A program made the position numbers and the translations under genes. From Gemmatimonadaceae bacterium (GTDB lineage Bacteria > Gemmatimonadota > Gemmatimonadetes > Gemmatimonadales > Gemmatimonadaceae), in assembly GCA_016742275.1 (NCBI GenBank), contig JACVCD010000009.1, positions 124,001 to 188,000 on the forward strand: a DNA stretch of 64,000 nt, in the 5' to 3' direction. Positions 1 through 64,000 of this stretch are shown piece by piece. Positions within the stretch are counted from its first letter, which is position 1. The number at the start of each line of letters is the position of its first letter. The notes beneath the pieces are model-generated. The model ran no database searches, was not told the DNA's origin, and was given only the letters and a program-made list of their open reading frames with translations.

Positions 1-1
1 C

Positions 2-265
2 GTGACATCGCGCAGTGCATCAGGCGGCGCGGTGGCAACACTGACGGTGGACGATGACGGGCCGGGTGTTCCGGTGGTCGATCGTCAACGAGTGTTCGAC
101 CGGTTCTTTCGCGGAGACGCGGCGCGTCAGCGGAGAGCGGATGGCAGTGGCCTGGGACTCGCCATCGCCGCGTGGATTGCGCAGCGCCACGCCGGGCAGA
201 TCCACATCAGTGGAAGTGATCTGGGCGGTGCGTCATTCGTGGTGACGCTGCCTCGTCAGACCTGA
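2..265 (+). CDS. Sensor histidine kinase, C-terminal ATPase fragment (5' truncated)
   Basis: This is the last ~87 codons of a two-component sensor kinase whose start lies before the window. The HATPase_c signatures are visible in order: a G1 box (DDDGPGVP), an F box (VFDRFFRGD) and a G2 box (GSGLGLAIA), followed by the usual C-terminal beta segment ending in VTLP. The N box, the phospho-accepting His and the sensor domain are outside the window. The codon read as the first is only an in-frame GTG inside the gene, so no true start is present. The same-strand metal-efflux operon beginning at 909 has an 11-bp direct repeat in its promoter. This suggests, but does not prove, that this kinase and its unseen partner regulator control efflux in the manner of CzcRS or CusRS. 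Confidence 0.9.
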   Translation: MTSRSASGGAVATLTVDDDGPGVPVVDRQRVFDRFFRGDAARQRRADGSGLGLAIAAWIAQRHAGQIHISGSDLGGASFVVTLPRQT

Positions 266-279
266 TCGGCTGACTGATC

Positions 280-302
280 ACTCGGTGCGCCGTGCACCGA
301 GT
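280..302. terminator. Stem-loop between convergent genes
   Basis: A perfect 9-bp stem (ACTCGGTGC / GCACCGAGT) with a GCCGT loop lies between the convergent ends of the kinase gene (stop at 265) and the FliS-like gene (stop at 318). No T-tract follows on either strand, so intrinsic termination is plausible but not assured. Confidence 0.5.
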
Positions 303-317
303 AGATGAACTACACGA

Positions 318-818
318 TTAGCAAACCGGTAGATCGGCTCGCGGTTCAATGCGGCCGGGCAACTCCGGCTGGATCGCGCGCCGCCACGCATCGCGTAGCG
401 TACGCAGACACTGCGCGGCTCCCATGAAGTCATGCTGCTCCACGGCATCTTCGCACCAGGCGTACAATGCGTCGAAACTGCGTGAAGCCGACGACTCCAG
501 ATCCAGTGCTTCGCGCAGCAGGCCGATCGTGCGCCGTGCACCCGCGAGATCGAACGACTCGCAGGAACGGATAGCACGATCGTACGCCCGCATCAGGCGC
601 GCGAGGGGATCGGTGGCGGCCTGGTGATCGGCGTCGATCACCGGAAATGACAAAGCAGGCGTCGGAATGGGCACGGCTCGTGGAGCTAGAGGAACAGTTC
701 GCGCAATCGTCTGCGCTGAATTGTTGTGTCGGCTACCAGCGGCCGGGACTTGAACCCAGAATGGAAAATTGGGCAGTCGGCGTGTGATTTGACGCACTGG
801 CTGTGACGCTGGCGTCAT
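318..818 (-). CDS. FliS-like flagellin-chaperone-type helical protein (orphan)
   Basis: The 166-aa product has a variable, proline-containing N-terminus of about 65 residues and a helical C-terminal part (about residues 68-150). That part follows the FliS layout: an LxxLYxxAI-type first helix (LMRAYDRAIRSCE), a short FDLAGA turn, a helix ending in LDLE, an SFDALYAWCEDAV helix, and a final LRDAWRRAI helix that matches the LREAWxxAI ending of FliS. FliS binds flagellin and prevents premature polymerisation in the cytosol. I chose the ATG at 818 because GAGG lies 6 nt upstream; GTG at 869 and ATG at 830 are alternatives. No other flagellar gene is visible, so function is inferred from pattern only. 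It is transcribed away from the efflux operon. Confidence 0.6.
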   Translation of the reverse strand: MTPASQPVRQITRRLPNFPFWVQVPAAGSRHNNSAQTIARTVPLAPRAVPIPTPALSFPVIDADHQAATDPLARLMRAYDRAIRSCESFDLAGARRTIGLLREALDLESSASRSFDALYAWCEDAVEQHDFMGAAQCLRTLRDAWRRAIQPELPGRIEPRADLPVC

Positions 819-868
819 GTCCGGCCTCATCGACGGGTTCGAAAACGGCGGTCGTTCGGGTCGCCCCA

Positions 869-903
869 CCTTTCATGTCCCTTTCATGGCGGGGTGGTAG
901 GGT
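869..903 (+). promoter_or_regulatory. Efflux-operon promoter with 11-bp-phased direct repeat
   Basis: Two identical CCTTTCATG copies (869-877 and 880-888) start exactly 11 bp apart. A TAGGGT hexamer (898-903) follows and ends 5 nt before the ATG at 909. The repeat covers the place where a -35 box would sit, and no good -35 is visible. Direct repeats one helical turn apart are typical sites for OmpR/PhoB-type response regulators. Activation by such a regulator is inferred. Confidence 0.5.
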
Positions 904-908
904 GCGCC

Positions 909-2243
909 ATGCGAGCCCCTTTCCCGAAACAAAAACGGTCAGATCGACCTACTCAGTCCCCTCTATTGGCCGCTCTCAGGGCTGTTGCCCTGGCTGGCCT
1001 GACGGTCGGCGGAAGCCTCGAAGCCCAAAGCACACCCGCTGCCGATTCCCTGGATTTGCACCGTGCCCTCGCAATGGCTCGGCGGGACGGCCTGCAGCGC
1101 CAACTAGTAGATGCGCGCGCCACCATGGCCAGCGGGCAGGTGCGTGAATCCACGCAGTGGCTCAACCCCACCATCGAGTGGCGCCGCGAAAATCTGGGGA
1201 GCCCACTGCAGCCGGACATCTTTGCCACGGCCTATGTGCCGTTTGACCTGTCGGGTCGGCGATTGGCATTACGTGGGGCGGGGCAGGCCGGCCAGCAGCG
1301 AGTCGAATCAGATGCCATGGCAGAACGACGGGCGGCGGATTTGCACGTCGCCCAATCCTGGCTCGACGCCGCAGCCAACACCGAGTTGGCGGCCGTGATG
1401 CGTGGACAGGCATCGGCTCTGGCCGAACTCGCGCGGATTGACTCGGTACGGGTGCGTGAAGGACTGGTGGCCGAGGCTGTGGGGCTCCGCACATCAATAG
1501 AAGCGGATCGTGCACAACTGGCCGCCGTGCGTGCGGATCGCGACGCTGCGCAAAGTCTCGTGAGTTTGTCACGACAATTGGGCACATCGATTGTGGGTGC
1601 GATGTTGGCAGCGCTCACTACTCCTGTATTGCCAGCGGCACCCGATTCTGTATTTGCTGTGGACCATGCGCGGCGGTCGCGTCCCGAACTTCGGGCGCGA
1701 GAGGCCGCTGTGCTCGAAGCCAGACGACGTCTCGCAGCCGAGCAGCGTGGTGTGTTGGGCGAGGTGCAATTGCAGGGTGGTACCAAGGAGACGAGCGGAT
1801 TCATGACCGGCCAGCTTGGTGTGGCCATGCCGCTTCCGTTGTTCAATCGGAATGACGGTGCTCGTGCCCGCGCGACGGGTGGTTTGCGCGAAGCCACTGT
1901 GCTGCAGCGCGATGCGCTATTGGCACTGCGCGGTGAGGTGGAGCGCACCAGACAGCACTACATGAAGGTGCAATCCACCATGACGGCTGCGGTCACCTTC
2001 GATCAGCGTGCCACTGCACTCGTGGAAAGTGCACGCGTGGCGTACCGCGAAGGACATATGACACTCACCGAACTGCTGGATGCTGAACGTGCTGCTGTGG
2101 ATGCCCGCACGCTGCACCGACAGTGGTTGGTGGAGGCGTGGATGGCGCGCCTGACACTCGAACTGACGTTGGGCGGCCGACTCGATTCGGATAGTCCGCT
2201 CGATCTTCCCGTGATCTCCAACTCGTCGCCGGACCGCCGCTGA
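909..2243 (+). CDS. TolC/CzcC-family outer-membrane efflux channel
   Basis: This 444-aa outer-membrane factor is the exit duct of a tripartite RND pump. The N-terminus is basic, then hydrophobic, and ends in a likely signal-peptidase site near SLEAQS. The rest is alanine-, arginine- and glutamine-rich long helices in two repeats, including PTIEWRRENL and LTELLDAERA segments typical of OEP proteins. Length is normal for CusC/CzcC members. The ATG at 909 is preferred to GTG at 894 because the signal peptide fits better and a TAGGGT hexamer ends 5 nt upstream, which suggests a leaderless start. The stop overlaps the next ATG (TGATG at 2241-2245), so the fusion-protein gene is probably translationally coupled. 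Confidence 0.9.
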   Translation: MRAPFPKQKRSDRPTQSPLLAALRAVALAGLTVGGSLEAQSTPAADSLDLHRALAMARRDGLQRQLVDARATMASGQVRESTQWLNPTIEWRRENLGSPLQPDIFATAYVPFDLSGRRLALRGAGQAGQQRVESDAMAERRAADLHVAQSWLDAAANTELAAVMRGQASALAELARIDSVRVREGLVAEAVGLRTSIEADRAQLAAVRADRDAAQSLVSLSRQLGTSIVGAMLAALTTPVLPAAPDSVFAVDHARRSRPELRAREAAVLEARRRLAAEQRGVLGEVQLQGGTKETSGFMTGQLGVAMPLPLFNRNDGARARATGGLREATVLQRDALLALRGEVERTRQHYMKVQSTMTAAVTFDQRATALVESARVAYREGHMTLTELLDAERAAVDARTLHRQWLVEAWMARLTLELTLGGRLDSDSPLDLPVISNSSPDRR

Positions 2244-3505
2244 TGATGCACTTGAAGAAGTTCTTGATGATGCGTACTTCGAGGATGGTCGCTTCCATGG
2301 CCGCGACCGGTGCGCTGCTGATGGGTGGGCCATTGGCCTGTGGATCCGCGTCCGATGGTGCGTCGGAGAAAACGCATACCGAGGCGAATTCTTCCTCCGA
2401 CATGACTGACAGTGCGACACTGTCGGCAGAAGCGGTTACGATCGCTGGTTTTGCTGTGGATACGGCGCGACGGCTTCCATGGCGCAGTGTGGTGCAGGTG
2501 CCAGGGAGACTGCAGCTCGATCCCGAAGCGTTCGAAACCATTGGGTCCATTACCGAAGGGCGCATCACGCACGTGACGGTGCGTGTGGGTGATCGCGTAC
2601 GCGCCGGACAGGGGCTGGTGTTCATTCACAGCCACGAAATCATGGATGCGCGGAGTGGACTGCGCAGTGCATCGGCCGTGGTGGATGCAGCAGAAGCCGA
2701 GCGCACATTGGCGATCAGTGCGGCTGAACGTGCGCAACGTTTGTTCGACAGCAAGGCCATGTCGCGCGCTGAACTGGATCGCGCGGTCGTCGCACGTACG
2801 GTGGCGGTGAGCGCACACGCGCGCGCGGTATCGGATCGTGATCGTGCGGCGGCACTGGTTGAGCATCTGGCGGGCAACGGACCATTGCCTGCCGGTGCGG
2901 ACGAACACGACGTGATCATTCGGACACCGATCGGCGGTGTGGTGACATCGCGCATTGCGCAGCCTGGTACGGTGGTGCTGCCTGGCATGGCGCTGCTCAC
3001 CGTGGGAGATCCCACGCGTCTGCAACTCGAGATGCACGTTCCGGAGAACGCGGCGCTGGGTATTTCGGCAGGACATCCGGTGCGTTACGCAGTCACCGAC
3101 GCGCCGGGATCGCGGTACGATGCGGTGGTATGGCGTGTGGCTCCCACGGTGGATTCACTCACGCGCACGATTCAGGTGATTGCGCGCCCCAAGGGTGAGC
3201 GTGGTGGACGAGCAGAAAGTTTTGTGCAGGCAGAAGTTCGTGGCGAGCAGCGTGATGCTGTGGTGCAAGTGCCGGCCAGTGCCGTGGTGGCATTCGATGG
3301 TGATACGGTGGTTTTCAAGGCAGAACAACGTGGTGGTGGATTGTTTCTCCAAGCGGTTCGAGTGCGTGTTGGACGCCGCACGACAGAGCACGTCGAAGTG
3401 CTCGCAGGAGTTGATCAGGCCATGTCGGTTCTGTCACGTGGTGCCGCGATTGCCAAGGCAGAGTTGCTGCGGGGGCGTGGTGGCGGTGGAGCAGGGGAGC
3501 ACTGA
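2243..3505 (+). CDS. RND efflux periplasmic adaptor (CzcB/CusB-type), lipoprotein
   Basis: This 420-aa membrane fusion protein links the inner-membrane pump to the outer-membrane channel. The N-terminus is a signal sequence ending in a lipobox (PLACG), so it is probably lipid-anchored. A lipoyl/barrel-sandwich half motif lies near residues 85-125 (GRITHVTVRVGDRVRAGQGL) and the second half near 220-250 (IRTPIGGVVTSRIAQPG), with an alpha-hairpin between them and a beta-barrel and membrane-proximal domain after. No His/Met-rich metal-binding N-terminal extension is present, so the metal cannot be deduced. It sits between the channel gene (1-nt overlap) and the pump gene (2-nt gap). Confidence 0.92.
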   Translation: MMHLKKFLMMRTSRMVASMAATGALLMGGPLACGSASDGASEKTHTEANSSSDMTDSATLSAEAVTIAGFAVDTARRLPWRSVVQVPGRLQLDPEAFETIGSITEGRITHVTVRVGDRVRAGQGLVFIHSHEIMDARSGLRSASAVVDAAEAERTLAISAAERAQRLFDSKAMSRAELDRAVVARTVAVSAHARAVSDRDRAAALVEHLAGNGPLPAGADEHDVIIRTPIGGVVTSRIAQPGTVVLPGMALLTVGDPTRLQLEMHVPENAALGISAGHPVRYAVTDAPGSRYDAVVWRVAPTVDSLTRTIQVIARPKGERGGRAESFVQAEVRGEQRDAVVQVPASAVVAFDGDTVVFKAEQRGGGLFLQAVRVRVGRRTTEHVEVLAGVDQAMSVLSRGAAIAKAELLRGRGGGGAGEH

Positions 3506-3507
3506 GC

Positions 3508-6500
3508 ATGCGATGGCTTGTACATCTCGCGCTGCGTCGTCGTGGGCTCGTGGTGGGTTTCACGTTGCTGCTCATGGCAGCAGGGCTTGTGGCTTTGCAG
3601 CGCATTCCGTTCGACGCGTTTCCCGATCTGACCGGCACACGAGTCGAAGTCATATCCGTCGCACCTGGTTTGGCACCGGAGGAAGTCGAACGCCTGGTGA
3701 CGTACCCCATCGAGTCCAACCTCATGGGTGTGCCCGGTGCGCAGGGCGTGCGTTCTGTCTCCAAGTTCGGGCTGTCGCTTATCACGGTCCCGTTTCCCGA
3801 TGACGTGGACGTGTATTTCGCGCGTCAGCTCGTGCAACAACGACTCACCGATGTGGCGAGTTCCTTGCCTACAGGTGTCGAACCGATGCTCGGGCCCGTG
3901 TCGACGCCGATGGGCGAGCTGTATCAGTATGTAGTGACCAGCGACTCGCTCTCGCTCACCGAACTGAAAACGCTGCACGACTACGTCGTGCGCCCCCGTC
4001 TGCGTACCGTAGCCGGCGTTTCGGAAGTGAACTCCTGGGGCGGGCTCACCGAGCGCATTGATGTGGAAGTCGATCCAGTGCGATTGGCGGCTCGTCGCAT
4101 GACGATGGTCGACGTGGATCGGGCGCTGGCCAATAACACCCTGAGTTTTGGCGGCAGTTATCTCGAGCAGGGTGGCGAGCGTTTCACATTGCGAGGACTG
4201 GGTCGTGTCGAACATCCGGAGGACATTGCACGCATCGTGATTGGTGCCTACGCCGGCGTGCCGGTGCGCGTGAGCGATGTGGCCACGGTGAAACGTGGGG
4301 CGTTGCCGCGCAATGGTGCGGTAACTAAGGACGGCGTTGGCGAAGTCGTGAGCGGAATGGTGCTCAAGCTCAAGGGGGCAGACTCACGGCATGTGATAGC
4401 CGGTGTGCGTGCCCGTATGGAAGAGATCCGCTCTTCGCTCCCGTCGCATGTGGCCGTTGTGCCGTTCTACGATCAGACCGATCTCGTGGGTCGTACGACC
4501 AGTACGATCGTGAAGAATCTGATTGAAGGCGGATTGCTGGTCATTGCCGTGTTGTTTCTGTTCCTGCGCAATGTGCGTGCCGCATTCATCGTGGCATCGG
4601 TCATTCCCATCTCCATGCTGATGGCCTTCATCGGTATGGCCACGTTTGGCTATTCGGCCAATCTGATGAGCCTCGGTGCGCTCGACTTCGGACTGATCGT
4701 CGATGCCTCAGTGGTGATGGTGGAAGGGTTCATTCGCCGGCTCGAAACGTCAGGGAATACGGAACGACGTGGGCTCTTCGAACGTGCCGCTATCGAAGTC
4801 GGTCGACCGATTCTGTTCGGTATTGCCATCATCGTGGCCGTGTACATTCCGATCTTCACGCTCGATGGCATGGAAGGGCGGATGTTTAAGCCCATGGCAT
4901 TCACGGTGGTGTGTGCGGTGCTGGGCAGTCTGCTCCTGGCACTCACCTATGTGCCAGCGGTGTCGAGTTGGGCGCTGCGCGGCGGGCACGCCGCACCGGC
5001 ACCATGGCTCACGCGTTTGACCGCCGCCTATGGACGCGTACTCCGTCGTGTCATGCAGTCGCCGCGTCCCGTATTGGGTGTGGCAATGGTCCTGGTGGTG
5101 GTGTCCGCATGGTCGATGACACGTATTGGCACGGAGTTCATGCCGCGTCTCGATGAAGGGGCAATTCTCATCAATACGCGCCGCATGCCCAGTGTAGATC
5201 TGGCCGATGCCACGCGATTGTCACTGGCATCTGAGCGCATCGTGCGGCGGTTCCCGGAAGTGATCACGGTGGTCACGAAGGAAGGTCGCCCTGATCTGGC
5301 CACCGAGGCCATGGGGCTCTTCGAAGGCGATATGTACGTGATCCTCAAGCCGCAATCCGAGTGGAGCACGGCAAGGACGCGTGAAGGCCTGGTGGCAGCG
5401 TTCGATTCCGCACTCGCGGTAATTCCCGGGCTCGACGTGGCGTTCACGCAGCCATTGGCGATGCGTCTCGATGAGGCCGAAAGCGGAATCAAGACCGACC
5501 TCGGCGTCAAAGTCGTAGGCCCCGACCTTGAGCAGAATCAGTCCGTTGCCGAACGCATTCGGCGTGTCATTGCTTCGGTGCCGGGGAACGCTGATGTCGG
5601 CGTCGAAGTCGCAGAAGGCAGTGGTCAGGTCCGGCTCGCTGTGCGGCGGGAAGCGCTGGCCCAGTACGGCGTGTCTGTTGCTGATGTACGCGACGCGCTC
5701 GACATGGCCATGGGATCGCGGGCGGCGGCCGAGTGGGTGGATGGATTCCGTCGGGTGGATATCGCCGTGCGACTACCTGAGGTCTATCGCGCGGATGCGG
5801 CGGCCATTGGCCGACTCACGTTGCGCGCGCCGGGAGGTGAGCTGGTACCGCTGTCGGCAGTCACGACCATCGAGTCCACGACCGGGCCGGAGCTGATCGG
5901 TCATGAAGATGCGCAACGACGCTCGCTGGTATTGAGCAATGTGCGTGGACGCGATCTCGGCGGATTTGTCCGTGAGGTTCGTGAGCGAATCGCGCGCGAA
6001 GTGTCACTACCGGCCGGTGTGTTTCTCGAGTGGGGTGGTCAGTATGAGAATCAGCAGCGCGCCATGAAACGACTGGAAGTTGTGGTGCCACTGGCCCTGC
6101 TGCTGATCTTCGCTTTGCTCTACGTGTCGTTCCGCTCCATTCCGCAGGCGGTACTAGTGTTGTCGAATGTGCCTTTTGCGCTGGTGGGCGGCATTGCTGC
6201 ACTCTGGGTACGCGGACTCAATCTCAACCTGTCAGCGAGTATCGGCTTCATCGCGTTGTTCGGCATTGCCGTGCTGAACGGCGTGGTGATGGTGGAACAC
6301 CTGAATCATCTGCGGCGGGATCATTCCCACCCATCGGACGACGATGATCACACAGATCCAGTGGCATCGCGTGTCCGCCGCGGAGCGGCAGACCGTCTCC
6401 GTCCGGTCCTCATGACGGCATTGGTCGCCAGTCTTGGTTTCGTCCCGATGGCACTCAGCACCAGTCCGGGCAGCGAAGTGCAGCGACCGCTGGCCAGCGT

Positions 6501-6624
6501 GGTCATTGGAGGACTGGTCACCAGTACGCTGCTGACGCTGTTCGTGTTGCCGGTGCTGTATACGTGGCTTGAACGACGACACGTTGATCGAAAGACCGTC
6601 GAATCGCGGCGCGCGGTGGTATAG
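3508..6624 (+). CDS. Heavy-metal RND efflux pump, CzcA/CusA family
   Basis: The 1038-aa inner-membrane proton-driven transporter has the usual length for the HME-RND family. It opens with the typical first helix and an IPFDAFPDLTGTRVEV segment. Transmembrane helix 4 carries the HME signature DFGLIVDASVVMVEG near residue 393, keeping the two Asp and the Glu thought to relay protons. A short His/Asp-rich cytoplasmic loop (HSHPSDDDDHTDP, about residues 938-950) near the end could bind or sense metal. Divalent cations such as Zn, Co, Cd or Ni seem likelier than Cu(I) from the CzcA-like helix 4, but the substrate is not settled. The gene is third in the operon and ends in TATAG, which may be part of a promoter for the next gene. 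Confidence 0.93.
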   Translation: MRWLVHLALRRRGLVVGFTLLLMAAGLVALQRIPFDAFPDLTGTRVEVISVAPGLAPEEVERLVTYPIESNLMGVPGAQGVRSVSKFGLSLITVPFPDDVDVYFARQLVQQRLTDVASSLPTGVEPMLGPVSTPMGELYQYVVTSDSLSLTELKTLHDYVVRPRLRTVAGVSEVNSWGGLTERIDVEVDPVRLAARRMTMVDVDRALANNTLSFGGSYLEQGGERFTLRGLGRVEHPEDIARIVIGAYAGVPVRVSDVATVKRGALPRNGAVTKDGVGEVVSGMVLKLKGADSRHVIAGVRARMEEIRSSLPSHVAVVPFYDQTDLVGRTTSTIVKNLIEGGLLVIAVLFLFLRNVRAAFIVASVIPISMLMAFIGMATFGYSANLMSLGALDFGLIVDASVVMVEGFIRRLETSGNTERRGLFERAAIEVGRPILFGIAIIVAVYIPIFTLDGMEGRMFKPMAFTVVCAVLGSLLLALTYVPAVSSWALRGGHAAPAPWLTRLTAAYGRVLRRVMQSPRPVLGVAMVLVVVSAWSMTRIGTEFMPRLDEGAILINTRRMPSVDLADATRLSLASERIVRRFPEVITVVTKEGRPDLATEAMGLFEGDMYVILKPQSEWSTARTREGLVAAFDSALAVIPGLDVAFTQPLAMRLDEAESGIKTDLGVKVVGPDLEQNQSVAERIRRVIASVPGNADVGVEVAEGSGQVRLAVRREALAQYGVSVADVRDALDMAMGSRAAAEWVDGFRRVDIAVRLPEVYRADAAAIGRLTLRAPGGELVPLSAVTTIESTTGPELIGHEDAQRRSLVLSNVRGRDLGGFVREVRERIAREVSLPAGVFLEWGGQYENQQRAMKRLEVVVPLALLLIFALLYVSFRSIPQAVLVLSNVPFALVGGIAALWVRGLNLNLSASIGFIALFGIAVLNGVVMVEHLNHLRRDHSHPSDDDDHTDPVASRVRRGAADRLRPVLMTALVASLGFVPMALSTSPGSEVQRPLASVVIGGLVTSTLLTLFVLPVLYTWLERRHVDRKTVESRRAVV

Positions 6625-6670
6625 TTCGGACGCCGTCCAGCGTCCCACCTCATCCCGCTGCTGTCCGCTC

Positions 6671-7870
6671 ATGACTCACGTCGCCGATCCGCTACTGCGT
6701 TTTCGCGAGGAGTTTCCCATCCTCTCGACGTCCACGTATCTCGTGTCCAATTCGCTGGGTGCGATGCCTCGCACCGTGGCGACGATGTTGGGCCAGTACG
6801 CCGAGGAATGGCAGACGCGCGGTGTGCGTGCCTGGGCCGAGGGATGGTGGGAGATGCCACTCACGCTGGGCAATCGTATCGCGCCGCTGATCGGGGCTGA
6901 GAGTGGGCAGGTGGTCATGGTGCCCACGGTGACACAGGGCATGTGCACCATCCTGAGTGCACTCGACTACCCGGCGTCGCGCAATGAAGTCGTGATGACA
7001 GCGCTCGATTTTCCGTCGGTGAAGTACGCGTACGATGCACTCGCGCCGCGACTTGGCGCGCGCATTGTTGATGTGCCGTCGGATGACCAGCTGGGAATCG
7101 ACATCGAGCGTCTGTTGAACAGCATCACGGAACGGACACGCCTCGTGGCCATTTCGCACGTGTTGTTTCGTTCTGCATACATCATGGACGCGGCGCGCAT
7201 CTGTGCGAAGGCTCGCGAGGTGGGTGCGCTCGTCGCGCTCGACGCGTACCACAGTGTTGGCGTGATTCCAGTCGATGTGCAGGCACTGGGTGTGGATTTT
7301 CTTTGCGGCGGTGTGCTCAAGTGGCTGTGTGGTGGTCCCGGCGGCTGTTTCCTGTACGCGGCTCCGGCCATGAGCGAGCAGTACGCACCGGCGCTCACCG
7401 GATGGCAGGCCCATCGTACACCGTTTGCGTTTGATACCACCATGACGCCGGCATCAGGCGGCTGGCGTTGGTTGGGCGGTACACCCGTGGTGCCCGCGCT
7501 GTATGCCGGCCTCGAGGGACCACGTATCATCGGCGAAGCGGGCCTCGACGCCATTCGCGCCAAGAGTGTGCGGCAGACGTCGCAATTGATCGCGCAGGCC
7601 GATGCGCGTGGATGGACGGTGCACGCACCGCGAGACACCGAGCGACGGGGCGGCACGGTGGCGTTCAGTGTACCGCAGGCGGCCGAGGTCGCGCGCGCTC
7701 TTCTGGCCCGCGATGTGGTGATCGACTATCGGCCCGGCGCCGGCATTCGTGTCGCCCCGCATTTCTACACCACGGACGCGGAGCTCGACGACGTGGTGGC
7801 TGCCATGGACGACATCCTCGCGACGGGGGCATGGCGTGCCTTTGCCGGGGTCACCAGCACGGTGACCTGA
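6671..7870 (+). CDS. Kynureninase-like PLP enzyme (class V aminotransferase fold)
   Basis: The 399-aa protein has the fold-type I class V layout. An N-terminal TYLVSNSLGAMPR segment and an AWAEGWWEMPLTLGNRIA segment both match kynureninase, which cleaves kynurenine to anthranilate and alanine. A PLP-ring Asp lies in ALDAYHSVG (about Asp191), and the Schiff-base Lys is about Lys217 in FLCGGVLKWLCGGPGG. Kynureninases usually have YKY at the Lys; here it is LKW, so substrate choice may differ and a cysteine-desulfurase-like or other role cannot be excluded. The ATG at 6671 is chosen because the upstream extension overlaps czcA and lacks family similarity. No other tryptophan-catabolism gene is visible. 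Confidence 0.78.
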   Translation: MTHVADPLLRFREEFPILSTSTYLVSNSLGAMPRTVATMLGQYAEEWQTRGVRAWAEGWWEMPLTLGNRIAPLIGAESGQVVMVPTVTQGMCTILSALDYPASRNEVVMTALDFPSVKYAYDALAPRLGARIVDVPSDDQLGIDIERLLNSITERTRLVAISHVLFRSAYIMDAARICAKAREVGALVALDAYHSVGVIPVDVQALGVDFLCGGVLKWLCGGPGGCFLYAAPAMSEQYAPALTGWQAHRTPFAFDTTMTPASGGWRWLGGTPVVPALYAGLEGPRIIGEAGLDAIRAKSVRQTSQLIAQADARGWTVHAPRDTERRGGTVAFSVPQAAEVARALLARDVVIDYRPGAGIRVAPHFYTTDAELDDVVAAMDDILATGAWRAFAGVTSTVT

Positions 7871-7961
7871 ACTCGTATCAAGGGAGCCTCAACCGCTGGC
7901 GTACCTGCTGTCCCGACGCCAACTTGCACCGGTTCCCTCCTGTCCCTCATTCCCAGCGACG

Positions 7962-8198
7962 ATGAACGCCAATCAGCCCCGTAAGCTGCGTAAGCAGTAC
8001 GCGAACTCTTCGCATCCACTGATCGTGCTCAAGTTCGAAGACGGTCACGAGATCAAGGTCTACCAGAACACCGGCAAGGTGTTCGACGCGTGGGCCGGTG
8101 AGACGATCAAGATCATGGCCGTGTTCGACCCGACGTCGAGCGATTGGGAGCTCATCGAGTCCCGCAAGGCCGACGCGTTCGAAGACGCGCAGGACTGA
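7962..8198 (+). CDS. Small conserved-looking protein of unknown function
   Basis: This 78-aa soluble acidic protein is not one I recognise. It has a basic N-terminus (PRKLRKQY) and then alternating hydrophobic strands (HPLIVLKFEDGHEIKVYQ, ETIKIMAVFDP), which suggests a small beta-barrel or SH3-like fold. There is no signal peptide or membrane helix. The start ATG at 7962 follows a C-rich stretch without a clear ribosome binding site. It is followed by a strong hairpin and therefore probably ends its transcript. Confidence 0.7.
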   Translation: MNANQPRKLRKQYANSSHPLIVLKFEDGHEIKVYQNTGKVFDAWAGETIKIMAVFDPTSSDWELIESRKADAFEDAQD

Positions 8199-8210
8199 TC
8201 GATTCGAAAG

Positions 8211-8250
8211 GGACCGTGGGGTGCGCGCTGCTCGCGCGTCACACGGTCCT
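8211..8250 (+). terminator. Terminator-like hairpin after the small unknown gene
   Basis: Outer stem GGACCGTG (8212-8219) pairs with CACGGTCC (8242-8249). An inner stem GCGCG (8223-8227) pairs with CGCGC (8233-8237). The hairpin lies 13 nt after the stop and is followed by TCTC rather than a pure T-run. Confidence 0.6.
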
Positions 8251-8271
8251 CTCAGATGCGGTGCGCACCGG

Positions 8272-8300
8272 TTGCTCCGGTTCGCACCGCATTGTACTAT
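8272..8300 (+). promoter_or_regulatory. psuG promoter, leaderless geometry
   Basis: TTGCTC (8272-8277), a 17-nt spacer and TACTAT (8295-8300) form a sigma-70-like promoter. The hexamer ends 6 nt before the GTG at 8307, so transcription would start on the start codon itself. Confidence 0.5.
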
Positions 8301-8306
8301 GCCGAT

Positions 8307-9224
8307 GTGACCAGGAGCCTTCTGCGTCCTCGGAGTACCGCAGTCATCGAAGCCGCGCTCGCGCGCGGCGGTGCTGTCGTCGCCCTTGAGAGTTCTGTAC
8401 TCGCGCAGGGGCTGTTGCCGCCGTTCAATCGCGAGGCGTCCACGCGCATGATGCGCGCCGTGGAATCGGCCGGCGCTGTCCCAGCGGTAACGGCTATCGT
8501 GCGTGGTGCGCCGGTACTTGGCCTCGAGCATGATGACCTCGAACGGTTCCTGGCGCGTGACGGTGTGCGCAAGGTTTCTGCACGGGATCTCGCACTGGCC
8601 ATGGCGCAGGGCGCCGATGGCGCCACGACCGTGGCAGGAACGCTGGCGCTGTGTGCGCTCGGCGGCATCGAGGTCTTTGCCACGGGTGGCATTGGCGGCG
8701 TGCATCGCGATGCGCCGTTTGATGAGTCGGCAGATCTCGTGGAGCTTGCTCGCACGCCGACCATCGTGGTGTGCGCGGGCGCGAAAAGCATTCTTGATTT
8801 GCCCGCCACTCTCGAGCGCCTCGAAACACTCGGTGTGTCGGTGGTCGGTTACGGGACCGACGAATTGCCCGGGTTCTTTACGACAACGACCGGGCTTCGG
8901 CTATCGGCGCGAGTCGACACGCCGTCGGAATTGGCTTCGGCCTGGAAGGCGCATCGGGCGCTTGGCCGGCCTGGGGCCATGTTGGTGGTTCAACCTCTAC
9001 CGGCACACGATGCCGTGCCGGTGGAACTCGTGGAATCCGCGACACAGGCTGCCCTGCGCGCCGCGACTGCGGCGGGCGTTCGTGGGGCGGCGGTGACTCC
9101 CTTCCTGCTGGCCGAAATCCAGCAGCTCACGAACGGACGATCGGTTCACGCCAATCTGGCGCTGCTGGAAGCCAATGCCCTGCTGGCTGGGCAGGTGGCT
9201 GTCGCCCTGGCAGACGCTGCATAG
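8307..9224 (+). CDS. psuG: Pseudouridine-5'-phosphate glycosidase
   Basis: PsuG reversibly splits pseudouridine 5'-phosphate into uracil and ribose 5-phosphate. The 305-aa protein matches the family throughout: VVALESSVLAQGLLPPFN near the start, AVPAVTAIVRG, VRKVSARDLALAMAQGADGATTV, FATGGIGGVHRDA, VVCAGAKSILDLPATLE with its Lys, and a C-terminal VTPFLLAEIQQLTNGRSVHANLALLEANA block. Length is normal. The GTG at 8307 is preferred to the in-frame ATG at 8256 because the family similarity begins after it and the promoter hexamer sits just upstream. No pseudouridine kinase (psuK) gene is adjacent, so the phosphorylated substrate must be made elsewhere. Confidence 0.92.
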   Translation: MTRSLLRPRSTAVIEAALARGGAVVALESSVLAQGLLPPFNREASTRMMRAVESAGAVPAVTAIVRGAPVLGLEHDDLERFLARDGVRKVSARDLALAMAQGADGATTVAGTLALCALGGIEVFATGGIGGVHRDAPFDESADLVELARTPTIVVCAGAKSILDLPATLERLETLGVSVVGYGTDELPGFFTTTTGLRLSARVDTPSELASAWKAHRALGRPGAMLVVQPLPAHDAVPVELVESATQAALRAATAAGVRGAAVTPFLLAEIQQLTNGRSVHANLALLEANALLAGQVAVALADAA

Positions 9225-9283
9225 CACGATCCGATTGCGGCGTGTGGAAACGACTGCAATCTGGTGCGCAGTTTGTCTACACG

Positions 9284-9313
9284 TTGAACCAACCCCGCCG
9301 TACACGGTACTAT
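9284..9313 (+). promoter_or_regulatory. Sigma-70-like promoter for the TPR gene
   Basis: TTGAAC (9284-9289), an 18-nt spacer and TACTAT (9308-9313). The start codon at 9348 lies about 35 nt downstream with CGGAGG before it, so this is a conventional leadered transcript, in contrast to psuG. Confidence 0.55.
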
Positions 9314-9347
9314 CCGGTAACCCGCTGTATCGGAGGCCAGTTTCGCA

Positions 9348-10547
9348 ATGTCCAACCCGTTCCTGAGTTCCGAGGAGTACGACGAGCGCGCTCACGCCCT
9401 CTACAACGAGGGGCAGTACGACGAAGCGCTTGATCTCCTGCGCGAGGGACTCTCGCTGTATCCGTCGGCAGTCGAACTGCATGTCGGGGCCGGCTACGCG
9501 CGTCTTGCGCGCGAGGAGTTCGTCTGGGCGCGGAAGAATTTCGAACAGGCGTTGTCGCTCGATCCCGAACATGAGGATGCACTGGCCGGACAGGGCGAAG
9601 TGCTGCTCAAGTTTGGACAGATCGAAGCCGGCATGCAGTCGTTCGAGCGCACCATCGAGCTGGGCTACGAGGACGATGTCGACCTCATGCTCCAGATCGG
9701 ACGTGCCCTGTTCCGCGAAGGATTCGTGGAAACGTCCATGCCGTACTTTGAGCGCGCTGTGCAACAGGCCGAGGATTCGGTCGAAGCCGTCGCGTGCATC
9801 GGCTACGCGCAGCACCGTCTTGGCAATGACGTGGAAGCCATGATTGCGCTGCGTCGTGCCCTCATCATCGATCCCGCCTTTGCCGAGGCGCGGGTCTATC
9901 TCGCCAACCTGCTGTACGACAGCGGCGACCTCGATGGCGCGCTGGTCGAGTTCGAAGCCACCACACCTGCCGATCACTGGGATGAACTCGGGATCTGGCG
10001 TGCGATGGAGCTCAAGAAGTCGGTGTACAAGCTGGCGGACAACGATGGGGAGTTGAAGCCGTGGGAAGCCCGCCTGGTGGAGCTCGCGGGTGAACCCGAC
10101 GCCATCGATGAGTTGCTGGCGGAAGTAGAACAGTCGGTGCTTGAGCGCGAGATGGGCGAGAGCGTCGAGTCGCAAGGACAGCTGGAAACGCTTGGTTCGC
10201 TGCTGACCGGTCTTGTCGGTCAGCAGCAGGCCGGCGGTCCCGCCACCAATACCGAAGGCGAAAACGCCAGTGGGGTCGCTTCGGAAGGCACGTCCACGGA
10301 CGTGCTCATGGCCGACGACGATGCCCATCGCGTCATCATGCGCGACGGTACGGTGTTCGAGGGCACCTGGGAGGCCATTGTGCAGGCGCTGCGTGATGCG
10401 CGCGATGCCGGCCGCCCCATCGAGGAATTCATGGCGCAGGAGGCTCGGCGGTTCTACGGCGCCACGGGCTTCACGGTCGCGTCCCACGCTCCCGAAGCGT
10501 TTCTGCGCGGCGGTGCCGAAGCGGGCATGCTGCGCATCGTGCGCTGA
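9348..10547 (+). CDS. Tetratricopeptide-repeat protein with unknown C-terminal domain
   Basis: The 399-aa soluble protein has about five to six TPR units over residues 10-210 (for example ALYNEGQYDEALDLLREGL and GFVETSMPYFERAVQQAEDSVEA), which form a protein-binding superhelix. An acidic linker follows, then a C-terminal region (about 310-399, from VIMRDGTVFEGTWEAIVQALRDA to FLRGGAEAGMLRIVR) that I cannot assign. There is no signal peptide, so it is probably cytosolic. It heads a likely three-gene unit with a second TPR protein 14 nt downstream and an M16 peptidase. Function is likely scaffolding and the partner is unknown. Confidence 0.85.
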   Translation: MSNPFLSSEEYDERAHALYNEGQYDEALDLLREGLSLYPSAVELHVGAGYARLAREEFVWARKNFEQALSLDPEHEDALAGQGEVLLKFGQIEAGMQSFERTIELGYEDDVDLMLQIGRALFREGFVETSMPYFERAVQQAEDSVEAVACIGYAQHRLGNDVEAMIALRRALIIDPAFAEARVYLANLLYDSGDLDGALVEFEATTPADHWDELGIWRAMELKKSVYKLADNDGELKPWEARLVELAGEPDAIDELLAEVEQSVLEREMGESVESQGQLETLGSLLTGLVGQQQAGGPATNTEGENASGVASEGTSTDVLMADDDAHRVIMRDGTVFEGTWEAIVQALRDARDAGRPIEEFMAQEARRFYGATGFTVASHAPEAFLRGGAEAGMLRIVR

Positions 10548-10561
10548 CACGTGGTACACCC

Positions 10562-11623
10562 ATGACGTCGCCAGGCGACACTTTGCATACGGCACGCGCC
10601 GCGCTCGACGCGGCGCGTGTTGTCTTCAGCCCTGAAGCCATGACGGCTTCCACTGCGCCGTCGCTGTGGCAGGCCGCGCAGGTGGTGCTACAGCGCGTGC
10701 TTGGGCGACACGAACTCTCGGGACATGCACTGGTTGGTGAGGCTCGTCGTCTGGGGGTGCTCACGCTGAGTGATGCGCATGCATTGGTCGGTCTCGCGTC
10801 CTGGGCTGATCGCAGCAATACCCCGGCCGTGAATGAAGCCGAGCGTATTCTGCTGCGCGAAGCGTGGATGGCACTGGAGCACGCGGTGCCTGACAGTGCA
10901 CCGGCGATTGATACCTCACGTCCGGCGTCATCCGCTTCGGCTTCGGCTTCGAGTGCATACGCGCCGCCGCCTGCGTCTGCGCGTCCGACATTTTCACCGG
11001 AGCCGGTACTGCGCGACAGCGCGCCCGGCTCGTCGGACACGGCATCGCAGGTGTCTGCTTTGCGGCGAGTCCCCATGGCCGCGTGGGCGACGTTGGCACT
11101 GCTGATTGTGGCGTCGGGTGTGTTTGGCACGTGGTACTGGCGTGGCCGTGCCGATCGCGCATTCGCGGCGGCGGTGTCGGCCTATCGCGGTGGCAACGTC
11201 ACGCTCGCGCGTACGGCCATGGCCGATATGGCGCGTGATTTTCCCACCGATGCGCGCCCACTGGTGTACCTCGGCCGTCTGTCACGTGAAGACGGTGATC
11301 TGCCTCGTGCGCGCCGTCTGCTCACGGCAGCGGTCGAACTCGCGCCGAACAGCAGTATCGCATCGCGCGAACTGGCATCGCTGATGCTTGCCGAAGGACA
11401 GCCTGAAATTGCGCGGCGCTTTTATGTACGGGCCTTGCAGTCGGCGCCGGAGGATCGTGTTGCGCAAGGATTTCTGGCTTGTGCATTGCACCGCTTGCAA
11501 CGTTTTGATGAGGCACGTCGCTGGTATGAACGTGCCGGACCGGGTGAGTGGCAGGGCTGCCTTGCGGCACCGCCATTCCCCGGAGTGCCGCCGGGGGCCA
11601 TCCCCGTGCCGCCCGCTTCGTAA
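10562..11623 (+). CDS. Membrane-anchored TPR protein
   Basis: The 353-aa protein has a helical N-terminal part and a low-complexity Ser/Ala/Pro linker (about residues 118-160). One transmembrane helix follows near residue 180 (AAWATLALLIVASGVFG). The C-terminal, probably periplasmic, part holds TPR-like repeats (AYRGGNVTLARTAMADMARDFP, GDLPRARRLLTAAVELAPN, GQPEIARRFYVRALQSAPED). Such single-pass TPR proteins usually organise envelope or peptidase complexes. It lies 14 nt after the first TPR gene and 15 nt before the M16 peptidase gene, which suggests the three products work together. Confidence 0.82.
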   Translation: MTSPGDTLHTARAALDAARVVFSPEAMTASTAPSLWQAAQVVLQRVLGRHELSGHALVGEARRLGVLTLSDAHALVGLASWADRSNTPAVNEAERILLREAWMALEHAVPDSAPAIDTSRPASSASASASSAYAPPPASARPTFSPEPVLRDSAPGSSDTASQVSALRRVPMAAWATLALLIVASGVFGTWYWRGRADRAFAAAVSAYRGGNVTLARTAMADMARDFPTDARPLVYLGRLSREDGDLPRARRLLTAAVELAPNSSIASRELASLMLAEGQPEIARRFYVRALQSAPEDRVAQGFLACALHRLQRFDEARRWYERAGPGEWQGCLAAPPFPGVPPGAIPVPPAS

Positions 11624-11638
11624 TTCGCCAATCCGTCC

Positions 11639-14314
11639 ATGACGTCGCAGCTTCTGCGGCCGAGCGATGCGCTCGCGCTGCATCATGATACCGTGCGTGA
11701 AGTGTTGCCCAATGGTCTCACGCTGCTGGTGCGCGTGGATCGTTCGGCACCGGTCGTTGCCATTGTCACGCATGTGAAAGCGGGATACTTCGACGAGTCG
11801 GACGACATTGTCGGCATCGCCCATGTGCTCGAGCACATGTACTTCAAGGGCACGCCCACACGTGGTGTGGGGCAGATCGCCCGCGAAACCAAGGCCAACG
11901 GCGGGTATCTCAACGCGCATACGATCTACGATCACACCAGCTACTACACGGTGCTGCCGTCGTCGTCGTTCGTGCCGGGACTCGAGATTCAGTTTGATGC
12001 GTATGCGCGCTCGGTGATCGACGCCGAGGAACTGGCCCGCGAACTGGAAGTGATTATCCAGGAGGCCAAGCGCAAGCGCGATACGGCAACTGCCGTGACC
12101 ATTGAATCGCTGTATGCGTTGCTACACGATCGCCATCGTATTCGTCGCTGGCGGATCGGTGAAGAAGACGCATTGCGCGGCTTTACGCGCGAGCAGCTGG
12201 TGAGTTTTTATCGCACATGGTATCGCCCGGACAACACCGTGCTGTGCGTGGTGGGTGATGTGGATGTCGAGACCGTGCGTCGCGAAGTCATGGCGCGACA
12301 TGGCCAACTCGAGTCCGGCGTTCCCGCGCGTGATCGTGGCCCCAGAGAATTGGCGCTTCCCGGTCTCCGCCACCGTGAATGGAGTGGTGACATTGCACAG
12401 CAGCACACGGCGTTCGGTTGGCGGGCGCCGGCGTTGTCGCACCCTGATTCGGCGGCGCTCGATCTGGCCGGTGTGGCGTTGGGATCGGGACGTGCATCGC
12501 GTCTTTATCGTGCCGTGCGTGAACAGCAGCACGCCAGTTCAGTGTCGGCGTGGAATTACACGTCGGACGATGTGGGTGTGTTCGTGCTGCATGCAGAGGG
12601 ACCGTCGGCCAGCGCACGGGCCGCCGCGCAGGGGATGTGGCGCGAGCTCGATGCGGTGCGCACCGATGGTTTCCGTCAGAGTGAAGTCACGCGCGCGCAG
12701 CGCATTCTCGAGGCGCGATGGCTACGCCGGCTCGAAAGTATGGATGGACAGGCGCAGTACCTCGCGTCGTGGGAAGCAGAGGGTGGCCTGGGCCTGGCTT
12801 CACAGTACTACGATGCGGTGATGTCGCTCGATCGTGGTGCACTGGGCGACGCCGTACGTGCGCATCTCGATCCCGCGCAGGTGAGTGTTGTCTCGTACCG
12901 CCCAGATGGTACTGAGGCGCTGGCCGATACGGCTGACGACATTCGTGAGTTGCTTGTGCAGGCCGAGGGGCACGGCAGTGCCGTGTTGGCGCCGTCGCAT
13001 GTGCCGACACCGTCGAGCGCCACGATTGCGGCGGCGCTGCGTGAGACGGAGGCGCCCGCTCCGGTGGGGCATGTCGATCATGGTGTGCATGTGTTTCACA
13101 CACGCGGTGGTGTGCCGGTACTCATTCTGCCGCGCCCGGGATCGCCGCTCGTCAACATCGGAGTGTTTCAACGCGGTGGAGCGGTGCTGGATGCGGCGGC
13201 GCAGGAAGGTCGTGCGCGTCTGATGACGCAGGCCACGCTCAAGGGATCGCGCCATCGTACTGGTGCACAGATCGCTGAAGCGGCAGAGGACATGGGCAGC
13301 AGCATTGGTGTCAGCGCTGCGCTGGAGAGTCTTGGCTGGTCGATGTCCGTGCCGGTGCGCCACGTGCGAACGGCCGTCGAATTGTTGGCCGAAGTGGTGC
13401 AGGAACCCGGTTTCCCGGTCGACGGTGTGGAGACCGAGCGTGCGTTGGCGCGCACGGAGCTCGCCCGTGTGCGCGACGACATGTATCGCTGGCCCATGCG
13501 CCTTGCTACGGCCGCCGCGTATGGCACGCACCCGTATGCGCGATCGGTGATCGGGACGGAGGAGTCGCTTGCGACGCTGGATGTGAATGCACTGCACGCA
13601 TACCACGCGACGCATGTACTCAATGGTCACACCGTTCTAGCAGTCGTTGGCGATGTGGAGCCGATGGTGACGGCGCAGTTGCTTGATACCGCTTTCGATC
13701 GCCTGCGGTTTGCATCGCAGCCCACGGTGTCGTCCACGCCATGGACGGATGCGCGTCGCGGTGATGAAGACTCACGCGCCAAGCAGCAGACCGCATTGGC
13801 GTTGCTTTTCCCGGGCCCTGGCCGGACCGACAGCGATCGCTATGCGGCGCGTGTGCTGTCCAGTATCGCGAGTGGTCTTGGCGGTCGCTTCTTCGAACAA
13901 CTCCGTGACAAGCAGTCGCTGGCCTACACGGTTACCGCATTTCCGATCGAACGCATGGCTGGCGGCGCATTTGCTGCCTACATCGCCACGTCGCCGGCGC
14001 GAGAAGCGGAAGCGCGTGAGGGACTGCTTGGTGAGTTCGCGCGATTTGTGGATGCGCCGCCCAGTGAGGAGGAAATGGAACGGGCGCGGCGCTATCTCAT
14101 CGGCACCCATGCCATTGCGCAGCAGTCGGGCAGCGGGGTGCTGGCAGACATCGTCGATGCGTTTCTGTTTGGTGAAGGACTGGCGGAACGCGACGATGAA
14201 CCGCAGCGACTGGCGCAGGTTTCTGCGGCCGATGTGCACGCGGTTGCGCGGCGGTACTTCGATGCCGGCCGTGTGGTGGAAGGGGTCGTGCGGGGTGTCA
14301 GTGCGGGCCGTTAG
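11639..14314 (+). CDS. M16 family zinc metallopeptidase, two-domain
   Basis: The 891-aa protein contains two M16 halves in one chain. The N-terminal half has the inverted zinc motif HVLEH (His62, Glu65, His66) and the downstream acidic residues of the family, so it should be active. The C-terminal half (from about residue 480) lacks HxxEH and ends with a GPGRTDSDRYAARVLSSIASGLGGRFFEQLRD-type segment, as expected for the inactive partner domain. No signal peptide is evident, so it may be cytosolic, or exported by a route not visible here. M16 enzymes cut peptides or process small proteins. Its last four bases overlap the convergent membrane-protein gene. Confidence 0.9.
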   Translation: MTSQLLRPSDALALHHDTVREVLPNGLTLLVRVDRSAPVVAIVTHVKAGYFDESDDIVGIAHVLEHMYFKGTPTRGVGQIARETKANGGYLNAHTIYDHTSYYTVLPSSSFVPGLEIQFDAYARSVIDAEELARELEVIIQEAKRKRDTATAVTIESLYALLHDRHRIRRWRIGEEDALRGFTREQLVSFYRTWYRPDNTVLCVVGDVDVETVRREVMARHGQLESGVPARDRGPRELALPGLRHREWSGDIAQQHTAFGWRAPALSHPDSAALDLAGVALGSGRASRLYRAVREQQHASSVSAWNYTSDDVGVFVLHAEGPSASARAAAQGMWRELDAVRTDGFRQSEVTRAQRILEARWLRRLESMDGQAQYLASWEAEGGLGLASQYYDAVMSLDRGALGDAVRAHLDPAQVSVVSYRPDGTEALADTADDIRELLVQAEGHGSAVLAPSHVPTPSSATIAAALRETEAPAPVGHVDHGVHVFHTRGGVPVLILPRPGSPLVNIGVFQRGGAVLDAAAQEGRARLMTQATLKGSRHRTGAQIAEAAEDMGSSIGVSAALESLGWSMSVPVRHVRTAVELLAEVVQEPGFPVDGVETERALARTELARVRDDMYRWPMRLATAAAYGTHPYARSVIGTEESLATLDVNALHAYHATHVLNGHTVLAVVGDVEPMVTAQLLDTAFDRLRFASQPTVSSTPWTDARRGDEDSRAKQQTALALLFPGPGRTDSDRYAARVLSSIASGLGGRFFEQLRDKQSLAYTVTAFPIERMAGGAFAAYIATSPAREAEAREGLLGEFARFVDAPPSEEEMERARRYLIGTHAIAQQSGSGVLADIVDAFLFGEGLAERDDEPQRLAQVSAADVHAVARRYFDAGRVVEGVVRGVSAGR

Positions 14315-15864
14315 CGCTGCGCCCGCGCCTCTTTGAAACGCCGCGCCGCCAGACCGACAGCACGCACGGCGTCGCGTTCGCGGCCGTTGGATGCACGCAG
14401 CCCAAGCCAGCCATTGTCGTCGGCTGGCTCGCCAATGATGGCGCCCGTGATCCACGGCTGACGTGTCGCGAACGCGAGACTGCGGCGAATGGCAGCGGTC
14501 TGCGCATCATCCCCATGCGCGTGCGGCAGTCCTCCCACATGCACCAGCCAATGGGGCGGTATGGCTCCGCGCGCTGCGGGCATCGCCGAACGATCGAACA
14601 CGGCACGTTCATGCCACCGTGTGAGTGCGCGTAGTCGTGCATCCACTGCCGGCAAGCCGGAGAAGGACGGGTAGACCATGGCACCCACCAGCTCCACGGG
14701 TGAACCGGGCGCCGTCGCCCATGCGTACACGGAGCTGTCGGTGGCATCGAGGTGCGTGGCGCTCCACGCGAGCACGGTACGTGGGCGCACACGCGTGACG
14801 GTGGCGCTGCTTCGCAGCAGCAAGGCACGCCACCAGTTGGCTGTTGGCGGCGCCGCGCCAAACCACTGTGGTACGGGATCACCCAACGCCGGAAACAGCA
14901 CATCAGGACGCAGACGCTCCAGTACGCGCTCGATGGTGCGAAGACGTTCCGGGCTATCCGGTGCGCCCGGATTGCGTCCCAGCGCCATGGCGACGGCGAT
15001 GCGCACACTGTCCTGCCGCAGCGGCTCTATCGTTTGCGCGATAGCATCGAGACTGCTGTTGTTGAGTGGTTCGTCGCCAAGCAGGATGAGCGCGACATCG
15101 GGATCAAAGGCTTCGATCAATCGAGCATCGGCCTGCACGCGTCGCGCCGTTGGTGCGCCGTCCAGCGTGGGATAGAGACGAATGCCAAGCAGAAAATCTC
15201 CGGCTGGCCGCGCCTGCATAGGCTCGATATCGGTTTGCGCGTACGTGCGCACGGCGGCCACGCCGCGCGGCCACTCGAGAACCAGCAGGGTGGTGAGTGC
15301 CGTCGCCGATAGCACCAGCACGGCGCGCACGGCGCCCGAAAGTTTCCATCGCGCCGGATATGCTGGCGCGAGCATGGGCACGAGTGTGGTGAATGGCGAC
15401 ACGAGTGCGGCGCGACCCACCGTGATACCGACGATCACATCACGCGCAGATACGGCAGCCTGCAGAGCATTCGGTGCTGCACCACGGGTCGCGACGAGAT
15501 AGTCGCCGAGTGCAATGGCGGCGAGCACGATGTCATACAGCAGAATGGGAATGGCAACGAGCGGTGAGACGAGTCGTTTGCCAAGCGCGACCATGACCTG
15601 CAGCGCGTAGGCTGCTGCAACCACCGGCAGTAGCCAGGTGATCCCGGAAATCGTGCGCGCGCCGGCTTCGATACCGGCGGCGACCCCGATCACCACCGAC
15701 GGCACCACCAGCAGGCCGCAGAATGCTGTCAATTGCGTGAAGAGACGAGGCGCCTCACGGCGGGAGGCAATCCACCCGGCCAGGGCCACGTCCCACGCCA
15801 GCACCGCCGCGGCAATGGTGACCACGACGAGCGGCAACGGATCTCTCCACCATTCCGAACTCAT
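14311..15864 (-). CDS. Polytopic membrane protein with C-terminal barrel-like domain, unknown function
   Basis: I do not recognise this 517-aa protein. The N-terminal ~215 residues hold about six hydrophobic helices. The remaining ~300 residues are soluble and alternate short beta strands with helices (GIRLYPTLDG, VALILLGDEPL, RIAVAMALGR, DVLFPALGDP, VELVGAMVYPSF, PHWLVHVGGLPHAHG, WITGAIIGEPAD). This resembles a TIM-barrel, glycoside-hydrolase-like arrangement, which I infer from pattern alone. No catalytic acid pair can be assigned with confidence. It is convergent with the M16 gene, sharing 4 bp at the stops, and divergent from the phosphatidyltransferase gene. Confidence 0.75.
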   Translation of the reverse strand: MSSEWWRDPLPLVVVTIAAAVLAWDVALAGWIASRREAPRLFTQLTAFCGLLVVPSVVIGVAAGIEAGARTISGITWLLPVVAAAYALQVMVALGKRLVSPLVAIPILLYDIVLAAIALGDYLVATRGAAPNALQAAVSARDVIVGITVGRAALVSPFTTLVPMLAPAYPARWKLSGAVRAVLVLSATALTTLLVLEWPRGVAAVRTYAQTDIEPMQARPAGDFLLGIRLYPTLDGAPTARRVQADARLIEAFDPDVALILLGDEPLNNSSLDAIAQTIEPLRQDSVRIAVAMALGRNPGAPDSPERLRTIERVLERLRPDVLFPALGDPVPQWFGAAPPTANWWRALLLRSSATVTRVRPRTVLAWSATHLDATDSSVYAWATAPGSPVELVGAMVYPSFSGLPAVDARLRALTRWHERAVFDRSAMPAARGAIPPHWLVHVGGLPHAHGDDAQTAAIRRSLAFATRQPWITGAIIGEPADDNGWLGLRASNGRERDAVRAVGLAARRFKEARAQR

Positions 15865-15921
15865 CTTCCGGAGACGTTAACTGTCTGTCGCAATCGCTGG
15901 CACCCCAGGGGGCCGCGCATC

Positions 15922-15927
15922 TAGTTT
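15922..15927 (+). promoter_or_regulatory. -10-like hexamer, leaderless geometry
   Basis: TAGTTT ends 5 nt before the ATG at 15933 and no Shine-Dalgarno sequence lies between them. No convincing -35 was found. Confidence 0.4.
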
Positions 15928-15932
15928 CCAGT

Positions 15933-16484
15933 ATGGCTTCTTCACCGCCATTGCCACCGCCATCGTCCTCGATCGTGACGATCCCGAACCTGGTGTCCAC
16001 CTCGCGTGTGGCGCTCGGCATCGGCTTCATGGTGGTGGAGAGTGTCCCGGTGCGTCTCTTGTTGATCGCCGTGGCGTCCATCACCGATATGCTCGATGGA
16101 TGGCTCGCGCGACGCATCAGCGCGGCGTCGCGTATTGGTGCACTCGTCGATCCGCTGGCCGATCGATTCTTTGCCTTGTGTGTGGTGGTGAGTTTCGTCG
16201 CGGATGCACGACTCACCGTACTGCAGGCCATCGCCGTGATGTTTCGCGACGTGATGTCGATCATCGGCTGGTTTGTCGCGCGCAATGTGAGCTGGCTGCG
16301 CCCCATCACGTTTCAGGCGCGTGGTCTGGGCAAGTTTGTCACTGCGCTGCAGATCGCGGCCTTTCTGGCGGTGCTGCTCGCACCGGCGCTTACGGCGGGG
16401 CTTGTCGTCGCCGTCTTTCTTGGCGGTGTGGCCGCGTCGGTGGACTACACGCTCATGCTCTGGCGCAACCGCGTTCGCGAATAG
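15933..16484 (+). CDS. CDP-alcohol phosphatidyltransferase family protein
   Basis: The 183-aa integral membrane enzyme carries the complete family signature D52-xx-D55-G-xx-A59-R60-x8-G69-xxx-D73-xxx-D77, which binds two metal ions and CDP. These enzymes move a phosphatidyl or phosphoalcohol group from a CDP donor to an alcohol such as glycerol 3-phosphate, serine or inositol. The rest is hydrophobic, with about five to six membrane helices. The acceptor cannot be read from the sequence; phosphatidylglycerophosphate synthase (PgsA-like) is one option. Length fits the family. The gene stands alone between a divergent promoter region and a bidirectional hairpin. Confidence 0.88.
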   Translation: MASSPPLPPPSSSIVTIPNLVSTSRVALGIGFMVVESVPVRLLLIAVASITDMLDGWLARRISAASRIGALVDPLADRFFALCVVVSFVADARLTVLQAIAVMFRDVMSIIGWFVARNVSWLRPITFQARGLGKFVTALQIAAFLAVLLAPALTAGLVVAVFLGGVAASVDYTLMLWRNRVRE

Positions 16485-16529
16485 CGCAAACAGCGCACCG
16501 TTTGAAAATCGCAGGCTACAAACGGAAAA

Positions 16530-16556
16530 ACGCGCCGCCCCGGTGGGGCGACGCGT
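16530..16556. terminator. Bidirectional terminator-like hairpin
   Basis: ACGCGCCGCCCC (16530-16541) pairs with GGGGCGACGCGT (16545-16556) with one internal mismatch and a GGT loop. An A-rich run (GGAAAAA) precedes it, which reads as a T-tract on the minus strand, so it may serve both the phosphatidyltransferase gene and the convergent small gene. Confidence 0.7.
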
Positions 16557-16575
16557 CCTGCTATGACTTCCGCAA

Positions 16576-16839
16576 TCAGACCGCTGCGGGTTCCGGGCGC
16601 TTGGCGGGCTGCGCGAAGCGCTCACCTAAAGTGCGCAGCTCGGCGAATTCGTTCGCCTTGAGCTCCGGATACCGATTCTGCAGGTAGACCATCGTGTTGT
16701 CGAACCAGTCCTTCTGGTCCTGCGGGTGACATCCAATCACCCCACACTGCATGATCTGCTGGAACAGCTCGTCACGGGCCTCCTGATACGGCGAGGGCAC
16801 CATGGGGTCACGACGCGGACGAAGCTTGGGCTTGGCCAT
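16576..16839 (-). CDS. Small hypothetical protein
   Basis: The 87-aa soluble protein is not recognised. It has a basic Lys/Arg/Pro N-terminus (MAKPKLRPRRDP), then a helical stretch containing two Cys (QIMQCGVIGCHPQDQKDWFD) and an aromatic NTMVYLQNRYPEL helix. The Cys-x5-Cys-His arrangement might bind metal, but this is speculative. The ATG at 16839 is chosen because AGAGGAA lies immediately upstream on the minus strand; an upstream in-frame start at 16890 would add a poor Arg-rich extension. It ends near a bidirectional hairpin. Confidence 0.65.
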   Translation of the reverse strand: MAKPKLRPRRDPMVPSPYQEARDELFQQIMQCGVIGCHPQDQKDWFDNTMVYLQNRYPELKANEFAELRTLGERFAQPAKRPEPAAV

Positions 16840-16970
16840 TTCCTCTGGGTAGTACGTCCAACGCGCTGCGCGGCGATTCCGACACAGCAAGAAAAAGTTA
16901 ACTGATGAGACACCCGGATCCTAGGGGTGGAACCCATCAATTGCGGGCTCAGACAACGCCTACGTCGAGA

Positions 16971-17849
16971 CTACGAAATCCAATCGCTGATCGCTGAAGC
17001 CAGGGCCATCGGAGCAATTTCCGGCACCAGACCGCCACTCGGCGTATCGACCACCACAGGGTACAGGCGGCAACTGGGAAGCCGGCCACGCCAGCGTGTC
17101 TCATAGTCAACCGGATTCGGGCTGTTGCCGTCACCGGATCCGGCGGCTTCGCCAGACTTTCCCTTGCCATACCACAGCAGGATGTCCGTTTCGAGAAGCT
17201 CGAACGTGGACCGCTGCTCCTCCGTCAGTGTCACGGTGCTGGCCAATTGCAGCAGCCGAGCCGCTCCGTCCGGCCCGACGAAGGGCGCCAGATGCCGCGC
17301 TACGAGTCGATCCTCCATTGGAGCACCGGTGGGCATGGCGCGCTGCAGAAATGGCTCCAGCAGCGGTCTGGCGCCAAACAACGCATTGGCGCTGAGCGCG
17401 GTGGCGGCCGTGGTGCGCTGGAGTGCCCGAATGGACGGACCGGGGAGGGCGTCCGGATCGGAGGGCTCGATCAGGGCCACACGCGCCACGCGTTCCGGTG
17501 CACGACTGGCCAGCAACAGGGCTACCAGTGCACCCAGCCCCTGGCCGACAACCGTAACCGCTCCAAGTCGCAGTGCGGTGAGGGCCAACTCGACATGTGC
17601 CGCCTGATCGCCGGGCGACGTTCCCAGTTCACCGGCCTGCTGCGACTCGCCGTAACCCAGGAGATCGATCGCGACCACGGTATACCCACTTTCGGCCAGA
17701 AGGGGCACGACTTGGCGCCAGATGAAGGCGCTGGTGCCAAAACCGTGCAGCAGCACAATGGCCGGCCCACCGTATCCGGTGCGCTCCACGTGCAGCGTCC
17801 GGCCTTGCACGCTGCCGGCGAGCGGGATGTACAAATGGTCGGTGTACAT
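16971..17849 (-). CDS. Alpha/beta-hydrolase-fold protein lacking the usual Ser and His
   Basis: The 292-aa protein clearly has the alpha/beta-hydrolase fold: an oxyanion strand LLHGFGTSAFIWRQVV (about residue 33), VVAIDLLGYGES, and the nucleophile-elbow strand near residue 100. The elbow reads GQGLG instead of GxSxG, so the nucleophile Ser is Gly104 (codon GGG). The C-terminal segment that normally reads GH before LVPEEAP is SGGLVPEIAP, so the catalytic His is missing too. The fold is retained and hydrolysis by the usual triad is not possible. It may be a binding or scaffold protein, or use other residues. It starts at ATG 17849 with a TATCCT hexamer 6 nt upstream. Confidence 0.88.
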   Translation of the reverse strand: MYTDHLYIPLAGSVQGRTLHVERTGYGGPAIVLLHGFGTSAFIWRQVVPLLAESGYTVVAIDLLGYGESQQAGELGTSPGDQAAHVELALTALRLGAVTVVGQGLGALVALLLASRAPERVARVALIEPSDPDALPGPSIRALQRTTAATALSANALFGARPLLEPFLQRAMPTGAPMEDRLVARHLAPFVGPDGAARLLQLASTVTLTEEQRSTFELLETDILLWYGKGKSGEAAGSGDGNSPNPVDYETRWRGRLPSCRLYPVVVDTPSGGLVPEIAPMALASAISDWIS

Positions 17850-17855
17850 GGCGTC

Positions 17856-17861
17856 AGGATA
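17856..17861 (-). promoter_or_regulatory. -10-like hexamer, leaderless geometry
   Basis: On the minus strand TATCCT ends 6 nt (GACGCC) before the ATG at 17849. There is no Shine-Dalgarno sequence. Confidence 0.4.
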
Positions 17862-17989
17862 GCGCAGAGCGGCGGGGCTTGCCTAGTTTGGAGCTAGTTG
17901 CACGTACGTTGCTTGCACGCGAGGCGTGACGATCCACGCGCGCCCTCCCACCGAACAACCGGCAGTGCCGGTCCGCACCAGGAGCACGA

Positions 17990-18706
17990 GTGGCCAAGGT
18001 AACGCCCAAGAAGAAGTCGAACACCGGATTTCTCGCCGTCATCGGCATCATTCTGATCGCGGGTGGCGCCGGTATCTGGACGACGATGCAGAAGAAGCCG
18101 GTGTCCATCGAAGCTGCTCCGGGCGCCGCGCTTCCTGCGGCTGAGGGTTATCTGCGCGGCAATCCGAATGCGCCGATTTCCATCATCGAGTTCGCTGACT
18201 TCGAGTGCCCGGGCTGCGGACAGTTTGCCACGTTGCAGGGGCCGGACATCAAGACGCGCATCGTCGATGCGGGCCTCGCGAACTTCCGCTTCTTCGACTT
18301 CCCGCTCACGGCCATTCACCCGAACACGATTGCCGCGCACATGGCCGCCGCGTGCGCCAACGATCAGGGCAAGTTCTGGGAAATGCATGATCTGATCTTC
18401 GCCGGTCAGTACGACTGGAATGGTCAGGCCACCAGCAATCCGCGCAAGTTCATGGATGGCTACGCCAAGCAGCTGGGTCTCGACATGACGGCGTTTGCGT
18501 CGTGCTTCGATACGCAGAAGCACCTCCCGCGTATTCAGGCCAATGCCAAGATGGGCCAGGAGCGCGGTGTGGGTTCCACGCCGACGATCATGATCAACGA
18601 TCGTCTGTATCCGGGCGGTTTGTCGGCCGATCAGATCAAGAAGATCGTGGATTCGCTCACGGCGGCGATTGCTGCGGCTCCAGCTGCTCCGGCCGCCGCG
18701 AAGTAA
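17990..18706 (+). CDS. DsbA-like thioredoxin-fold protein, membrane-anchored
   Basis: The 238-aa protein has a Lys-rich N-terminus and one transmembrane helix (GFLAVIGIILIAGGAGIW), then a periplasmic DsbA/DSBA-like thioredoxin domain. The active site is CPGC (Cys73, Cys76) in EFADFECPGCGQFA, and the cis-Pro loop is GVGSTPTIMIN. An NPRKFMDGYAKQLGLD helical insertion is typical of the Gram-positive and Actinobacteria-like DsbA group. It should make or isomerise disulfides in exported proteins. The GTG start has GGAG five nt upstream, so this gene is conventionally leadered. An Ala-rich tail ends the protein, and the stop codon lies inside the first unit of a tandem repeat. Confidence 0.88.
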   Translation: MAKVTPKKKSNTGFLAVIGIILIAGGAGIWTTMQKKPVSIEAAPGAALPAAEGYLRGNPNAPISIIEFADFECPGCGQFATLQGPDIKTRIVDAGLANFRFFDFPLTAIHPNTIAAHMAAACANDQGKFWEMHDLIFAGQYDWNGQATSNPRKFMDGYAKQLGLDMTAFASCFDTQKHLPRIQANAKMGQERGVGSTPTIMINDRLYPGGLSADQIKKIVDSLTAAIAAAPAAPAAAK

Positions 18707-18743
18707 GTTCGCCGAAGTAAGTTCGCAGCAGTACGTTCGCAGC
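18700..18743 (+). repeat. Three tandem 14-16 bp repeats over the stop codon
   Basis: GAAGTAAGTTCGCC (18700-18713), GAAGTAAGTTCGCAGC (18714-18729) and AGTACGTTCGCAGC (18730-18743) follow head to tail. The first copy contains the dsbA-like stop codon. They lie just before a terminator hairpin. Confidence 0.75.
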
Positions 18744-18754
18744 TGAATAAAAGA

Positions 18755-18788
18755 AAACGCGCGGGTGGCTTCGGCCACTCGCGCGTTT
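18755..18788. terminator. Strong bidirectional terminator
   Basis: AAACGCGCGGGTGGC (18755-18769) pairs with GCCACTCGCGCGTTT (18774-18788) around a TTCG tetraloop, with one mismatch. A-runs and T-runs flank the stem, so it can end transcripts from both the dsbA-like gene and the convergent small gene. Confidence 0.85.
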
Positions 18789-18813
18789 GTCGTTGCCGTG
18801 CACTCGTACTGCG

Positions 18814-19215
18814 TCAGGCGCGCTTCCGCCGCGCTGCGGCTTCATCGAGACGCAACTCGGGCAATGATACTGGACCAGCTGTGCCATGGCTCTGGTCCTG
18901 CTCACTGGCGCCATGCGCCTCACGCGCTGGACGCGGCACAAGCGCGTCGCCCAGAGCCACGAGCGCACGTGTGGCAATCACCGATGCGAGCGGATCGGGA
19001 ATGGTCATCTCCCGCACATAGATGTCGAGCGCACGCTCGTAGCCGACTTCGGGTGCCAGCGTGTCGACGAAGTAGAGCGCGTTCTCCACGTGTGTACGAA
19101 TGAGCGATTCTTCCGCACGGGCCTGTGCAAGGCGCAGCCGCTGTTCGGCGTCAGCCGACAGCTTGCGGGGGAAGAGTGTTTCCGGGAACAGTTTGTGGAG
19201 AATCGACATAGGCAT
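18814..19215 (-). CDS. Small hypothetical helical protein
   Basis: I do not recognise this 133-aa protein. It is mostly helical and charged (AEQRLRLAQARAEESLIRTHVENALYFVDTLA, GYERALDIYVREMTI) with a basic Arg/Lys tail. No signal peptide or membrane segment is visible. It starts at ATG 19215 or at the in-frame ATG 19209. TAACGT ends 4 nt before the first ATG, which again resembles a near-leaderless start. It lies downstream of acs on the same strand but is separated by a hairpin. Confidence 0.7.
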   Translation of the reverse strand: MPMSILHKLFPETLFPRKLSADAEQRLRLAQARAEESLIRTHVENALYFVDTLAPEVGYERALDIYVREMTIPDPLASVIATRALVALGDALVPRPAREAHGASEQDQSHGTAGPVSLPELRLDEAAARRKRA

Positions 19216-19228
19216 CCTGACGTTAATG

Positions 19229-19257
19229 ACCGGTCACGAGTTTCGTTCGTGACCGGT
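19229..19257 (-). terminator. Hairpin between acs and the small helical gene
   Basis: A perfect 11-bp stem, ACCGGTCACGA / TCGTGACCGGT, with a 7-nt loop lies between the acs stop (19326) and the next minus-strand start (19215). No T-run follows, so it could also be an operator for the small gene. Confidence 0.5.
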
Positions 19258-19325
19258 GTCACGTTGCGCGCAAATTTCGTCAGGAATTCAGCCAGAGATT
19301 CCGTTTGGGATTCACGAGATCGGAA

Positions 19326-21290
19326 TCAGGACTCCGACGCCTCGTACTGCTCCTTGAGCGATGCCACGACGGTCGGATCGGCCAGTGTTGTGGTGTCACC
19401 CAAAGCTCTCCCTTCGGCGATGTCGCGCAGCAACCGACGCATGATCTTACCCGAACGGGTCTTCGGCAGATCCGCGCTGAAGAGAATGTCATCCGGACGC
19501 GCCAGCGCGCCGATTTTCTGGGCAACGTGATCGCGCAGTTCGTCGCGCAGCGCCGGACTTTGCGTGAAGCCGGCACGCAGCGTGACAAAGGCCGCGATGG
19601 CCTGACCCTTGAGCGCATGAGTTTTGCCCACGACCGCAGCTTCGGCCACGGCCGCATGATCCACCAACGCACTTTCCACTTCCATGGTGCCGATGCGGTG
19701 GCCGGATACGTTGAGCACATCGTCGACGCGTCCAAGAATCCAGATGTAGCCGTCTTCGTCGCGCTTGGCGCCGTCACCCGCGAAGTAGAGATCGGGACGT
19801 CCGGGCCACTTGCTGAAGTACGTGTCGACGTAGCGCTGATCGTCGCCCCAGATCGTGCGCAGCATGCTGGGCCACGGACGGGTGATCGCGAGCAGTCCAC
19901 CACCCGTTTTCACCTCGTTGCCCTGTGTGTCGAGCAGCGTGGCGCTCACACCAGGGAACGGTGTTGTGGCGGAGCCGGGCTTGGTGGATGTGACACCCGG
20001 GAGTGGCGTGATCATGATGCCGCCTGTTTCTGTCTGCCACCATGTATCGACGATGGGGCAACGTTCCTTACCGATGGTGCGATGGTACCACATCCACGCT
20101 TCGGGATTAATGGGTTCACCCACCGAACCCAACACACGCAGCTGCGACAGATCATGCTTCTCGACGTAGGCATCGCCCCACTTCATGAACGCGCGAATGG
20201 CTGTGGGTGCCGTGTAGAACACGGTCACACCATAGCGTTCGCAGATCTGCCAGAAGCGATCTTTGTCGGGCCAATCGGGAGCGCCTTCGTACACGATGCA
20301 CGTGGCACCATTGGCGAGCGGGCCATACACAACATAGGAGTGTCCGGTGATCCAGCCGATGTCGGCGGTGCACCAGTACACATCTTCTTCCTTGAGGTCG
20401 AATACGTACTTGGTCGTGCTCGTGACGCCGGTGAGATAGCCACCAGTCGTGTGCACGATGCCCTTGGGTTTGCCCGTCGTGCCCGACGTGTAGAGGATGA
20501 ACAGCACATCCTCGGCGTCCATCGGCTCGGGCTCGCAATGCTTGGGCATCTGTCGCTTGAGACGGTGCCACCAGTGATCGCGACCGTCCTGCATTTCCGC
20601 GAACGTCTCATCGCCGACGCTTGAACGGCGGCGCATGATGACGAGTACGTTCTCGACCGTGGGACACGACTTGAGCGCTTCGTCAGCATTGCGCTTGAGC
20701 GGCACCATCTGTCCGCGGCGATACCCACCATCAGCGGTGATGAGCAGCTTGCATCCGCAGTCGTTGATGCGATCGCGAAGTGAATCCGGAGAGAAGCCGC
20801 CAAACACCACCGTGTGAATGGCGCCGATGCGCGCGCAGGCGAGCATGGCCACCACCGCTTCGGCGATCATGGGCAGATAGATCGCCACACGATCGCCCTT
20901 CTTGATGCCCAACTTCTTGAGCATGTTGGCCGCGAGATTCACCTCGCGGTAGAGATCCCAGTACGTCCACGTGCGACGATCGCCGGGTTCACCTTCCCAG
21001 ATCAGCGCGGCCTTATTGCGACGCGGACCATGAATGTGCCGGTCGACGCAATTGACCGAGACATTGAGCTTGCCCCCCTGGAACCACTTGGCATGCGGCG
21101 GCGTCCACTCGCACACCGACGTCCACGGCTGCATCCAGTTCAACGCGCCGGCTTCGCGGGCCCAGAAGGCTTCCGGGTCGAGGGCAGCGTCTTCGTGAAG
21201 TCGCGTCGAAGACACGTGGGCACTCGCCCGGAACGTGTCGGACGGCGGAAAGGAGCGGTTCTCCTGAAGGAGGACGTCGATATCGCTCAT
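19326..21290 (-). CDS. acs: Acetyl-coenzyme A synthetase
   Basis: The 654-aa enzyme activates acetate to acetyl-CoA through acetyl-AMP. The AMP-binding motif [11 protein letters not shown], the [11 protein letters not shown] block, the hinge-region [15 protein letters not shown], and the C-terminal [14 protein letters not shown] with the Lys normally controlled by acetylation are all present. Length from ATG 21290 matches the family. That start has no ribosome binding site. An in-frame ATG at 21383 would add 31 residues of Cys/Ala/Pro-rich sequence but sits 5 nt after a TACATT hexamer, so the longer form may be real. It is divergent from ccmA, with overlapping -10 elements. Confidence 0.96.
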
Positions 21291-21387
21291 GTCGGCGGGA
21301 CCGGACGGGCCGGCAGCAAGGGGAACGGCAGGATTGCAACAACGCGCGCGACACCGTGGGTCGGTCGCGTGCGTCCAAGGCATCCGC

Positions 21388-21394
21388 TAATGTA
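21388..21394. promoter_or_regulatory. Overlapping divergent -10 elements for acs and ccmA
   Basis: The sequence CTAATGTAG reads TAATGT on the plus strand (21388-21393), ending 6 nt before the ccmA ATG at 21400. It reads TACATT on the minus strand (21394-21389), ending 5 nt before an in-frame acs ATG at 21383. Two polymerases could not use the site together. Confidence 0.45.
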
Positions 21395-21399
21395 GAGCG

Positions 21400-22191
21400 A
21401 TGCCGATCCCCAACGAAACCGGTGCGACAGATGTCGCGCCGTCCCCTGCGACGCTGGTTGACGCCGGAGCCACCGTAACGGTGGTGGCGAACCAGCTGGT
21501 GCGGGCGTTCGGGAGACGCAAGGCCGTGAACGATGTGTCGCTGACCTTGTCGGCTGGCGCGTGTCTGGCCCTGTTTGGCCCCAATGGAGCCGGGAAGACC
21601 ACGCTACTGCGTCTTCTGGGTGGTTTGCTCAAGCCCACACGCGGGACGGTGGAGCTGCTTGGGGTGCCACTTCCGGGTCCGGGTTCAACCCGCCGCATGG
21701 TGGGCCTAATCAGTCATCACAGCATGCTCTATCCGGCGCTCACCGTGCGCGAAAACGTGCGATTTGCCGCCGAATGTCAGGGCGTGCCCGATGCGGACGC
21801 GGCGGCGACGCGAGCACTCAAGGCGTTACGCGTGCAGGACCGCGAACACATGCCCGTGCGATTTTTGAGTCGCGGGCTGCAGCAGCGGGTGTCCATCGCC
21901 CGTGCGTTGGTGCATGAGCCGCAGCTGGTGTTGCTCGATGAACCGTATACGGGGCTTGATGAAGTCGGTGCGCTGGCGTTTACCGATGCCCTGCGTGCGC
22001 TCAAGGCGCATGGTTCCACGCTCTTGCTCGTAACGCATAATCTCGTGGAAGGGCTCACACTGGCGACGCGCGCCGTCATCATGCGCGAAGGATCGTTTGT
22101 GTATGATGAGCCAGCGCCGGAGAACGGATTCGATTTGCCATCGTTTCAGCGCCGTTATCGGGATCTGGTGCACGAAGGGCTCACCGCGTGA
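21400..22191 (+). CDS. ccmA: Haem exporter ABC ATPase CcmA
   Basis: The 263-aa ATP-binding subunit drives the CcmABC(D) complex that supplies haem to the periplasmic chaperone CcmE for cytochrome c maturation. The Walker A is FGPNGAGKTTLL (about residue 59), the ABC signature is the variant SRGLQQRVSIARAL typical of CcmA, and the Walker B is LVLLDEPYTGLD. A ~25-residue N-terminal extension precedes the domain. TAATGT lies 6 nt before the ATG, so the transcript may be leaderless. The stop overlaps the ccmB GTG (GTGA). Confidence 0.88.
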   Translation: MPIPNETGATDVAPSPATLVDAGATVTVVANQLVRAFGRRKAVNDVSLTLSAGACLALFGPNGAGKTTLLRLLGGLLKPTRGTVELLGVPLPGPGSTRRMVGLISHHSMLYPALTVRENVRFAAECQGVPDADAAATRALKALRVQDREHMPVRFLSRGLQQRVSIARALVHEPQLVLLDEPYTGLDEVGALAFTDALRALKAHGSTLLLVTHNLVEGLTLATRAVIMREGSFVYDEPAPENGFDLPSFQRRYRDLVHEGLTA

Positions 22192-22895
22192 GTGCGCCTT
22201 CGGTTCAAGCGGTCGCGCCATCGTTCTTGCGCGACGCCTGGCGGATTGCGCGCAAGGATCTGCTCATCGAATTCCGCACCCGCAGCGCCTTTCTGGCGGC
22301 AGCCGTATTTGCTGTACTGTCCGTGGTGATCTTCCGCTTTACCTGGGATCCCACGGCCATTCCCGCCATCGATCTCGCACCTGGTGTGCTCTGGGTGATT
22401 TTCACCTTCTCCGGCCTGCTGGGGCTTAACCGTTCGTTCGGTATTGAACTCGCCGAACGTGCGTATGACGGGCTGCTGGCCAGTCAGATCTCCCGTGAGT
22501 CCATCTTTGCCGGCAAGGTCTTGGGGAATCTCGTATTCGTCGGTGGCGTGCAGGCGCTGACGCTTCCGGCGGTCGCGCTGTTCTTCGATCTTCCGGTTGG
22601 CGGAGCCTGGCTGATTCTGGTTGGTGTCATGCTGCTGGCCGCGCTCGGGTTGGCCGCGGTTGGTACGTTGTTCGCCGCTGTTGCGTCCAACACGCGCTTG
22701 GCCGAGTTGCTGTTGCCGATGATGACGTTGCCGTTCTTTGTGCCACTGGTGCTGCCGGCGGCGCAATCGTCAGCGATGATTCTGCGAGGCTTGCCGGTTT
22801 CCGATGCGGCGGCCTGGCTCAAGCTGTTGTTGGCGTTTGATCTCGTATTTGTCGCGGCATGTGTTGCCGTTTTTCCGTTCACGATCGAGGAGTAG
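22188..22895 (+). CDS. ccmB: Haem exporter permease CcmB
   Basis: The 235-aa permease has about six hydrophobic helices and the CcmB-type start (AWRIARKDLLIEFRTRSAFLAAAVFAVLSVV) with the LLGLNRSFGIELAERAYDGLLASQIS loop. It partners CcmA and CcmC in the inner membrane. The GTG start at 22188 overlaps the ccmA stop by 4 nt, so coupled translation is likely. It ends 3 nt before ccmC. Length is normal. Confidence 0.9.
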   Translation: MSAPSVQAVAPSFLRDAWRIARKDLLIEFRTRSAFLAAAVFAVLSVVIFRFTWDPTAIPAIDLAPGVLWVIFTFSGLLGLNRSFGIELAERAYDGLLASQISRESIFAGKVLGNLVFVGGVQALTLPAVALFFDLPVGGAWLILVGVMLLAALGLAAVGTLFAAVASNTRLAELLLPMMTLPFFVPLVLPAAQSSAMILRGLPVSDAAAWLKLLLAFDLVFVAACVAVFPFTIEE

Positions 22896-22898
22896 CAT

Positions 22899-23681
22899 AT
22901 GGCGTCGGCATCGCCTTCGTCGCCTCACGTTGGAGCCGGTGCAGGTTCTGGTGCAGGTTCTGGTGCAGGTTCTGGTGCAGCACCTGGTGCTGGATCAGTT
23001 GCGCTGCCTACGGTGCGCACGATCGACGGCTTCATGGCTGTCGCGCTGCTTCTCGTAGCGGCCACGGTGGTGCGAGCCATCTGGTTCACTCCCGTCGATG
23101 CCATGCTCGGCGCAGCACAGAAGATTTTCTATGTGCATGTGCCGGCCGCGATTGCCGGTCTCTACATCGCATGCGGTTTGTTGGCGGTGGCCAGCATCGG
23201 CTATCTCTGGATTCGCGATGAGCGCCTGGATCGGCTTGCCGAAGCCAGCGCCGAAGTCGGTCTGTTGTTCATGGGTGTGGTCTTGGTCACCGGACCGGTG
23301 TGGGCTCGTACCAGCTGGGGCACCTGGTGGGTGTGGGAGGCGCGCATCACCAGTACGGTGTTTTTGTGGCTCCTCGTGTTGGGCTACCTCGTACTGCGTG
23401 GGGCTGTCGAGTCGCCGGAGAGTCGCGCGAGACTTTCTGCGGTGATGGGATCGTTGGCAGCGTTGCTCGTGCCCTTTGTGCACCTCACCGTGCGGCTGTT
23501 TCGTGGCATGCATCCGGGGCCTGTGGTGCTCAAGCCGGACAAGCCGTCACTGCCACCCGAAATGCTGACGACATTTGGGCTGGCATCGGTGGCGTTCATT
23601 CTGCTGTTCTTTGCGCTGCTGCGTGTGCGTTTCCGCTGGGCGGGTTTGCGCAACGCGCGCGCTGAGATGGAGGCAGTATGA
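22899..23681 (+). CDS. ccmC: Cytochrome c biogenesis protein CcmC with Gly/Ala/Ser repeat N-terminus
   Basis: The 260-aa membrane protein loads haem onto CcmE. The tryptophan-rich haem-handling loop GPVWARTSWGTWWVWEARITS is intact, as are the flanking His positions (YVHVPAAIAG and LVPFVHLTVRLFRGMHPG). About six membrane helices are predicted. The first ~35 residues are an unusual Gly/Ala/Ser linker encoded by a tandem 12-bp DNA repeat; the family-like part starts at TVRTIDGFM. An in-frame later start is not obvious. It overlaps the following ccmD-like gene by 4 nt (ATGA). Confidence 0.9.
   Translation: MASASPSSPHVGAGAGSGAGSGAGSGAAPGAGSVALPTVRTIDGFMAVALLLVAATVVRAIWFTPVDAMLGAAQKIFYVHVPAAIAGLYIACGLLAVASIGYLWIRDERLDRLAEASAEVGLLFMGVVLVTGPVWARTSWGTWWVWEARITSTVFLWLLVLGYLVLRGAVESPESRARLSAVMGSLAALLVPFVHLTVRLFRGMHPGPVVLKPDKPSLPPEMLTTFGLASVAFILLFFALLRVRFRWAGLRNARAEMEAV
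22938..22997 (+). repeat. 12-bp minisatellite inside ccmC
   Basis: Three perfect GGTGCAGGTTCT units (22938-22973) are followed by two diverged ones (GGTGCAGCACCT, GGTGCTGGATCA). Each unit encodes Gly-Ala-Gly-Ser or similar. Changes in copy number would keep the frame and only alter linker length. Confidence 0.9.
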
Positions 23682-23854
23682 TCATGTCGCTTTTGCGCGT
23701 CGCGCAGGATACCACGGCATACGTCGCACAGCGCAGCGGGCCGCCAGACACCGAATCGTATATGTGGGCTGGCTATGCCATCGCCCTGGTGTGCTACATC
23801 GGATACATCGTGCTGATGGCACGTCGCATCGCACGTTCCACGCGCGGTGATTGA
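23678..23854 (+). CDS. ccmD: CcmD-like small membrane protein
   Basis: This 58-aa ORF begins in an ATGA overlap with the ccmC stop and ends 8 nt inside hemD. It has a short N-terminal part (MIMSLLRVAQDTTAYVAQ), then SYMWAGYAIALVCYIGYIVLMARRIAR. That is a single membrane helix preceded by a tyrosine/tryptophan motif and followed by arginines, the layout of CcmD (W-x-Y/W before the helix, basic residues after). CcmD helps release haem-loaded CcmE from the CcmABC complex. Its small size makes it easy to miss, but position and topology support it strongly. Confidence 0.8.
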   Translation: MIMSLLRVAQDTTAYVAQRSGPPDTESYMWAGYAIALVCYIGYIVLMARRIARSTRGD

Positions 23855-24638
23855 GCGAGCGCTTCCGGCCTATCTCGCCGGAGTTCGTATTGCGGTCACG
23901 CGTGCCGGTGAGCGTGGAGGGCCACTTGCCGATGCGCTGCGGCGTGTTGGTGCGACGGTGTACGATGTGCCGCTCACACGCATCGAAACGCTGGACCTGC
24001 AGCCCCTCCATGACGCCGTGGCGCGTCTTACTCAGTACGACTGGGTACTGCTCACCAGTGTGAACGCGGTGGAGCATCTCGCGCAGGCGGTGACCGCACG
24101 GGGGGCGGAAGCGGCGATGGCCACGCGGCGGTTGGCGGTGGTGGGACCAGCAACGGCGCGCGCCACCGATGAGCAGGGATGGCGTGCACCCACGGTGCAG
24201 CCCGATCGCATGCAGGCCGAGGGTGTGCTCGATGTATTGGCTGAACGTTCAGACATCGAGGGTGCGCGAATCTTGTACCCCTGTGCTGCTGGTGCGCGGG
24301 ATGTGCTGCCCGATGGATTGCGTGCACTTGGCGCCACTGTGGATGTGATTCCTGCATATCGCAGCGCACCCGATCCCGAGGGCCAGGCGCGACTGCGACA
24401 GTTGACGCGCGATGCGCAGGTGGATCTCGTGACGGCTGCAGCACCGAGTGCGGTGGATGCGTTGCTGGATGCACTGCCGCCGGAACAGGCCAGCCACATT
24501 CCTGTTGCCTGCATTGGACCTGTCACAGCACGCGCGGCACGGATTGCCGGATTTCCGGTGAAGGTGGAGAGTACGGCCGCTACCGTGGAAGGCTGGGTCA
24601 AGGCCATCGTGACGGCATACGCGACCGGCTCCCGTTAG
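23847..24638 (+). CDS. hemD: Uroporphyrinogen-III synthase
   Basis: The 263-aa cytosolic enzyme closes hydroxymethylbilane to uroporphyrinogen III. It shows the weakly conserved HemD pattern of two Rossmann-like domains: AGVRIAVTRAGERGGPLADALRRVGATVYDVPLTRIE at the start, YDWVLLTSVNAVEHLAQAV, LYPCAAGARDVLPDGLRALGATVDVIPAYRS in the middle, and VTAAAPSAVDALLDALP with CIGPVTARAARIAG near the end. The GTG start at 23847 overlaps the ccmD stop. It lies directly upstream of hemC, which makes its substrate. Confidence 0.88.
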   Translation: MIERALPAYLAGVRIAVTRAGERGGPLADALRRVGATVYDVPLTRIETLDLQPLHDAVARLTQYDWVLLTSVNAVEHLAQAVTARGAEAAMATRRLAVVGPATARATDEQGWRAPTVQPDRMQAEGVLDVLAERSDIEGARILYPCAAGARDVLPDGLRALGATVDVIPAYRSAPDPEGQARLRQLTRDAQVDLVTAAAPSAVDALLDALPPEQASHIPVACIGPVTARAARIAGFPVKVESTAATVEGWVKAIVTAYATGSR

Positions 24639-24647
24639 TTTGCGCGG

Positions 24648-25622
24648 ATGTCATCTGCTCCCGTTCGTATCGGTACCCGCAGCTCCGAGCTGGCCCTTGT
24701 TCAGGCCCGTCAGGTAGCGGCCCTGCTGGCCACGTTCAATGTGGACAGCGAGTTGGTTCCGTATAGCACGAAGGGCGATCGCATTCTGGACAAGCCCTTG
24801 TCGGCCATCGGCGACAAGGGGTTGTTCACTGCCGAACTCGAGGCGGACTTGCTCGCCGGTCGCATCGATTGTGCTGTGCATTCTCTCAAGGATTTGCCAA
24901 CGGCTGATCCGAATGGTCTGATCATCGCGGCGCTACTCGAGCGAGAAGATCCGCGTGATGCACTGGTCACTCGTGCGGGTGTGCCGGGCGCGTCGTTGCA
25001 GGATTTGCCTGAGGGGGCACGCGTTGGCACATCGTCGCTGCGTCGACGAGCGCAACTCCGTGCGTTGCGCCCGGATCTCGATATCGTGGATTTGCGCGGC
25101 AATGTCGGTACGCGTCTTCGCAAACTGGACGAGGGGCAGCTCGATGCGGCACTGCTGGCGGCAGCGGGGCTGCGTCGACTCGGGCTTGTTGATCGTATCA
25201 CGGCATTGCTTGATGCGCCGGACTGGTTGAGCGCACCGGGGCAGGGAGCGATTGCCGTGCAGGCACGGGCGCACGATGCGGCCATGTTGGATGTACTGCG
25301 CCGACTCGATCATGCCGAGACACGTACTGCGGTAAGCGCTGAGCGTGCGCTGCTCGCCCATCTTGAAGGCGGATGCCAGGTGCCCATTGGGGCGGCGGCA
25401 TTTGTCGAAGAGGAGTACGGTCTCATGCTGCATGCACTCATTGCCGATCTCGATGGAGAGAGCGTGCTGCGCGGCGGTATTCCGGTGGATGCCGCCAATC
25501 CATCGGAAAGTGGACGGGAATTGGCGCGACAGATGCTTGCTGCCGGAGGAGCTGGCATCCTTGCTCAGGTACGCAGCGGGACTTCTTCCGATGTCTCACG
25601 AACCGACGTGTCACTGCCATGA
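24648..25622 (+). CDS. hemC: Porphobilinogen deaminase (hydroxymethylbilane synthase)
   Basis: The 324-aa enzyme polymerises four porphobilinogens. Visible hallmarks are [17 protein letters not shown] at the start, [23 protein letters not shown] and [14 protein letters not shown] for substrate binding, and Cys243 in [11 protein letters not shown], which carries the dipyrromethane cofactor. Length is normal. TAGTTT lies 6 nt upstream of the ATG but includes the hemD stop codon, so an internal promoter is uncertain. The stop overlaps the hemB ATG (ATGA). Confidence 0.96.
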
Positions 25623-26644
25623 GTGAACCCTCTTTCAGCGCCGACGATTTGCCGTTCGGGCTCGAGCGCCGTCCGGCAGTTCGATTGCGCCGGCTTCGTC
25701 GCACAGAGGCGCTGCGCCGCGCGGTGCGCGAAACTCGCCTCCATCCGGCGCAGTTTATCTGGCCCTTGTTTGTGCGATCGGGGCAGGGCCTTCGCACGCC
25801 GATTGGCTCCATGCCGGGTGTCTATCAGACATCGGTGGACGAACTGCTCAAGGATGCGCAGCGCGCTGTGGATGCGGAGATTGGCGGCATCCTGCTGTTT
25901 GGCATCCCCGACCACAAGGACAGTGTGGGTTCGTCGGCCTGGGACCCGCATGGGCCAGTGGCCGAAGCCGTGCGCGCCGTAAAGCAGGCGTTTCCGTCGT
26001 TGCTGGTGATTACCGATGTGTGCATGTGCGAGTACACCGATCACGGCCACTGCGGTGTGCTGACCAGCGAAGGCGACGTGGACAACGACGCGACACTGGA
26101 GTTGCTCGCGCGTGAGGCGCTGGCTCATGTGGAGGCCGGTGCCGACATGGTGGCGCCCAGCGATATGATGGATCATCGTATCGCGCGTTTGCGCGACGAA
26201 CTGGATGATGCGGGCTATTCGCATATTCCCATCATGAGCTATGCCGCCAAGTACGCGTCGGCATTTTACGGACCGTTCCGCGAGGCGGCAGAAAGTACGC
26301 CAGCGTTTGGTGATCGGCGCAGCTATCAGATGGATCCAGCCAATGCACGGGAAGCACTGCGCGAGGTGCAACTCGATGTCACCGAAGGAGCCGATATCCT
26401 GATGGTGAAGCCGGCTGGTGCGTACCTCGATATCATTGCTGCCGTAAAGCGTGACACCGGACTGCCGCTTGCCGCCTATCAGGTGAGTGGGGAATACTCG
26501 ATGATCAAAGCAGCCGCCGAACGCGGATGGATCGATGGCGACCGTGCGATGATGGAATCGCTGGTGGCCATTGCACGCGCCGGAGCAGATCTGATCATCA
26601 CCTACTTTGCGCTGGATGCGGCGGCGGCTCTTCGCGCCCGCTGA
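25619..26644 (+). CDS. hemB: Delta-aminolevulinic acid dehydratase (porphobilinogen synthase)
   Basis: The 341-aa enzyme condenses two aminolevulinates to porphobilinogen. It has the zinc-type cysteine cluster [14 protein letters not shown] (Cys135, Cys137, Cys145) rather than the Asp-rich magnesium version. The two catalytic lysines are in [16 protein letters not shown] (Lys211) and [11 protein letters not shown] (Lys264). The ATG at 25619 overlaps the hemC stop; the longer open frame upstream is the hemC region in another frame. With hemC and hemD it covers three consecutive steps from aminolevulinate to uroporphyrinogen III. Confidence 0.97.
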
Positions 26645-26692
26645 GTTGTCTCTACGTTGTTGCTGAGTTCTTCGATCGATGGAGCGTGGTAG

Positions 26693-27229
26693 ATGTTGCA
26701 CAACCCGTGGCATGACATCCCGGCTGGAAAGCATCCACCGGAGCAGGTGACGGCAATCATCGAGATCCCGTCGGGATCGCGAAACAAGTACGAGCTCGAC
26801 AAGGATACCGGGCACTTCAAGCTCGACCGGGTGCTGTATTCTGCCGTGCACTATCCCGGCGACTACGGGTTCATTCCGCGCACGCTGCACGAGGATAACG
26901 ATCCGCTCGACGTGCTGGTGAAGATCAATGAGCCGACGTTTCCGGGCTGTCAGATCAACGCGCGTCCGATTGGTGTGCTCACCATGCTCGACAAGGGCGA
27001 GCCAGACGACAAGATCCTGGCCGTACCGGCGGACGATCCGTACTACGCGGACGTGTTCGATATTGCCGATCTGTCACCGCACTATCTCAAGGAAGTCGAG
27101 CATTTCTTTTTCATCTACAAGGATCTCGAAGGCAAGCGCATGGAGATCACGGGATGGAAGAAGAGCGAAGTCGCCCTCGAGATCATCAAGCGCAGCATGG
27201 AGCGCTACCACAACGCGTTCAACACCTGA
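26693..27229 (+). CDS. ppa: Inorganic pyrophosphatase
   Basis: The 178-aa soluble family I pyrophosphatase has the metal-binding EDNDPLDVLV motif, the substrate-binding SGSRNKYELDKDTG with Lys and Glu, the YPGDYGFIPRT loop, and a later KILAVPADDP segment. It pulls forward reactions that release diphosphate. It starts 48 nt after hemB with GGAGCGTGGTAG before the ATG. It may share the haem transcript or have its own promoter. The gene ends 30 nt before the convergent ketoacyl-synthase gene. Confidence 0.96.
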   Translation: MLHNPWHDIPAGKHPPEQVTAIIEIPSGSRNKYELDKDTGHFKLDRVLYSAVHYPGDYGFIPRTLHEDNDPLDVLVKINEPTFPGCQINARPIGVLTMLDKGEPDDKILAVPADDPYYADVFDIADLSPHYLKEVEHFFFIYKDLEGKRMEITGWKKSEVALEIIKRSMERYHNAFNT

Positions 27230-27259
27230 CGCGTTGCGCGACGGCGGTCGTGACCGGCG

Positions 27260-28519
27260 TCATGACGGCCGCCGAAATACGAGCGCGGCGTTGATACCGC
27301 CAAAACCGAAAGAATTGGACAACACGACGCGAGGGGAGAGGTCACGCCCTTCGCGTTGAATGAGGTTGAGATCGCAGGCCGGATCTGGCCGCTCGAGATT
27401 GACGGTCGGCGGCACCCAGCCGCGCTGCACGGCCAGAGCACAAATGGCTGCTTCGATGGCGCCACTCGCGCCCAGCGCATGTCCGTAGTAGCCCTTGGTG
27501 CCGGATACCGGCACTTCGCGTGCGCGGGCGCCGAACACGTGATGAATGGCCAGCGATTCTGTGGGATCGTTGAGCGGGGTGCTGCTGCCGTGCGCGTTGA
27601 TGTAGTCCACGTCGTCGGTCGTAACGGCTGCGTCATTGAGAGCCAGCCGCATGCAGCGCGCAGCCTGAGTGCCTTGAGGGTGCGGCGCCGTCATGTGATG
27701 GGCATCGTTGGTCGTGCCGTAGCCCGACAGCTCGGCATAGATGCGTGCGCCACGAGCTACGGCGTGATCCCACGACTCCAGCAGCAGCACGGCGGATCCC
27801 TCGCCCATGACGAAGCCATCCCGATCAGCATCGAACGGGCGTGATGCATGAACGGGATCGTCGTTGCGGGTGCTCATGGCTCGTATCAGCGCAAACGCAC
27901 CAAAGCACAGTGTGGCGAGTGGAGCTTCGGCGCCGCCAGCAAGCATGACGTCAGCATAGCCATCGCGGATCTGCCGCGCGGCTTCCCCAATGGCCATGGC
28001 GCCAGAAGCACAGCTCATGGCGTTGGTGCTGTTGGGACCGCGCACGCCGAATTCGATGGCCATGTTGCAACTGGCCGCACCCCCAAAGACGGCCAGGGCG
28101 AGCGTGGCGTCCACATTGCGCAGACCGCCCTGCTGAAAACGTGCAGCCTGTTCCTCAGCGTACCCAACACCACCTAGCGCCGTCCCCATCATCGCGCCCA
28201 TGCGGTCGCGATCCACGGTGTTCAGGTCGAGCGCACCATCCGCCAATGCCAGCTGTGATGCCACGACGGCGAACTGACTGAATCGATCGAGACGGCGGAC
28301 ACGTCTCGCATCGACGTACTGCGTAGGGTCGAAGTCGGGGACTTCTGCTGCGCACTGCGAGCGAAAGATCGAGACGTCGAATCGCGTGGCGTTCCGTACG
28401 GCCGATTGTTGTGCACGGAGTCCTGTCCACAACGCATCGACACCCGTGCCGATGGGTGTGACGCAACCGATGCCCGTTATGGCGACACGACGGCGTGCAG
28501 GGAAGCTGGATGCGTTCAT
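27260..28519 (-). CDS. Beta-ketoacyl-ACP synthase (FabF-like), last gene of a six-gene operon
   Basis: The 419-aa thiolase-fold condensing enzyme has the Cys-His-His triad: Cys170 in NAMSCASGAM, His in YINAHGSSTPLNDPTE, and His in GTKGYYGHALGASGAIEA. The C-terminal SNSFGFGGINAALVF is typical of FabF/KAS II. It should extend an acyl-ACP with malonyl-ACP. The elbow differs from the common TACATG of housekeeping FabF, and the genomic company is not a fatty-acid operon, so a specialised polyketide-like role is likely. The ATG overlaps the stop of the SRPBCC gene (ATGA), which indicates tight coupling. No acyl-carrier-protein gene is adjacent. Confidence 0.92.
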   Translation of the reverse strand: MNASSFPARRRVAITGIGCVTPIGTGVDALWTGLRAQQSAVRNATRFDVSIFRSQCAAEVPDFDPTQYVDARRVRRLDRFSQFAVVASQLALADGALDLNTVDRDRMGAMMGTALGGVGYAEEQAARFQQGGLRNVDATLALAVFGGAASCNMAIEFGVRGPNSTNAMSCASGAMAIGEAARQIRDGYADVMLAGGAEAPLATLCFGAFALIRAMSTRNDDPVHASRPFDADRDGFVMGEGSAVLLLESWDHAVARGARIYAELSGYGTTNDAHHMTAPHPQGTQAARCMRLALNDAAVTTDDVDYINAHGSSTPLNDPTESLAIHHVFGARAREVPVSGTKGYYGHALGASGAIEAAICALAVQRGWVPPTVNLERPDPACDLNLIQREGRDLSPRVVLSNSFGFGGINAALVFRRPS

Positions 28520-29022
28520 ACGCCACGCTCCGCGACCTTGGCAAGACCGGCGAGTGTACGGGAGGCGATGCCATGCACGAACACGGGAGCAATGACCTCA
28601 GTCGCGGCGAAACGTCCAATCAGCGGCCACATCGGACCATTCCATGTGTGCACGATACGCGCGAGCGTGCCACCATCGGTTTCGGTAAAGCTCCACTCCA
28701 CATCCATGCGGGTGGTGACACCACCAATGTGGTGAAATCGCACCCAGGGCACATCGTGATTGACCGCCATTTGCGATAACCACCATGTCGGCCAATTGAA
28801 CAGACCAAAGGGGCGATTGGCCGACATCTCCACAATGCCACCACCGTCGCTGCGCCGCTCACGGAAACGCACATAGCGATAGTGCGACAGATAGGCCGGC
28901 CAGTGTTCCACGGCGGCGGCAATGGTGAACATGCGTTGCACCGGCGCACGGACCAGCAGTTCATCCACCGTCGTGACGAGGCGATCGGTGGCTGGCGATC
29001 CAAGATCAAAGGGAGTGGTCAT
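28516..29022 (-). CDS. SRPBCC (START/polyketide-cyclase-like) ligand-binding protein
   Basis: The 168-aa protein has the helix-grip pattern of SRPBCC proteins: VDELLVRAPVQRMFTIAAAVEHWPAYLSHYRYVRFRE at the start, strands such as MDVEWSFTETDGGTLARIVHTWNG, and a long C-terminal helix (FVHGIASRTLAGLAKVAE). Family members bind hydrophobic ligands; some act as polyketide aromatases/cyclases or coenzyme Q-binding COQ10-like chaperones. It lies between a methyltransferase and a ketoacyl synthase, which fits either cyclisation of a polyketide or handling of a quinone-like product. The function is inferred from context. Confidence 0.8.
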   Translation of the reverse strand: MTTPFDLGSPATDRLVTTVDELLVRAPVQRMFTIAAAVEHWPAYLSHYRYVRFRERRSDGGGIVEMSANRPFGLFNWPTWWLSQMAVNHDVPWVRFHHIGGVTTRMDVEWSFTETDGGTLARIVHTWNGPMWPLIGRFAATEVIAPVFVHGIASRTLAGLAKVAERGV

Positions 29023-29036
29023 CGTGTGCGATCAGC

Positions 29037-29762
29037 TCATTGTGTAGGACAACTCTCGGCGGATGCCATCGGATGCCATCGGGCGTGCACGCGAAAGCCA
29101 AGCCCACGTTGCACATCGGGTCGGCAGCCCGTGGATTGCTGTACGAGCGCACGGAGTTCGTCCGTGGTATACCCGCGCCGTACGGAAAGCATCCCATCGT
29201 GCCTACTGACTGGATGAAATCCGAGGGCGTACGATGCAGCCCAAAGACCGGCGGCAGCCAACCAACTGCGGCGGAGATCACCGATGACTACTGTGTGACG
29301 AGCCACGCGTGTGCATTCCTGCAGGAGCTGCGCGGCAAGTGCGTCTTCGAAGTGATGCAGCACCTGAGAGCAGGTCACGAGATCGATGCTGCGATCTGCC
29401 AGCGGCAGCGCCAGCGCTGATCCACTCACCACCTGGTCGCACTGCTTCGACGCGGCACGCGCGACCGGCAGACTGAGTTCGAGTCCTACCGTGCGCAGGT
29501 GAATGCCGTGACGTGACGCGGCCCGTGTCACGGCGCGTGGGATATCCCCAAGCCCTGTTCCCACATCGAGCAATGTGAGCGTGCGAATTCCAGCGCGAGC
29601 AGACTCCCGCCAAACGGGATTCAACGCGGTCAGGACTGCCCGACGACCACCGAACAGTCGATTGGCCAGCGCCACATCACGAAGTGAACGCAGCGCGAGC
29701 GCCGGATCGGCATCGGGATCGTCGAGCATCTCATGACCGCGCGCCCGTGCCGGTGTAAACAT
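29037..29762 (-). CDS. SAM-dependent class I methyltransferase
   Basis: The 241-aa protein has a class I methyltransferase core. Motif I is LTLLDVGTGLGDIPRAV (about residue 60), followed by the GLELSLPVAR acidic strand, SALALPLADRSIDLVTCSQVLHHF, and a C-terminal SRHDGMLSVRRGYTTDELRALV segment. The N-terminal GHEMLDDPDADPALALRSLRDVALANRLFGG is, in my recollection, characteristic of methyltransferases found beside type III polyketide synthases and FAD oxidoreductases in bacteria. That link is from memory and needs a search. It starts 15 nt after the flavin reductase gene and ends 14 nt before the SRPBCC gene. Confidence 0.85.
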   Translation of the reverse strand: MFTPARARGHEMLDDPDADPALALRSLRDVALANRLFGGRRAVLTALNPVWRESARAGIRTLTLLDVGTGLGDIPRAVTRAASRHGIHLRTVGLELSLPVARAASKQCDQVVSGSALALPLADRSIDLVTCSQVLHHFEDALAAQLLQECTRVARHTVVIGDLRRSWLAAAGLWAASYALGFHPVSRHDGMLSVRRGYTTDELRALVQQSTGCRPDVQRGLGFRVHARWHPMASAESCPTQ

Positions 29763-29777
29763 GTGTGTTTCGAGTGG

Positions 29778-30251
29778 TCAGCGTTCCAGCATGGCGTACC
29801 CACCGCGATAGTACAGCAGCGGTCTGCCGTCGCCAACGTCGGCGTGCTCAACCTGTCCTACGATCAACACATGATCGCCCGACGGATACCGGGCCACGAT
29901 CTTGCATTGCAACCAGGCCAGGACATCGTCGAGCACGGGAATGCCTGTGCGCCCGTCGTGAAAACCGATGCCCACGAAGCGATCGTCGGATTTTCCCGCA
30001 AAGCGGCGGGACATCGCTTCCTGCGTGGAGCTCAGCACGTTGACGGCAAATTGCTCCACGTGTGCAAGCAGTGGTGTCATGGTGGCGTCATTGGCCACGC
30101 AAATGAGAACCAGCGGCGGGTCCAGCGACAGCGAAGCAAAGGCGCTCACTGTCATGCCATGGGGAGTCCCGTCCTGGTCACGGGTGGTCACCACCGTGAC
30201 ACCGCTGGCGAAGCGCCCGAGTACGGCGCGAAAGAGATCCTGATCGATCAT
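29778..30251 (-). CDS. Flavin reductase family (FMN-binding split barrel) protein
   Basis: The 157-aa protein matches NAD(P)H:flavin oxidoreductases of the HpaC/RutF type: FRAVLGRFASGVTVVTTRDQDG, GMTVSAFASLSLDPPLVLICV, FAVNVLSSTQEAMSRRFAG, and a C-terminal DHVLIVGQVEHADVGDGRPLLYYRGGY. Such proteins supply reduced flavin to a partner monooxygenase or bind FMN themselves. The ATG at 30251 overlaps the stop of the FAD oxidoreductase gene; a longer open frame upstream is another frame of that gene. Being coupled to an FAD oxidoreductase suggests they act as a pair. Confidence 0.88.
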   Translation of the reverse strand: MIDQDLFRAVLGRFASGVTVVTTRDQDGTPHGMTVSAFASLSLDPPLVLICVANDATMTPLLAHVEQFAVNVLSSTQEAMSRRFAGKSDDRFVGIGFHDGRTGIPVLDDVLAWLQCKIVARYPSGDHVLIVGQVEHADVGDGRPLLYYRGGYAMLER

Positions 30252-31552
30252 GAAGTGAGGAAACGCCAGAGCGTGGCCGGGCGCAAGACCGCGGAAGGAG
30301 GAATCACGCCTCCCGTGGCGCCGACGAGCAGGTCTGCGAGGTGTGGATCGCGGCTGAGAACCCGCGCCGCATAGTTGAGCAGAGCAGGGAATGCCACGGC
30401 AACACCAATGAGGTGCTCGATACGCCACTTGCCGGCAAACGCTTGCCGACGGGTCTGTGCATACTGCCGCAGCGCCTCGGCGTGAGACGATCGGGACGTA
30501 CTGCGAATTGCATGAAGGGCGTGAGGTGCCAGCAGTTCGCCGCCAATCAATGCGGACTGAATACCCTCGCCGGTAAACGGATCGAAGAAATCCGCGGCGT
30601 CGCCGGTAAGCAAAGCCCCAGGTGCCCACGGACGGCGAGCGTGTGAAGCAAATGGTCCAGTCGTTTGCACGTCCGACACCCGCGTGGCGTACTGCATGCG
30701 AGGCGACAGTTCCGGGTGCGCGGCCAGCCACTCGTCGAGAAAGGCCTGCGGTCTCCCCGCTGCAGTACGCGCGTGGTGTGCCGGTACCACCAGCGCCACG
30801 TTGGTCACGTCATCGCTAACGCGCGCGAGGCCGACATAACCGGCGTGCGTCCGGGCGTGCGCTCCACTCTGTGCTCTTTTCTGCGCTCTTTTCTGTGCCC
30901 GAGTGTCGCCGAGGACGTGCATCTCACCGACATCACCCATGTTGGCGACGTGCCGGTAGTGCGCCACAAAGGCATAGCGACGGGGCCAGCGTGCTGTGTG
31001 CGCAAGCTTCAATCGACGCGCTACCACGGAACGCAGTCCATCAGCGCCAATCACAATGTCGGCACGAATCTCCTGCGGCGCGTCCGTCATGCGATCCTGT
31101 GCGGTACTGCGCGTCGTTACGCCAACCACGACGCCATTGTCCATCAGGATCTGATCAACGGTCACACCTTCACGCACCTCGACACCGGTAGCCCGCGCAC
31201 GATCGAGCAACAACGCATCGAGAAGCTCGCGGCGCACACCGAATCCGATTTCGGCCGAACCTTCCTTGTTTGGTGCGCTGCCGAATCGACCCTGAATGCG
31301 GACGCCATTCGGTGCGTGCACGGTCATTCCACGCAGTGTGGGCGCCTGCTGGGTGATCGCGGACAATACGCCCATGCTCTCCAGAATGCGTGCCGCGCCT
31401 GGGCTCACGTACTCCGCGCAGGCCTTCCGCCTCGGAAACTGCGCGCGGTCGAGCAGCAGCACATCGAGACCGAGTTGCGCGCAATGCCATGCAGCAGACG
31501 TGCCCGCCGGGCCGCCGCCGACAACGAGTACCTGCGTGCGAACACGGTTCAT
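30248..31552 (-). CDS. FAD-dependent oxidoreductase, geranylgeranyl-reductase-like family
   Basis: The 434-aa flavoprotein has the dinucleotide fold VLVVGGGPAGTSAAWHCAQLGLDVLLLDRAQFPRRKACAEYVSP at the N-terminus. The FPRxKxCxE-type motif is seen in geranylgeranyl reductase and halogenase-like monooxygenases. A DG-type motif is IVIGADGLRSVVARRL, and the GD motif is LLTGDAADFFDPFTGEGIQSAL. A short basic repeat (QKRAQKRAQ) about residue 215 is encoded by a 12-bp tandem repeat. It could hydroxylate or reduce an aromatic or isoprenoid substrate; the choice is open. It lies 18 nt after the DUF92 gene and overlaps the flavin reductase gene. Confidence 0.85.
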   Translation of the reverse strand: MNRVRTQVLVVGGGPAGTSAAWHCAQLGLDVLLLDRAQFPRRKACAEYVSPGAARILESMGVLSAITQQAPTLRGMTVHAPNGVRIQGRFGSAPNKEGSAEIGFGVRRELLDALLLDRARATGVEVREGVTVDQILMDNGVVVGVTTRSTAQDRMTDAPQEIRADIVIGADGLRSVVARRLKLAHTARWPRRYAFVAHYRHVANMGDVGEMHVLGDTRAQKRAQKRAQSGAHARTHAGYVGLARVSDDVTNVALVVPAHHARTAAGRPQAFLDEWLAAHPELSPRMQYATRVSDVQTTGPFASHARRPWAPGALLTGDAADFFDPFTGEGIQSALIGGELLAPHALHAIRSTSRSSHAEALRQYAQTRRQAFAGKWRIEHLIGVAVAFPALLNYAARVLSRDPHLADLLVGATGGVIPPSAVLRPATLWRFLTS

Positions 31553-31570
31553 TCGCGACTCATGTCCGCA

Positions 31571-32452
31571 TCATATCATGCCCCATCGCCAGGCCAGCGC
31601 CATGGCGAGTGCGGCACCGACGCATGTGCACGCGACATTCACTCCGTCGTTGGTCAACCACGACAGTCCACGGTGCACTACGGTTTGAGTACCGCACACA
31701 TGCACGATCTGTTCTGTTGATTCGCCACATGTTGTGCACCATCGCTCCTGCTGATACCACGCGCCAATGAAGGTGTCGACAAACGCGCCACCAATGGCAG
31801 CGATGGCGACAATGACAACGTGCGCGGAAGTCGCGCCGCCCGTCGAAGGATCGTACACCAGTTGAGTCAGCACAGCGATCCAGGCGAAAAGGATGGCTGC
31901 GCTGATCAGCGCTATCGTGCCTGCCAGACTCACGGCTCCCGATGTGCCCGGCGGCACCCGTTGCCCCGTACGGATGGACCACGGCGTGCCTCCAATCCAT
32001 GTGCCTACTTCGGTGGCCAGCGTGTCGGCTCCGGCAGAGGCGAGTGCAGCAGCTGCGCCAAGGGTGGAGAGTGTGAGCAGCGTGTCATGCGATGGCCACA
32101 CATCCGGCCACAAGTGCAGCGCTGTGTGCCATGCCGCGAGCAGCGCGAACACACCGCCGTTGGCCAGCACCTGCCAGGCATCGCGGGTGCCACCTTTGGC
32201 CACGACTCCGGCCGTGTGCTGCTGCTTGCGGGCAGCACCCAATCGCGACGCCAGTGATGCGATCGCGAACCAGACGATGAGATGCGCTCCCCAGGACCAT
32301 CCCGCCCACAACGCCATCGTTCCCACAAAGGCCGCCGCGACGGCGCCGCTTCGCGAAAGGCTGCCAGTGCGCCGGGCAAGGCCTGCGATGCCAGTTCCCA
32401 GCGCGATTGGCAACACCCACCGAAGCAGCAACGAAATGGCGTCAGATGTCAT
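31571..32452 (-). CDS. DUF92 family membrane protein (VTE6/TMEM19-like)
   Basis: The 293-aa protein has about six to seven hydrophobic helices with the DUF92 pattern: GSLSRSGAVAAAFVGTMALWAGWSWGA, RDAWQVLANGGVFALLA, ASAGADTLATEVGTWIG, and a late GGAFVDTFIGAWYQQ. Plant and cyanobacterial members (VTE6) phosphorylate phytyl phosphate to phytyl diphosphate, and other members are uncharacterised. A C-terminal segment has three Cys (WCTTCGESTEQIVHVC) that could form a small metal site. It is the first gene of the operon; AGGTGAG lies about 11 nt before the ATG. Neighbourhood with a geranylgeranyl-reductase-like gene supports a prenyl-alcohol role. Confidence 0.85.
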   Translation of the reverse strand: MTSDAISLLLRWVLPIALGTGIAGLARRTGSLSRSGAVAAAFVGTMALWAGWSWGAHLIVWFAIASLASRLGAARKQQHTAGVVAKGGTRDAWQVLANGGVFALLAAWHTALHLWPDVWPSHDTLLTLSTLGAAAALASAGADTLATEVGTWIGGTPWSIRTGQRVPPGTSGAVSLAGTIALISAAILFAWIAVLTQLVYDPSTGGATSAHVVIVAIAAIGGAFVDTFIGAWYQQERWCTTCGESTEQIVHVCGTQTVVHRGLSWLTNDGVNVACTCVGAALAMALAWRWGMI

Positions 32453-32646
32453 CGGTACGGCTCACCTCGCCTGAGTGGTGCTGGTCCGGCTGCGCTAGGC
32501 GCGCGTTGACCGCGCGGGCAACGCTGGATTGGGGACCGGCGTGGCGCAAGCGGGCACAATGCCTGCTCAAGTCTCGCGGCGAAGGACTGTGGCGCGCATC
32601 CCACGGTCGTCCGGTGATTTCTCATCGATTGCTCATGCGTCGCCGC

Positions 32647-32676
32647 TTGAATGCGTGACCGGGGACACGTTAGCAT
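32647..32676 (+). promoter_or_regulatory. Promoter for the V4R-like gene
   Basis: TTGAAT (32647-32652), an 18-nt spacer and TAGCAT (32671-32676). The hexamer ends 9 nt before the ATG at 32686, so any leader would be about 3 nt. The 233-bp intergenic region also holds the promoter of the divergent six-gene operon, which I could not place with confidence. Confidence 0.5.
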
Positions 32677-32685
32677 CCCCAGTTC

Positions 32686-33390
32686 ATGAGTTCCGTGTCA
32701 CTCACCCCCGATGGCCGCGCTGGGCGCACTGCACCCGCTGTTGACGGCACGCTGCCACCGAACCTGCCTTTGAGCGGACGCCCGCTCGACGCCCGGTTGC
32801 CGTTGGCGTTGCTGGAAGCGGTGAAGGCCATCGACACGCCGGCCGCGGAACTCGACGCCGACTTCGTGCACGAGCTGCGCAACAAGCGGCTCGGCCTCAG
32901 TGAAACGGTACTGCAGCAGATCCGTCGCTACGCCGATGCGGTCCGTGGACGTCAGCGCATTGGATACGACGAAGTGCTGGCGCTGGCTCGGCTCATTGGC
33001 CGTCGTCCCGATGCGGATTTGGCGTTCCGCGAAGCGGGACGCCGCTGGGCACGCGCGTTCGTGGACACGGTAGGTGGTGTTCGGCGTGGTGCGGCCCGCA
33101 CGCTCCCATCCATTCTCGCGCGCCCGATTGCGTATGGTGCGCTGCGCCGGCTGGCACGTCGCCACATGGATGGCACGCTTGTACGTCATGGCAGTACGTT
33201 GCAGCTGGAAATCACGGCTCCGGTTTCGGCTGATGCTGCTCCGCGCGGTGTCGGTTGTGGTTTGTACGAAGCCGCTTTCCGTGAATCGCTGTCACTGCTC
33301 GCCGATGCCGATGGCGCCGTAGAACACGTATCATGCCGCTCGCGTGGGGATGCCCGCTGCCAGTGGCGCACTGACTGGCGTCGTCGCTGA
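32686..33390 (+). CDS. Protein with a V4R-like C-terminal domain
   Basis: The 234-aa soluble protein has an Arg-rich helical N-terminal half (LLEAVKAIDTPAAELDADFVHELRNKRLGLSETVLQQI). Its C-terminal part has the 4-vinyl-reductase-like (V4R) ending: GVGCGLYEAAFRESL, then VEHVSCRSRGDARCQW. The three Cys are positioned as in V4R domains, where they bind zinc or a small ligand. V4R domains occur in the chlorophyll-synthesis protein BchJ and in sensor proteins. No bacteriochlorophyll gene is seen here, so a sensing role is as likely. It is divergent from the six-gene operon. Confidence 0.72.
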   Translation: MSSVSLTPDGRAGRTAPAVDGTLPPNLPLSGRPLDARLPLALLEAVKAIDTPAAELDADFVHELRNKRLGLSETVLQQIRRYADAVRGRQRIGYDEVLALARLIGRRPDADLAFREAGRRWARAFVDTVGGVRRGAARTLPSILARPIAYGALRRLARRHMDGTLVRHGSTLQLEITAPVSADAAPRGVGCGLYEAAFRESLSLLADADGAVEHVSCRSRGDARCQWRTDWRRR

Positions 33391-33420
33391 TCCTTCGACT
33401 TTTCAATTCGGGTTTGCCCT

Positions 33421-34599
33421 ATGCTGACGCCTGAGCTTCTTCCACGGCTGCAGCAGTTGCTCGTCGATGCTGATCTCGACGGATGGCTGCTCTATGATTT
33501 CCGCGGCACCAACGCCATCGCCGCCGGACTCCTGGGCTTCGAAGGGCTGTGCTCGCGTCGCGTATTCGCCTTCGTGCCGCGTGTCGGCACGCCGATTGGT
33601 ATTGCACACGCCATCGAACCCGGCCCGTGGGCACACTGGCCCAAGGCATGGCCGCTGCGCACCTACAGCGGATGGCGCGCGCTCGAACAGGAAGTGTTGC
33701 AACTCGTCGGTGGCAAGCGTGTGGCGATGGAATATTCGCCGGGTGATGCCATTCCGTATCTCGATCGCATCCCGGCCGGTGTACTCGAACTCGTGCGCGC
33801 CACCGGTGCAACGGTTGTGAGCTCTGCGGAATTGGTATCGCACGTCTACGCCACGTGGACGCCGGCTCAGCGTGCGTCGCACGAGCGCGCTGCGGCACAT
33901 ATCGCGGCGATTGCACACGACACGATTCAGCATGCCGGTGCGATGGCATCGGCCGGCACACCGGCAGCCGAGCACGAGTTGCAGCAGCGTATTCTCGACG
34001 CGTTTGCCCGTGTGGGACTCGAGGCCGATCATGGGCCCGATGTGGCGGCTTCGGAGAGTGCGGCCAATCCACACTATGAACCGTCGGCCGATAGGCCGCG
34101 TCTTGTACAGCGTGGTGACGTGCTGCTGGTGGATCTCTGGGCGCGCGAACCGGGTGGTGTGTACGCCGATCAGACGTGGATGGGATCCCTCGGCACGCCG
34201 CGCGATGAAGTGGTGAAAGTATGGGAAGCGGTGCGCGATGCGCGCGATGCGGCGCTCACGCTGCTGACGACGCGCATTGCCAACGGTGAACCTGTGCGTG
34301 GCGGCGAAGCGGACGACGCGGCGCGCGCCGTGATCGAAGCCCGCGGTTTTGGTCCGCATTTCTGGCATCGCACCGGACACAGCATCGATGCGCGTGAGTT
34401 GCATGGCTCGGGTCCGCAGATCGACAATCTCGAATCGCGCGACGATCGTGTCCTCATCCCGGGCGTGGGTTTTTCGATCGAACCCGGTGTCTATCTCCCC
34501 GGCGCATTCGGCGTGCGTAGCGAAGTGAATGCGTTTGTTGGCGAAGACGCCCTGCTCATCACGCCCGGCACGCCGCAGCGCGATCTCTTCATCGTCTGA
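33421..34599 (+). CDS. M24 family metallopeptidase (Xaa-Pro aminopeptidase-like)
   Basis: The 392-aa protein has a creatinase-like N-terminal domain and a pita-bread catalytic domain. The five metal ligands are visible: Asp in VLLVDLWAR (about 238), Asp in VYADQTW (about 249), His in HRTGHSID (about 319), Glu in FSIEPGVYLPG (about 353) and Glu in VRSEVNAFV (about 367). It should remove N-terminal residues before proline, in the cytosol. It starts 31 nt after the V4R gene, and its stop overlaps the next ATG by one base (TGATG). Confidence 0.92.
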   Translation: MLTPELLPRLQQLLVDADLDGWLLYDFRGTNAIAAGLLGFEGLCSRRVFAFVPRVGTPIGIAHAIEPGPWAHWPKAWPLRTYSGWRALEQEVLQLVGGKRVAMEYSPGDAIPYLDRIPAGVLELVRATGATVVSSAELVSHVYATWTPAQRASHERAAAHIAAIAHDTIQHAGAMASAGTPAAEHELQQRILDAFARVGLEADHGPDVAASESAANPHYEPSADRPRLVQRGDVLLVDLWAREPGGVYADQTWMGSLGTPRDEVVKVWEAVRDARDAALTLLTTRIANGEPVRGGEADDAARAVIEARGFGPHFWHRTGHSIDARELHGSGPQIDNLESRDDRVLIPGVGFSIEPGVYLPGAFGVRSEVNAFVGEDALLITPGTPQRDLFIV

Positions 34600-35462
34600 T
34601 GGTGCGGCGACACTGGCCGACGCTGCAGCGCGTCGGCACTGTGGTGATGGCCGTGTTGTGCGGCGCGGTCCCTGTTGCCTGCGGCAACGGGGATCGGGGC
34701 GCGGCTGACGGTGCGCGCATCGCCGACGTTGAGGTGCAGAGCGAAGGCGTCGCGGAAGTGGCGACCGGTCCGGTGACATCGGCTTCACTGACCCGCAGTG
34801 CCGGTGGCCCCGATGGGCTGCAGTACACGGTGCGTGTCGTGCCCACGCCAGGTGTGATACTTGGTGAAGTGCGTGGCGGCACACCGCACGACACAAGTAT
34901 CACCCCCACACACGATCTGTCGGTGTGCAAGCCATTCACCGAGTCATTGGTGCCCAGCCGCGATGGCGGTGTCGGCAATGCCGTGGCCTGGCTGGTTGGT
35001 GTGTCCTCGGGTCCACGTGACGAGGCGACACGGCGTGCGCGTCTGACGTTGGATGGTTGCCGTCTCGAACCCCGCATACAGCGCGTCGCAGCCGGCGCCA
35101 CGGTTCTTGTGCACGGCCGCGATGCCATGATGTCGCGTTTGCAGCTCGTGCCACTCGGCGAGCGCACCACCCGCAGCACCATTCTGCTCACCGACGCCGG
35201 TCAGGTGGTGCCAAGCGACGAAGCCACGCGCGAACCGGCATTACTCGAAGTGCGTGACGACCTGCATCCCTGGGTGCGCGCCTATCTCGTGGTGTCGCCG
35301 CATCCGTTCGTTGCGGTAACGGATGCCGACGGTGACTTCCGCTTCGATGGTGTGCCACCGGGACGCTACACGCTGCTCGTGTGGCACGAGCGACTCGGGG
35401 TGCAGAGGAAGCAGGTGAAGGTGGAGGGAGGAGTGCAGGTGAAGGTGCGGGTGGAGTACTGA
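34599..35462 (+). CDS. Putative lipoprotein with a cupredoxin/carboxypeptidase-regulatory-like C-terminus
   Basis: The 287-aa exported protein has a hydrophobic leader ending in a lipobox (VPVACG), so it is probably lipid-anchored. The middle and end resemble proteins of the methylamine-utilisation type: a TPGVILGEVRGGTP strand, a VAWLVGVSSGP segment, GCRLEPRIQRVAAGATVLVHGRDAM, and a final VTDADGDFRFDGVPPGRYTLLVWHERLG beta-sandwich turn typical of carboxypeptidase-regulatory domains. No complete copper site can be assigned. It overlaps the M24 gene by 1 bp, and its 3' end runs into the GGAAGC repeat region. Confidence 0.75.
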   Translation: MVRRHWPTLQRVGTVVMAVLCGAVPVACGNGDRGAADGARIADVEVQSEGVAEVATGPVTSASLTRSAGGPDGLQYTVRVVPTPGVILGEVRGGTPHDTSITPTHDLSVCKPFTESLVPSRDGGVGNAVAWLVGVSSGPRDEATRRARLTLDGCRLEPRIQRVAAGATVLVHGRDAMMSRLQLVPLGERTTRSTILLTDAGQVVPSDEATREPALLEVRDDLHPWVRAYLVVSPHPFVAVTDADGDFRFDGVPPGRYTLLVWHERLGVQRKQVKVEGGVQVKVRVEY

Positions 35463-35478
35463 AACGGACAGCAAACTG

Positions 35479-35605
35479 CGGAAGCAGAAACAGCGGAAGC
35501 GAGGGTGCGGAAGCAAAAAACAAACGGAAGCGATGGGCGGCTCCGCCTCTCGCTTCCGTTCATAGCTTCCGGTCCTTCGCTTCCGCCGTCTTGCTTCCGC
35601 TTTTT
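35479..35605. repeat. Mirror-symmetric GGAAGC array forming a compound terminator
   Basis: Four GGAAGC-type units (35479-35486, 35494-35501, 35508-35515, 35525-35531) face four GCTTCC units (35551-35558, 35565-35571, 35579-35586, 35593-35600). The centre is a strong hairpin: AACGGAAGCGA / TCGCTTCCGTT with an inner GGCGG/CCGCC. TTTTT follows at 35601-35605. It fills the space between two convergent genes. Confidence 0.8.
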
Positions 35606-35616
35606 ACTGCCTCACT

Positions 35617-37353
35617 TCAGGCGCCCACCGCATGCAACCTCGCGTATACTCCCCCTTCCCGCATCAGCAGCTCCTCGTGCGACCCTGACTCCACGATGCG
35701 CCCCTGATCGAGCACCACGACGCGGTTGGCGCGGCGCACGGTGCTCAGGCGATGCGCGATCAGGAGCGTGGTGCGTCCCTCGAGTAGTTCTTCGAGGGCC
35801 TGCTCCACGAATCGCTCGCTCTCAGTATCAAGACTCGACGTGGCTTCATCGAGAATCACCACCGCCGGGTCCTTGAGAAACACGCGGGCAATCGCAATGC
35901 GCTGACGCTGTCCGCCCGAGAGCTTCACGCCACGTTCACCCACGCGGGTGTCCCATGTGTCAGGGAGACGCTCGATGAATTCCCATGCGTGAGCGGCCAT
36001 GGCGGCGCGCTTGATGTCGGCATCGCTCGCATCGGGACGGGCATAGGCGATGTTGTCACGAATGGTGCCGCTGAAGAGCACCGGCTCCTGCGGCACGATA
36101 CCGATGGCACCACGCAGTGCATCGAAGGACAACTCGCGGATGTCCACACCATCGAGTGTGATGCGGCCCTCGGAGACATCCCAGAATCGCGGCAGCAGAC
36201 TGGCGAGCGTCGTCTTGCCTGCGCCGGAGCGGCCGACCAGCGCCACGACTTCACCAGGCGCGACGGCGAGTGTCACACCGCAGACCATCTCTTCCTGGCC
36301 TGTTTGATACGCGAAGTGCACATCCTCATATGCCACGGCGCCACGCACTGGCGTGGGCAAAGCGCGCGGTGACGCGGGCTCCTGAACAGTGGGCTGCGTA
36401 TCGAGCAATTCGAACACACGCGTGGCCGCTCCAGAAGCTTCCTGGAAGTTGCTGAACAGCGTGGCCAATGAACCCACGGCTGCCGCGACAAACAGCGCGT
36501 AGAACAGAAATGCGACCAGCGTTCCCGCCGTAAGACGGCCATCGAGTACCTGCTGTCCGCCCTGCCACAACACGGCCACCACGGCACCGAAGGCTACAAA
36601 GCCCACCACACTGAAAAACAGAGCACGGGTGCGTGCACGACGAACCGCCACCCCCACCAATTCCTGCAGCAGGCCACCAAAGCGCGCGGTCTCATGGCCT
36701 TCGCGCGTGAAGCTCTGCACCGTGCGGATAGCGCCGAATGCTTCATCCGCCGTGCCCATGGCTTCTGCCACCCGGTCCTGCACCGTTGTACTCGCGCGGC
36801 GCAGTGCACGACCAAACGTGAGCGCGGCGCCTACGACCACTGGCACCACAGCGAGCGTGGTGAGTGTGAGTCGCGGATTGGTGACGAACATCATGATGAT
36901 GCCGCCTACCAGAAACAGTGTCTGCCGCGACAGTTCGGAGATCCACGTCGACAGCAGTGACTGCAGCACGGCCAGATCGCTGCTCAGGCGGCTCGTGAGC
37001 TCTCCTGTGCGCCGATCCGCAAAGAACGCCGGCGACAGGCGAATCAGGTGCGCAAACGTACGTTCCCGCAGCGTGGCCACGATCCGCTCGACGGAGCTGC
37101 TGAGCAGATAGACCTGCACGAAGTTGGCGAGCGCCTGCACACCAAACACGCCAAGCAGTCCAAGCGCGATGCGATCGAGCGCCGTACCATCGCGCAGCTC
37201 GAATGCCGCGTCGAGCAGATACCGAATGACTGCCGGGAACACGAGGCCGGCAGCGGCGGCTACAACAAGGAACAGGAACGCCACGACAAGGCGCGTGGCG
37301 TAGGGGCGAAGCAGCGGCAGCAGACGCGTCAGCGCCTTTGGTGCCGCACTCAC
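35617..37353 (-). CDS. ABC exporter, fused membrane and ATPase domains (MsbA-like)
   Basis: The 578-aa half-transporter has six membrane helices in the first ~310 residues and an ATPase domain with Walker A GRSGAGKTTLASLL (about residue 372), signature LSGGQRQRIAIARVF (about 476) and Walker B AVVILDEATSSLD (about 498). Family members flip lipids such as lipid A core or export peptides or drugs; the substrate is not evident. The GTG at 37353 is chosen because GAGG lies 5 nt upstream and it begins just past the ctaB stop. It is the last gene of the ctaA-ctaB run, although the functional link to haem A is unclear. Confidence 0.92.
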   Translation of the reverse strand: MSAAPKALTRLLPLLRPYATRLVVAFLFLVVAAAAGLVFPAVIRYLLDAAFELRDGTALDRIALGLLGVFGVQALANFVQVYLLSSSVERIVATLRERTFAHLIRLSPAFFADRRTGELTSRLSSDLAVLQSLLSTWISELSRQTLFLVGGIIMMFVTNPRLTLTTLAVVPVVVGAALTFGRALRRASTTVQDRVAEAMGTADEAFGAIRTVQSFTREGHETARFGGLLQELVGVAVRRARTRALFFSVVGFVAFGAVVAVLWQGGQQVLDGRLTAGTLVAFLFYALFVAAAVGSLATLFSNFQEASGAATRVFELLDTQPTVQEPASPRALPTPVRGAVAYEDVHFAYQTGQEEMVCGVTLAVAPGEVVALVGRSGAGKTTLASLLPRFWDVSEGRITLDGVDIRELSFDALRGAIGIVPQEPVLFSGTIRDNIAYARPDASDADIKRAAMAAHAWEFIERLPDTWDTRVGERGVKLSGGQRQRIAIARVFLKDPAVVILDEATSSLDTESERFVEQALEELLEGRTTLLIAHRLSTVRRANRVVVLDQGRIVESGSHEELLMREGGVYARLHAVGA

Positions 37354-37360
37354 AACGACC

Positions 37361-38260
37361 TCAACGCGCGATGGCCCGATCCACACCCATCGCTACGAAT
37401 AGCAGCGCGAGGTAGAGCAGAGAGTACTTGTAGACCCACCAGGCCTGACCGGACCACGACACGCCCTTCTGCGCGGCCAGCAACACACGCAGCACGCCCC
37501 AGAACAGCAAACCGCCCAGTACAACTGCTGACAGCAGATACAACAGACCGAACGCACCGTACAGCACAGGCAGCAGCGTCAACGCCAGCAGGATGACCGT
37601 GTACCACACCATCTGATGCATCGTCTCGCGCTCACCCCATACCAGCGGGGCCATGGGCACACCGGCGCGACCGTAGTCCACCTGCTTGAGCAGCGCGAGC
37701 GCCCAGAAATGCGGCGGCGTCCAGTAGAACACGATGAGGAAGAGACACAGCGCCGTGACATCGAGACTTCCCGTCACGGCCGCCCAACCGACCAGCGGCG
37801 GAAATGCACCAGCGGCACCGCCGATCACGATGTTTTGTGGCGACGTACGCTTGAGGATGCGTGTGTAGATGAAGACGTAGAAGTAGAATCCGGCGAGTGC
37901 GAGTCCAGCCGTGAGCACATTCACGAAATGTGCGAGCATCCATGTGGCCAGTGTGGCGCAGAACACGCCGAACGCCAGCACCTGAATGGGCGACATGCGT
38001 CCACTGGGAATCGGACGCAGGCGTGTGCGGGCCATGACATCGTCGATGTCCCGATCGATGTACATGTTGACCGCATTGGCGCCGCCGGCCATGAGATAGC
38101 CGCCAATCATCACGATCAGCACCGTGAACCACGATGGCGAGCCGGCGGCGTACATTGGCGCCGCCGTCGTCACCAGCAGCAGCGAGATGATACGCGGCTT
38201 GGTGAGTGCGACCAGATCGCGGGAAAGCGGCGTATCCTTCACCGGCGCCTCTGCGGTCAC
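37361..38260 (-). CDS. ctaB: Protohaem IX farnesyltransferase (haem O synthase)
   Basis: The 299-aa UbiA-superfamily enzyme adds a farnesyl group to protohaem to make haem O. The prenyl-diphosphate site NMYIDRDIDDVMARTRLRPIPSG (about residues 62-84) is intact, as is the second Asp/Asn-rich loop region. About eight or nine membrane helices are present. The GTG at 38260 overlaps the ctaA stop (GTGA), so the longer upstream frame is not used. CtaA then oxidises haem O to haem A for aa3-type oxidases. Confidence 0.95.
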   Translation of the reverse strand: MTAEAPVKDTPLSRDLVALTKPRIISLLLVTTAAPMYAAGSPSWFTVLIVMIGGYLMAGGANAVNMYIDRDIDDVMARTRLRPIPSGRMSPIQVLAFGVFCATLATWMLAHFVNVLTAGLALAGFYFYVFIYTRILKRTSPQNIVIGGAAGAFPPLVGWAAVTGSLDVTALCLFLIVFYWTPPHFWALALLKQVDYGRAGVPMAPLVWGERETMHQMVWYTVILLALTLLPVLYGAFGLLYLLSAVVLGGLLFWGVLRVLLAAQKGVSWSGQAWWVYKYSLLYLALLFVAMGVDRAIAR

Positions 38261-39192
38261 TGCGCGACCTGCCCGGCGGCGCGTCGCGCCAGATAGGTCA
38301 TCACGAAAGCCGTCACCCAGATGAACATGCCCGTAGCCTGGTGCAGCGAGCGCACGACATTGGGAAAGCCACCGGTCACCATCCAGCCGGCCCATACGAT
38401 CTGCAGCACGCCGAGTCCGAGGGCCACCCACGCCGCCGTGATCATCGGTGAAGGCTCACCGCGCTTGCGGAACACGAACGGCAACGAGATGAGGTGCAGA
38501 ACCAGCAGGTAGGCCAGCACACGGTGCGTGAGTTGCACGTGCTGTGCACCGCCGCCCGTGGAGCCTTCACCGCAGAGCGGGAAGCCCGCACATGCCACAG
38601 CCGCGCCAGGCAGCTTAGCGGTGAGTCCGCCGAGCAGAATGACCAACAGCGCCATCACTGCCGCAGCGGTAGTGCCACCAATTGCCTTGCGGCTCCCCGA
38701 GCCGGACACAATGGAGGCGCCGCCCAGTCCACCGGCGCGCACCGTGGCAACGGCCAGCATCGCGAGCAATGTCGCCGCGAGCGCCTTGTGCACCACGGTG
38801 GCCCAGGGCGGATTGCCGGCAAACACCGTTACCGCGCCGAACAACGCGGGCGCAAACCACAGGCCGACGGACAGCAGGGCGGCATTCCACACACCACCCT
38901 TGCCACCGACCGCCGAATGGGCGCGATGACGCCAGGCCAGCACGGCCAATACGGCAATGGCCGCAAACAGCGTGATCGCCAGATATCGGTGGAAGACCTC
39001 GATGATGAGGTCCATGCGCTCAAGGGGCGGAAACCAGCGCCCATAGCACTTGGGCCAGTTGTCGCCGCAGCCCATGCCCGATCCGGTGATGCGGACAATG
39101 GCGCCAAATACGATATGAACGAGCGACACCACCAGCGCGGCATAGGCCGCGAGGCGTACGGAAGCAGGCGCGTTGGCCTGAGAAGTAGTCAC
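38257..39192 (-). CDS. ctaA: Haem A synthase (COX15/CtaA)
   Basis: The 311-aa membrane protein converts haem O to haem A. It has eight hydrophobic segments and the conserved His positions: VHIVFGAIVRITGSGMGCGDNWPKC, FHRYLAITLF, VVHKALAATLL, QLTHRVLAYLLVLH and LHQATGMFIW. A GCGDNWPKC Cys pair lies in the first periplasmic loop, as in many bacterial CtaA proteins. The ATG overlaps the stop of the small membrane protein gene by 4 nt, and its stop overlaps the ctaB GTG. Confidence 0.93.
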   Translation of the reverse strand: MTTSQANAPASVRLAAYAALVVSLVHIVFGAIVRITGSGMGCGDNWPKCYGRWFPPLERMDLIIEVFHRYLAITLFAAIAVLAVLAWRHRAHSAVGGKGGVWNAALLSVGLWFAPALFGAVTVFAGNPPWATVVHKALAATLLAMLAVATVRAGGLGGASIVSGSGSRKAIGGTTAAAVMALLVILLGGLTAKLPGAAVACAGFPLCGEGSTGGGAQHVQLTHRVLAYLLVLHLISLPFVFRKRGEPSPMITAAWVALGLGVLQIVWAGWMVTGGFPNVVRSLHQATGMFIWVTAFVMTYLARRAAGQVAQ

Positions 39193-39446
39193 GGAATGAT
39201 CGGGAGAGGCAGTGCGCGCCAGGCGATCAGAAACACCGCCACCAGGCCGACGATGGGCAGGAGCACCTGCACCACCTCCGCCCAGCGACGGGGAGCCGGC
39301 ACCGCATTGCTCGTCGGTGTCGTTGGCAGGGTGCGGAAGACGGCTCGCACGATGAAGGCCTGCGCCACCACACAGGCGACGACGAGCGCCCAGAACAGCG
39401 CGATCAGCAGCCCGGGAGGGAGCAGGGTACTCGGAGATTGAAACAT
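39189..39446 (-). CDS. Small two-helix membrane protein upstream of ctaA
   Basis: The 85-aa protein has hydrophobic helices at about residues 11-35 (GLLIALFWALVVACVVAQAFIV) and 60-80 (VVQVLLPIVGLVAVFLIAW), joined by a Pro/Thr-rich loop. I do not recognise a family. The 4-nt overlap with ctaA shows it belongs to the haem A operon, so it may help oxidase assembly. TAGTTT on the minus strand ends 10 nt before the ATG and could be the operon's -10. Confidence 0.7.
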   Translation of the reverse strand: MFQSPSTLLPPGLLIALFWALVVACVVAQAFIVRAVFRTLPTTPTSNAVPAPRRWAEVVQVLLPIVGLVAVFLIAWRALPLPIIP

Positions 39447-39506
39447 GGCACCGGGAAAACTAGGCGAGGGGCCCCGCCGTGGGCACCACTTGCCCTCCGG
39501 GCACTT

Positions 39507-41840
39507 TTATGGTGGGCTGAGGGAGCTTCCCGTCAATGTGATGGTCATGCGCGACCAGTCGGCGAGTCGGCGCGCGCGTGATAGATCTTCGGCGCTCATG
39601 GTCTCTACACGGGTGAGCAGTGCAGGGCGCCAGTGAACCGTGCGACCGGCGGTCAGGTCGCTGCGAAGGGAGCTTTCGACCGACGCCAGCGTGGAATGAT
39701 CGAGCAGCAGTTCCTGGCGCATCTCCTCCGCCAGCACACCGGGACTTGGCATCGCGGACGCTCCATCGGCATACGCCCGCACCACGGCCTCTGCTTCCTG
39801 CAACGATTCCCGAGCGCGATCCGATTGCACTTCGGCGGTGATCACAATGCGACTTGAATCTCCTTCCACCAGCGCACTGCTGTTCGCCCCGTAACTCCAG
39901 CGTCGCTCGGTGCGGAGTCTCGTGTTCAAAGCCGTTGTCAGGCGTTTGCGGAAGACTCTGGCGACAATTTCCTCGTCCGCTGTGGCGGTGGGCACGCGAA
40001 GTTCGATGCGTAGCTGGGCCTGTACGCGTCCAGGTGCTTCGACCAACTGAACACCGGGTGCGAGTTCACTACGTGGTGCAGAATCCGGAGCGGCGTTCGA
40101 GCGATCACCACGACTTTCAACGCTTCGCCGCTGATGCCACGTCGCGATTGCGCGGGCAATGGCCCTGGTTGCTTCTGCGGGTTCAACAGAGCCGGTCAGG
40201 TAGATAGTGGTGCCAGCACGTTCGCGGGGCGTTGACGCGATCCATTGCCAAAGACGATCACTATCTACGGCCGCTCGCTGTCGCGTCACGCTGGCCGCAT
40301 CGCGCGATGCCGCAACAATGGTGGCGCGAACTAGCGGCAACGTCGGCATTCGGGTGATGAGTACTCGCACACCGCCAATCGTCGTATCGCGCGTAGGCGC
40401 GAGCGTACGGCGAGGCGCTGTTCCGAACAGCATTGGTGCGTCTGTTGGGAGAGTCTCTGCTCCGGCAGCTGTTGAGACTGCAAATGGCGCGACAAGAGCG
40501 AGTTCGTAACCCCGTCCAACGAGCCAGTCACGTGCACCCTGCATCACTTCTGCGCGTCCGGTACTGCGTAAACGCTGCAGTCGTTGTGCGGCGACCGCAG
40601 GGTTTCCTGCAAAGAATGTCGCCTCGCCCAGCTGTTCGCTGCGCGAACGCTGGAAGCCGAGTGCGTCGAGCAGGCCGAGCATCGTTGCCGTGCCATCGGC
40701 ATGTGCTTCGCCGAGTCCCGTGGTATCACCATTCGCGACGACCAGCAGCGCCTGATCGAGCAGACGGCTTGCCGATACAACGTCATCGCCGTTCGAGAGC
40801 TCGGCGTCGATCGTGAGGTCGCTGGCGAGCATCCCCGGTTCGATGGTTACGCGAGGTGCCTGTCGCACGAAAGTGCTTGCCGAACGACGCCAACGATCTG
40901 CGGCAATACGCAAAGCAATTTCGGCATGTTCGAGCGCAGACTCGCCCAATGGTGCTACTGCAAAGCGGCGTGTCAATCGCGAAGGACCGGAGATGGCGCG
41001 TTGCATATCCCGTCGGAATTCCGACGCAGTCGGCAGCACACGCCACTGACGTGGCTGACCGTTCGCGCGCGCTGGCAATCCACCAAATCGCGCAACAATG
41101 CGCGTGCGAACGCTGTCGGTATTGAATGCGCCAACTACAAGCAGCACGGCATCACCGATTCCCGCATGCGTTGCCGCAAAGGTGCGCAAATCCTGCGCAG
41201 AGATGCTGCGAACCGACTGCTCCGTTTCTCCCGGGAGGCCATAGGGATGTGCGTCTCCATATGTCCCCGACTGCAGACGCCAATAGGGTTGCAGTCCATC
41301 GGTGATCGGTTGTTCACCACCTCGACCCTCATTCACCACGATGTCGGCATGAGCGCGCACGATGGAATCGGTGATGGCTTCCGGCCGGAGGGCCAGGCGA
41401 GCGGCATGTGTGGCCAATGCTGCATCCACAGCAGAAGGATCCACGAGCAGGAAGTAGCGCGCATGATCGCGCCGGACCTGCGCGTTGCTGTTCGCATAAT
41501 AGGGAGCGGCGCGTCGTCGTCCTTCCATGTCGAGCGGAGCGGCAAGGGCGGCCGAGACATGTTCGAGAAGATGGGCCGTGCCACGCTGACCGCGTGGGTC
41601 ATGTCGTGTGCCGGCCGCGAGCCAAAGCTCCACGCTCACGTGAAACGCCGTCGGGTCCGGTGCCATGACGACGGTCAGACCGTTGGATAGGCGATAGGAA
41701 GAAACAGCAGTCAGAAATTGTGGTGATTGCCACGACTGCAGCGATTGCGATGACTGCGCGGCCGCTACTGTGCCGACGCCGAGTTGGGAAGCCAGGAGAC
41801 CGACGACGGCCAACCGGCGGGCGAAAAGGAGAGGGTTCAT
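39507..41840 (-). CDS. Secreted M16 family metallopeptidase
   Basis: The 777-aa protein starts with a signal peptide ending near VAAAQS, so unlike the M16 enzyme at 11639 it is exported. The zinc motif is HLLEH (His90, Glu93, His94) in GQRGTAHLLEHVSAAL. The chain has two M16 halves; the C-terminal half, with PGVQLVEAPGRVQAQLRIELRVP and RRWSYGANSSALVEGD, lacks a zinc motif as usual. It is probably a periplasmic peptidase. A TTGGAGA stretch lies upstream of the ATG. It is transcribed alone, divergent from the permease gene. Confidence 0.88.
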   Translation of the reverse strand: MNPLLFARRLAVVGLLASQLGVGTVAAAQSSQSLQSWQSPQFLTAVSSYRLSNGLTVVMAPDPTAFHVSVELWLAAGTRHDPRGQRGTAHLLEHVSAALAAPLDMEGRRRAAPYYANSNAQVRRDHARYFLLVDPSAVDAALATHAARLALRPEAITDSIVRAHADIVVNEGRGGEQPITDGLQPYWRLQSGTYGDAHPYGLPGETEQSVRSISAQDLRTFAATHAGIGDAVLLVVGAFNTDSVRTRIVARFGGLPARANGQPRQWRVLPTASEFRRDMQRAISGPSRLTRRFAVAPLGESALEHAEIALRIAADRWRRSASTFVRQAPRVTIEPGMLASDLTIDAELSNGDDVVSASRLLDQALLVVANGDTTGLGEAHADGTATMLGLLDALGFQRSRSEQLGEATFFAGNPAVAAQRLQRLRSTGRAEVMQGARDWLVGRGYELALVAPFAVSTAAGAETLPTDAPMLFGTAPRRTLAPTRDTTIGGVRVLITRMPTLPLVRATIVAASRDAASVTRQRAAVDSDRLWQWIASTPRERAGTTIYLTGSVEPAEATRAIARAIATWHQRRSVESRGDRSNAAPDSAPRSELAPGVQLVEAPGRVQAQLRIELRVPTATADEEIVARVFRKRLTTALNTRLRTERRWSYGANSSALVEGDSSRIVITAEVQSDRARESLQEAEAVVRAYADGASAMPSPGVLAEEMRQELLLDHSTLASVESSLRSDLTAGRTVHWRPALLTRVETMSAEDLSRARRLADWSRMTITLTGSSLSPP

Positions 41841-41934
41841 GCCCGAATGGGATTCTCCAATGCACCGGCGGGTTTGGATCCCCGTGACGAACGGAGTGAA
41901 TTCGTCAATACGTGCAGACGGCTGCGTTGGGCAC

Positions 41935-41940
41935 TACCAT
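41935..41940 (+). promoter_or_regulatory. -10-like hexamer, leaderless geometry
   Basis: TACCAT ends 7 nt before the ATG at 41948. No Shine-Dalgarno sequence lies between them. Confidence 0.4.
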
Positions 41941-41947
41941 TGCGCCC

Positions 41948-43306
41948 ATGGCCTCTTCCCCCAACTCCTCCGCACCATCAGAGCTGCCACGGCAGCTCGG
42001 CCTGTGGAGCGCCATTGCGGTGCTCGTGGGCACGACGATCGGTTCCGGCATTTTCCGATCACCAGCCGGTATTGCCGACAAGCTCCCCGGCCCGCTGCCA
42101 CTGATGGCGGTGTGGGCGGTGGGTGGTCTCTTTGCCCTTTGTGGCGCCCTCACGCTGGCCGAACTGGCCGGTGCGATGCCGCGGACGGGCGGCTATTTCG
42201 TCTACATCCGCGAGGCCTGGGGACGACTGCCGGCCTTCCTCTATGGGTGGGCGGAGTTCACGCTCATTCGCGCGGCGGCCCTTGGCGGTATTTCGCTGAC
42301 CTTTGCGCAATACTTCCTCCGGGCATTGGGCTTTGATCCCTCGATCGCGCCCTATGATGCGTATGCCCACTATGTGGCGGCCGGCGCGCTCACGCTCATG
42401 GCCACCATCAATGTGCTGGGGCTCAAGTGGGGCTCGCTGGTGCAGAACATCACCACCGTCGCCAAGTATGGCGGTCTGGTGATCATCATCCTGCTGGCGT
42501 TTGCCCTGGGGCTACCGCAAACGGGCGGCAATTTCACGCCGGCTGCGCCGCCAGGATCGTTCTCCGTGTCGGCCTTCGGTCTCGCCCTCGTGAGCGTGCT
42601 GTGGGCCTTCGACGGCTGGGGCGATCTGGCCAAGGTGTCCGGTGAAGTTGCCGATCCGCGTCGCACGCTCCCGCGCGCCATCGTGATTGGCACGCTCGCG
42701 ATCATCGCCATCTATATGCTGGCCAATCTGGCGTACCTGTCGGTGCTCACAGTCGACGAAATGCGTCGTGCGCCGCTGGTTGCGGCCGATGTCGCCCAGC
42801 GCCTGATCGGACCGATCGGCGTCACGCTGGTGTCGCTTACGGTGCTCATCTCGACCTTCGGGTCCGTGAACGGATCGCTGCTGACCGGACCGCGCATCTT
42901 CTTTGCCATGGCCGACGACGGTCTGTTCTTCAAGCAGGTGGCGTCGGTGCACCCCAAGTTCAAGACCCCGCACGTGGCGATCATCATGTCGGGAGCACTT
43001 GGCGTGGCCTTCGTGCTGTTGCGCTCCTTCGAGCAACTGGCCGACATCTTTGTCACGGCATCACTCGTGTTCTACGTGATGAGCATCGGGGCCATCTTCA
43101 AGCTGCGTCAGCGTCCGGATTGGAACCCCCCGGTACGCACGCCGTTCTATCCGCTGGTGCCGGCTCTTTTCTGTCTGGCCGTGCTGTTCCTATTGGGCAA
43201 TGCGCTCATGGACGAGGCGCAGCGTATTCCGACACTTGGTGTGTTCGGCGTCATCCTGCTCGGCGTCCCCGTTTACTACATGACGGTAGGACGAGGCAAG
43301 GGCTGA
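41948..43306 (+). CDS. APC-family amino acid permease
   Basis: The 452-aa inner-membrane transporter has twelve or so hydrophobic helices. The APC helix 1 signature is LWSAIAVLVGTTIGSGIFRSPAGIA, with the unwound GSGIF stretch that binds the amino-acid backbone. Helix 6 contains SVLWAFDGWGDLAKVSGEVADPRRTLPRA, typical of the LAT/SteT-type branch. The substrate is not set by these motifs. The ATG at 41948 fits the hydrophobic profile better than the earlier in-frame start at 41912. Its closest downstream neighbour is the TonB-type receptor gene, with a promoter between them. Confidence 0.9.
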   Translation: MASSPNSSAPSELPRQLGLWSAIAVLVGTTIGSGIFRSPAGIADKLPGPLPLMAVWAVGGLFALCGALTLAELAGAMPRTGGYFVYIREAWGRLPAFLYGWAEFTLIRAAALGGISLTFAQYFLRALGFDPSIAPYDAYAHYVAAGALTLMATINVLGLKWGSLVQNITTVAKYGGLVIIILLAFALGLPQTGGNFTPAAPPGSFSVSAFGLALVSVLWAFDGWGDLAKVSGEVADPRRTLPRAIVIGTLAIIAIYMLANLAYLSVLTVDEMRRAPLVAADVAQRLIGPIGVTLVSLTVLISTFGSVNGSLLTGPRIFFAMADDGLFFKQVASVHPKFKTPHVAIIMSGALGVAFVLLRSFEQLADIFVTASLVFYVMSIGAIFKLRQRPDWNPPVRTPFYPLVPALFCLAVLFLLGNALMDEAQRIPTLGVFGVILLGVPVYYMTVGRGKG

Positions 43307-43392
43307 GCCGCTAAATCGTGCTCATGTTTTTCGTCCCAAAGGGGCTCGCGGGACAAATCCGGGGCCCGTGACGTGGCGGTTACACGCATTTC

Positions 43393-43421
43393 TTGCCCGG
43401 GTTTCCCGGGCGATCTAGGTT
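43393..43421 (+). promoter_or_regulatory. TonB-type receptor promoter with palindromic spacer
   Basis: TTGCCC (43393-43398), a 17-nt spacer and TAGGTT (43416-43421). The spacer contains most of a perfect hairpin, GCCCGGG (43395-43401), TTT, CCCGGGC (43405-43411). This could be an operator, or the terminator of the upstream permease since TTTT follows at 43420. About 75 nt of leader would precede the ATG at 43503. Confidence 0.5.
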
Positions 43422-43502
43422 TTCCTCGACTCGTTCCAATTGTTCCATTTCGCAGCGGAACGGGCCATGCAGTCCCTCCCATACCTCTCAGCACATAGTC
43501 AT

Positions 43503-46500
43503 ATGCGCATTCAGCGCCTCCTTGGCCTCGTGTTGGGCGCGGCGATTCTCTTCGGAGCATCGTCGACCGCCCGAGCGCAGGGCCTCACGACCGGAGCTGT
43601 TTCCGGTCTGGTAACCGACGAGACTGCCAAGCCGCTCGAGGGCGTGCAGATCGAGTTGCGGAACGCCGCGACCGGCTACCGCCAGGGCATCATCACCCGC
43701 GCCAATGGGCGGTACAACGCTCAGGGGCTCGCGGTTGGCACGTACGTGGTTACGGCCCGCATGCTCGGTTTTGCTCAGCAGACCAGTGAGAACGTGGTCG
43801 TCAGTTTGGGTGGCAACACGGTCATCAACTTCCAGATGAAGCAGGCGGCGGCGCAGATCCAGGGTGTCACCACCACGGCTGATCGTTCGGGCGCCGAGTT
43901 CTCTCCGTCGCGCCAGGGTGTGGCGACGGTGGTTGCCGACACGATGCTGCGCCGCATGCCCACGCTGCAGCGCGACTACACCGATCTCGTGAAGCTCACT
44001 CCGCAGGTTGCCCGTCCGACGGACGGCGGCCCCTCAGCCGGCGGCGTGTACAATCGCTTCAACAACTTCACGGTGGACGGTGTGAATCAGAACGACCGCT
44101 TCAACCTTGGTTCGTCGGGCGGTCAGCCCGGTGGCGCCACGGGCGGTCGTATCATGTCGATCGACGCTGTGAAGGAATTCCAGGTGCTCATGAGCCCGAC
44201 CGACGTGCGCTACGGCAATTTCGCCGGCATGCTGGTCAACGCGGTGACGCGTTCGGGCACCAACACGTGGACGGGTGGCGCGACGTACTCGTTCCGTACG
44301 CCGGACATGGCGGCCGATACGGCGTTCATTCGTAACGCCGACTTCGACGTGAAGATGTACAGCTTCTCGCTCGGCGGCCCGATCATCAAGGACAAGCTCC
44401 ACTTCTTCGTGGCGCCGGAATTCCAGCAGCGCACCGACCCATCGACGGGTCCGGCTGCTTCGGGTAGCACCGTGGGTGACGTGTCGCTCGACTCGATCGC
44501 GCGTATTGCGCAAATCATGCAGGCGCGTGGTGTGGATGTGGGCAGCGCGGGCTTCTTCCGCCGCAGCAACCCGCTCACCAACCTGTTCGGCCGTCTCGAC
44601 TACCAGATCAACTCGGCCAACCGTCTGGCCTTCCGTCAGCTGTACAACACGGCGGAGCAGGATGAGTTCTCCCGTAACACGGGCGCGTTCAATACCAACA
44701 TCGCGCAGCAGAACTCGGGCATTCGTCTGACGTCGAACGCCTTCAGCCGCAAGAATACCAACATCTCGTCGGCGCTGCAGCTGTATACCAATACGGCGCG
44801 TGGCATGAACAACGAGTTGTCGATCGGCTTCAATACCATCGAAGACGAGCGCATCCTCCCGGTGAACACGCCGGAAATCGCAGTTGCCGTTACACCCGTC
44901 GGCGGCACATCGGCCAATCGCGCGGTGACGTTTGGTTCCGAGCGCTTCTCGCCGGGCAACTTGCTCAAGCAGCGCATCTTCGAAATCAGCGACAATCTCA
45001 CGATGCCGTTCGGTGCGCACACGGTCACGGCCGGCGCACGTTTTGAGCGCTCGTACACGTACAACTACTTCCTGTCGGGTGCCGCCAACGGCGCTTACAG
45101 CTTCAGCAACATTGCCGACCTCGCGGCCGGTCGCCCGTCGGGCTACCTGTTCTCGTACGCGAATGGTGGTGACATCGCGGCCGAGTTCAACGCGCAGCAG
45201 TCGAGCGTGTACCTGCAGGATCAGTGGAACTTCGCGCCAAACGTCACGCTGACCTACGGTCTGCGCGCCGACGTGCCGACGTTCGTCGATACGCCTAAGC
45301 TCAATCAGGACCTGCTCACGCGTTCGACGGCCGCTGGTCTCCCAATCCGTACGGACTGGAAGCCCAAGACGCAGGTGCTGTGGTCGCCGCGTGCCGGTTT
45401 CAACTGGAACGTGAACGGCGAGTCCAAGACACAGGTGCGTGGTAACGTCGGTATCTACACGGCGCCGGTGCCGCTCATCATGGTCGGCAACGCGTACTCC
45501 AACACCGGTCTCGGTGGTGTGAACGTGGCATGCACGGGCACAGCGGTTCCGGCCTTCGTGACCAACGTGGCCGAACTGCCGCGCTCGTGCGCTGGCCAGG
45601 CTGCGCCGACGCCGGGCGCTGCGGGCACGGTCGGTGTGAATGTGACCGACCCGAACTTCAAGATGCCGCAGAACTTCACTACGTCCTTCGGCTTCGATCA
45701 GCGCCTTCCCTACGATGTGACGTTCACGTTCGAAGGCCTCTATCGTCGCGCGGTGAACGGCGTGTTCGCGCAGGACCTGAACTACCGTGAGTTCGAAGGC
45801 GATCCGACGCGCACCAACAATGGTCGCGTGCAGTACGCCACGAACATCACCACGAATGCCACGGGCACGGTCACGGTGGACAACGCGGCTCGTCGCCGCG
45901 TGATCACCACGGGTACGAACAACGTGGCGTTCAGCGAAGGCGCGATCTACCTCACGAACCAGTCGAAGGACTACAGCTACTCGTTCTCGGGTCAGCTCAA
46001 GAAGCGCTTCACGCCGTCCTTCGAAGTCACGTCGGCCTACACGTACATGCAGGCCAAGGACGTGCAGTCGCTGACGTCCGACCGCGCCATCTCGAACTAC
46101 CGCAATGGTCGTCAGCATGCTGGGCTGATCTCGGACAAGAACGACGTGCAGACGTCGTACTTCCAGCGCCCGCATCGCCTGATCGCCTACGGCACGTATA
46201 CGATGCCGTGGAAGAAGTTTGCGACGGACCTGACCTTCTACTACGAAGGCATGTCGGGTACGCCGGTCACGTACACGATCAACAGCGACGTGAACGGCGA
46301 CGGCGTGATCGGCAACGATCCGATCTACGTCCCGCGCAATGCCAACGACGCGGCAGAAATCCGCATCGGTACGGGCTCGGGCAGCGCGTTCGCCGTGAAC
46401 AGCACGGCTGCCGCCGACTTCGAACGCTTCATCTCCACGCAGGAATGCCTCAACAGCCAGCGTGGCGAGATCATGGCGCGCAACAGCTGCACGTCGCCGT

Positions 46501-46826
46501 GGCAGAATCGCTTCGACCTGTCGCTCCGTCAGTCGCTGCCGCAGGTGCGCGGTCAGAGCCTCACGGTGCAGCTCGACGTGATCAACTTCGCGAATCTGAT
46601 CAACAAGAACTGGGGCCACATCGCGCTCCCGAACCTGTCGCCGAACTTCCCGCAGCAGAACATCCTCACGCTGCGTCAGCGTCCGACGGGTGTGGCGGTC
46701 ACGGATGAAAAGGCGAACGGCTACGAGTTCGATTCCCGTCTGCGCACCGGCAAGGCCATGCAGCCGAACCCGAACCAGACGCGTGACTTCTACCAGATCC
46801 AGCTGAGCCTGCGCTACTCGTTCTGA
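43503..46826 (+). CDS. TonB-dependent-receptor-like outer-membrane protein (Oar-type)
   Basis: The 1107-aa protein has a signal peptide (RIQRLLGLVLGAAILFGASSTARAQ), then a carboxypeptidase-regulatory-like beta-sandwich (GAVSGLVTDETAKPLEGVQIELRN to FQMKQAAAQIQ), a plug domain (RQGVATVVADTMLRRMPTLQRDYTDLVKLTPQV, VDGVNQNDRFN), and a long outer-membrane beta-barrel ending in QLSLRYSF with the terminal Phe of such barrels. The order is that of Oar and SusC-like receptors. The ligand is unknown. ATG 43503 gives the best signal peptide; ATG 43467 is possible. The amino-acid permease upstream hints at peptide or amino-acid uptake, which is inference only. Confidence 0.9.
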   Translation: MRIQRLLGLVLGAAILFGASSTARAQGLTTGAVSGLVTDETAKPLEGVQIELRNAATGYRQGIITRANGRYNAQGLAVGTYVVTARMLGFAQQTSENVVVSLGGNTVINFQMKQAAAQIQGVTTTADRSGAEFSPSRQGVATVVADTMLRRMPTLQRDYTDLVKLTPQVARPTDGGPSAGGVYNRFNNFTVDGVNQNDRFNLGSSGGQPGGATGGRIMSIDAVKEFQVLMSPTDVRYGNFAGMLVNAVTRSGTNTWTGGATYSFRTPDMAADTAFIRNADFDVKMYSFSLGGPIIKDKLHFFVAPEFQQRTDPSTGPAASGSTVGDVSLDSIARIAQIMQARGVDVGSAGFFRRSNPLTNLFGRLDYQINSANRLAFRQLYNTAEQDEFSRNTGAFNTNIAQQNSGIRLTSNAFSRKNTNISSALQLYTNTARGMNNELSIGFNTIEDERILPVNTPEIAVAVTPVGGTSANRAVTFGSERFSPGNLLKQRIFEISDNLTMPFGAHTVTAGARFERSYTYNYFLSGAANGAYSFSNIADLAAGRPSGYLFSYANGGDIAAEFNAQQSSVYLQDQWNFAPNVTLTYGLRADVPTFVDTPKLNQDLLTRSTAAGLPIRTDWKPKTQVLWSPRAGFNWNVNGESKTQVRGNVGIYTAPVPLIMVGNAYSNTGLGGVNVACTGTAVPAFVTNVAELPRSCAGQAAPTPGAAGTVGVNVTDPNFKMPQNFTTSFGFDQRLPYDVTFTFEGLYRRAVNGVFAQDLNYREFEGDPTRTNNGRVQYATNITTNATGTVTVDNAARRRVITTGTNNVAFSEGAIYLTNQSKDYSYSFSGQLKKRFTPSFEVTSAYTYMQAKDVQSLTSDRAISNYRNGRQHAGLISDKNDVQTSYFQRPHRLIAYGTYTMPWKKFATDLTFYYEGMSGTPVTYTINSDVNGDGVIGNDPIYVPRNANDAAEIRIGTGSGSAFAVNSTAAADFERFISTQECLNSQRGEIMARNSCTSPWQNRFDLSLRQSLPQVRGQSLTVQLDVINFANLINKNWGHIALPNLSPNFPQQNILTLRQRPTGVAVTDEKANGYEFDSRLRTGKAMQPNPNQTRDFYQIQLSLRYSF

Positions 46827-46849
46827 TTTCTCGCAGTCTGATGTCTCTC

Positions 46850-46889
46850 GAGTCCCGGATCTGTCCTCAGATCCGGGACTCTTGCTTTT
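46850..46889 (+). terminator. Intrinsic terminator of the TonB-type receptor gene
   Basis: A perfect 14-bp stem GAGTCCCGGATCTG / CAGATCCGGGACTC (46850-46863 and 46868-46881) with a TCCT loop is followed by TTGCTTTT. It lies 24 nt after the stop. Confidence 0.92.
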
Positions 46890-46949
46890 GAGAGACGAGA
46901 GATGGAGGGAGAGGGTGAGACGCTGAGATTTTCAGAGTGCGAGATGGAC

Positions 46950-47097
46950 ATAGACAATGCGAGGGTCAGCAACTCAGGAGGGTGAGAAAGCAGAAGCTCG
47001 GCGGATAGGACTGCGGTTGGTGTGCCCCAACAGCTGTTCCATCCGCCGAGCTTCTGACTGCTCACCATCCTGCGTTGCCGGCCCTCTCAATGTCTAT
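46950..47097. repeat. Large imperfect palindrome in a 347-bp gene-free gap
   Basis: The left arm 46950-47006 and the right arm 47041-47097 are inverted copies of 57 nt with no gaps and 9 mismatches by my count, including a perfect 16-bp core CAGAAGCTCGGCGGAT. The 34-nt centre can extend the pairing (GGTTGG / CCAAC). Weaker similarity continues outside both arms. No ORF is credible in 46827-47173; apart from the terminator this palindrome is its main content. Confidence 0.85.
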
Positions 47098-47173
47098 TCC
47101 CAGCTGATCCTCTCAGCATCTGACTCTCACATCTCTTCCTGTCATGAGGTCAGAGGGCGAGATCGTGCGACAA

Positions 47174-48061
47174 TCAGAAGATCTTGAGATTGATGAATTT
47201 TCGCGGGTTCTTCTTGAACTCGAGTACCAGCGAGTCCGCCCGAAGCAGCAGGGTATCGAGACGCGCGTACACCGCCGGATCATTCATGAACTTGCCCATC
47301 GTGCCGTTGCCGCTCGACACCTTGGTCACCAGGGAACTGACTTCCTGATTGGTCGTGCGCAGTTCACGCGTAAGCGCTTCGAGGCTGGCTGATGTTGCCT
47401 GCAGATTCCGTGTGGTGGAGTCCACGCGCGCCGAATCGACACTGGCCAGTGTGCGGCGCAGCTGATCCTGCGTACGCGAAAGCTCTGCCGACTGCGCGGC
47501 AACAACCTGACTCAGTTGTGCCACAAGCTTGGTCACGTCGGCCACGGTCTGCCGAACATCCTTAAGACCACCTTCGGCAACAAACTGCCCGCGCGTCTCC
47601 GTGGTGAGGGCCAGAATGTTGGCCGCGATGGAGTCGCCCTTGGTGAGCAGCTCGCCGGTTCCCGGCGTGCCTTCGCCCACTGGAATCGTGTCGCCGATTG
47701 GCAGATAACCCGTGCGCCCCTTTTCCGGGGTGAGGGCAATGAGCTGGTCACCGAAGATGCCGTTCGGCTCAACCGACGCCGTCGTGCCTTCGGGAATACG
47801 GTGCTCATTCTGCACCTGCAGCTTGACCGTGATGGTGCCGTCGGGAATGAGGCGAACTTCGTCGACGAAGCCCACCTGCACACCGGCGAGCAGCACAGGC
47901 TGCCCCTGCTTGAGCCCTGCGCCCCAGGGGAAGCGCGCATGCATGGCGTAACCCTTGGACAGGCCGCCGCGCGCAATCCAGATCGTGCCGCCGAGGCCAA
48001 CGAGAATGGCCGTCAGCAGCAGCAAACCCACCAGCAGTTCGTCGCGTCGCTTGGTTGTCAT
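47174..48061 (-). CDS. mlaD: MlaD-like MCE-domain lipid-transport protein
   Basis: The 295-aa protein has one N-terminal membrane helix (LLVGLLLLTAILVGLGGTIWI) and an MCE domain (YAMHARFPWGAGLKQGQPVLLAGVQVGFVDEVRL, TTASVEPNGIFGDQLIALTP). The C-terminal half is a long predicted coiled coil (QLSQVVAAQSAELSRTQDQLRRTLASVDSARVD). MCE proteins form rings or tubes that carry phospholipids across the periplasm. The gene is last in a four-gene lipid-transport operon, 21 nt after mlaE, and ends next to the large palindrome. The long helical tail is larger than in E. coli MlaD. Confidence 0.9.
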   Translation of the reverse strand: MTTKRRDELLVGLLLLTAILVGLGGTIWIARGGLSKGYAMHARFPWGAGLKQGQPVLLAGVQVGFVDEVRLIPDGTITVKLQVQNEHRIPEGTTASVEPNGIFGDQLIALTPEKGRTGYLPIGDTIPVGEGTPGTGELLTKGDSIAANILALTTETRGQFVAEGGLKDVRQTVADVTKLVAQLSQVVAAQSAELSRTQDQLRRTLASVDSARVDSTTRNLQATSASLEALTRELRTTNQEVSSLVTKVSSGNGTMGKFMNDPAVYARLDTLLLRADSLVLEFKKNPRKFINLKIF

Positions 48062-48082
48062 AGATCGATATGTCGACAGGCC

Positions 48083-48862
48083 TCAGGCCTGAATGAAAGG
48101 AGCAAGGACTGCTGCAACGATGGCATCGAGCACGAGGATCGATACCGAGGCAATGACCACGGCCTTGGCCGTGGACTTGCCTACGCCTTCAGCGCCGGCT
48201 TCGGTCACGTAGCCTTCGTAGCTCGACACAAACGCAATGGCTGCGCCGAAGCTGGTGGCCTTGATGAGCGAGTACACGACCTGAAACGGTGTGAACGCCA
48301 AACGCAGACCACCCATGAAGTCCGAAGTGCGTACGTCGGTGGCCAGGATCAGTGTCAGCCAGGCACTGAAGATGGCCGCCGCGTTGGCCAGCATGACCAG
48401 TGCCGGCACCATCACGATACCCGCGAGAAAGCGGGGCAGGGCCAGATAGGCGACGGGATCGAATGACAGCGTTTCGAGCGCGTCGATCTGTTCCGTTACA
48501 CGCATGGTGCCGATTTCTGCCGTCATGCGCGCACCCACGCGGCCCGTGAGCACGAGTGCGGTGAGCAGCGGACCGAGTTCGAGCACGATGGATTGCCGAG
48601 CAATCAGGCCAACCACAGAGAGCTGCACGCCAGGAAACAGCTGATAACGTGTCTGGAATGCCGTGACACCACCGAGAAAGGCAGCCACGATCACGGTGAG
48701 CGGTACCGACTCCACGCCGATGCGATGCATCTGCCGGATCATCTCCGGAAACCACGTACCCGGATCGCGGAATCCGCGCAGGATATCGCGTCCGAAATAC
48801 GCACGCGCCCCGAAGGCGCGTAGCAGTCCGCCAATTTGTCCTTCTGCCAACTGACGGATCAT
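48083..48862 (-). CDS. mlaE: MlaE-family ABC transporter permease
   Basis: The 259-aa permease has about five membrane helices and the MlaE signature around LELGPLLTALVLTGRVGARMTAEIGTMRVTEQIDALETL. An N-terminal FRDPGTWFPEMIRQMHRIGVESVPL segment matches the family. It forms the inner-membrane channel for MCE-mediated phospholipid transport. Its ATG overlaps the lptG stop (ATGA), so the two lipid systems are translationally linked. No MlaF ATPase gene is present in the cluster, so it must be supplied from elsewhere. Confidence 0.93.
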   Translation of the reverse strand: MIRQLAEGQIGGLLRAFGARAYFGRDILRGFRDPGTWFPEMIRQMHRIGVESVPLTVIVAAFLGGVTAFQTRYQLFPGVQLSVVGLIARQSIVLELGPLLTALVLTGRVGARMTAEIGTMRVTEQIDALETLSFDPVAYLALPRFLAGIVMVPALVMLANAAAIFSAWLTLILATDVRTSDFMGGLRLAFTPFQVVYSLIKATSFGAAIAFVSSYEGYVTEAGAEGVGKSTAKAVVIASVSILVLDAIVAAVLAPFIQA

Positions 48863-49944
48863 GTCCTGACGCGTGCGAGAAGAATGAGTGCAAACAGTCC
48901 GACGACCGCATTGGGAAGCCAGGCTGCCAGTTCGGGCTGGAGAAGGCCCTTGCCGCCAATGCCCTTGGTCAACTGAATCAGCACGAGGAAGATGACGGTG
49001 GTCGCAAGACTGACGGCAATGCCGTAAGCGGCACCACCTCGCTGGGAACTGGTAGCGAGGGGTGCACCAAAGAGCGCAATGATGAGACAGGTGACCGGAA
49101 TGGCCACCTTCAGCATGCGCTCCACCTTGAGCATGTTCACATCAGCACCGGAACGCTCGAGTGTGCCGATGAATCGGGTGAGTTCGGCAAATCGCATTTC
49201 GCTTGGCTCGCGCTCCGTGGAGCGCAGTTCAGCCGGCGTTTCCTTGAGATCGCGATCGACCAGCGAATCGAAACTGAACACCAGGTCAGTGCTGGGCGTG
49301 GGCAGCACATGCATATTGCCCGCCTGCAGCATCCATTGGCCGTTGGGCCGGTAGTGTGCCTTGCTGGACGCAATCAGCAAGCCCGGTTGCTTCTGGGAGC
49401 CGCGCTCCTCGAGCTCGATGTTGTCGACGTACTTGTCTTTCACATTGAGCGTATAGATGCGATAGACCCGTCCCGTTTCACTCGCAAACGCAAAGTTGTA
49501 GCGGTCGTCGTCGCGCGAATTGTTGGCGCCGGCCAGCAGTCGCAGTCGTTCGGCGTTGGCCGGTGGCGCCACTTCGCTGAAGACGAGATCGAGACCCATC
49601 GCCAGCGTCGCCATGACCATGATGGGCGCGATGAAACGATAGAAGCTGATCCCTGACGCCTTGGCCGCCGTGATCTCCGAATACCGTGTGAATGTGCCGA
49701 TGGAAAACACGGTCGCGAACAGCACGGCCGCCGGCAGAATCATGAACAGCGTATCGGGGATCCAGTAGAAGTAGCTGAGCGCCACGGCCTTCACGGTCAA
49801 CTTGCGCTCGGTGTATTTGCGCAGGTTGTCGACCAGATCGATCACGAACACCAGCACCGGAAATCCGAGGATGGTGACGCTGAAGATGCGGGTGAACTCC
49901 CCCGCGATGTAACGGTCGAGTGGCGTAATGAATCGCTTACTCAT
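48859..49944 (-). CDS. lptG: LptG/LptF family LPS-export permease
   Basis: The 361-aa protein has the YjgP/YjgQ layout: three N-terminal membrane helices starting ITPLDRYIAGEFTRIFSVTILGFPVLVFVIDLVDNL, a periplasmic beta-jellyroll (about residues 130-260), and three C-terminal helices (VAIPVTCLIIALFGAPLA). With its partner and the ATPase LptB it pulls lipopolysaccharide from the inner membrane. The ATG overlaps the stop of the previous permease gene. Whether it is LptF or LptG is a guess from size and position. Confidence 0.88.
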   Translation of the reverse strand: MSKRFITPLDRYIAGEFTRIFSVTILGFPVLVFVIDLVDNLRKYTERKLTVKAVALSYFYWIPDTLFMILPAAVLFATVFSIGTFTRYSEITAAKASGISFYRFIAPIMVMATLAMGLDLVFSEVAPPANAERLRLLAGANNSRDDDRYNFAFASETGRVYRIYTLNVKDKYVDNIELEERGSQKQPGLLIASSKAHYRPNGQWMLQAGNMHVLPTPSTDLVFSFDSLVDRDLKETPAELRSTEREPSEMRFAELTRFIGTLERSGADVNMLKVERMLKVAIPVTCLIIALFGAPLATSSQRGGAAYGIAVSLATTVIFLVLIQLTKGIGGKGLLQPELAAWLPNAVVGLFALILLARVRT

Positions 49945-51731
49945 GCCGGCACCGTCGCGCCGGCTTTTCTGGCCTTCTTGGCAGCACGCGCAAACTCTCG
50001 GCGTGTCTTGCGATCCGCCCACCAGTCACCAATACCACCACCACGTGAGGTATCCGTGGTCGATTCCACGCGCCAGAGCAGGGCAATGCCGGCCAACGCG
50101 AAGACCACGTTGGCAATCCACATCGCCACATATGCTGGCAGCCGTCCCTTATCGGCCAATGCTTCGCCGCCCATGAGGCAAATGTAGTACAGGCCGAACA
50201 CCACGATGCTCACGCCGATTGTCACACCTACCCCACCACGCGGAAAACGCAGGGCGATTGGCGGGCCGAACAGCACGAAGACCAGGCAGGCAAACGACAG
50301 GGCGAACTTCTTGTGAATTTCGACTGCCAGACTGTCCAACTGCTCACGCGCGGCGATGAGTTGCATACCCGTGTTGTTCACAGCGGCCTGCGCGACCGTC
50401 AGTTCACTGGTATCGGCCGGCGCGGCGGTGACGGCTTGGGTCATTGGGTCGACACCGGCCGCCCGAAGCGCAGAGTCCTGCGAGTAGGTAAGTCCCGGCG
50501 CGGGAGTGTAGCTGCCGCGGGGAAGCACCTGAATGCCGTTGATCGGCGGCGGGAAGGGATTCGTGGAGTCGGGCTGCCCCGGGATTGGCTGACCAGGAAT
50601 CGGCTGGCCCGGCTGACCTGGCTGACCCGTGACAGGAGTCACCACGGTATCGCGGCGGACCGTGTCGCGTTGGACCGTATCGCGGCGCGTCGAGTCCTGA
50701 CGAATCGTGTCTTGCACCAGGCCGGCGACTGTGCTCTGGGCCTTGGCTTTCTTGGGCAGCACCAATGACGCCAGCGACCCCAGGAAGCGATCACAATAGA
50801 GTGAGGCCAGCGGTTCAGCGCGTGGGCGTGCACGCGGCGCGGCAATACGTCGTCGACTGACCTTGTTCAGACGCTCTGTTGACTGGACATATTCCAACCG
50901 AATGCGTTCCACATCGGCGGCATCCGAGCGATAGCGGCGGTGCATTTCGCACACCGTCATCTCGCGATCACCCTTGTAGCTGTCGCCATTCCCGGACATT
51001 TCGAATCCCTGCGCGATGCCCTTCTGCCGCACCGTCTGGATTTGAAAGAAGCTGCGCTGCAGACGACGACTCTCACCACGCACGAATTCCTGCGCAAAGC
51101 CGTCGTACAACTGAATGACCATGTCGCGTCCATTGGGATCGAGCGAAATGATGCCGCTATCGGCATACACTGTCTTGCGTTCGATGCCCTTGGACAAATC
51201 GTAGATGACCACATCGTAGATGCGGTTGGTCTCTGCATTCACGCGCGCCACACGCATGAAAAACATCTCGGTGACCATGTTCATCGCCTGCTCGCGCAGC
51301 GCCACCGTGGGCTTGGTACGAGCAATATCCGACTGCAGAATGCGGAGCCGATGATTGGCGGCTGGCAACACCTGGTCATTGAACCACACCATGAACAGCG
51401 ACAGTGCCAACGCACACAACAGGACCGGCAACATCAGCGAGCGCACACGCACGCCGCTGGCCTTGAATGCGGTGATCTCGTGTTCTGCCGCCATGCGACC
51501 AAACGCGTACAGCGTGGCCACTAGTACGGCCATCGGCATGGTCATGGCAATCGTGAACGGCAGGGACAAGACGAAAAATTCGCCGATCGCCGACCACGGA
51601 AGCCCTTTACCGGCCAGGTTGGCCAGTTGCCGCGCGACATACTGCAGCATGAGCAGTGACGTCAGCGCGGACAGGGCGAATACGAGCGGTCCCACATGCT
51701 CGCGGATGATATAGCGGGTAAGGAGCTTCAC
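49941..51731 (-). CDS. lptF: LptF/LptG family permease with proline/threonine-rich periplasmic insert
   Basis: The 596-aa protein begins LLTRYIIREHVGPLVFALSALTSLLMLQYVARQL, a typical first helix of the family, and has the usual 3+3 membrane helices with FGPPIALRFPRGGVGVTIGVSI near the C-terminus. It is over 200 residues longer than usual. The extra part includes a low-complexity stretch at about residues 340-398 with RDTV repeats followed by PGQP repeats, placed in or next to the periplasmic domain. The GTG at 51731 is used since family similarity starts there; an upstream extension is Arg-rich and unlikely. TTGAAA, an 18-nt gap and GAATTT precede it, with GAATTT ending 5 nt before the GTG. 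Confidence 0.86.
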   Translation of the reverse strand: MKLLTRYIIREHVGPLVFALSALTSLLMLQYVARQLANLAGKGLPWSAIGEFFVLSLPFTIAMTMPMAVLVATLYAFGRMAAEHEITAFKASGVRVRSLMLPVLLCALALSLFMVWFNDQVLPAANHRLRILQSDIARTKPTVALREQAMNMVTEMFFMRVARVNAETNRIYDVVIYDLSKGIERKTVYADSGIISLDPNGRDMVIQLYDGFAQEFVRGESRRLQRSFFQIQTVRQKGIAQGFEMSGNGDSYKGDREMTVCEMHRRYRSDAADVERIRLEYVQSTERLNKVSRRRIAAPRARPRAEPLASLYCDRFLGSLASLVLPKKAKAQSTVAGLVQDTIRQDSTRRDTVQRDTVRRDTVVTPVTGQPGQPGQPIPGQPIPGQPDSTNPFPPPINGIQVLPRGSYTPAPGLTYSQDSALRAAGVDPMTQAVTAAPADTSELTVAQAAVNNTGMQLIAAREQLDSLAVEIHKKFALSFACLVFVLFGPPIALRFPRGGVGVTIGVSIVVFGLYYICLMGGEALADKGRLPAYVAMWIANVVFALAGIALLWRVESTTDTSRGGGIGDWWADRKTRREFARAAKKARKAGATVPA

Positions 51732-51874
51732 GACGTAAATTCCCCGGAGACCACCCGCTTTTTCAAGGGCGCGCCTTCGCCAATTCGCGGAACGGCGCGT
51801 TCGCAGTTCAAGACCGTACCTGGCCCAGCCTGCCCACCCACGGGCTGGCGTTGGTACACCACGATCGGAGTTCG

Positions 51875-54800
51875 GTGCGCAGGCTGCTCCACACATGGGC
51901 ATACGCGACGGCCGGAGCAGTCAGGCGCGTGTCAGTGCCCATGGCGGTATCCCTGGCCATGGCAGCTGCCGGCGTTGTGACTGCTCCTCTGGCCGCACAG
52001 GGTGTCTCGCAGGGCGTCTCTCAAGGGAATACCCAGGGGACGGCGGCTCGTCGCCCCCTCTCGGAGGCAGCCCAGGCTCGTATCGACTCGCTCGTCCTCC
52101 GTCGCCCGACGCGACTGGGGCTGTTCACGCCTATCGCCATCGCGCGCCCTGATCCGGCGTCCGTGGCCGAACGGGTCGTCCAGTTCAATCAGCGATACCG
52201 TGCGATACGCCTTGAGCAGGCCTGGGAACGCACAGTCGCCCGTGCCTTCGTGGCCCAGAGCGTGGCGGTCACCGAGGCCGAGATCGCGCCCACGCCGGAT
52301 ACGCCGCCGCCGGCTCCGGTGGACAGCGGACCGCGCCCTGGAGCACTCGTGCCCTTGGCCCCCCAAAGGCGCTCCGGTGACGCGCAGCAGGCTGCCACGG
52401 ACTTTCTGAACGACATCGGTGATCTGGGCATCTCGCTTGACTCTCGTCTCGAGAGCAAGGTGCAGCGCACCAAGAACGATCGATGCACGGCCAATCAGCT
52501 CACCATCATCGGCAACAACTGCTTCGGATCGCCTTTTCTTCCGAACTTCGATTTCCAGTTCAATGTGCGCACCGGCGGTGTGGTGGCCGAGCGCGTGTTC
52601 GTCAACGTGGACTATTCCTCGCAGCGCGAGTTCGATGCGTCCAACAACATTTCGGTACGCTATCAGGGCAAGACCGACGAAATTCTGCAGACACTGGAAG
52701 TCGGCAATGTCACCTTCCAGACACCGGCGTCCCGATTTCTGACCTCGGGCATTCCGTCAGGCAACTATGGCGTGCAGGCCACCGGACAGTTGGGCGCCAT
52801 GCGCTTCACGTCCATTGTGGCGCAACAGAAGGGAAATGTGTCGAAGGACAATGTCTTCACGGTGGGCGAACGCACGCAGCAGACCGTCGATCGCATCATT
52901 GAAGACATCCAGATCGAAACCCGTCGGTTCTTCTTTACCGTCGATCCACGTCAGTTGGGAGGGTATCCCAACGTCGACATCCTGAATCGCCCGCAGTTGC
53001 AGCAGCTGGCCGCGCAATTGCCGGACAGTCTGCGGCCGGTGCGACTGTATGTGTATCGCCAGCTGGTCGGTGCCGCCAATCAGAATCCGCGTGGTCCGCA
53101 GTTCTCGGTTCGTGGTGCGCGCAATCCGGCGCGGCAGATCTACGAAGTCCTGCGTGAGAACGTGGACTACTATGTCGATCCGTCGCAGTTGTGGATCGCA
53201 CTGGTGCGTCCGCTCAATCTCAATAACGAGCGGCTGGCAATTGCCTACGAAGTGAACGTGAATGGGCGACCGGGCAGGAATCCCAACACGGGTGGCACAC
53301 CGGATATCGAGTTCACGACGGAGCCGCAGTTCGCCAATCTGCTTTGGGAACCGGAACTTCAGCCCAATAACCCGGCGTACTTCCTCCGCGAGATCAAGTC
53401 GATCTATCGCATCGGAGGTGAAGACCTGCAGCGCGAATCGCTCAAGATGCGTGTGGTGACCGGTACTTCGGGTGACCAGGAAAAGCCGGTGGATCCGTCA
53501 CGTGGTGAAACATACCTGCAGCTGTTCGGACTGTCGCAGGCCACCAACTCGGCCACGTTTGACGTCGAGAATCGCGTATGGCCTCGTCCGAATGATCCGA
53601 ACTTCCGCGCCAACTTCTCAGGGTCCGGTCAGCAGAAGCTCATTCCCGACTACTTCGTGGTGTACCCGTCGCTGCAGCCATTCGCGCGTGCGGGTCTTGC
53701 TCAGCCGGCTGCCAATCCGGCCAATGATACGCTTTACAGCTATCCCAACGAGTATCTGTATTCCGCGCAGCGTCCTCAGGCCATCTTCCGTATGGCGGTC
53801 AACTATCTGAGCGAAGGCGGCGGGAATACACAGAGTATCAAGCTCTCCACCATTCAGGTCCGTCCGAATTCAGAACGGGTGGTGATGGAAGGGCGGGAGT
53901 TGGTCAAGGATACCGACTACTCCATCGACTACGATCTCGGACTCATCACCTTCAGTCGTCCGGACACGCTGTTTGCGAGACCCAGGCAAGTGTCGGTGCG
54001 TTATGAAGAGAATCCCCTCTTCGCGATCGCACCCACCACGATTCTCGGATTTGCCTCGCAGTTCCCACTCGACAATGGACAGCTGTCATTCACCGCGATC
54101 TCGCAGTCGCAACGGTCCAGTCTGACGCGTCCGCCGCTGGGCTTTGAGCCTGTTGGCTCGCTTGTGGCCGGTGTGACCGGCAACATGCAGTGGGATGCCA
54201 CCGCTATCTCGTCGGCGCTGCGCAAATTGCCGTTCGCACAAACCACCACGCCATCACGGATTGCGCTGCAGGGTGAGTTTGCGATGAGCAAGCCACAACC
54301 CAATTCGGCTGGACAGGCCTACATCGAATCATTTGAAGGGGAAGCCGAACGACAAATCGGATTGACCGAGGGTTCCTGGTACTTCAGTTCCCGGCCCGCT
54401 CTTGGACAATCGTTGGCCAGCGGTGCAAGCAGCATCTTCACGTTGCCGCGTGCTTCGACACTCGCATACCAGAACAACGGTGTCGATGGCGCCGGCAATT
54501 ACGCGCAATTCAACATCCAGCAGATCGATCCTGCCGTACGCATCGTGGGCGGTGGTGTACAGCCGGCAGAGCAGTTGCTGTGGATGACGCTGTATCCCCT
54601 GCGCACGGGCGGCATTTTTGACTTTCAACCGGGTACCGCGCAGCGGCGATTCGCCTGGACGATTGGCAATAGTAGCAGTCTAGGAGCCACACCGACCGGC
54701 CGCCGCTGGCGCTCGCTGCGCACCGTGTTGAGCCCGAGCGGCGCGGATCTGTCGCGTATTGAGAATCTCGAATTCTTCGTGCTGGTGCAGTCGGAATCAA

Positions 54801-57800
54801 CAAAGATCCGGCGCAATCCCACGCTGGTGTTCGATTTTGGCGACATCAGCGAGAACAGTGTCACATTTGCACCGGAAACACTCACCATTAATGCACCACT
54901 GCGTGCAGGTTTGCCGCCCGACAGCACGTACAGTGGCAAGCGTCTTGTCGGTTACGACTCGCTCGACTCCGAACGTGATCGTCTGTCGCGCGCGTTTAAT
55001 GCGCTCGAAAACGACATCGGTCTGGCGGGAGATCGTGTCGATACACTGGTCGTTATTGACAACACCAGTGGCGCATCCGTAGTCCGCCGCGAACGCAACG
55101 TGCTCCTCTGCACGGCGTCGATTCAGGTCGTTCAGGTGCTTGGGGACAGTCGTGCCAATTGCACAGCGCGCAACAATCGGTTGGACGAAGAGGATATCGA
55201 TCTCGATGGACAGCTCAATCTGCCGTCGAGTGCTATCGATCAGGAATCGATCAAACGATTCGTGGTGGACCTGAGCGATCGTCGGAACTGGACGCGCATG
55301 GGACGCTGCTATCAGCAGCAGGATTCCAGCGCCGCTGGCATTACCAGTGACTCCCTCTGCTGGGTGCAAGTGCGTCTCAACTGGCGCGCGCCAGCAGAAG
55401 AGCTCAACAACCCCAATGATCGCCGCATGCGTGCCATGCGTATGACCATGGTGTCCGGCGCGCAGGCCGGAGACGATGATTTCATCCGCATTGCACTCGC
55501 GCGTTTCCGCCTGGTCGGTGCTCCATGGCTTAAGCGCGGTAACGAGCCGTTGGTGGGTATGGCAGGTGACTCCAGCGGTACCGTAGGCGGCTATGTCGTC
55601 GCCAGCGTTGTCGGTACGCTCGATTCGTCGTCCGTTCTCCCCTATACACCGCCGCCAGGCGTGGTCGAGGCGCCGGAGAATCGGCAGAGTGGCTATGAGA
55701 ACACCCGTATTCAGGTGAACGAAAAGGCCCTGCGTCTTCAGGCCGGGTTGCCGGGACGTCAGTTTCGTCCGTTTGATCGCGCCGAAGCCTTCTTCCGATT
55801 CCCTGAAGGCACCAAGACGTTCATGGGCTATCGCACGCTGCGTCTTTGGATGCGTGGGCGTGGCAATGGGTGGGGAGAGCAGGGTGAGCTCAACGGCTAT
55901 GTAAAGATCGGCCGAGACGAGCACAATTTTTATATGTACCGCACCCCGGTGAATACCGGTGAGTCACAGAGCGCCTGGCTGCCGGAAGTGAATGTCGATC
56001 TCACGCGCTTCCAGCAGTTGCGTGCGCGCCTCGAGAACGCGTTCCTCAGCAACAGCGCCGACTCCATTCAGTGTGGTGGTCGTGATCTTGAACTCATTAA
56101 TCGTTCGGGGAAGCCGCGCGGTCTTGCCGTACGTCGTTTCGCCGTGTGCGAAGACGGCTACATCGTGTACACCGCGGACCCTGCGGTTACGCCACCCAAT
56201 CTGGCAGGTGTGCAGGAGCTGGCGGTGGGTTTTGTGCGCATGGACAGTGTGTCGCGCAGTGGCACCGGCATCATGAATGGTGACACGCTCGAACTGTGGG
56301 TCAATGATGTACGGCTCACCGATGTGGTGGACGATATCGGCTTTGCTGGAGAGTTGGGGCTCAGTATGAACGCCGGAGATCTTGCCGATTTCCGAATCAA
56401 TCTGAGTCGACGCGATCCCAATTTCCGTCAGCTCAACGAAACACCAACATTCCTGACGACCAGCGGAGTGAGCTTCGGCACCACGCTGCACCTCGAGCGA
56501 ATGCTGCCGCAAAAGCTGGGCATCGTTCTGCCGTTCAGTGTGGACTACTCGGGTTCTGGCGTCGATCAGTTGTTTATCAATCGCACCGACGTGCGCGCCA
56601 GCGGTATTGATGGTCTGCGCAATCCCAGTGATCGCCGCGTCAACTACTCCATGGCACTGCGGCGCGCGCAGCCGCTGACTGATGGATGGTACGCACCACT
56701 TGTGAACGGCCTCGCGTTCAATGGCGCTTGGAGTACGGGCAACTCACAGAGCGCGTTCCAGGAGCAGAACAGCAACTCGTACGTGTTCGGCGGTGGGCTC
56801 GTCATGGGTAGTGAGACGCGCGAGTCCAGTCTGCCGGGATTCATGAATGCGCTACTGAACATCTTGCCTTCGGCATGGCGTGACTCAGAAACCATCAAGG
56901 CATTCCGGGCGCAGAAGTTCCGTTGGTCGCCCACGAGCTTCCGTCTCAATAGCTCGCTCGCGCGTACGGCCAATTCCACCACGTCCTTTACCAAGGCCGC
57001 TCAGTCGGTGACGGATACCGGGCAGGTGGTGACCGGGCTGACACAGTTCTGGTCGAATTCCGCAGCGCTCGAGTTCCGCCCCACGCTCGGCTTGACTGCC
57101 AGTGTGAACGCCAGGCAGTTGCTGGATTTGCGCGACTATCGCACGAACATCACCACACCGGACAGCACCGATCGAGGGCAGGCCGCGCACGCCGAGCGGT
57201 TGAAATTTCTCGGAAGCAACATCGGATTGGAACGCGAACGTTCGCTCACGTCTGCCTTCCTGTTTGCTCCAACCATGTCACCATGGCTGCGTCCGCGCGT
57301 GGACTTCACAAGTTCGTTCACGTTGAACAAGGACCCCAATGCCCGTGCTCTGCTGCGCGAAGGCGATAGCACGGGGGCATTCAAGCTGCCAAAGCGATTG
57401 GGCGCCGCGCAGGCGCTCAATCTCGGTACCACGGTCGATTTCGGGCGTCTCATCACGTTGCGATCCGGCGACCAGAGCAAGTGGCGCAAGGTTGGAAATC
57501 TCTTCGCACCGATCGATGTGCAGTGGCAGCAGAGTCTCACGTCCAACTACGACAACACGTCGTACATCCCGGGCTTCGGCTACCAATTGGGACTGGGTGG
57601 TATCGACCTTTTCCGCGGACTCGATACGCGCCTCGCCAGCACGGCAGGACGTTTGCGTCGCGTAACCGCATCAGGCTCGGTGAACTTGCCGTTCTCACTC
57701 GTCGTGCAGTCGCGCGCCGAGAGTGGTACAACGGAGACCTGGACACGTCGTTCGTTGGATGGGTTCCAGGCGCTCATCACGAGTTCGCTGGTGCGGTATC

Positions 57801-58432
57801 CCGATCTTCGTGTGCGCTGGTCATGGCGTCCGCAGAAGTTCAAGAATCTCGTGTCGCAACTGACGCTTGAAGGCAGTCATGTGGTCTCCGAGCAGGAAAC
57901 CACTATTCCGAACGAAACAGGCGGTCTGGCCGATCGCAGTCGTGCGATCGCGCGCAATCAGCCGCTGTCAGCCAATGTGACGTGGGCGTTCCTCGGCAAT
58001 CTCACCACGCTGGCTCAGTATTCCACTGAAGAGCGCGAAGATCTGCGGCCCGGTGCCCTTACCACCACCGAGACGACACGGTCGTCGTTCAATGTGGGCC
58101 GCTCGTTCCGCCTGCCGAAGAGCTGGAACACTCGCACCGGCCGGATGCAGGCCAATCTGTCGTACCAGAGCGAACAGAATCTGTCAGTGGTTGCGGGTTC
58201 CACCATCACCGATTTCCTCGGCAATACCACAACAACCGAACCGTCGGTGCTCACGAACAACGGGCGCCGTGCGTTCAATCTCAATACGAGCACTGACCTG
58301 AATGAGCTGCTTTCGTTCCAGGTCACTGGAAGCCATGTGGTCAACTACGACCGCAACTTCAATCGCCAGCTGTCCAACATGATCTTCTCCGCGGTGCTGC
58401 AGCTGCGGTTCTTTGCTGGCGAGCTGCGCTGA
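51875..58432 (+). CDS. SprA-like giant outer-membrane protein (type IX secretion translocon family)
   Basis: The ~2185-aa protein has a basic then hydrophobic leader ending near VTAPLAAQG and a very long beta-rich body. The region around residues 230-340 (FNVRTGGVVAERVFVNVDY, REFDASNNISVRYQGK, LQTLEVGNVTF, SRFLTSGIPSGNYGVQATGQLG, QQKGNV) and later blocks such as GRELVKDTDYSIDYDLGLITF match SprA/Sov, the 36-strand barrel of Bacteroidota type IX secretion. The C-terminal part is barrel-like and ends LQLRFFAGELR. The GTG at 51875 has GGAG 5 nt upstream; a later GTG at 51935 is possible. It is divergent from lptF. Other T9SS parts are not in the window. Confidence 0.85.
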   Translation: MRRLLHTWAYATAGAVRRVSVPMAVSLAMAAAGVVTAPLAAQGVSQGVSQGNTQGTAARRPLSEAAQARIDSLVLRRPTRLGLFTPIAIARPDPASVAERVVQFNQRYRAIRLEQAWERTVARAFVAQSVAVTEAEIAPTPDTPPPAPVDSGPRPGALVPLAPQRRSGDAQQAATDFLNDIGDLGISLDSRLESKVQRTKNDRCTANQLTIIGNNCFGSPFLPNFDFQFNVRTGGVVAERVFVNVDYSSQREFDASNNISVRYQGKTDEILQTLEVGNVTFQTPASRFLTSGIPSGNYGVQATGQLGAMRFTSIVAQQKGNVSKDNVFTVGERTQQTVDRIIEDIQIETRRFFFTVDPRQLGGYPNVDILNRPQLQQLAAQLPDSLRPVRLYVYRQLVGAANQNPRGPQFSVRGARNPARQIYEVLRENVDYYVDPSQLWIALVRPLNLNNERLAIAYEVNVNGRPGRNPNTGGTPDIEFTTEPQFANLLWEPELQPNNPAYFLREIKSIYRIGGEDLQRESLKMRVVTGTSGDQEKPVDPSRGETYLQLFGLSQATNSATFDVENRVWPRPNDPNFRANFSGSGQQKLIPDYFVVYPSLQPFARAGLAQPAANPANDTLYSYPNEYLYSAQRPQAIFRMAVNYLSEGGGNTQSIKLSTIQVRPNSERVVMEGRELVKDTDYSIDYDLGLITFSRPDTLFARPRQVSVRYEENPLFAIAPTTILGFASQFPLDNGQLSFTAISQSQRSSLTRPPLGFEPVGSLVAGVTGNMQWDATAISSALRKLPFAQTTTPSRIALQGEFAMSKPQPNSAGQAYIESFEGEAERQIGLTEGSWYFSSRPALGQSLASGASSIFTLPRASTLAYQNNGVDGAGNYAQFNIQQIDPAVRIVGGGVQPAEQLLWMTLYPLRTGGIFDFQPGTAQRRFAWTIGNSSSLGATPTGRRWRSLRTVLSPSGADLSRIENLEFFVLVQSESTKIRRNPTLVFDFGDISENSVTFAPETLTINAPLRAGLPPDSTYSGKRLVGYDSLDSERDRLSRAFNALENDIGLAGDRVDTLVVIDNTSGASVVRRERNVLLCTASIQVVQVLGDSRANCTARNNRLDEEDIDLDGQLNLPSSAIDQESIKRFVVDLSDRRNWTRMGRCYQQQDSSAAGITSDSLCWVQVRLNWRAPAEELNNPNDRRMRAMRMTMVSGAQAGDDDFIRIALARFRLVGAPWLKRGNEPLVGMAGDSSGTVGGYVVASVVGTLDSSSVLPYTPPPGVVEAPENRQSGYENTRIQVNEKALRLQAGLPGRQFRPFDRAEAFFRFPEGTKTFMGYRTLRLWMRGRGNGWGEQGELNGYVKIGRDEHNFYMYRTPVNTGESQSAWLPEVNVDLTRFQQLRARLENAFLSNSADSIQCGGRDLELINRSGKPRGLAVRRFAVCEDGYIVYTADPAVTPPNLAGVQELAVGFVRMDSVSRSGTGIMNGDTLELWVNDVRLTDVVDDIGFAGELGLSMNAGDLADFRINLSRRDPNFRQLNETPTFLTTSGVSFGTTLHLERMLPQKLGIVLPFSVDYSGSGVDQLFINRTDVRASGIDGLRNPSDRRVNYSMALRRAQPLTDGWYAPLVNGLAFNGAWSTGNSQSAFQEQNSNSYVFGGGLVMGSETRESSLPGFMNALLNILPSAWRDSETIKAFRAQKFRWSPTSFRLNSSLARTANSTTSFTKAAQSVTDTGQVVTGLTQFWSNSAALEFRPTLGLTASVNARQLLDLRDYRTNITTPDSTDRGQAAHAERLKFLGSNIGLERERSLTSAFLFAPTMSPWLRPRVDFTSSFTLNKDPNARALLREGDSTGAFKLPKRLGAAQALNLGTTVDFGRLITLRSGDQSKWRKVGNLFAPIDVQWQQSLTSNYDNTSYIPGFGYQLGLGGIDLFRGLDTRLASTAGRLRRVTASGSVNLPFSLVVQSRAESGTTETWTRRSLDGFQALITSSLVRYPDLRVRWSWRPQKFKNLVSQLTLEGSHVVSEQETTIPNETGGLADRSRAIARNQPLSANVTWAFLGNLTTLAQYSTEEREDLRPGALTTTETTRSSFNVGRSFRLPKSWNTRTGRMQANLSYQSEQNLSVVAGSTITDFLGNTTTTEPSVLTNNGRRAFNLNTSTDLNELLSFQVTGSHVVNYDRNFNRQLSNMIFSAVLQLRFFAGELR

Positions 58433-58512
58433 GTTCACGGTTCGATTGGTGGAACGCGTTGGAAGGACGCGACGCTCGTTGAAATGATCACGTAGCCGGA
58501 ACGCATCGTCAC

Positions 58513-58518
58513 TATGGT
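58513..58518 (+). promoter_or_regulatory. -10-like hexamer, leaderless geometry
   Basis: TATGGT ends 5 nt before the ATG at 58524. No Shine-Dalgarno sequence is present. Confidence 0.35.
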
Positions 58519-58523
58519 GGCGT

Positions 58524-59033
58524 ATGGCAACGGCGGACGAAAAGAAGGCGCTCGGGTTCCTCCTCTTGCTCGCACTCATCGGTGGCGGTGTGCGGTGGGT
58601 CGGCGTGCAGACCTTCGAGCGCGATGTCCTGGGGGCGGGAAAGCGTCCCCAGGCTGGTGGAGCCGCACGCGCCCTGTCGGCACAGATGGCGGCTATTGAT
58701 TCCGCGCGGCGGGCTCCCAAGGCGTCACGGAAATCCACCAGGACCCGCAAGCCTAAGGCAGGGGCGATTTCCCGGTCCAAACCGGTTGAGACCGGCAGGG
58801 CCCCGGAGCCTCCGCCCACTCCGGAACCGCTGGATATCAACTCCGCCACCGCGGCCGAACTTGAACGGCTGCCGCGGGTTGGACCGGCCCTCGCCCAGCG
58901 CATTGTGGCCTACCGCGACAAGCACGGACCGTTCACCTCCGGAGAGTCGCTCCGTCACGTCCGTGGCATCGGCCCATCCACCGTACGCCTGCTGGAGCCG
59001 CTGGTGACGTTTTCGGGCCGGCACCGTCCATGA
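58524..59033 (+). CDS. ComEA-like helix-hairpin-helix protein
   Basis: The 169-aa protein has an N-terminal membrane anchor (LGFLLLLALIGGGVRWVG), a basic low-complexity linker (about residues 60-105, with SRKSTRTRKPK), and a C-terminal helix-hairpin-helix pair. The pair begins LDINSATAAELERLPRVGPALAQRIVAYRDKHGPF and ends LRHVRGIGPSTVRLLEPLV. This is the ComEA layout, in which the exposed domain binds incoming double-stranded DNA during transformation. The position directly before pilB, pilT and pilC fits a DNA-uptake role. Confidence 0.85.
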   Translation: MATADEKKALGFLLLLALIGGGVRWVGVQTFERDVLGAGKRPQAGGAARALSAQMAAIDSARRAPKASRKSTRTRKPKAGAISRSKPVETGRAPEPPPTPEPLDINSATAAELERLPRVGPALAQRIVAYRDKHGPFTSGESLRHVRGIGPSTVRLLEPLVTFSGRHRP

Positions 59034-59098
59034 AACAGTGAGGGACCCTCCCGGTCCCAGTACCAGAAATTATCAGGCAATTCACGCAACTCAGGAAC

Positions 59099-60937
59099 AT
59101 GGCTGCTCCTGCTGCACCTCTCTCCGGTCGGGCGACCGAACGGCTTGGCGATCTCCTCCTCAAGGAGGGACTGCTTACCAAGGAAACGCTCGCCAAGGCT
59201 CTTCAGGAGCAGAACAACAATCCGGGTCAGCGACTTGGATTGACCGTCGTCAAGATGGGGCTCATCCCCGAGACGGATGTGGTGCGCATGCTGGCTCGGC
59301 AGTATCGCATGCCGGCTGTGGATCTGTCGCGGTTCGAGGTGGACACACGCCTCCTCAAGCTCATCCCGGCTGAACTGGCGTCGAAGCACACGGTGCTTCC
59401 GCTCAAGCGTGACGGCCGTCAGCTCACCGTAGCCATTGCCGATCCCACCGCCATGTCGGTGGTGGACGATCTCAAGTTCATCACGCGCTACGACATCGTC
59501 CCCGTGCTGGCGGGCGAGTATTCGATGCGCGCGGCCATCGAGAAGCACTACGAGGCCAATGAAATCCACATGCAGTCCTTGCTGCAGGACATCGCAGACG
59601 AAGACGATGTGGAAGTCATCGAAAATCAGGAAGACACCACCGATGTGAATGTGCTGGCGGCCCAGGTCGACGAGGCCCCGGTCGTCAAGCTCATCAACGC
59701 CATTCTGGTGGACGCGGTGACGAAGGGCGCGTCGGACATTCACTTCGAATGCTTCGAGCACGAACTGCGCGTGCGCTATCGCATTGACGGCGCGCTCGTG
59801 GAAGTGATGAAGCCGCCCATGAAGATGCGCGCGGCGCTCATCTCGCGTTTCAAGATCATGGCGTCGCTCAACATCGCTGAACGCCGTGTCCCGCAGGACG
59901 GGCGCATCAAGCTCAAGGTCGGCAAGAAAGTCATCGACTTCCGTGTGAGCACGTTGCCCACGCTGTTTGGCGAAAAGGTCGTACTGCGAATTCTCGACAA
60001 GGGCAATCTCACGCTCGAACTCGAGAAGTTCGGTATCGAGCCGCGCGCCGAACGCGAGCTCATGGAAGCCATTTCCAATCCGTATGGCATGGTGCTTGTC
60101 ACCGGTCCGACGGGTTCCGGAAAGACCACGACGCTGTATTCGGCGCTGTCGAAGATCAACACCGGCGATACGAACATCATGACCGCCGAAGATCCCGTGG
60201 AGTACAACCTCTACGGTATCAATCAGGTGCTCGTGCGCAACGAAATCGGCATGACGTTCGCGGCGGCACTGAAGGCGTTCTTGCGTCAGGATCCGAACGT
60301 CATCATGGTCGGCGAAATTCGAGACCTCGAGACGGGCGGTATCGCCATCAAGGCCGCGCTCACCGGCCACATGGTCATGAGCACGCTGCACACGAACTCC
60401 GCGCCGGAAACGATCACGCGTCTGCTCGACATGGGACTCGAATCGTTCAACGTGGCGTCAGCGCTCAATCTCATTCTCGCGCAACGTCTCGTGCGTCGTA
60501 TCTGCCCCAAGTGCAAGTACAAGTACACGCCGGATGTGGCGGAACTGACGGGCGCCAAGGTCAAGTCCACGACCACGCTGCGCGAGCTCAGGTTCACCGA
60601 AGAAGCGCTCGGCAACGCCAAAGCCAAGGCCTCGCCGGAAGCGGCTCCGCATCTCACGAATCTTTCTCTCGATACCACCATCGGCGAATTGCCCTTCTTC
60701 AAGGGGCATGGTTGTGATGCCTGCGGTGGCACGGGTCTCAAGGGCCGTCAGGGTCTCTACGAAGTCATGTTCATGACCCCGACGCTCAAGAAGCTCGTGA
60801 TGACCAATAGCGATGTGCAGACCCTGCGCGATTCCGCCGTCAGCGAAGGCATGCTGACACTGCGTATGGACGGTTGGCTCAAGGTGCTCAAGGGTGTCAC
60901 GACCCTTGATCAGGTCATCCGTGAAACAGCGAGTTGA
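59099..60937 (+). CDS. pilB: Type IV pilus assembly ATPase PilB (GspE/MshE family)
   Basis: The 612-aa hexameric ATPase drives pilin extension. An N-terminal MshEN domain (RLGDLLLKEGLLTKETLAKALQEQ to YSMRAAIEKHY) of the type that can bind cyclic di-GMP is followed by the motor domain with Walker A TGPTGSGKTTT (about residue 336) and the Asp/His boxes (TAEDPVEY, HMVMSTLHTNSAPETI). A zinc site is visible: CPKC at about 468 and GCDACGGTG at about 538. Length is normal. It starts 65 nt after the ComEA-like gene. Confidence 0.94.
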   Translation: MAAPAAPLSGRATERLGDLLLKEGLLTKETLAKALQEQNNNPGQRLGLTVVKMGLIPETDVVRMLARQYRMPAVDLSRFEVDTRLLKLIPAELASKHTVLPLKRDGRQLTVAIADPTAMSVVDDLKFITRYDIVPVLAGEYSMRAAIEKHYEANEIHMQSLLQDIADEDDVEVIENQEDTTDVNVLAAQVDEAPVVKLINAILVDAVTKGASDIHFECFEHELRVRYRIDGALVEVMKPPMKMRAALISRFKIMASLNIAERRVPQDGRIKLKVGKKVIDFRVSTLPTLFGEKVVLRILDKGNLTLELEKFGIEPRAERELMEAISNPYGMVLVTGPTGSGKTTTLYSALSKINTGDTNIMTAEDPVEYNLYGINQVLVRNEIGMTFAAALKAFLRQDPNVIMVGEIRDLETGGIAIKAALTGHMVMSTLHTNSAPETITRLLDMGLESFNVASALNLILAQRLVRRICPKCKYKYTPDVAELTGAKVKSTTTLRELRFTEEALGNAKAKASPEAAPHLTNLSLDTTIGELPFFKGHGCDACGGTGLKGRQGLYEVMFMTPTLKKLVMTNSDVQTLRDSAVSEGMLTLRMDGWLKVLKGVTTLDQVIRETAS

Positions 60938-61025
60938 GAATCTGTGACGGTTCGTTTCCCCGTTCCGGAGCGGCTCGTCCAGCCCCCGGGACGCACAGGC
61001 GTCCAATGAACACCCCCGAGTTCCG

Positions 61026-62195
61026 ATGACCGCACCAGCCCAGTCCACCGTCTCGCTTCGCACGCTGCTCGATGAAATGATCGAGCGTGGGGCGTCCGAC
61101 CTGCACATCTCTGCAGGCGACCGTCCCAAGTTGCGCGTTGACGGCGACATCGTGAGCTCCATGGTGGAGCATGTGCTGACGCCACGCGATACCCTGCAGC
61201 TGGCGTACTCGGTACTGACTGAAAATCAGAAGAAGCGCTTCGAGATGGAGGACGAGCTCGACTTCTCGTTCGGCATCGCGAATCTCTCGCGTTTCCGTGG
61301 CAACGTGTTCAAGCAGCGTGGCTGTGTGAGCATGGTGATCCGCTGCATTCCGTTCCAGATCAAGACGTTTGCCGAATTGCAGTTGCCGCCCGTGATCGCC
61401 GGTTTCGCCGAGCGTCCGCGCGGCTTGGTGCTTGTCACGGGTCCGACGGGCTCCGGTAAGAGCACCACGCTGGCTGCCATGATCGACAAGATCAATACCG
61501 AGCGCCGCGGCCATATCATCACCGTCGAAGATCCGATCGAATTCATTCATCGGCATCGCAACTGCATCATCAATCAGCGCGAAGTCGGCGCCGACACCAA
61601 GAGCTTTGCGTCGGCCCTCAAGTACGCACTTCGTGAAGATCCGGACGTCATCCTGATCGGCGAAATGCGCGACCTGGAGACCATCCAGGCAGCGCTCACG
61701 ATCGCGGAAACCGGTCACCTCGTGTTTGCCACGCTGCACACCAACAGCGCGGCCGAGGCGATCAATCGCATCATCGACGTGTTCCCGAGTCATCAGCAGA
61801 GCCAGGTGCGTGCGCAGTTGGCGTTCGTGCTGGAAGGCATCATCACGCAGGTGCTGCTGCCCAAGCTGTCGGGGCGTGGTCGCGCCATGGCCGCGGAAAT
61901 CCTGGTGGTCACGCCGGCCATCCGCGCCCTCATTCGCGACGACAAGGTCCACCAGATCTACTCGTTGATGCAGTCCGGCAAGAAGTTCGGCATGCAGACC
62001 ATGAATGATGCGCTGTACCAGCTGTACATATCGCGGCAGGTCAGCGCTGATGAGTGCGTACGCTCGTCGGGTGATCCGAACGAGTTCCTGCGCATGATCG
62101 GCAAGGGGCCCACTGATGATCCTATCAGCGGCAACGGTTCGTCCAACGGCACACGCAACGGCGAACGACCAGTTGCGGCCGGTGCCAGACGCTAA
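61026..62195 (+). CDS. pilT: Type IV pilus retraction ATPase PilT
   Basis: The 389-aa ATPase powers pilus retraction. It has Walker A TGPTGSGKSTTLAAMI (about residue 138), an EDPIEFIH box, GHLVFATLHTNSA, and the retraction-specific AIRALIRDDKVHQIYSLMQSG near residue 298 followed by MQTMNDAL. This separates it from PilB. A Gly/Asn/Ser-rich tail (GNGSSNGTRNG) of about 30 residues follows the domain. It lies 88 nt after pilB. Confidence 0.95.
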   Translation: MTAPAQSTVSLRTLLDEMIERGASDLHISAGDRPKLRVDGDIVSSMVEHVLTPRDTLQLAYSVLTENQKKRFEMEDELDFSFGIANLSRFRGNVFKQRGCVSMVIRCIPFQIKTFAELQLPPVIAGFAERPRGLVLVTGPTGSGKSTTLAAMIDKINTERRGHIITVEDPIEFIHRHRNCIINQREVGADTKSFASALKYALREDPDVILIGEMRDLETIQAALTIAETGHLVFATLHTNSAAEAINRIIDVFPSHQQSQVRAQLAFVLEGIITQVLLPKLSGRGRAMAAEILVVTPAIRALIRDDKVHQIYSLMQSGKKFGMQTMNDALYQLYISRQVSADECVRSSGDPNEFLRMIGKGPTDDPISGNGSSNGTRNGERPVAAGARR

Positions 62196-62264
62196 TACGA
62201 CGCCAACCCGCACTGAGCCCGCACACGCCCTGTTGTTCGCGTTCGAGATCCTTCGGAGAATCTG

Positions 62265-63461
62265 ATGCCTGTATTCACGTATACCGCCCGTTCCCAGAAC
62301 GGCGAACTCAAGTCGGCCACGATCGACGCCCCGAGCCGGGACGACGCCGTTGCACAGCTGCGTCGTCAGCGCCTCACCATCATCAAGGTGGACGAGGCCA
62401 AGGCGACGCCGACGAAGAGTCTCGGCTCGATCAAGATGCGCGACATCGTGATCTTCACGCGGCAGTTCTCCACGATGATCAACGCCGGTCTGCCACTGGT
62501 GCAGGCGCTCGACATCCTGGCGCGGCAGAGTGAGAACAAGGCGCTGAGCGCGGTGGTGCGTCAGGTGGTGTTTGACGTCGAGTCGGGCAACACGGTGGCA
62601 GACGCCATGCGCAAGCATCCCAAGGCGTTCTCCGACCTCTACACCAACATGGTGGCGGCCGGTGAGGCGGGTGGTATTCTCGATACCATTCTGAATCGCC
62701 TGGCGGTCTTCATGGAAAAAAACGACGCCCTCGTTCGCAAGGTGAAGGGCGCCATGATCTACCCCACGGTCATCATGTGTGTGGCGGCGCTTTGCGTGGT
62801 CATTCTTTTGTGGAAGGTCATTCCCGTGTTTGCCAGCATGTTTGGCAGTGTGGGCATGGAACTGCCGCTGCCGACGCGCGTGGTCATCGCGTTGAGCGGC
62901 CTGCTCAATTCGTACTGGTGGCTCATCCTGGGCGGTGTGGCCGGAGCGGCGTTCGGTATCAAGACCTTCTACAAGACCACTGAAGGCCAGCTGATGATCG
63001 ACAAGCTGATGCTGCGCGTGCCGGTGCTCGGTGACGTGCTGCGGAAGTCGGCCGTGTCGCGTTTCACGCGTACACTGGGCACGCTGATCTCGTCGGGTGT
63101 GAGCATCCTCGATGGTCTTGAAATCACCGCGCGCACATCGGGCAACCGTGTGGTGCAGGACGCCATCATGGGAAGCCGCGCCAGCATTGCCGGTGGTGAC
63201 ACCATTGCCGGTCCGCTGCAGAAGAGTGATGTGTTTCCGCCCATGGTGATCAGCATGATTGCCGTTGGTGAGCAGACCGGTGGCCTCGACGAAATGCTGA
63301 CCAAGATCGCCGACTTCTACGACGATGAAGTGGATGCCGCCGTGAGCGCGCTGCTCTCGCTGCTTGAGCCGGTCATGATCGTGTTCCTCGGCGTGGTCGT
63401 TGGCGGCATGATCGTGGCGATGTACCTGCCGATCTTCGACATGGTGAATGCGGTGGGGTAA
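62265..63461 (+). CDS. pilC: Type IV pilus inner-membrane platform protein PilC
   Basis: The 398-aa protein of the PilC/GspF family couples the ATPases to pilin. It has two homologous cytoplasmic helical domains (FTRQFSTMINAGLPLVQALDILARQ; FTRTLGTLISSGVSILDGLEITA), each followed by membrane helices (MIYPTVIMCVAALCVVILLWKVIPVF; LLEPVMIVFLGVVVGGMIVAMYLPIF). All expected GE(A/Q)xGG features are present: AAGEAGGILD and AVGEQTGGLDEML. GGAG lies 8 nt before the ATG. It ends the operon before a strong terminator; no pilin gene is seen in the window. Confidence 0.95.
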   Translation: MPVFTYTARSQNGELKSATIDAPSRDDAVAQLRRQRLTIIKVDEAKATPTKSLGSIKMRDIVIFTRQFSTMINAGLPLVQALDILARQSENKALSAVVRQVVFDVESGNTVADAMRKHPKAFSDLYTNMVAAGEAGGILDTILNRLAVFMEKNDALVRKVKGAMIYPTVIMCVAALCVVILLWKVIPVFASMFGSVGMELPLPTRVVIALSGLLNSYWWLILGGVAGAAFGIKTFYKTTEGQLMIDKLMLRVPVLGDVLRKSAVSRFTRTLGTLISSGVSILDGLEITARTSGNRVVQDAIMGSRASIAGGDTIAGPLQKSDVFPPMVISMIAVGEQTGGLDEMLTKIADFYDDEVDAAVSALLSLLEPVMIVFLGVVVGGMIVAMYLPIFDMVNAVG

Positions 63462-63498
63462 CTGCGGTTGGGAGTTGTGAGTGGTGAGTGGTGAGAAG

Positions 63499-63528
63499 CG
63501 GGGCCCGTCGAGAGACGGGCCCCGTTTT
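63499..63528 (+). terminator. Intrinsic terminator after pilC
   Basis: A perfect 11-bp stem CGGGGCCCGTC / GACGGGCCCCG with a GAGA loop is followed by TTTT. It is preceded by short GTGAGTG repeats. Confidence 0.92.
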
Positions 63529-63616
63529 CGCTAGTAGTGCGCTGTTGGCAGGAGACCGACGCGCGAGGCCATCCGGGAGGCGGTCCGGGAGGCGTCCCCA
63601 TTCCACCGGGCCTTCC

Positions 63617-63672
63617 TTGACTTGAGCCTCGCATAACAGCATTAAATGTTCGTTGTTTGCGAACAGCGAACA
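63617..63672 (+). promoter_or_regulatory. Promoter and palindromic operator of the terminal regulator gene
   Basis: TTGACT (63617-63622) with a likely AT-rich -10 near 63640-63647 is followed by TGTTCG (63647-63652) facing CGAACA (63660-63665). A second direct copy GCGAACA lies at 63666-63672. The dyad overlaps the presumed transcription start, as expected for autorepression by the gene that follows. Confidence 0.55.
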
Positions 63673-63679
63673 GGTGCAA

Positions 63680-64000
63680 ATGGACACCGCCCTCCGCCCC
63701 CAAGACGTCGCTCTGGCTCTCCACCTCCTGGATCGCCCAGGTGCTGGCTACCACGCGCTCGCCGCTGACCTGTTGGTCAGCTCGAGCACCGTGCACGCGT
63801 CCGCGCAGCGCCTCAAAGCTTCAGGTCTCGTACGAGCCACCGAGACGGGGGCCGGCGCCGTCAATCGACACGCGCTGCTCGAATTTCTCGAGCACGGTGT
63901 GCGATACGCGTTCCCGGCTGTTCCAACGGGAATGCAGCGGGGGGTGCCCACCGCACATGCCGGGCCCGCACTTCAGGACGAGGTTGCGGGAGACGACCCA
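63680..64000 (+). CDS. Winged-helix DNA-binding protein, 3' truncated
   Basis: This frame stays open to the window end (107 codons seen). It starts LRPQDVALALHLLDRPGAGYHALAADLLVSSSTVHASAQRLKASGLVRA, a MarR/winged-helix pattern with the recognition helix at about residues 34-48, and continues with ALLEFLEHGVRYAFPAV and GVPTAHAGPAL. I recall similar proteins with an EFLEHGVRYAFP motif next to nucleotidyltransferase-like genes in other bacteria, but this is memory, not a search. The neighbouring operator-like dyad suggests self-regulation. AGGTGC lies just before the ATG. Confidence 0.75.
   Translation, partial: MDTALRPQDVALALHLLDRPGAGYHALAADLLVSSSTVHASAQRLKASGLVRATETGAGAVNRHALLEFLEHGVRYAFPAVPTGMQRGVPTAHAGPALQDEVAGDDP

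Follow-up and report, generated by a model that had tools for sequence, protein, structure and literature searches.

The gene abh, which lies in the 64,000-nucleotide stretch of Gemmatimonadaceae DNA analysed here (the window), probably encodes a dispensable pseudoenzyme that does not hydrolyse substrates and whose pocket has been remodelled, as judged from sequence comparison. The locus amounts to a natural experiment, run more than once, on the persistence of a fold whose catalytic residues are gone: Arg has widely taken the place of the base His in a bacterial family, and Gly has replaced Asp at the elbow at least twice, once with strong constraint kept and once with constraint relaxed. The gene and its three altered catalytic positions are as follows.

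16971..17849, minus strand: abh, putative alpha/beta-hydrolase-fold pseudoenzyme of 292 amino acids, assigned from the ORF, Pfam, the fold model and synteny with orthologous loci
17538..17540, minus strand: Gly104 (codon GGG), nucleophile elbow
17157..17159, minus strand: Lys231, β7 acid position
17031..17033, minus strand: Gly273, catalytic-His position by alignment, within SGGLVPE

The genome that contains the window is assembled in 33 contigs (4.57 Mb). The abh ORF begins with ATG and has no internal stop codons. The protein matches Pfam Abhydrolase_1 at 7.7e-23, and its AlphaFold2 model has a pTM of 0.87 and a mean pLDDT of 83.6, with values below 50 at residues 232–237; the fold together with the Pfam matches (Abhydrolase_1/6) places it in the alpha/beta-hydrolase fold superfamily. 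An earlier note on this DNA had described a well-kept fold, a GQGLG elbow with a GGG Gly codon at the nucleophile position, and SGG in place of the usual GH before LVPE. The Pfam match and the model agree with the first of these, the elbow is indeed G102-Q-G104-L-G106, and Gly273 aligns with the catalytic-His column. A third change had gone unnoticed, in that the acid after β7 is also gone and Lys occupies its column. With Gly both at the elbow and at the post-β8 His position, the protein lacks a Ser-His-acid hydrolase triad, and with Lys at the acid position it also lacks the Asp-His-Asp/Glu triad of epoxide hydrolases.

Some abh match was found in 145 of the 148 genomes of the bacterial family. 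The best match was at 3.6e-29 or better in 113 of these, and a few of the remaining 35 may hold contig-edge fragments or diverged copies. In a profile search of 295 genomes of the class, orthologues scored at ~1e-76, all in one family, and other hydrolases at ~1e-48, with no scores between the two groups among the matches listed. A contig scan gave at least 80 loci, of which at least 47 (L038–L084) are orthologues by locus; the other loci matched at E 2e-18 or weaker. The recurring gene order is acs, small protein, dsbA, abh, small protein, CDP-alcohol phosphotransferase, hypothetical protein and M16 peptidase. Two of these genes flank abh in the window.

17990..18706, plus strand: dsbA, DsbA/thioredoxin-like (Thioredoxin_4), divergent neighbour and rate yardstick
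16576..16890, minus strand: small conserved protein, ORF of 104 amino acids, downstream of and co-directional with abh

Of the 47 orthologous loci among the matches listed, 45 have dsbA and 42 have the downstream small protein, and the remaining loci read as cut by contig or locus ends. Neither the 104-residue protein nor a 517-residue protein that is conserved in the abh locus (window 14311–15864, minus strand) matches a Pfam or NCBIfam model at 1e-3. The 104-residue protein is conserved across the bacterial family and is kept where abh is lost. The 147 orthologue rows extracted were reduced to 105 distinct ones by dropping identical core segments, and then to the 101 analysed by taking out four fragments (L061, L080, L082 and L084). 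These 101 aligned orthologues are a subset of the family's orthologues, all from one bacterial family.

The 101 rows show that Gly104 is not the family-wide state, which the alignment rules out: the elbow column holds 90 Asp, 9 Gly, 1 Asn, 1 Glu and no Ser. The β7 acid column contains Asp in 82 rows, Glu in 4 and other residues in 15, and the His column Arg in 76, Ala in 11, His in 5 and other residues in 9. With no Ser at the elbow and so few His, the family as a whole lacks the canonical chemistry of serine hydrolases. Asp-Asp-Arg is the most frequent triple (74/101). In every one of the 76 rows with Arg, the elbow is Asp and the β7 residue is acidic, and Arg never occurs without this pair, although the rows are related by descent and are not 76 independent events. 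Such co-occurrence is the pattern expected of a putative salt-bridged Asp-Arg-Asp set. In a rough tree with many unresolved nodes, the five rows with His fall within groups of Arg rows, so their His may represent a return from Arg. The Gly elbow is carried by the window, L009, L010, L019 and a separate five-member clade (L076, L077, L149, L184 and L185), so that Asp gave way to Gly on two or more occasions, in the window's genus and separately in that clade. In the five-member clade the elbow Asp, the β7 acid and the Arg are replaced together, by Gly, Gln and Ala.

The family more plausibly derives from Asp-nucleophile enzymes than from serine hydrolases, a reading to which paralogue states, alignments with solved structures and structural neighbours all point. 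Within the bacterial family, the nearest paralogues mostly read Asp-Asp-His, with some Gly-Asp-His, and Ser-Asp/Glu-His turns up farther away, in rows from the class's other families. Given these paralogues and the absence of Ser from all 101 elbows, the Ser-type starting point assumed by the earlier note, and with it serine-hydrolase ancestry, is disfavoured. In profile alignments to 5w15 and to an ancestral haloalkane dehalogenase, their Asp nucleophiles fall on the family's Asp column and their catalytic His residues on its Arg column; for 5w15 the placement was seen a second time. 5w15, an alpha/beta hydrolase fold protein of Burkholderia ambifaria, is the best PDB sequence match (9.3e-31 with the family profile) and superposes on an Asp-Arg family member with a Z score of 32.2; unlike the window protein it carries His (GHLVQED) and an Asp elbow. 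The closest structures are haloalkane dehalogenases, Cif-like epoxide hydrolases and fluoroacetate dehalogenases, with Ser-type C-C hydrolases nearly tied, and the best Foldseek matches in the PDB (E about 3e-17) are a Cif-like epoxide hydrolase and haloalkane dehalogenases.

Haloalkane dehalogenases carry an Asp nucleophile followed by a halide-binding Trp, and some of their subfamilies, like most of the abh family, have the acid after β7. Those among the best sequence and structure matches (AncHLD2/3/5, DbeA, DhaA and the HLD-III enzyme 8ooh) share fold and cap with the abh family and the elbow Asp with most of its members. However, the catalytic His is replaced in the family (Arg in most rows, Gly in the window) and the window protein lacks the Asp too. 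Identity as a haloalkane dehalogenase was rejected, since Trp follows the elbow in 1 of 101 orthologues (Gly104-Leu105 in the window) and the window protein has no catalytic His. The HGN Asn is Phe in 99 of 101 orthologues, and the NCBIfam NF002938 score is 84.8 bits against a cut-off of 241. One cap Tyr, perhaps equivalent to a member of the epoxide-hydrolase Tyr pair, is present in 93 of 101 rows and is His in the window. The top Foldseek match, the Cif-like epoxide hydrolase Cfl2 (Cfl1/Cfl2: 7jqx, 7jqz), has an Asp-type elbow like the abh family. Its authors state that it possibly is a pseudoenzyme and that its catalytic residues are retained (PMC8244358); by contrast, the window protein has lost His, acid and Asp.

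Evolutionary rates were estimated pairwise by the Nei-Gojobori method, with dsbA as the yardstick, over 70 distinct, de-duplicated loci in which both genes are whole. The abh/dsbA dN ratio ranges from 1.60 to 9.94 (median 2.16) in six pairs of the genus subclade and from 0.08 to 1.32 (median 0.57) in 28 pairs elsewhere, an approximately 4-fold rise without overlap of the ranges (Mann-Whitney p 1.5e-6). The ratio is inflated by dsbA, which appears to evolve more slowly within the genus and may be unusually slow there. The omega of abh is 0.24 in the genus and 0.11 elsewhere (p 0.015 or 0.020 depending on pair choice), with dS near or above 1 in several of the pairs. When restricted to pairs with dS below 1.3, the values are 0.18 (5 pairs) and 0.10 (20 pairs), with p 0.04. 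A version with redundant loci (7 genus pairs against 39 others) gave p 0.009 for omega and 3e-5 for the dN ratio. Outside the genus abh is strongly constrained, the other Gly clade included: its omega of 0.022–0.058 (three overlapping pairs) indicates that a triad-less protein can stay strongly constrained. In the window's genus, constraint on abh is relaxed.

Within the genus, abh was detected at 1e-40 or better in 21 of 30 genomes. In eight of the nine genomes without it, dsbA adjoins the downstream small protein, and the gap between the two flanking matches is 233–717 bases compared with about 1100 in the window. Four of the eight gaps (L241–L244) hold broken abh fragments, different pieces in each, and the other four (L245–L248) show no abh trace between the adjacent flanking genes. 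Neither flanking neighbour was found in the ninth genome, which is 59% complete. A tree of the two neighbour proteins requires at least six changes between intact and lost, with some weak placements and an outgroup that does not fall cleanly on one side. Because it has been deleted repeatedly, the gene appears to be dispensable in the genus. In ten genomes outside the genus that lack a clear orthologue, dsbA was found in all ten and the small protein in nine, at positions close together.

The pocket also differs in the genus. Among the 19 rows of the Gemmatimonas-like subclade, defined here as those in which Arg is lost, two positions stand out.

17466..17468, minus strand: Glu128, end of β6, the fold's alternative acid site; Glu/Asp in 19/19 subclade rows and 0/90 others
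17367..17369, minus strand: Arg161, cap helix (placed from the predicted model); fixed in 19/19 subclade rows

We suggest that this family-restricted clade descends from Asp-nucleophile alpha/beta-hydrolases of the haloalkane dehalogenase or epoxide hydrolase type. The pocket of its commonest, Asp-Asp-Arg state would hold putative Asp-Arg-Asp salt bridges and no His base, and such a pocket would not be expected to support turnover by the usual ester-intermediate route. In the window's genus this Arg was lost, usually together with the β7 acid, and two residues were gained, Glu128 as an acid at the end of β6 and Arg161 in the cap; in four genus rows, including the window, the elbow Asp changed to Gly. 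The remaining protein may serve as a ligand-binding or scaffold protein. Literature searches of titles and abstract openings found no paper on the abh family, which is weak evidence of absence.

A rival idea, in which the genus pocket was rebuilt for a new ligand and the fast evolution is adaptive, would make abh a selected receptor or binding protein. The uniform acid at position 128, the fixation of Trp226 and Trp253 as well as Arg161 in all 19 subclade rows, an omega well below 1, and the retention in 13 of 13 genus rows compared of the family-wide residues His20, Arg23, Arg45, Glu68, Gln82 and Arg185 are consistent with it. The chemical nature of Glu128 and Arg161, noticed post hoc, is suggestive of remodelling. 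Nonetheless, repeated deletion and pseudogene scraps extend to relatives of the rows with the new residues, the abh/dsbA dN ratio is raised, and the number of newly fixed positions is close to that of other clades: 11 in the genus, with seven near rows left out of the comparison set, against 1–10 in other clades of 7–20 rows and 22 in a very uniform five-row clade. A strong functional shift is not supported by a count so slightly above the clade control, and an adaptive receptor is possible but unlikely. The earlier note had favoured selection for a non-catalytic function over decay. That proposal is partly supported: it fits better elsewhere in the family, where the triad-less clade is tightly constrained, than in the window's lineage, which it describes poorly, given that abh there outpaces dsbA and has been removed or broken up in 8 of 30 genomes.

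Conversely, the window copy could already be functionless and merely unbroken so far. The fragments in four relatives and the clean absence from four others, together with a triad that is eroded and unconserved in the genus, fit terminal decay. However, the 292-residue ORF is intact with a confident fold model and family-specific residues are conserved. Against the nearest relative, L009, at 35% protein divergence, omega is about 0.29 for abh (0.095 for dsbA). The intact frame and this omega argue that the gene is not dead in the window's genome, and we regard terminal decay as quite unlikely.

It is improbable that the protein is still an enzyme that works by an unusual chemistry without Ser/Asp or His. 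Alpha/beta-hydrolase-fold proteins without Ser can have activities, as described in section 2.7 of PMC11878206, and the HGFG stretch is mostly kept, with His35 invariant in three aligned groups and Gly36 in 100 of 101 rows. Yet the usual triad places offer no conserved base or acid; within the genus the acid and His columns show free variation, and the elbow is variable as well.

Another reading concerns the relatives outside the genus, whose Asp-Asp-Arg members could be natural single-turnover covalent traps, the Gly lineages, the window's among them, becoming purely non-covalent binders later. The elbow Asp would attack an electrophile (a haloalkane, an epoxide or similar), and with Arg in place of His the ester would not be hydrolysed, so that the protein would serve as a scavenger or covalent sensor. 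HaloTag keeps its Asp nucleophile and has the base His removed; it is the engineered counterpart of the Asp-Asp-Arg state, although the window protein lacks the Asp as well. Engineered His280Asn/Ala mutants of fluoroacetate dehalogenase, found among the structure matches, similarly have Asp without the base His. Covalent trapping by the Asp-Asp-Arg form would make it nature's own version of an engineered labelling tool, a prospect that we consider very doubtful.

A sequencing or assembly error, or a single-strain loss, was ruled out: no supporting evidence was found, the Gly is common to L009 and L010 (65% and 64% identical to the window protein) and recurs in L019 and the five-member clade, and the orthologues with GxSxG and GH that the earlier note had named as its refutation are absent, none of the 101 having a Ser elbow.

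For a non-hydrolytic pseudoenzyme of this kind, automatic annotation of abh family genes as hydrolases or dehalogenases would probably be wrong. The same genome encodes a paralogue outside the window (L002:1438-2289; G000:C12:231990-232841) with a Gly elbow (GHGMGA) in which the acid and His are kept (DPFL, AHVAPEE). This Gly-Asp-His combination occurs in 23 of the 25 genus orthologues examined, with a match in 27 of 30 genomes, and the paralogue group represents a conserved dyad-only hydrolase-like protein.
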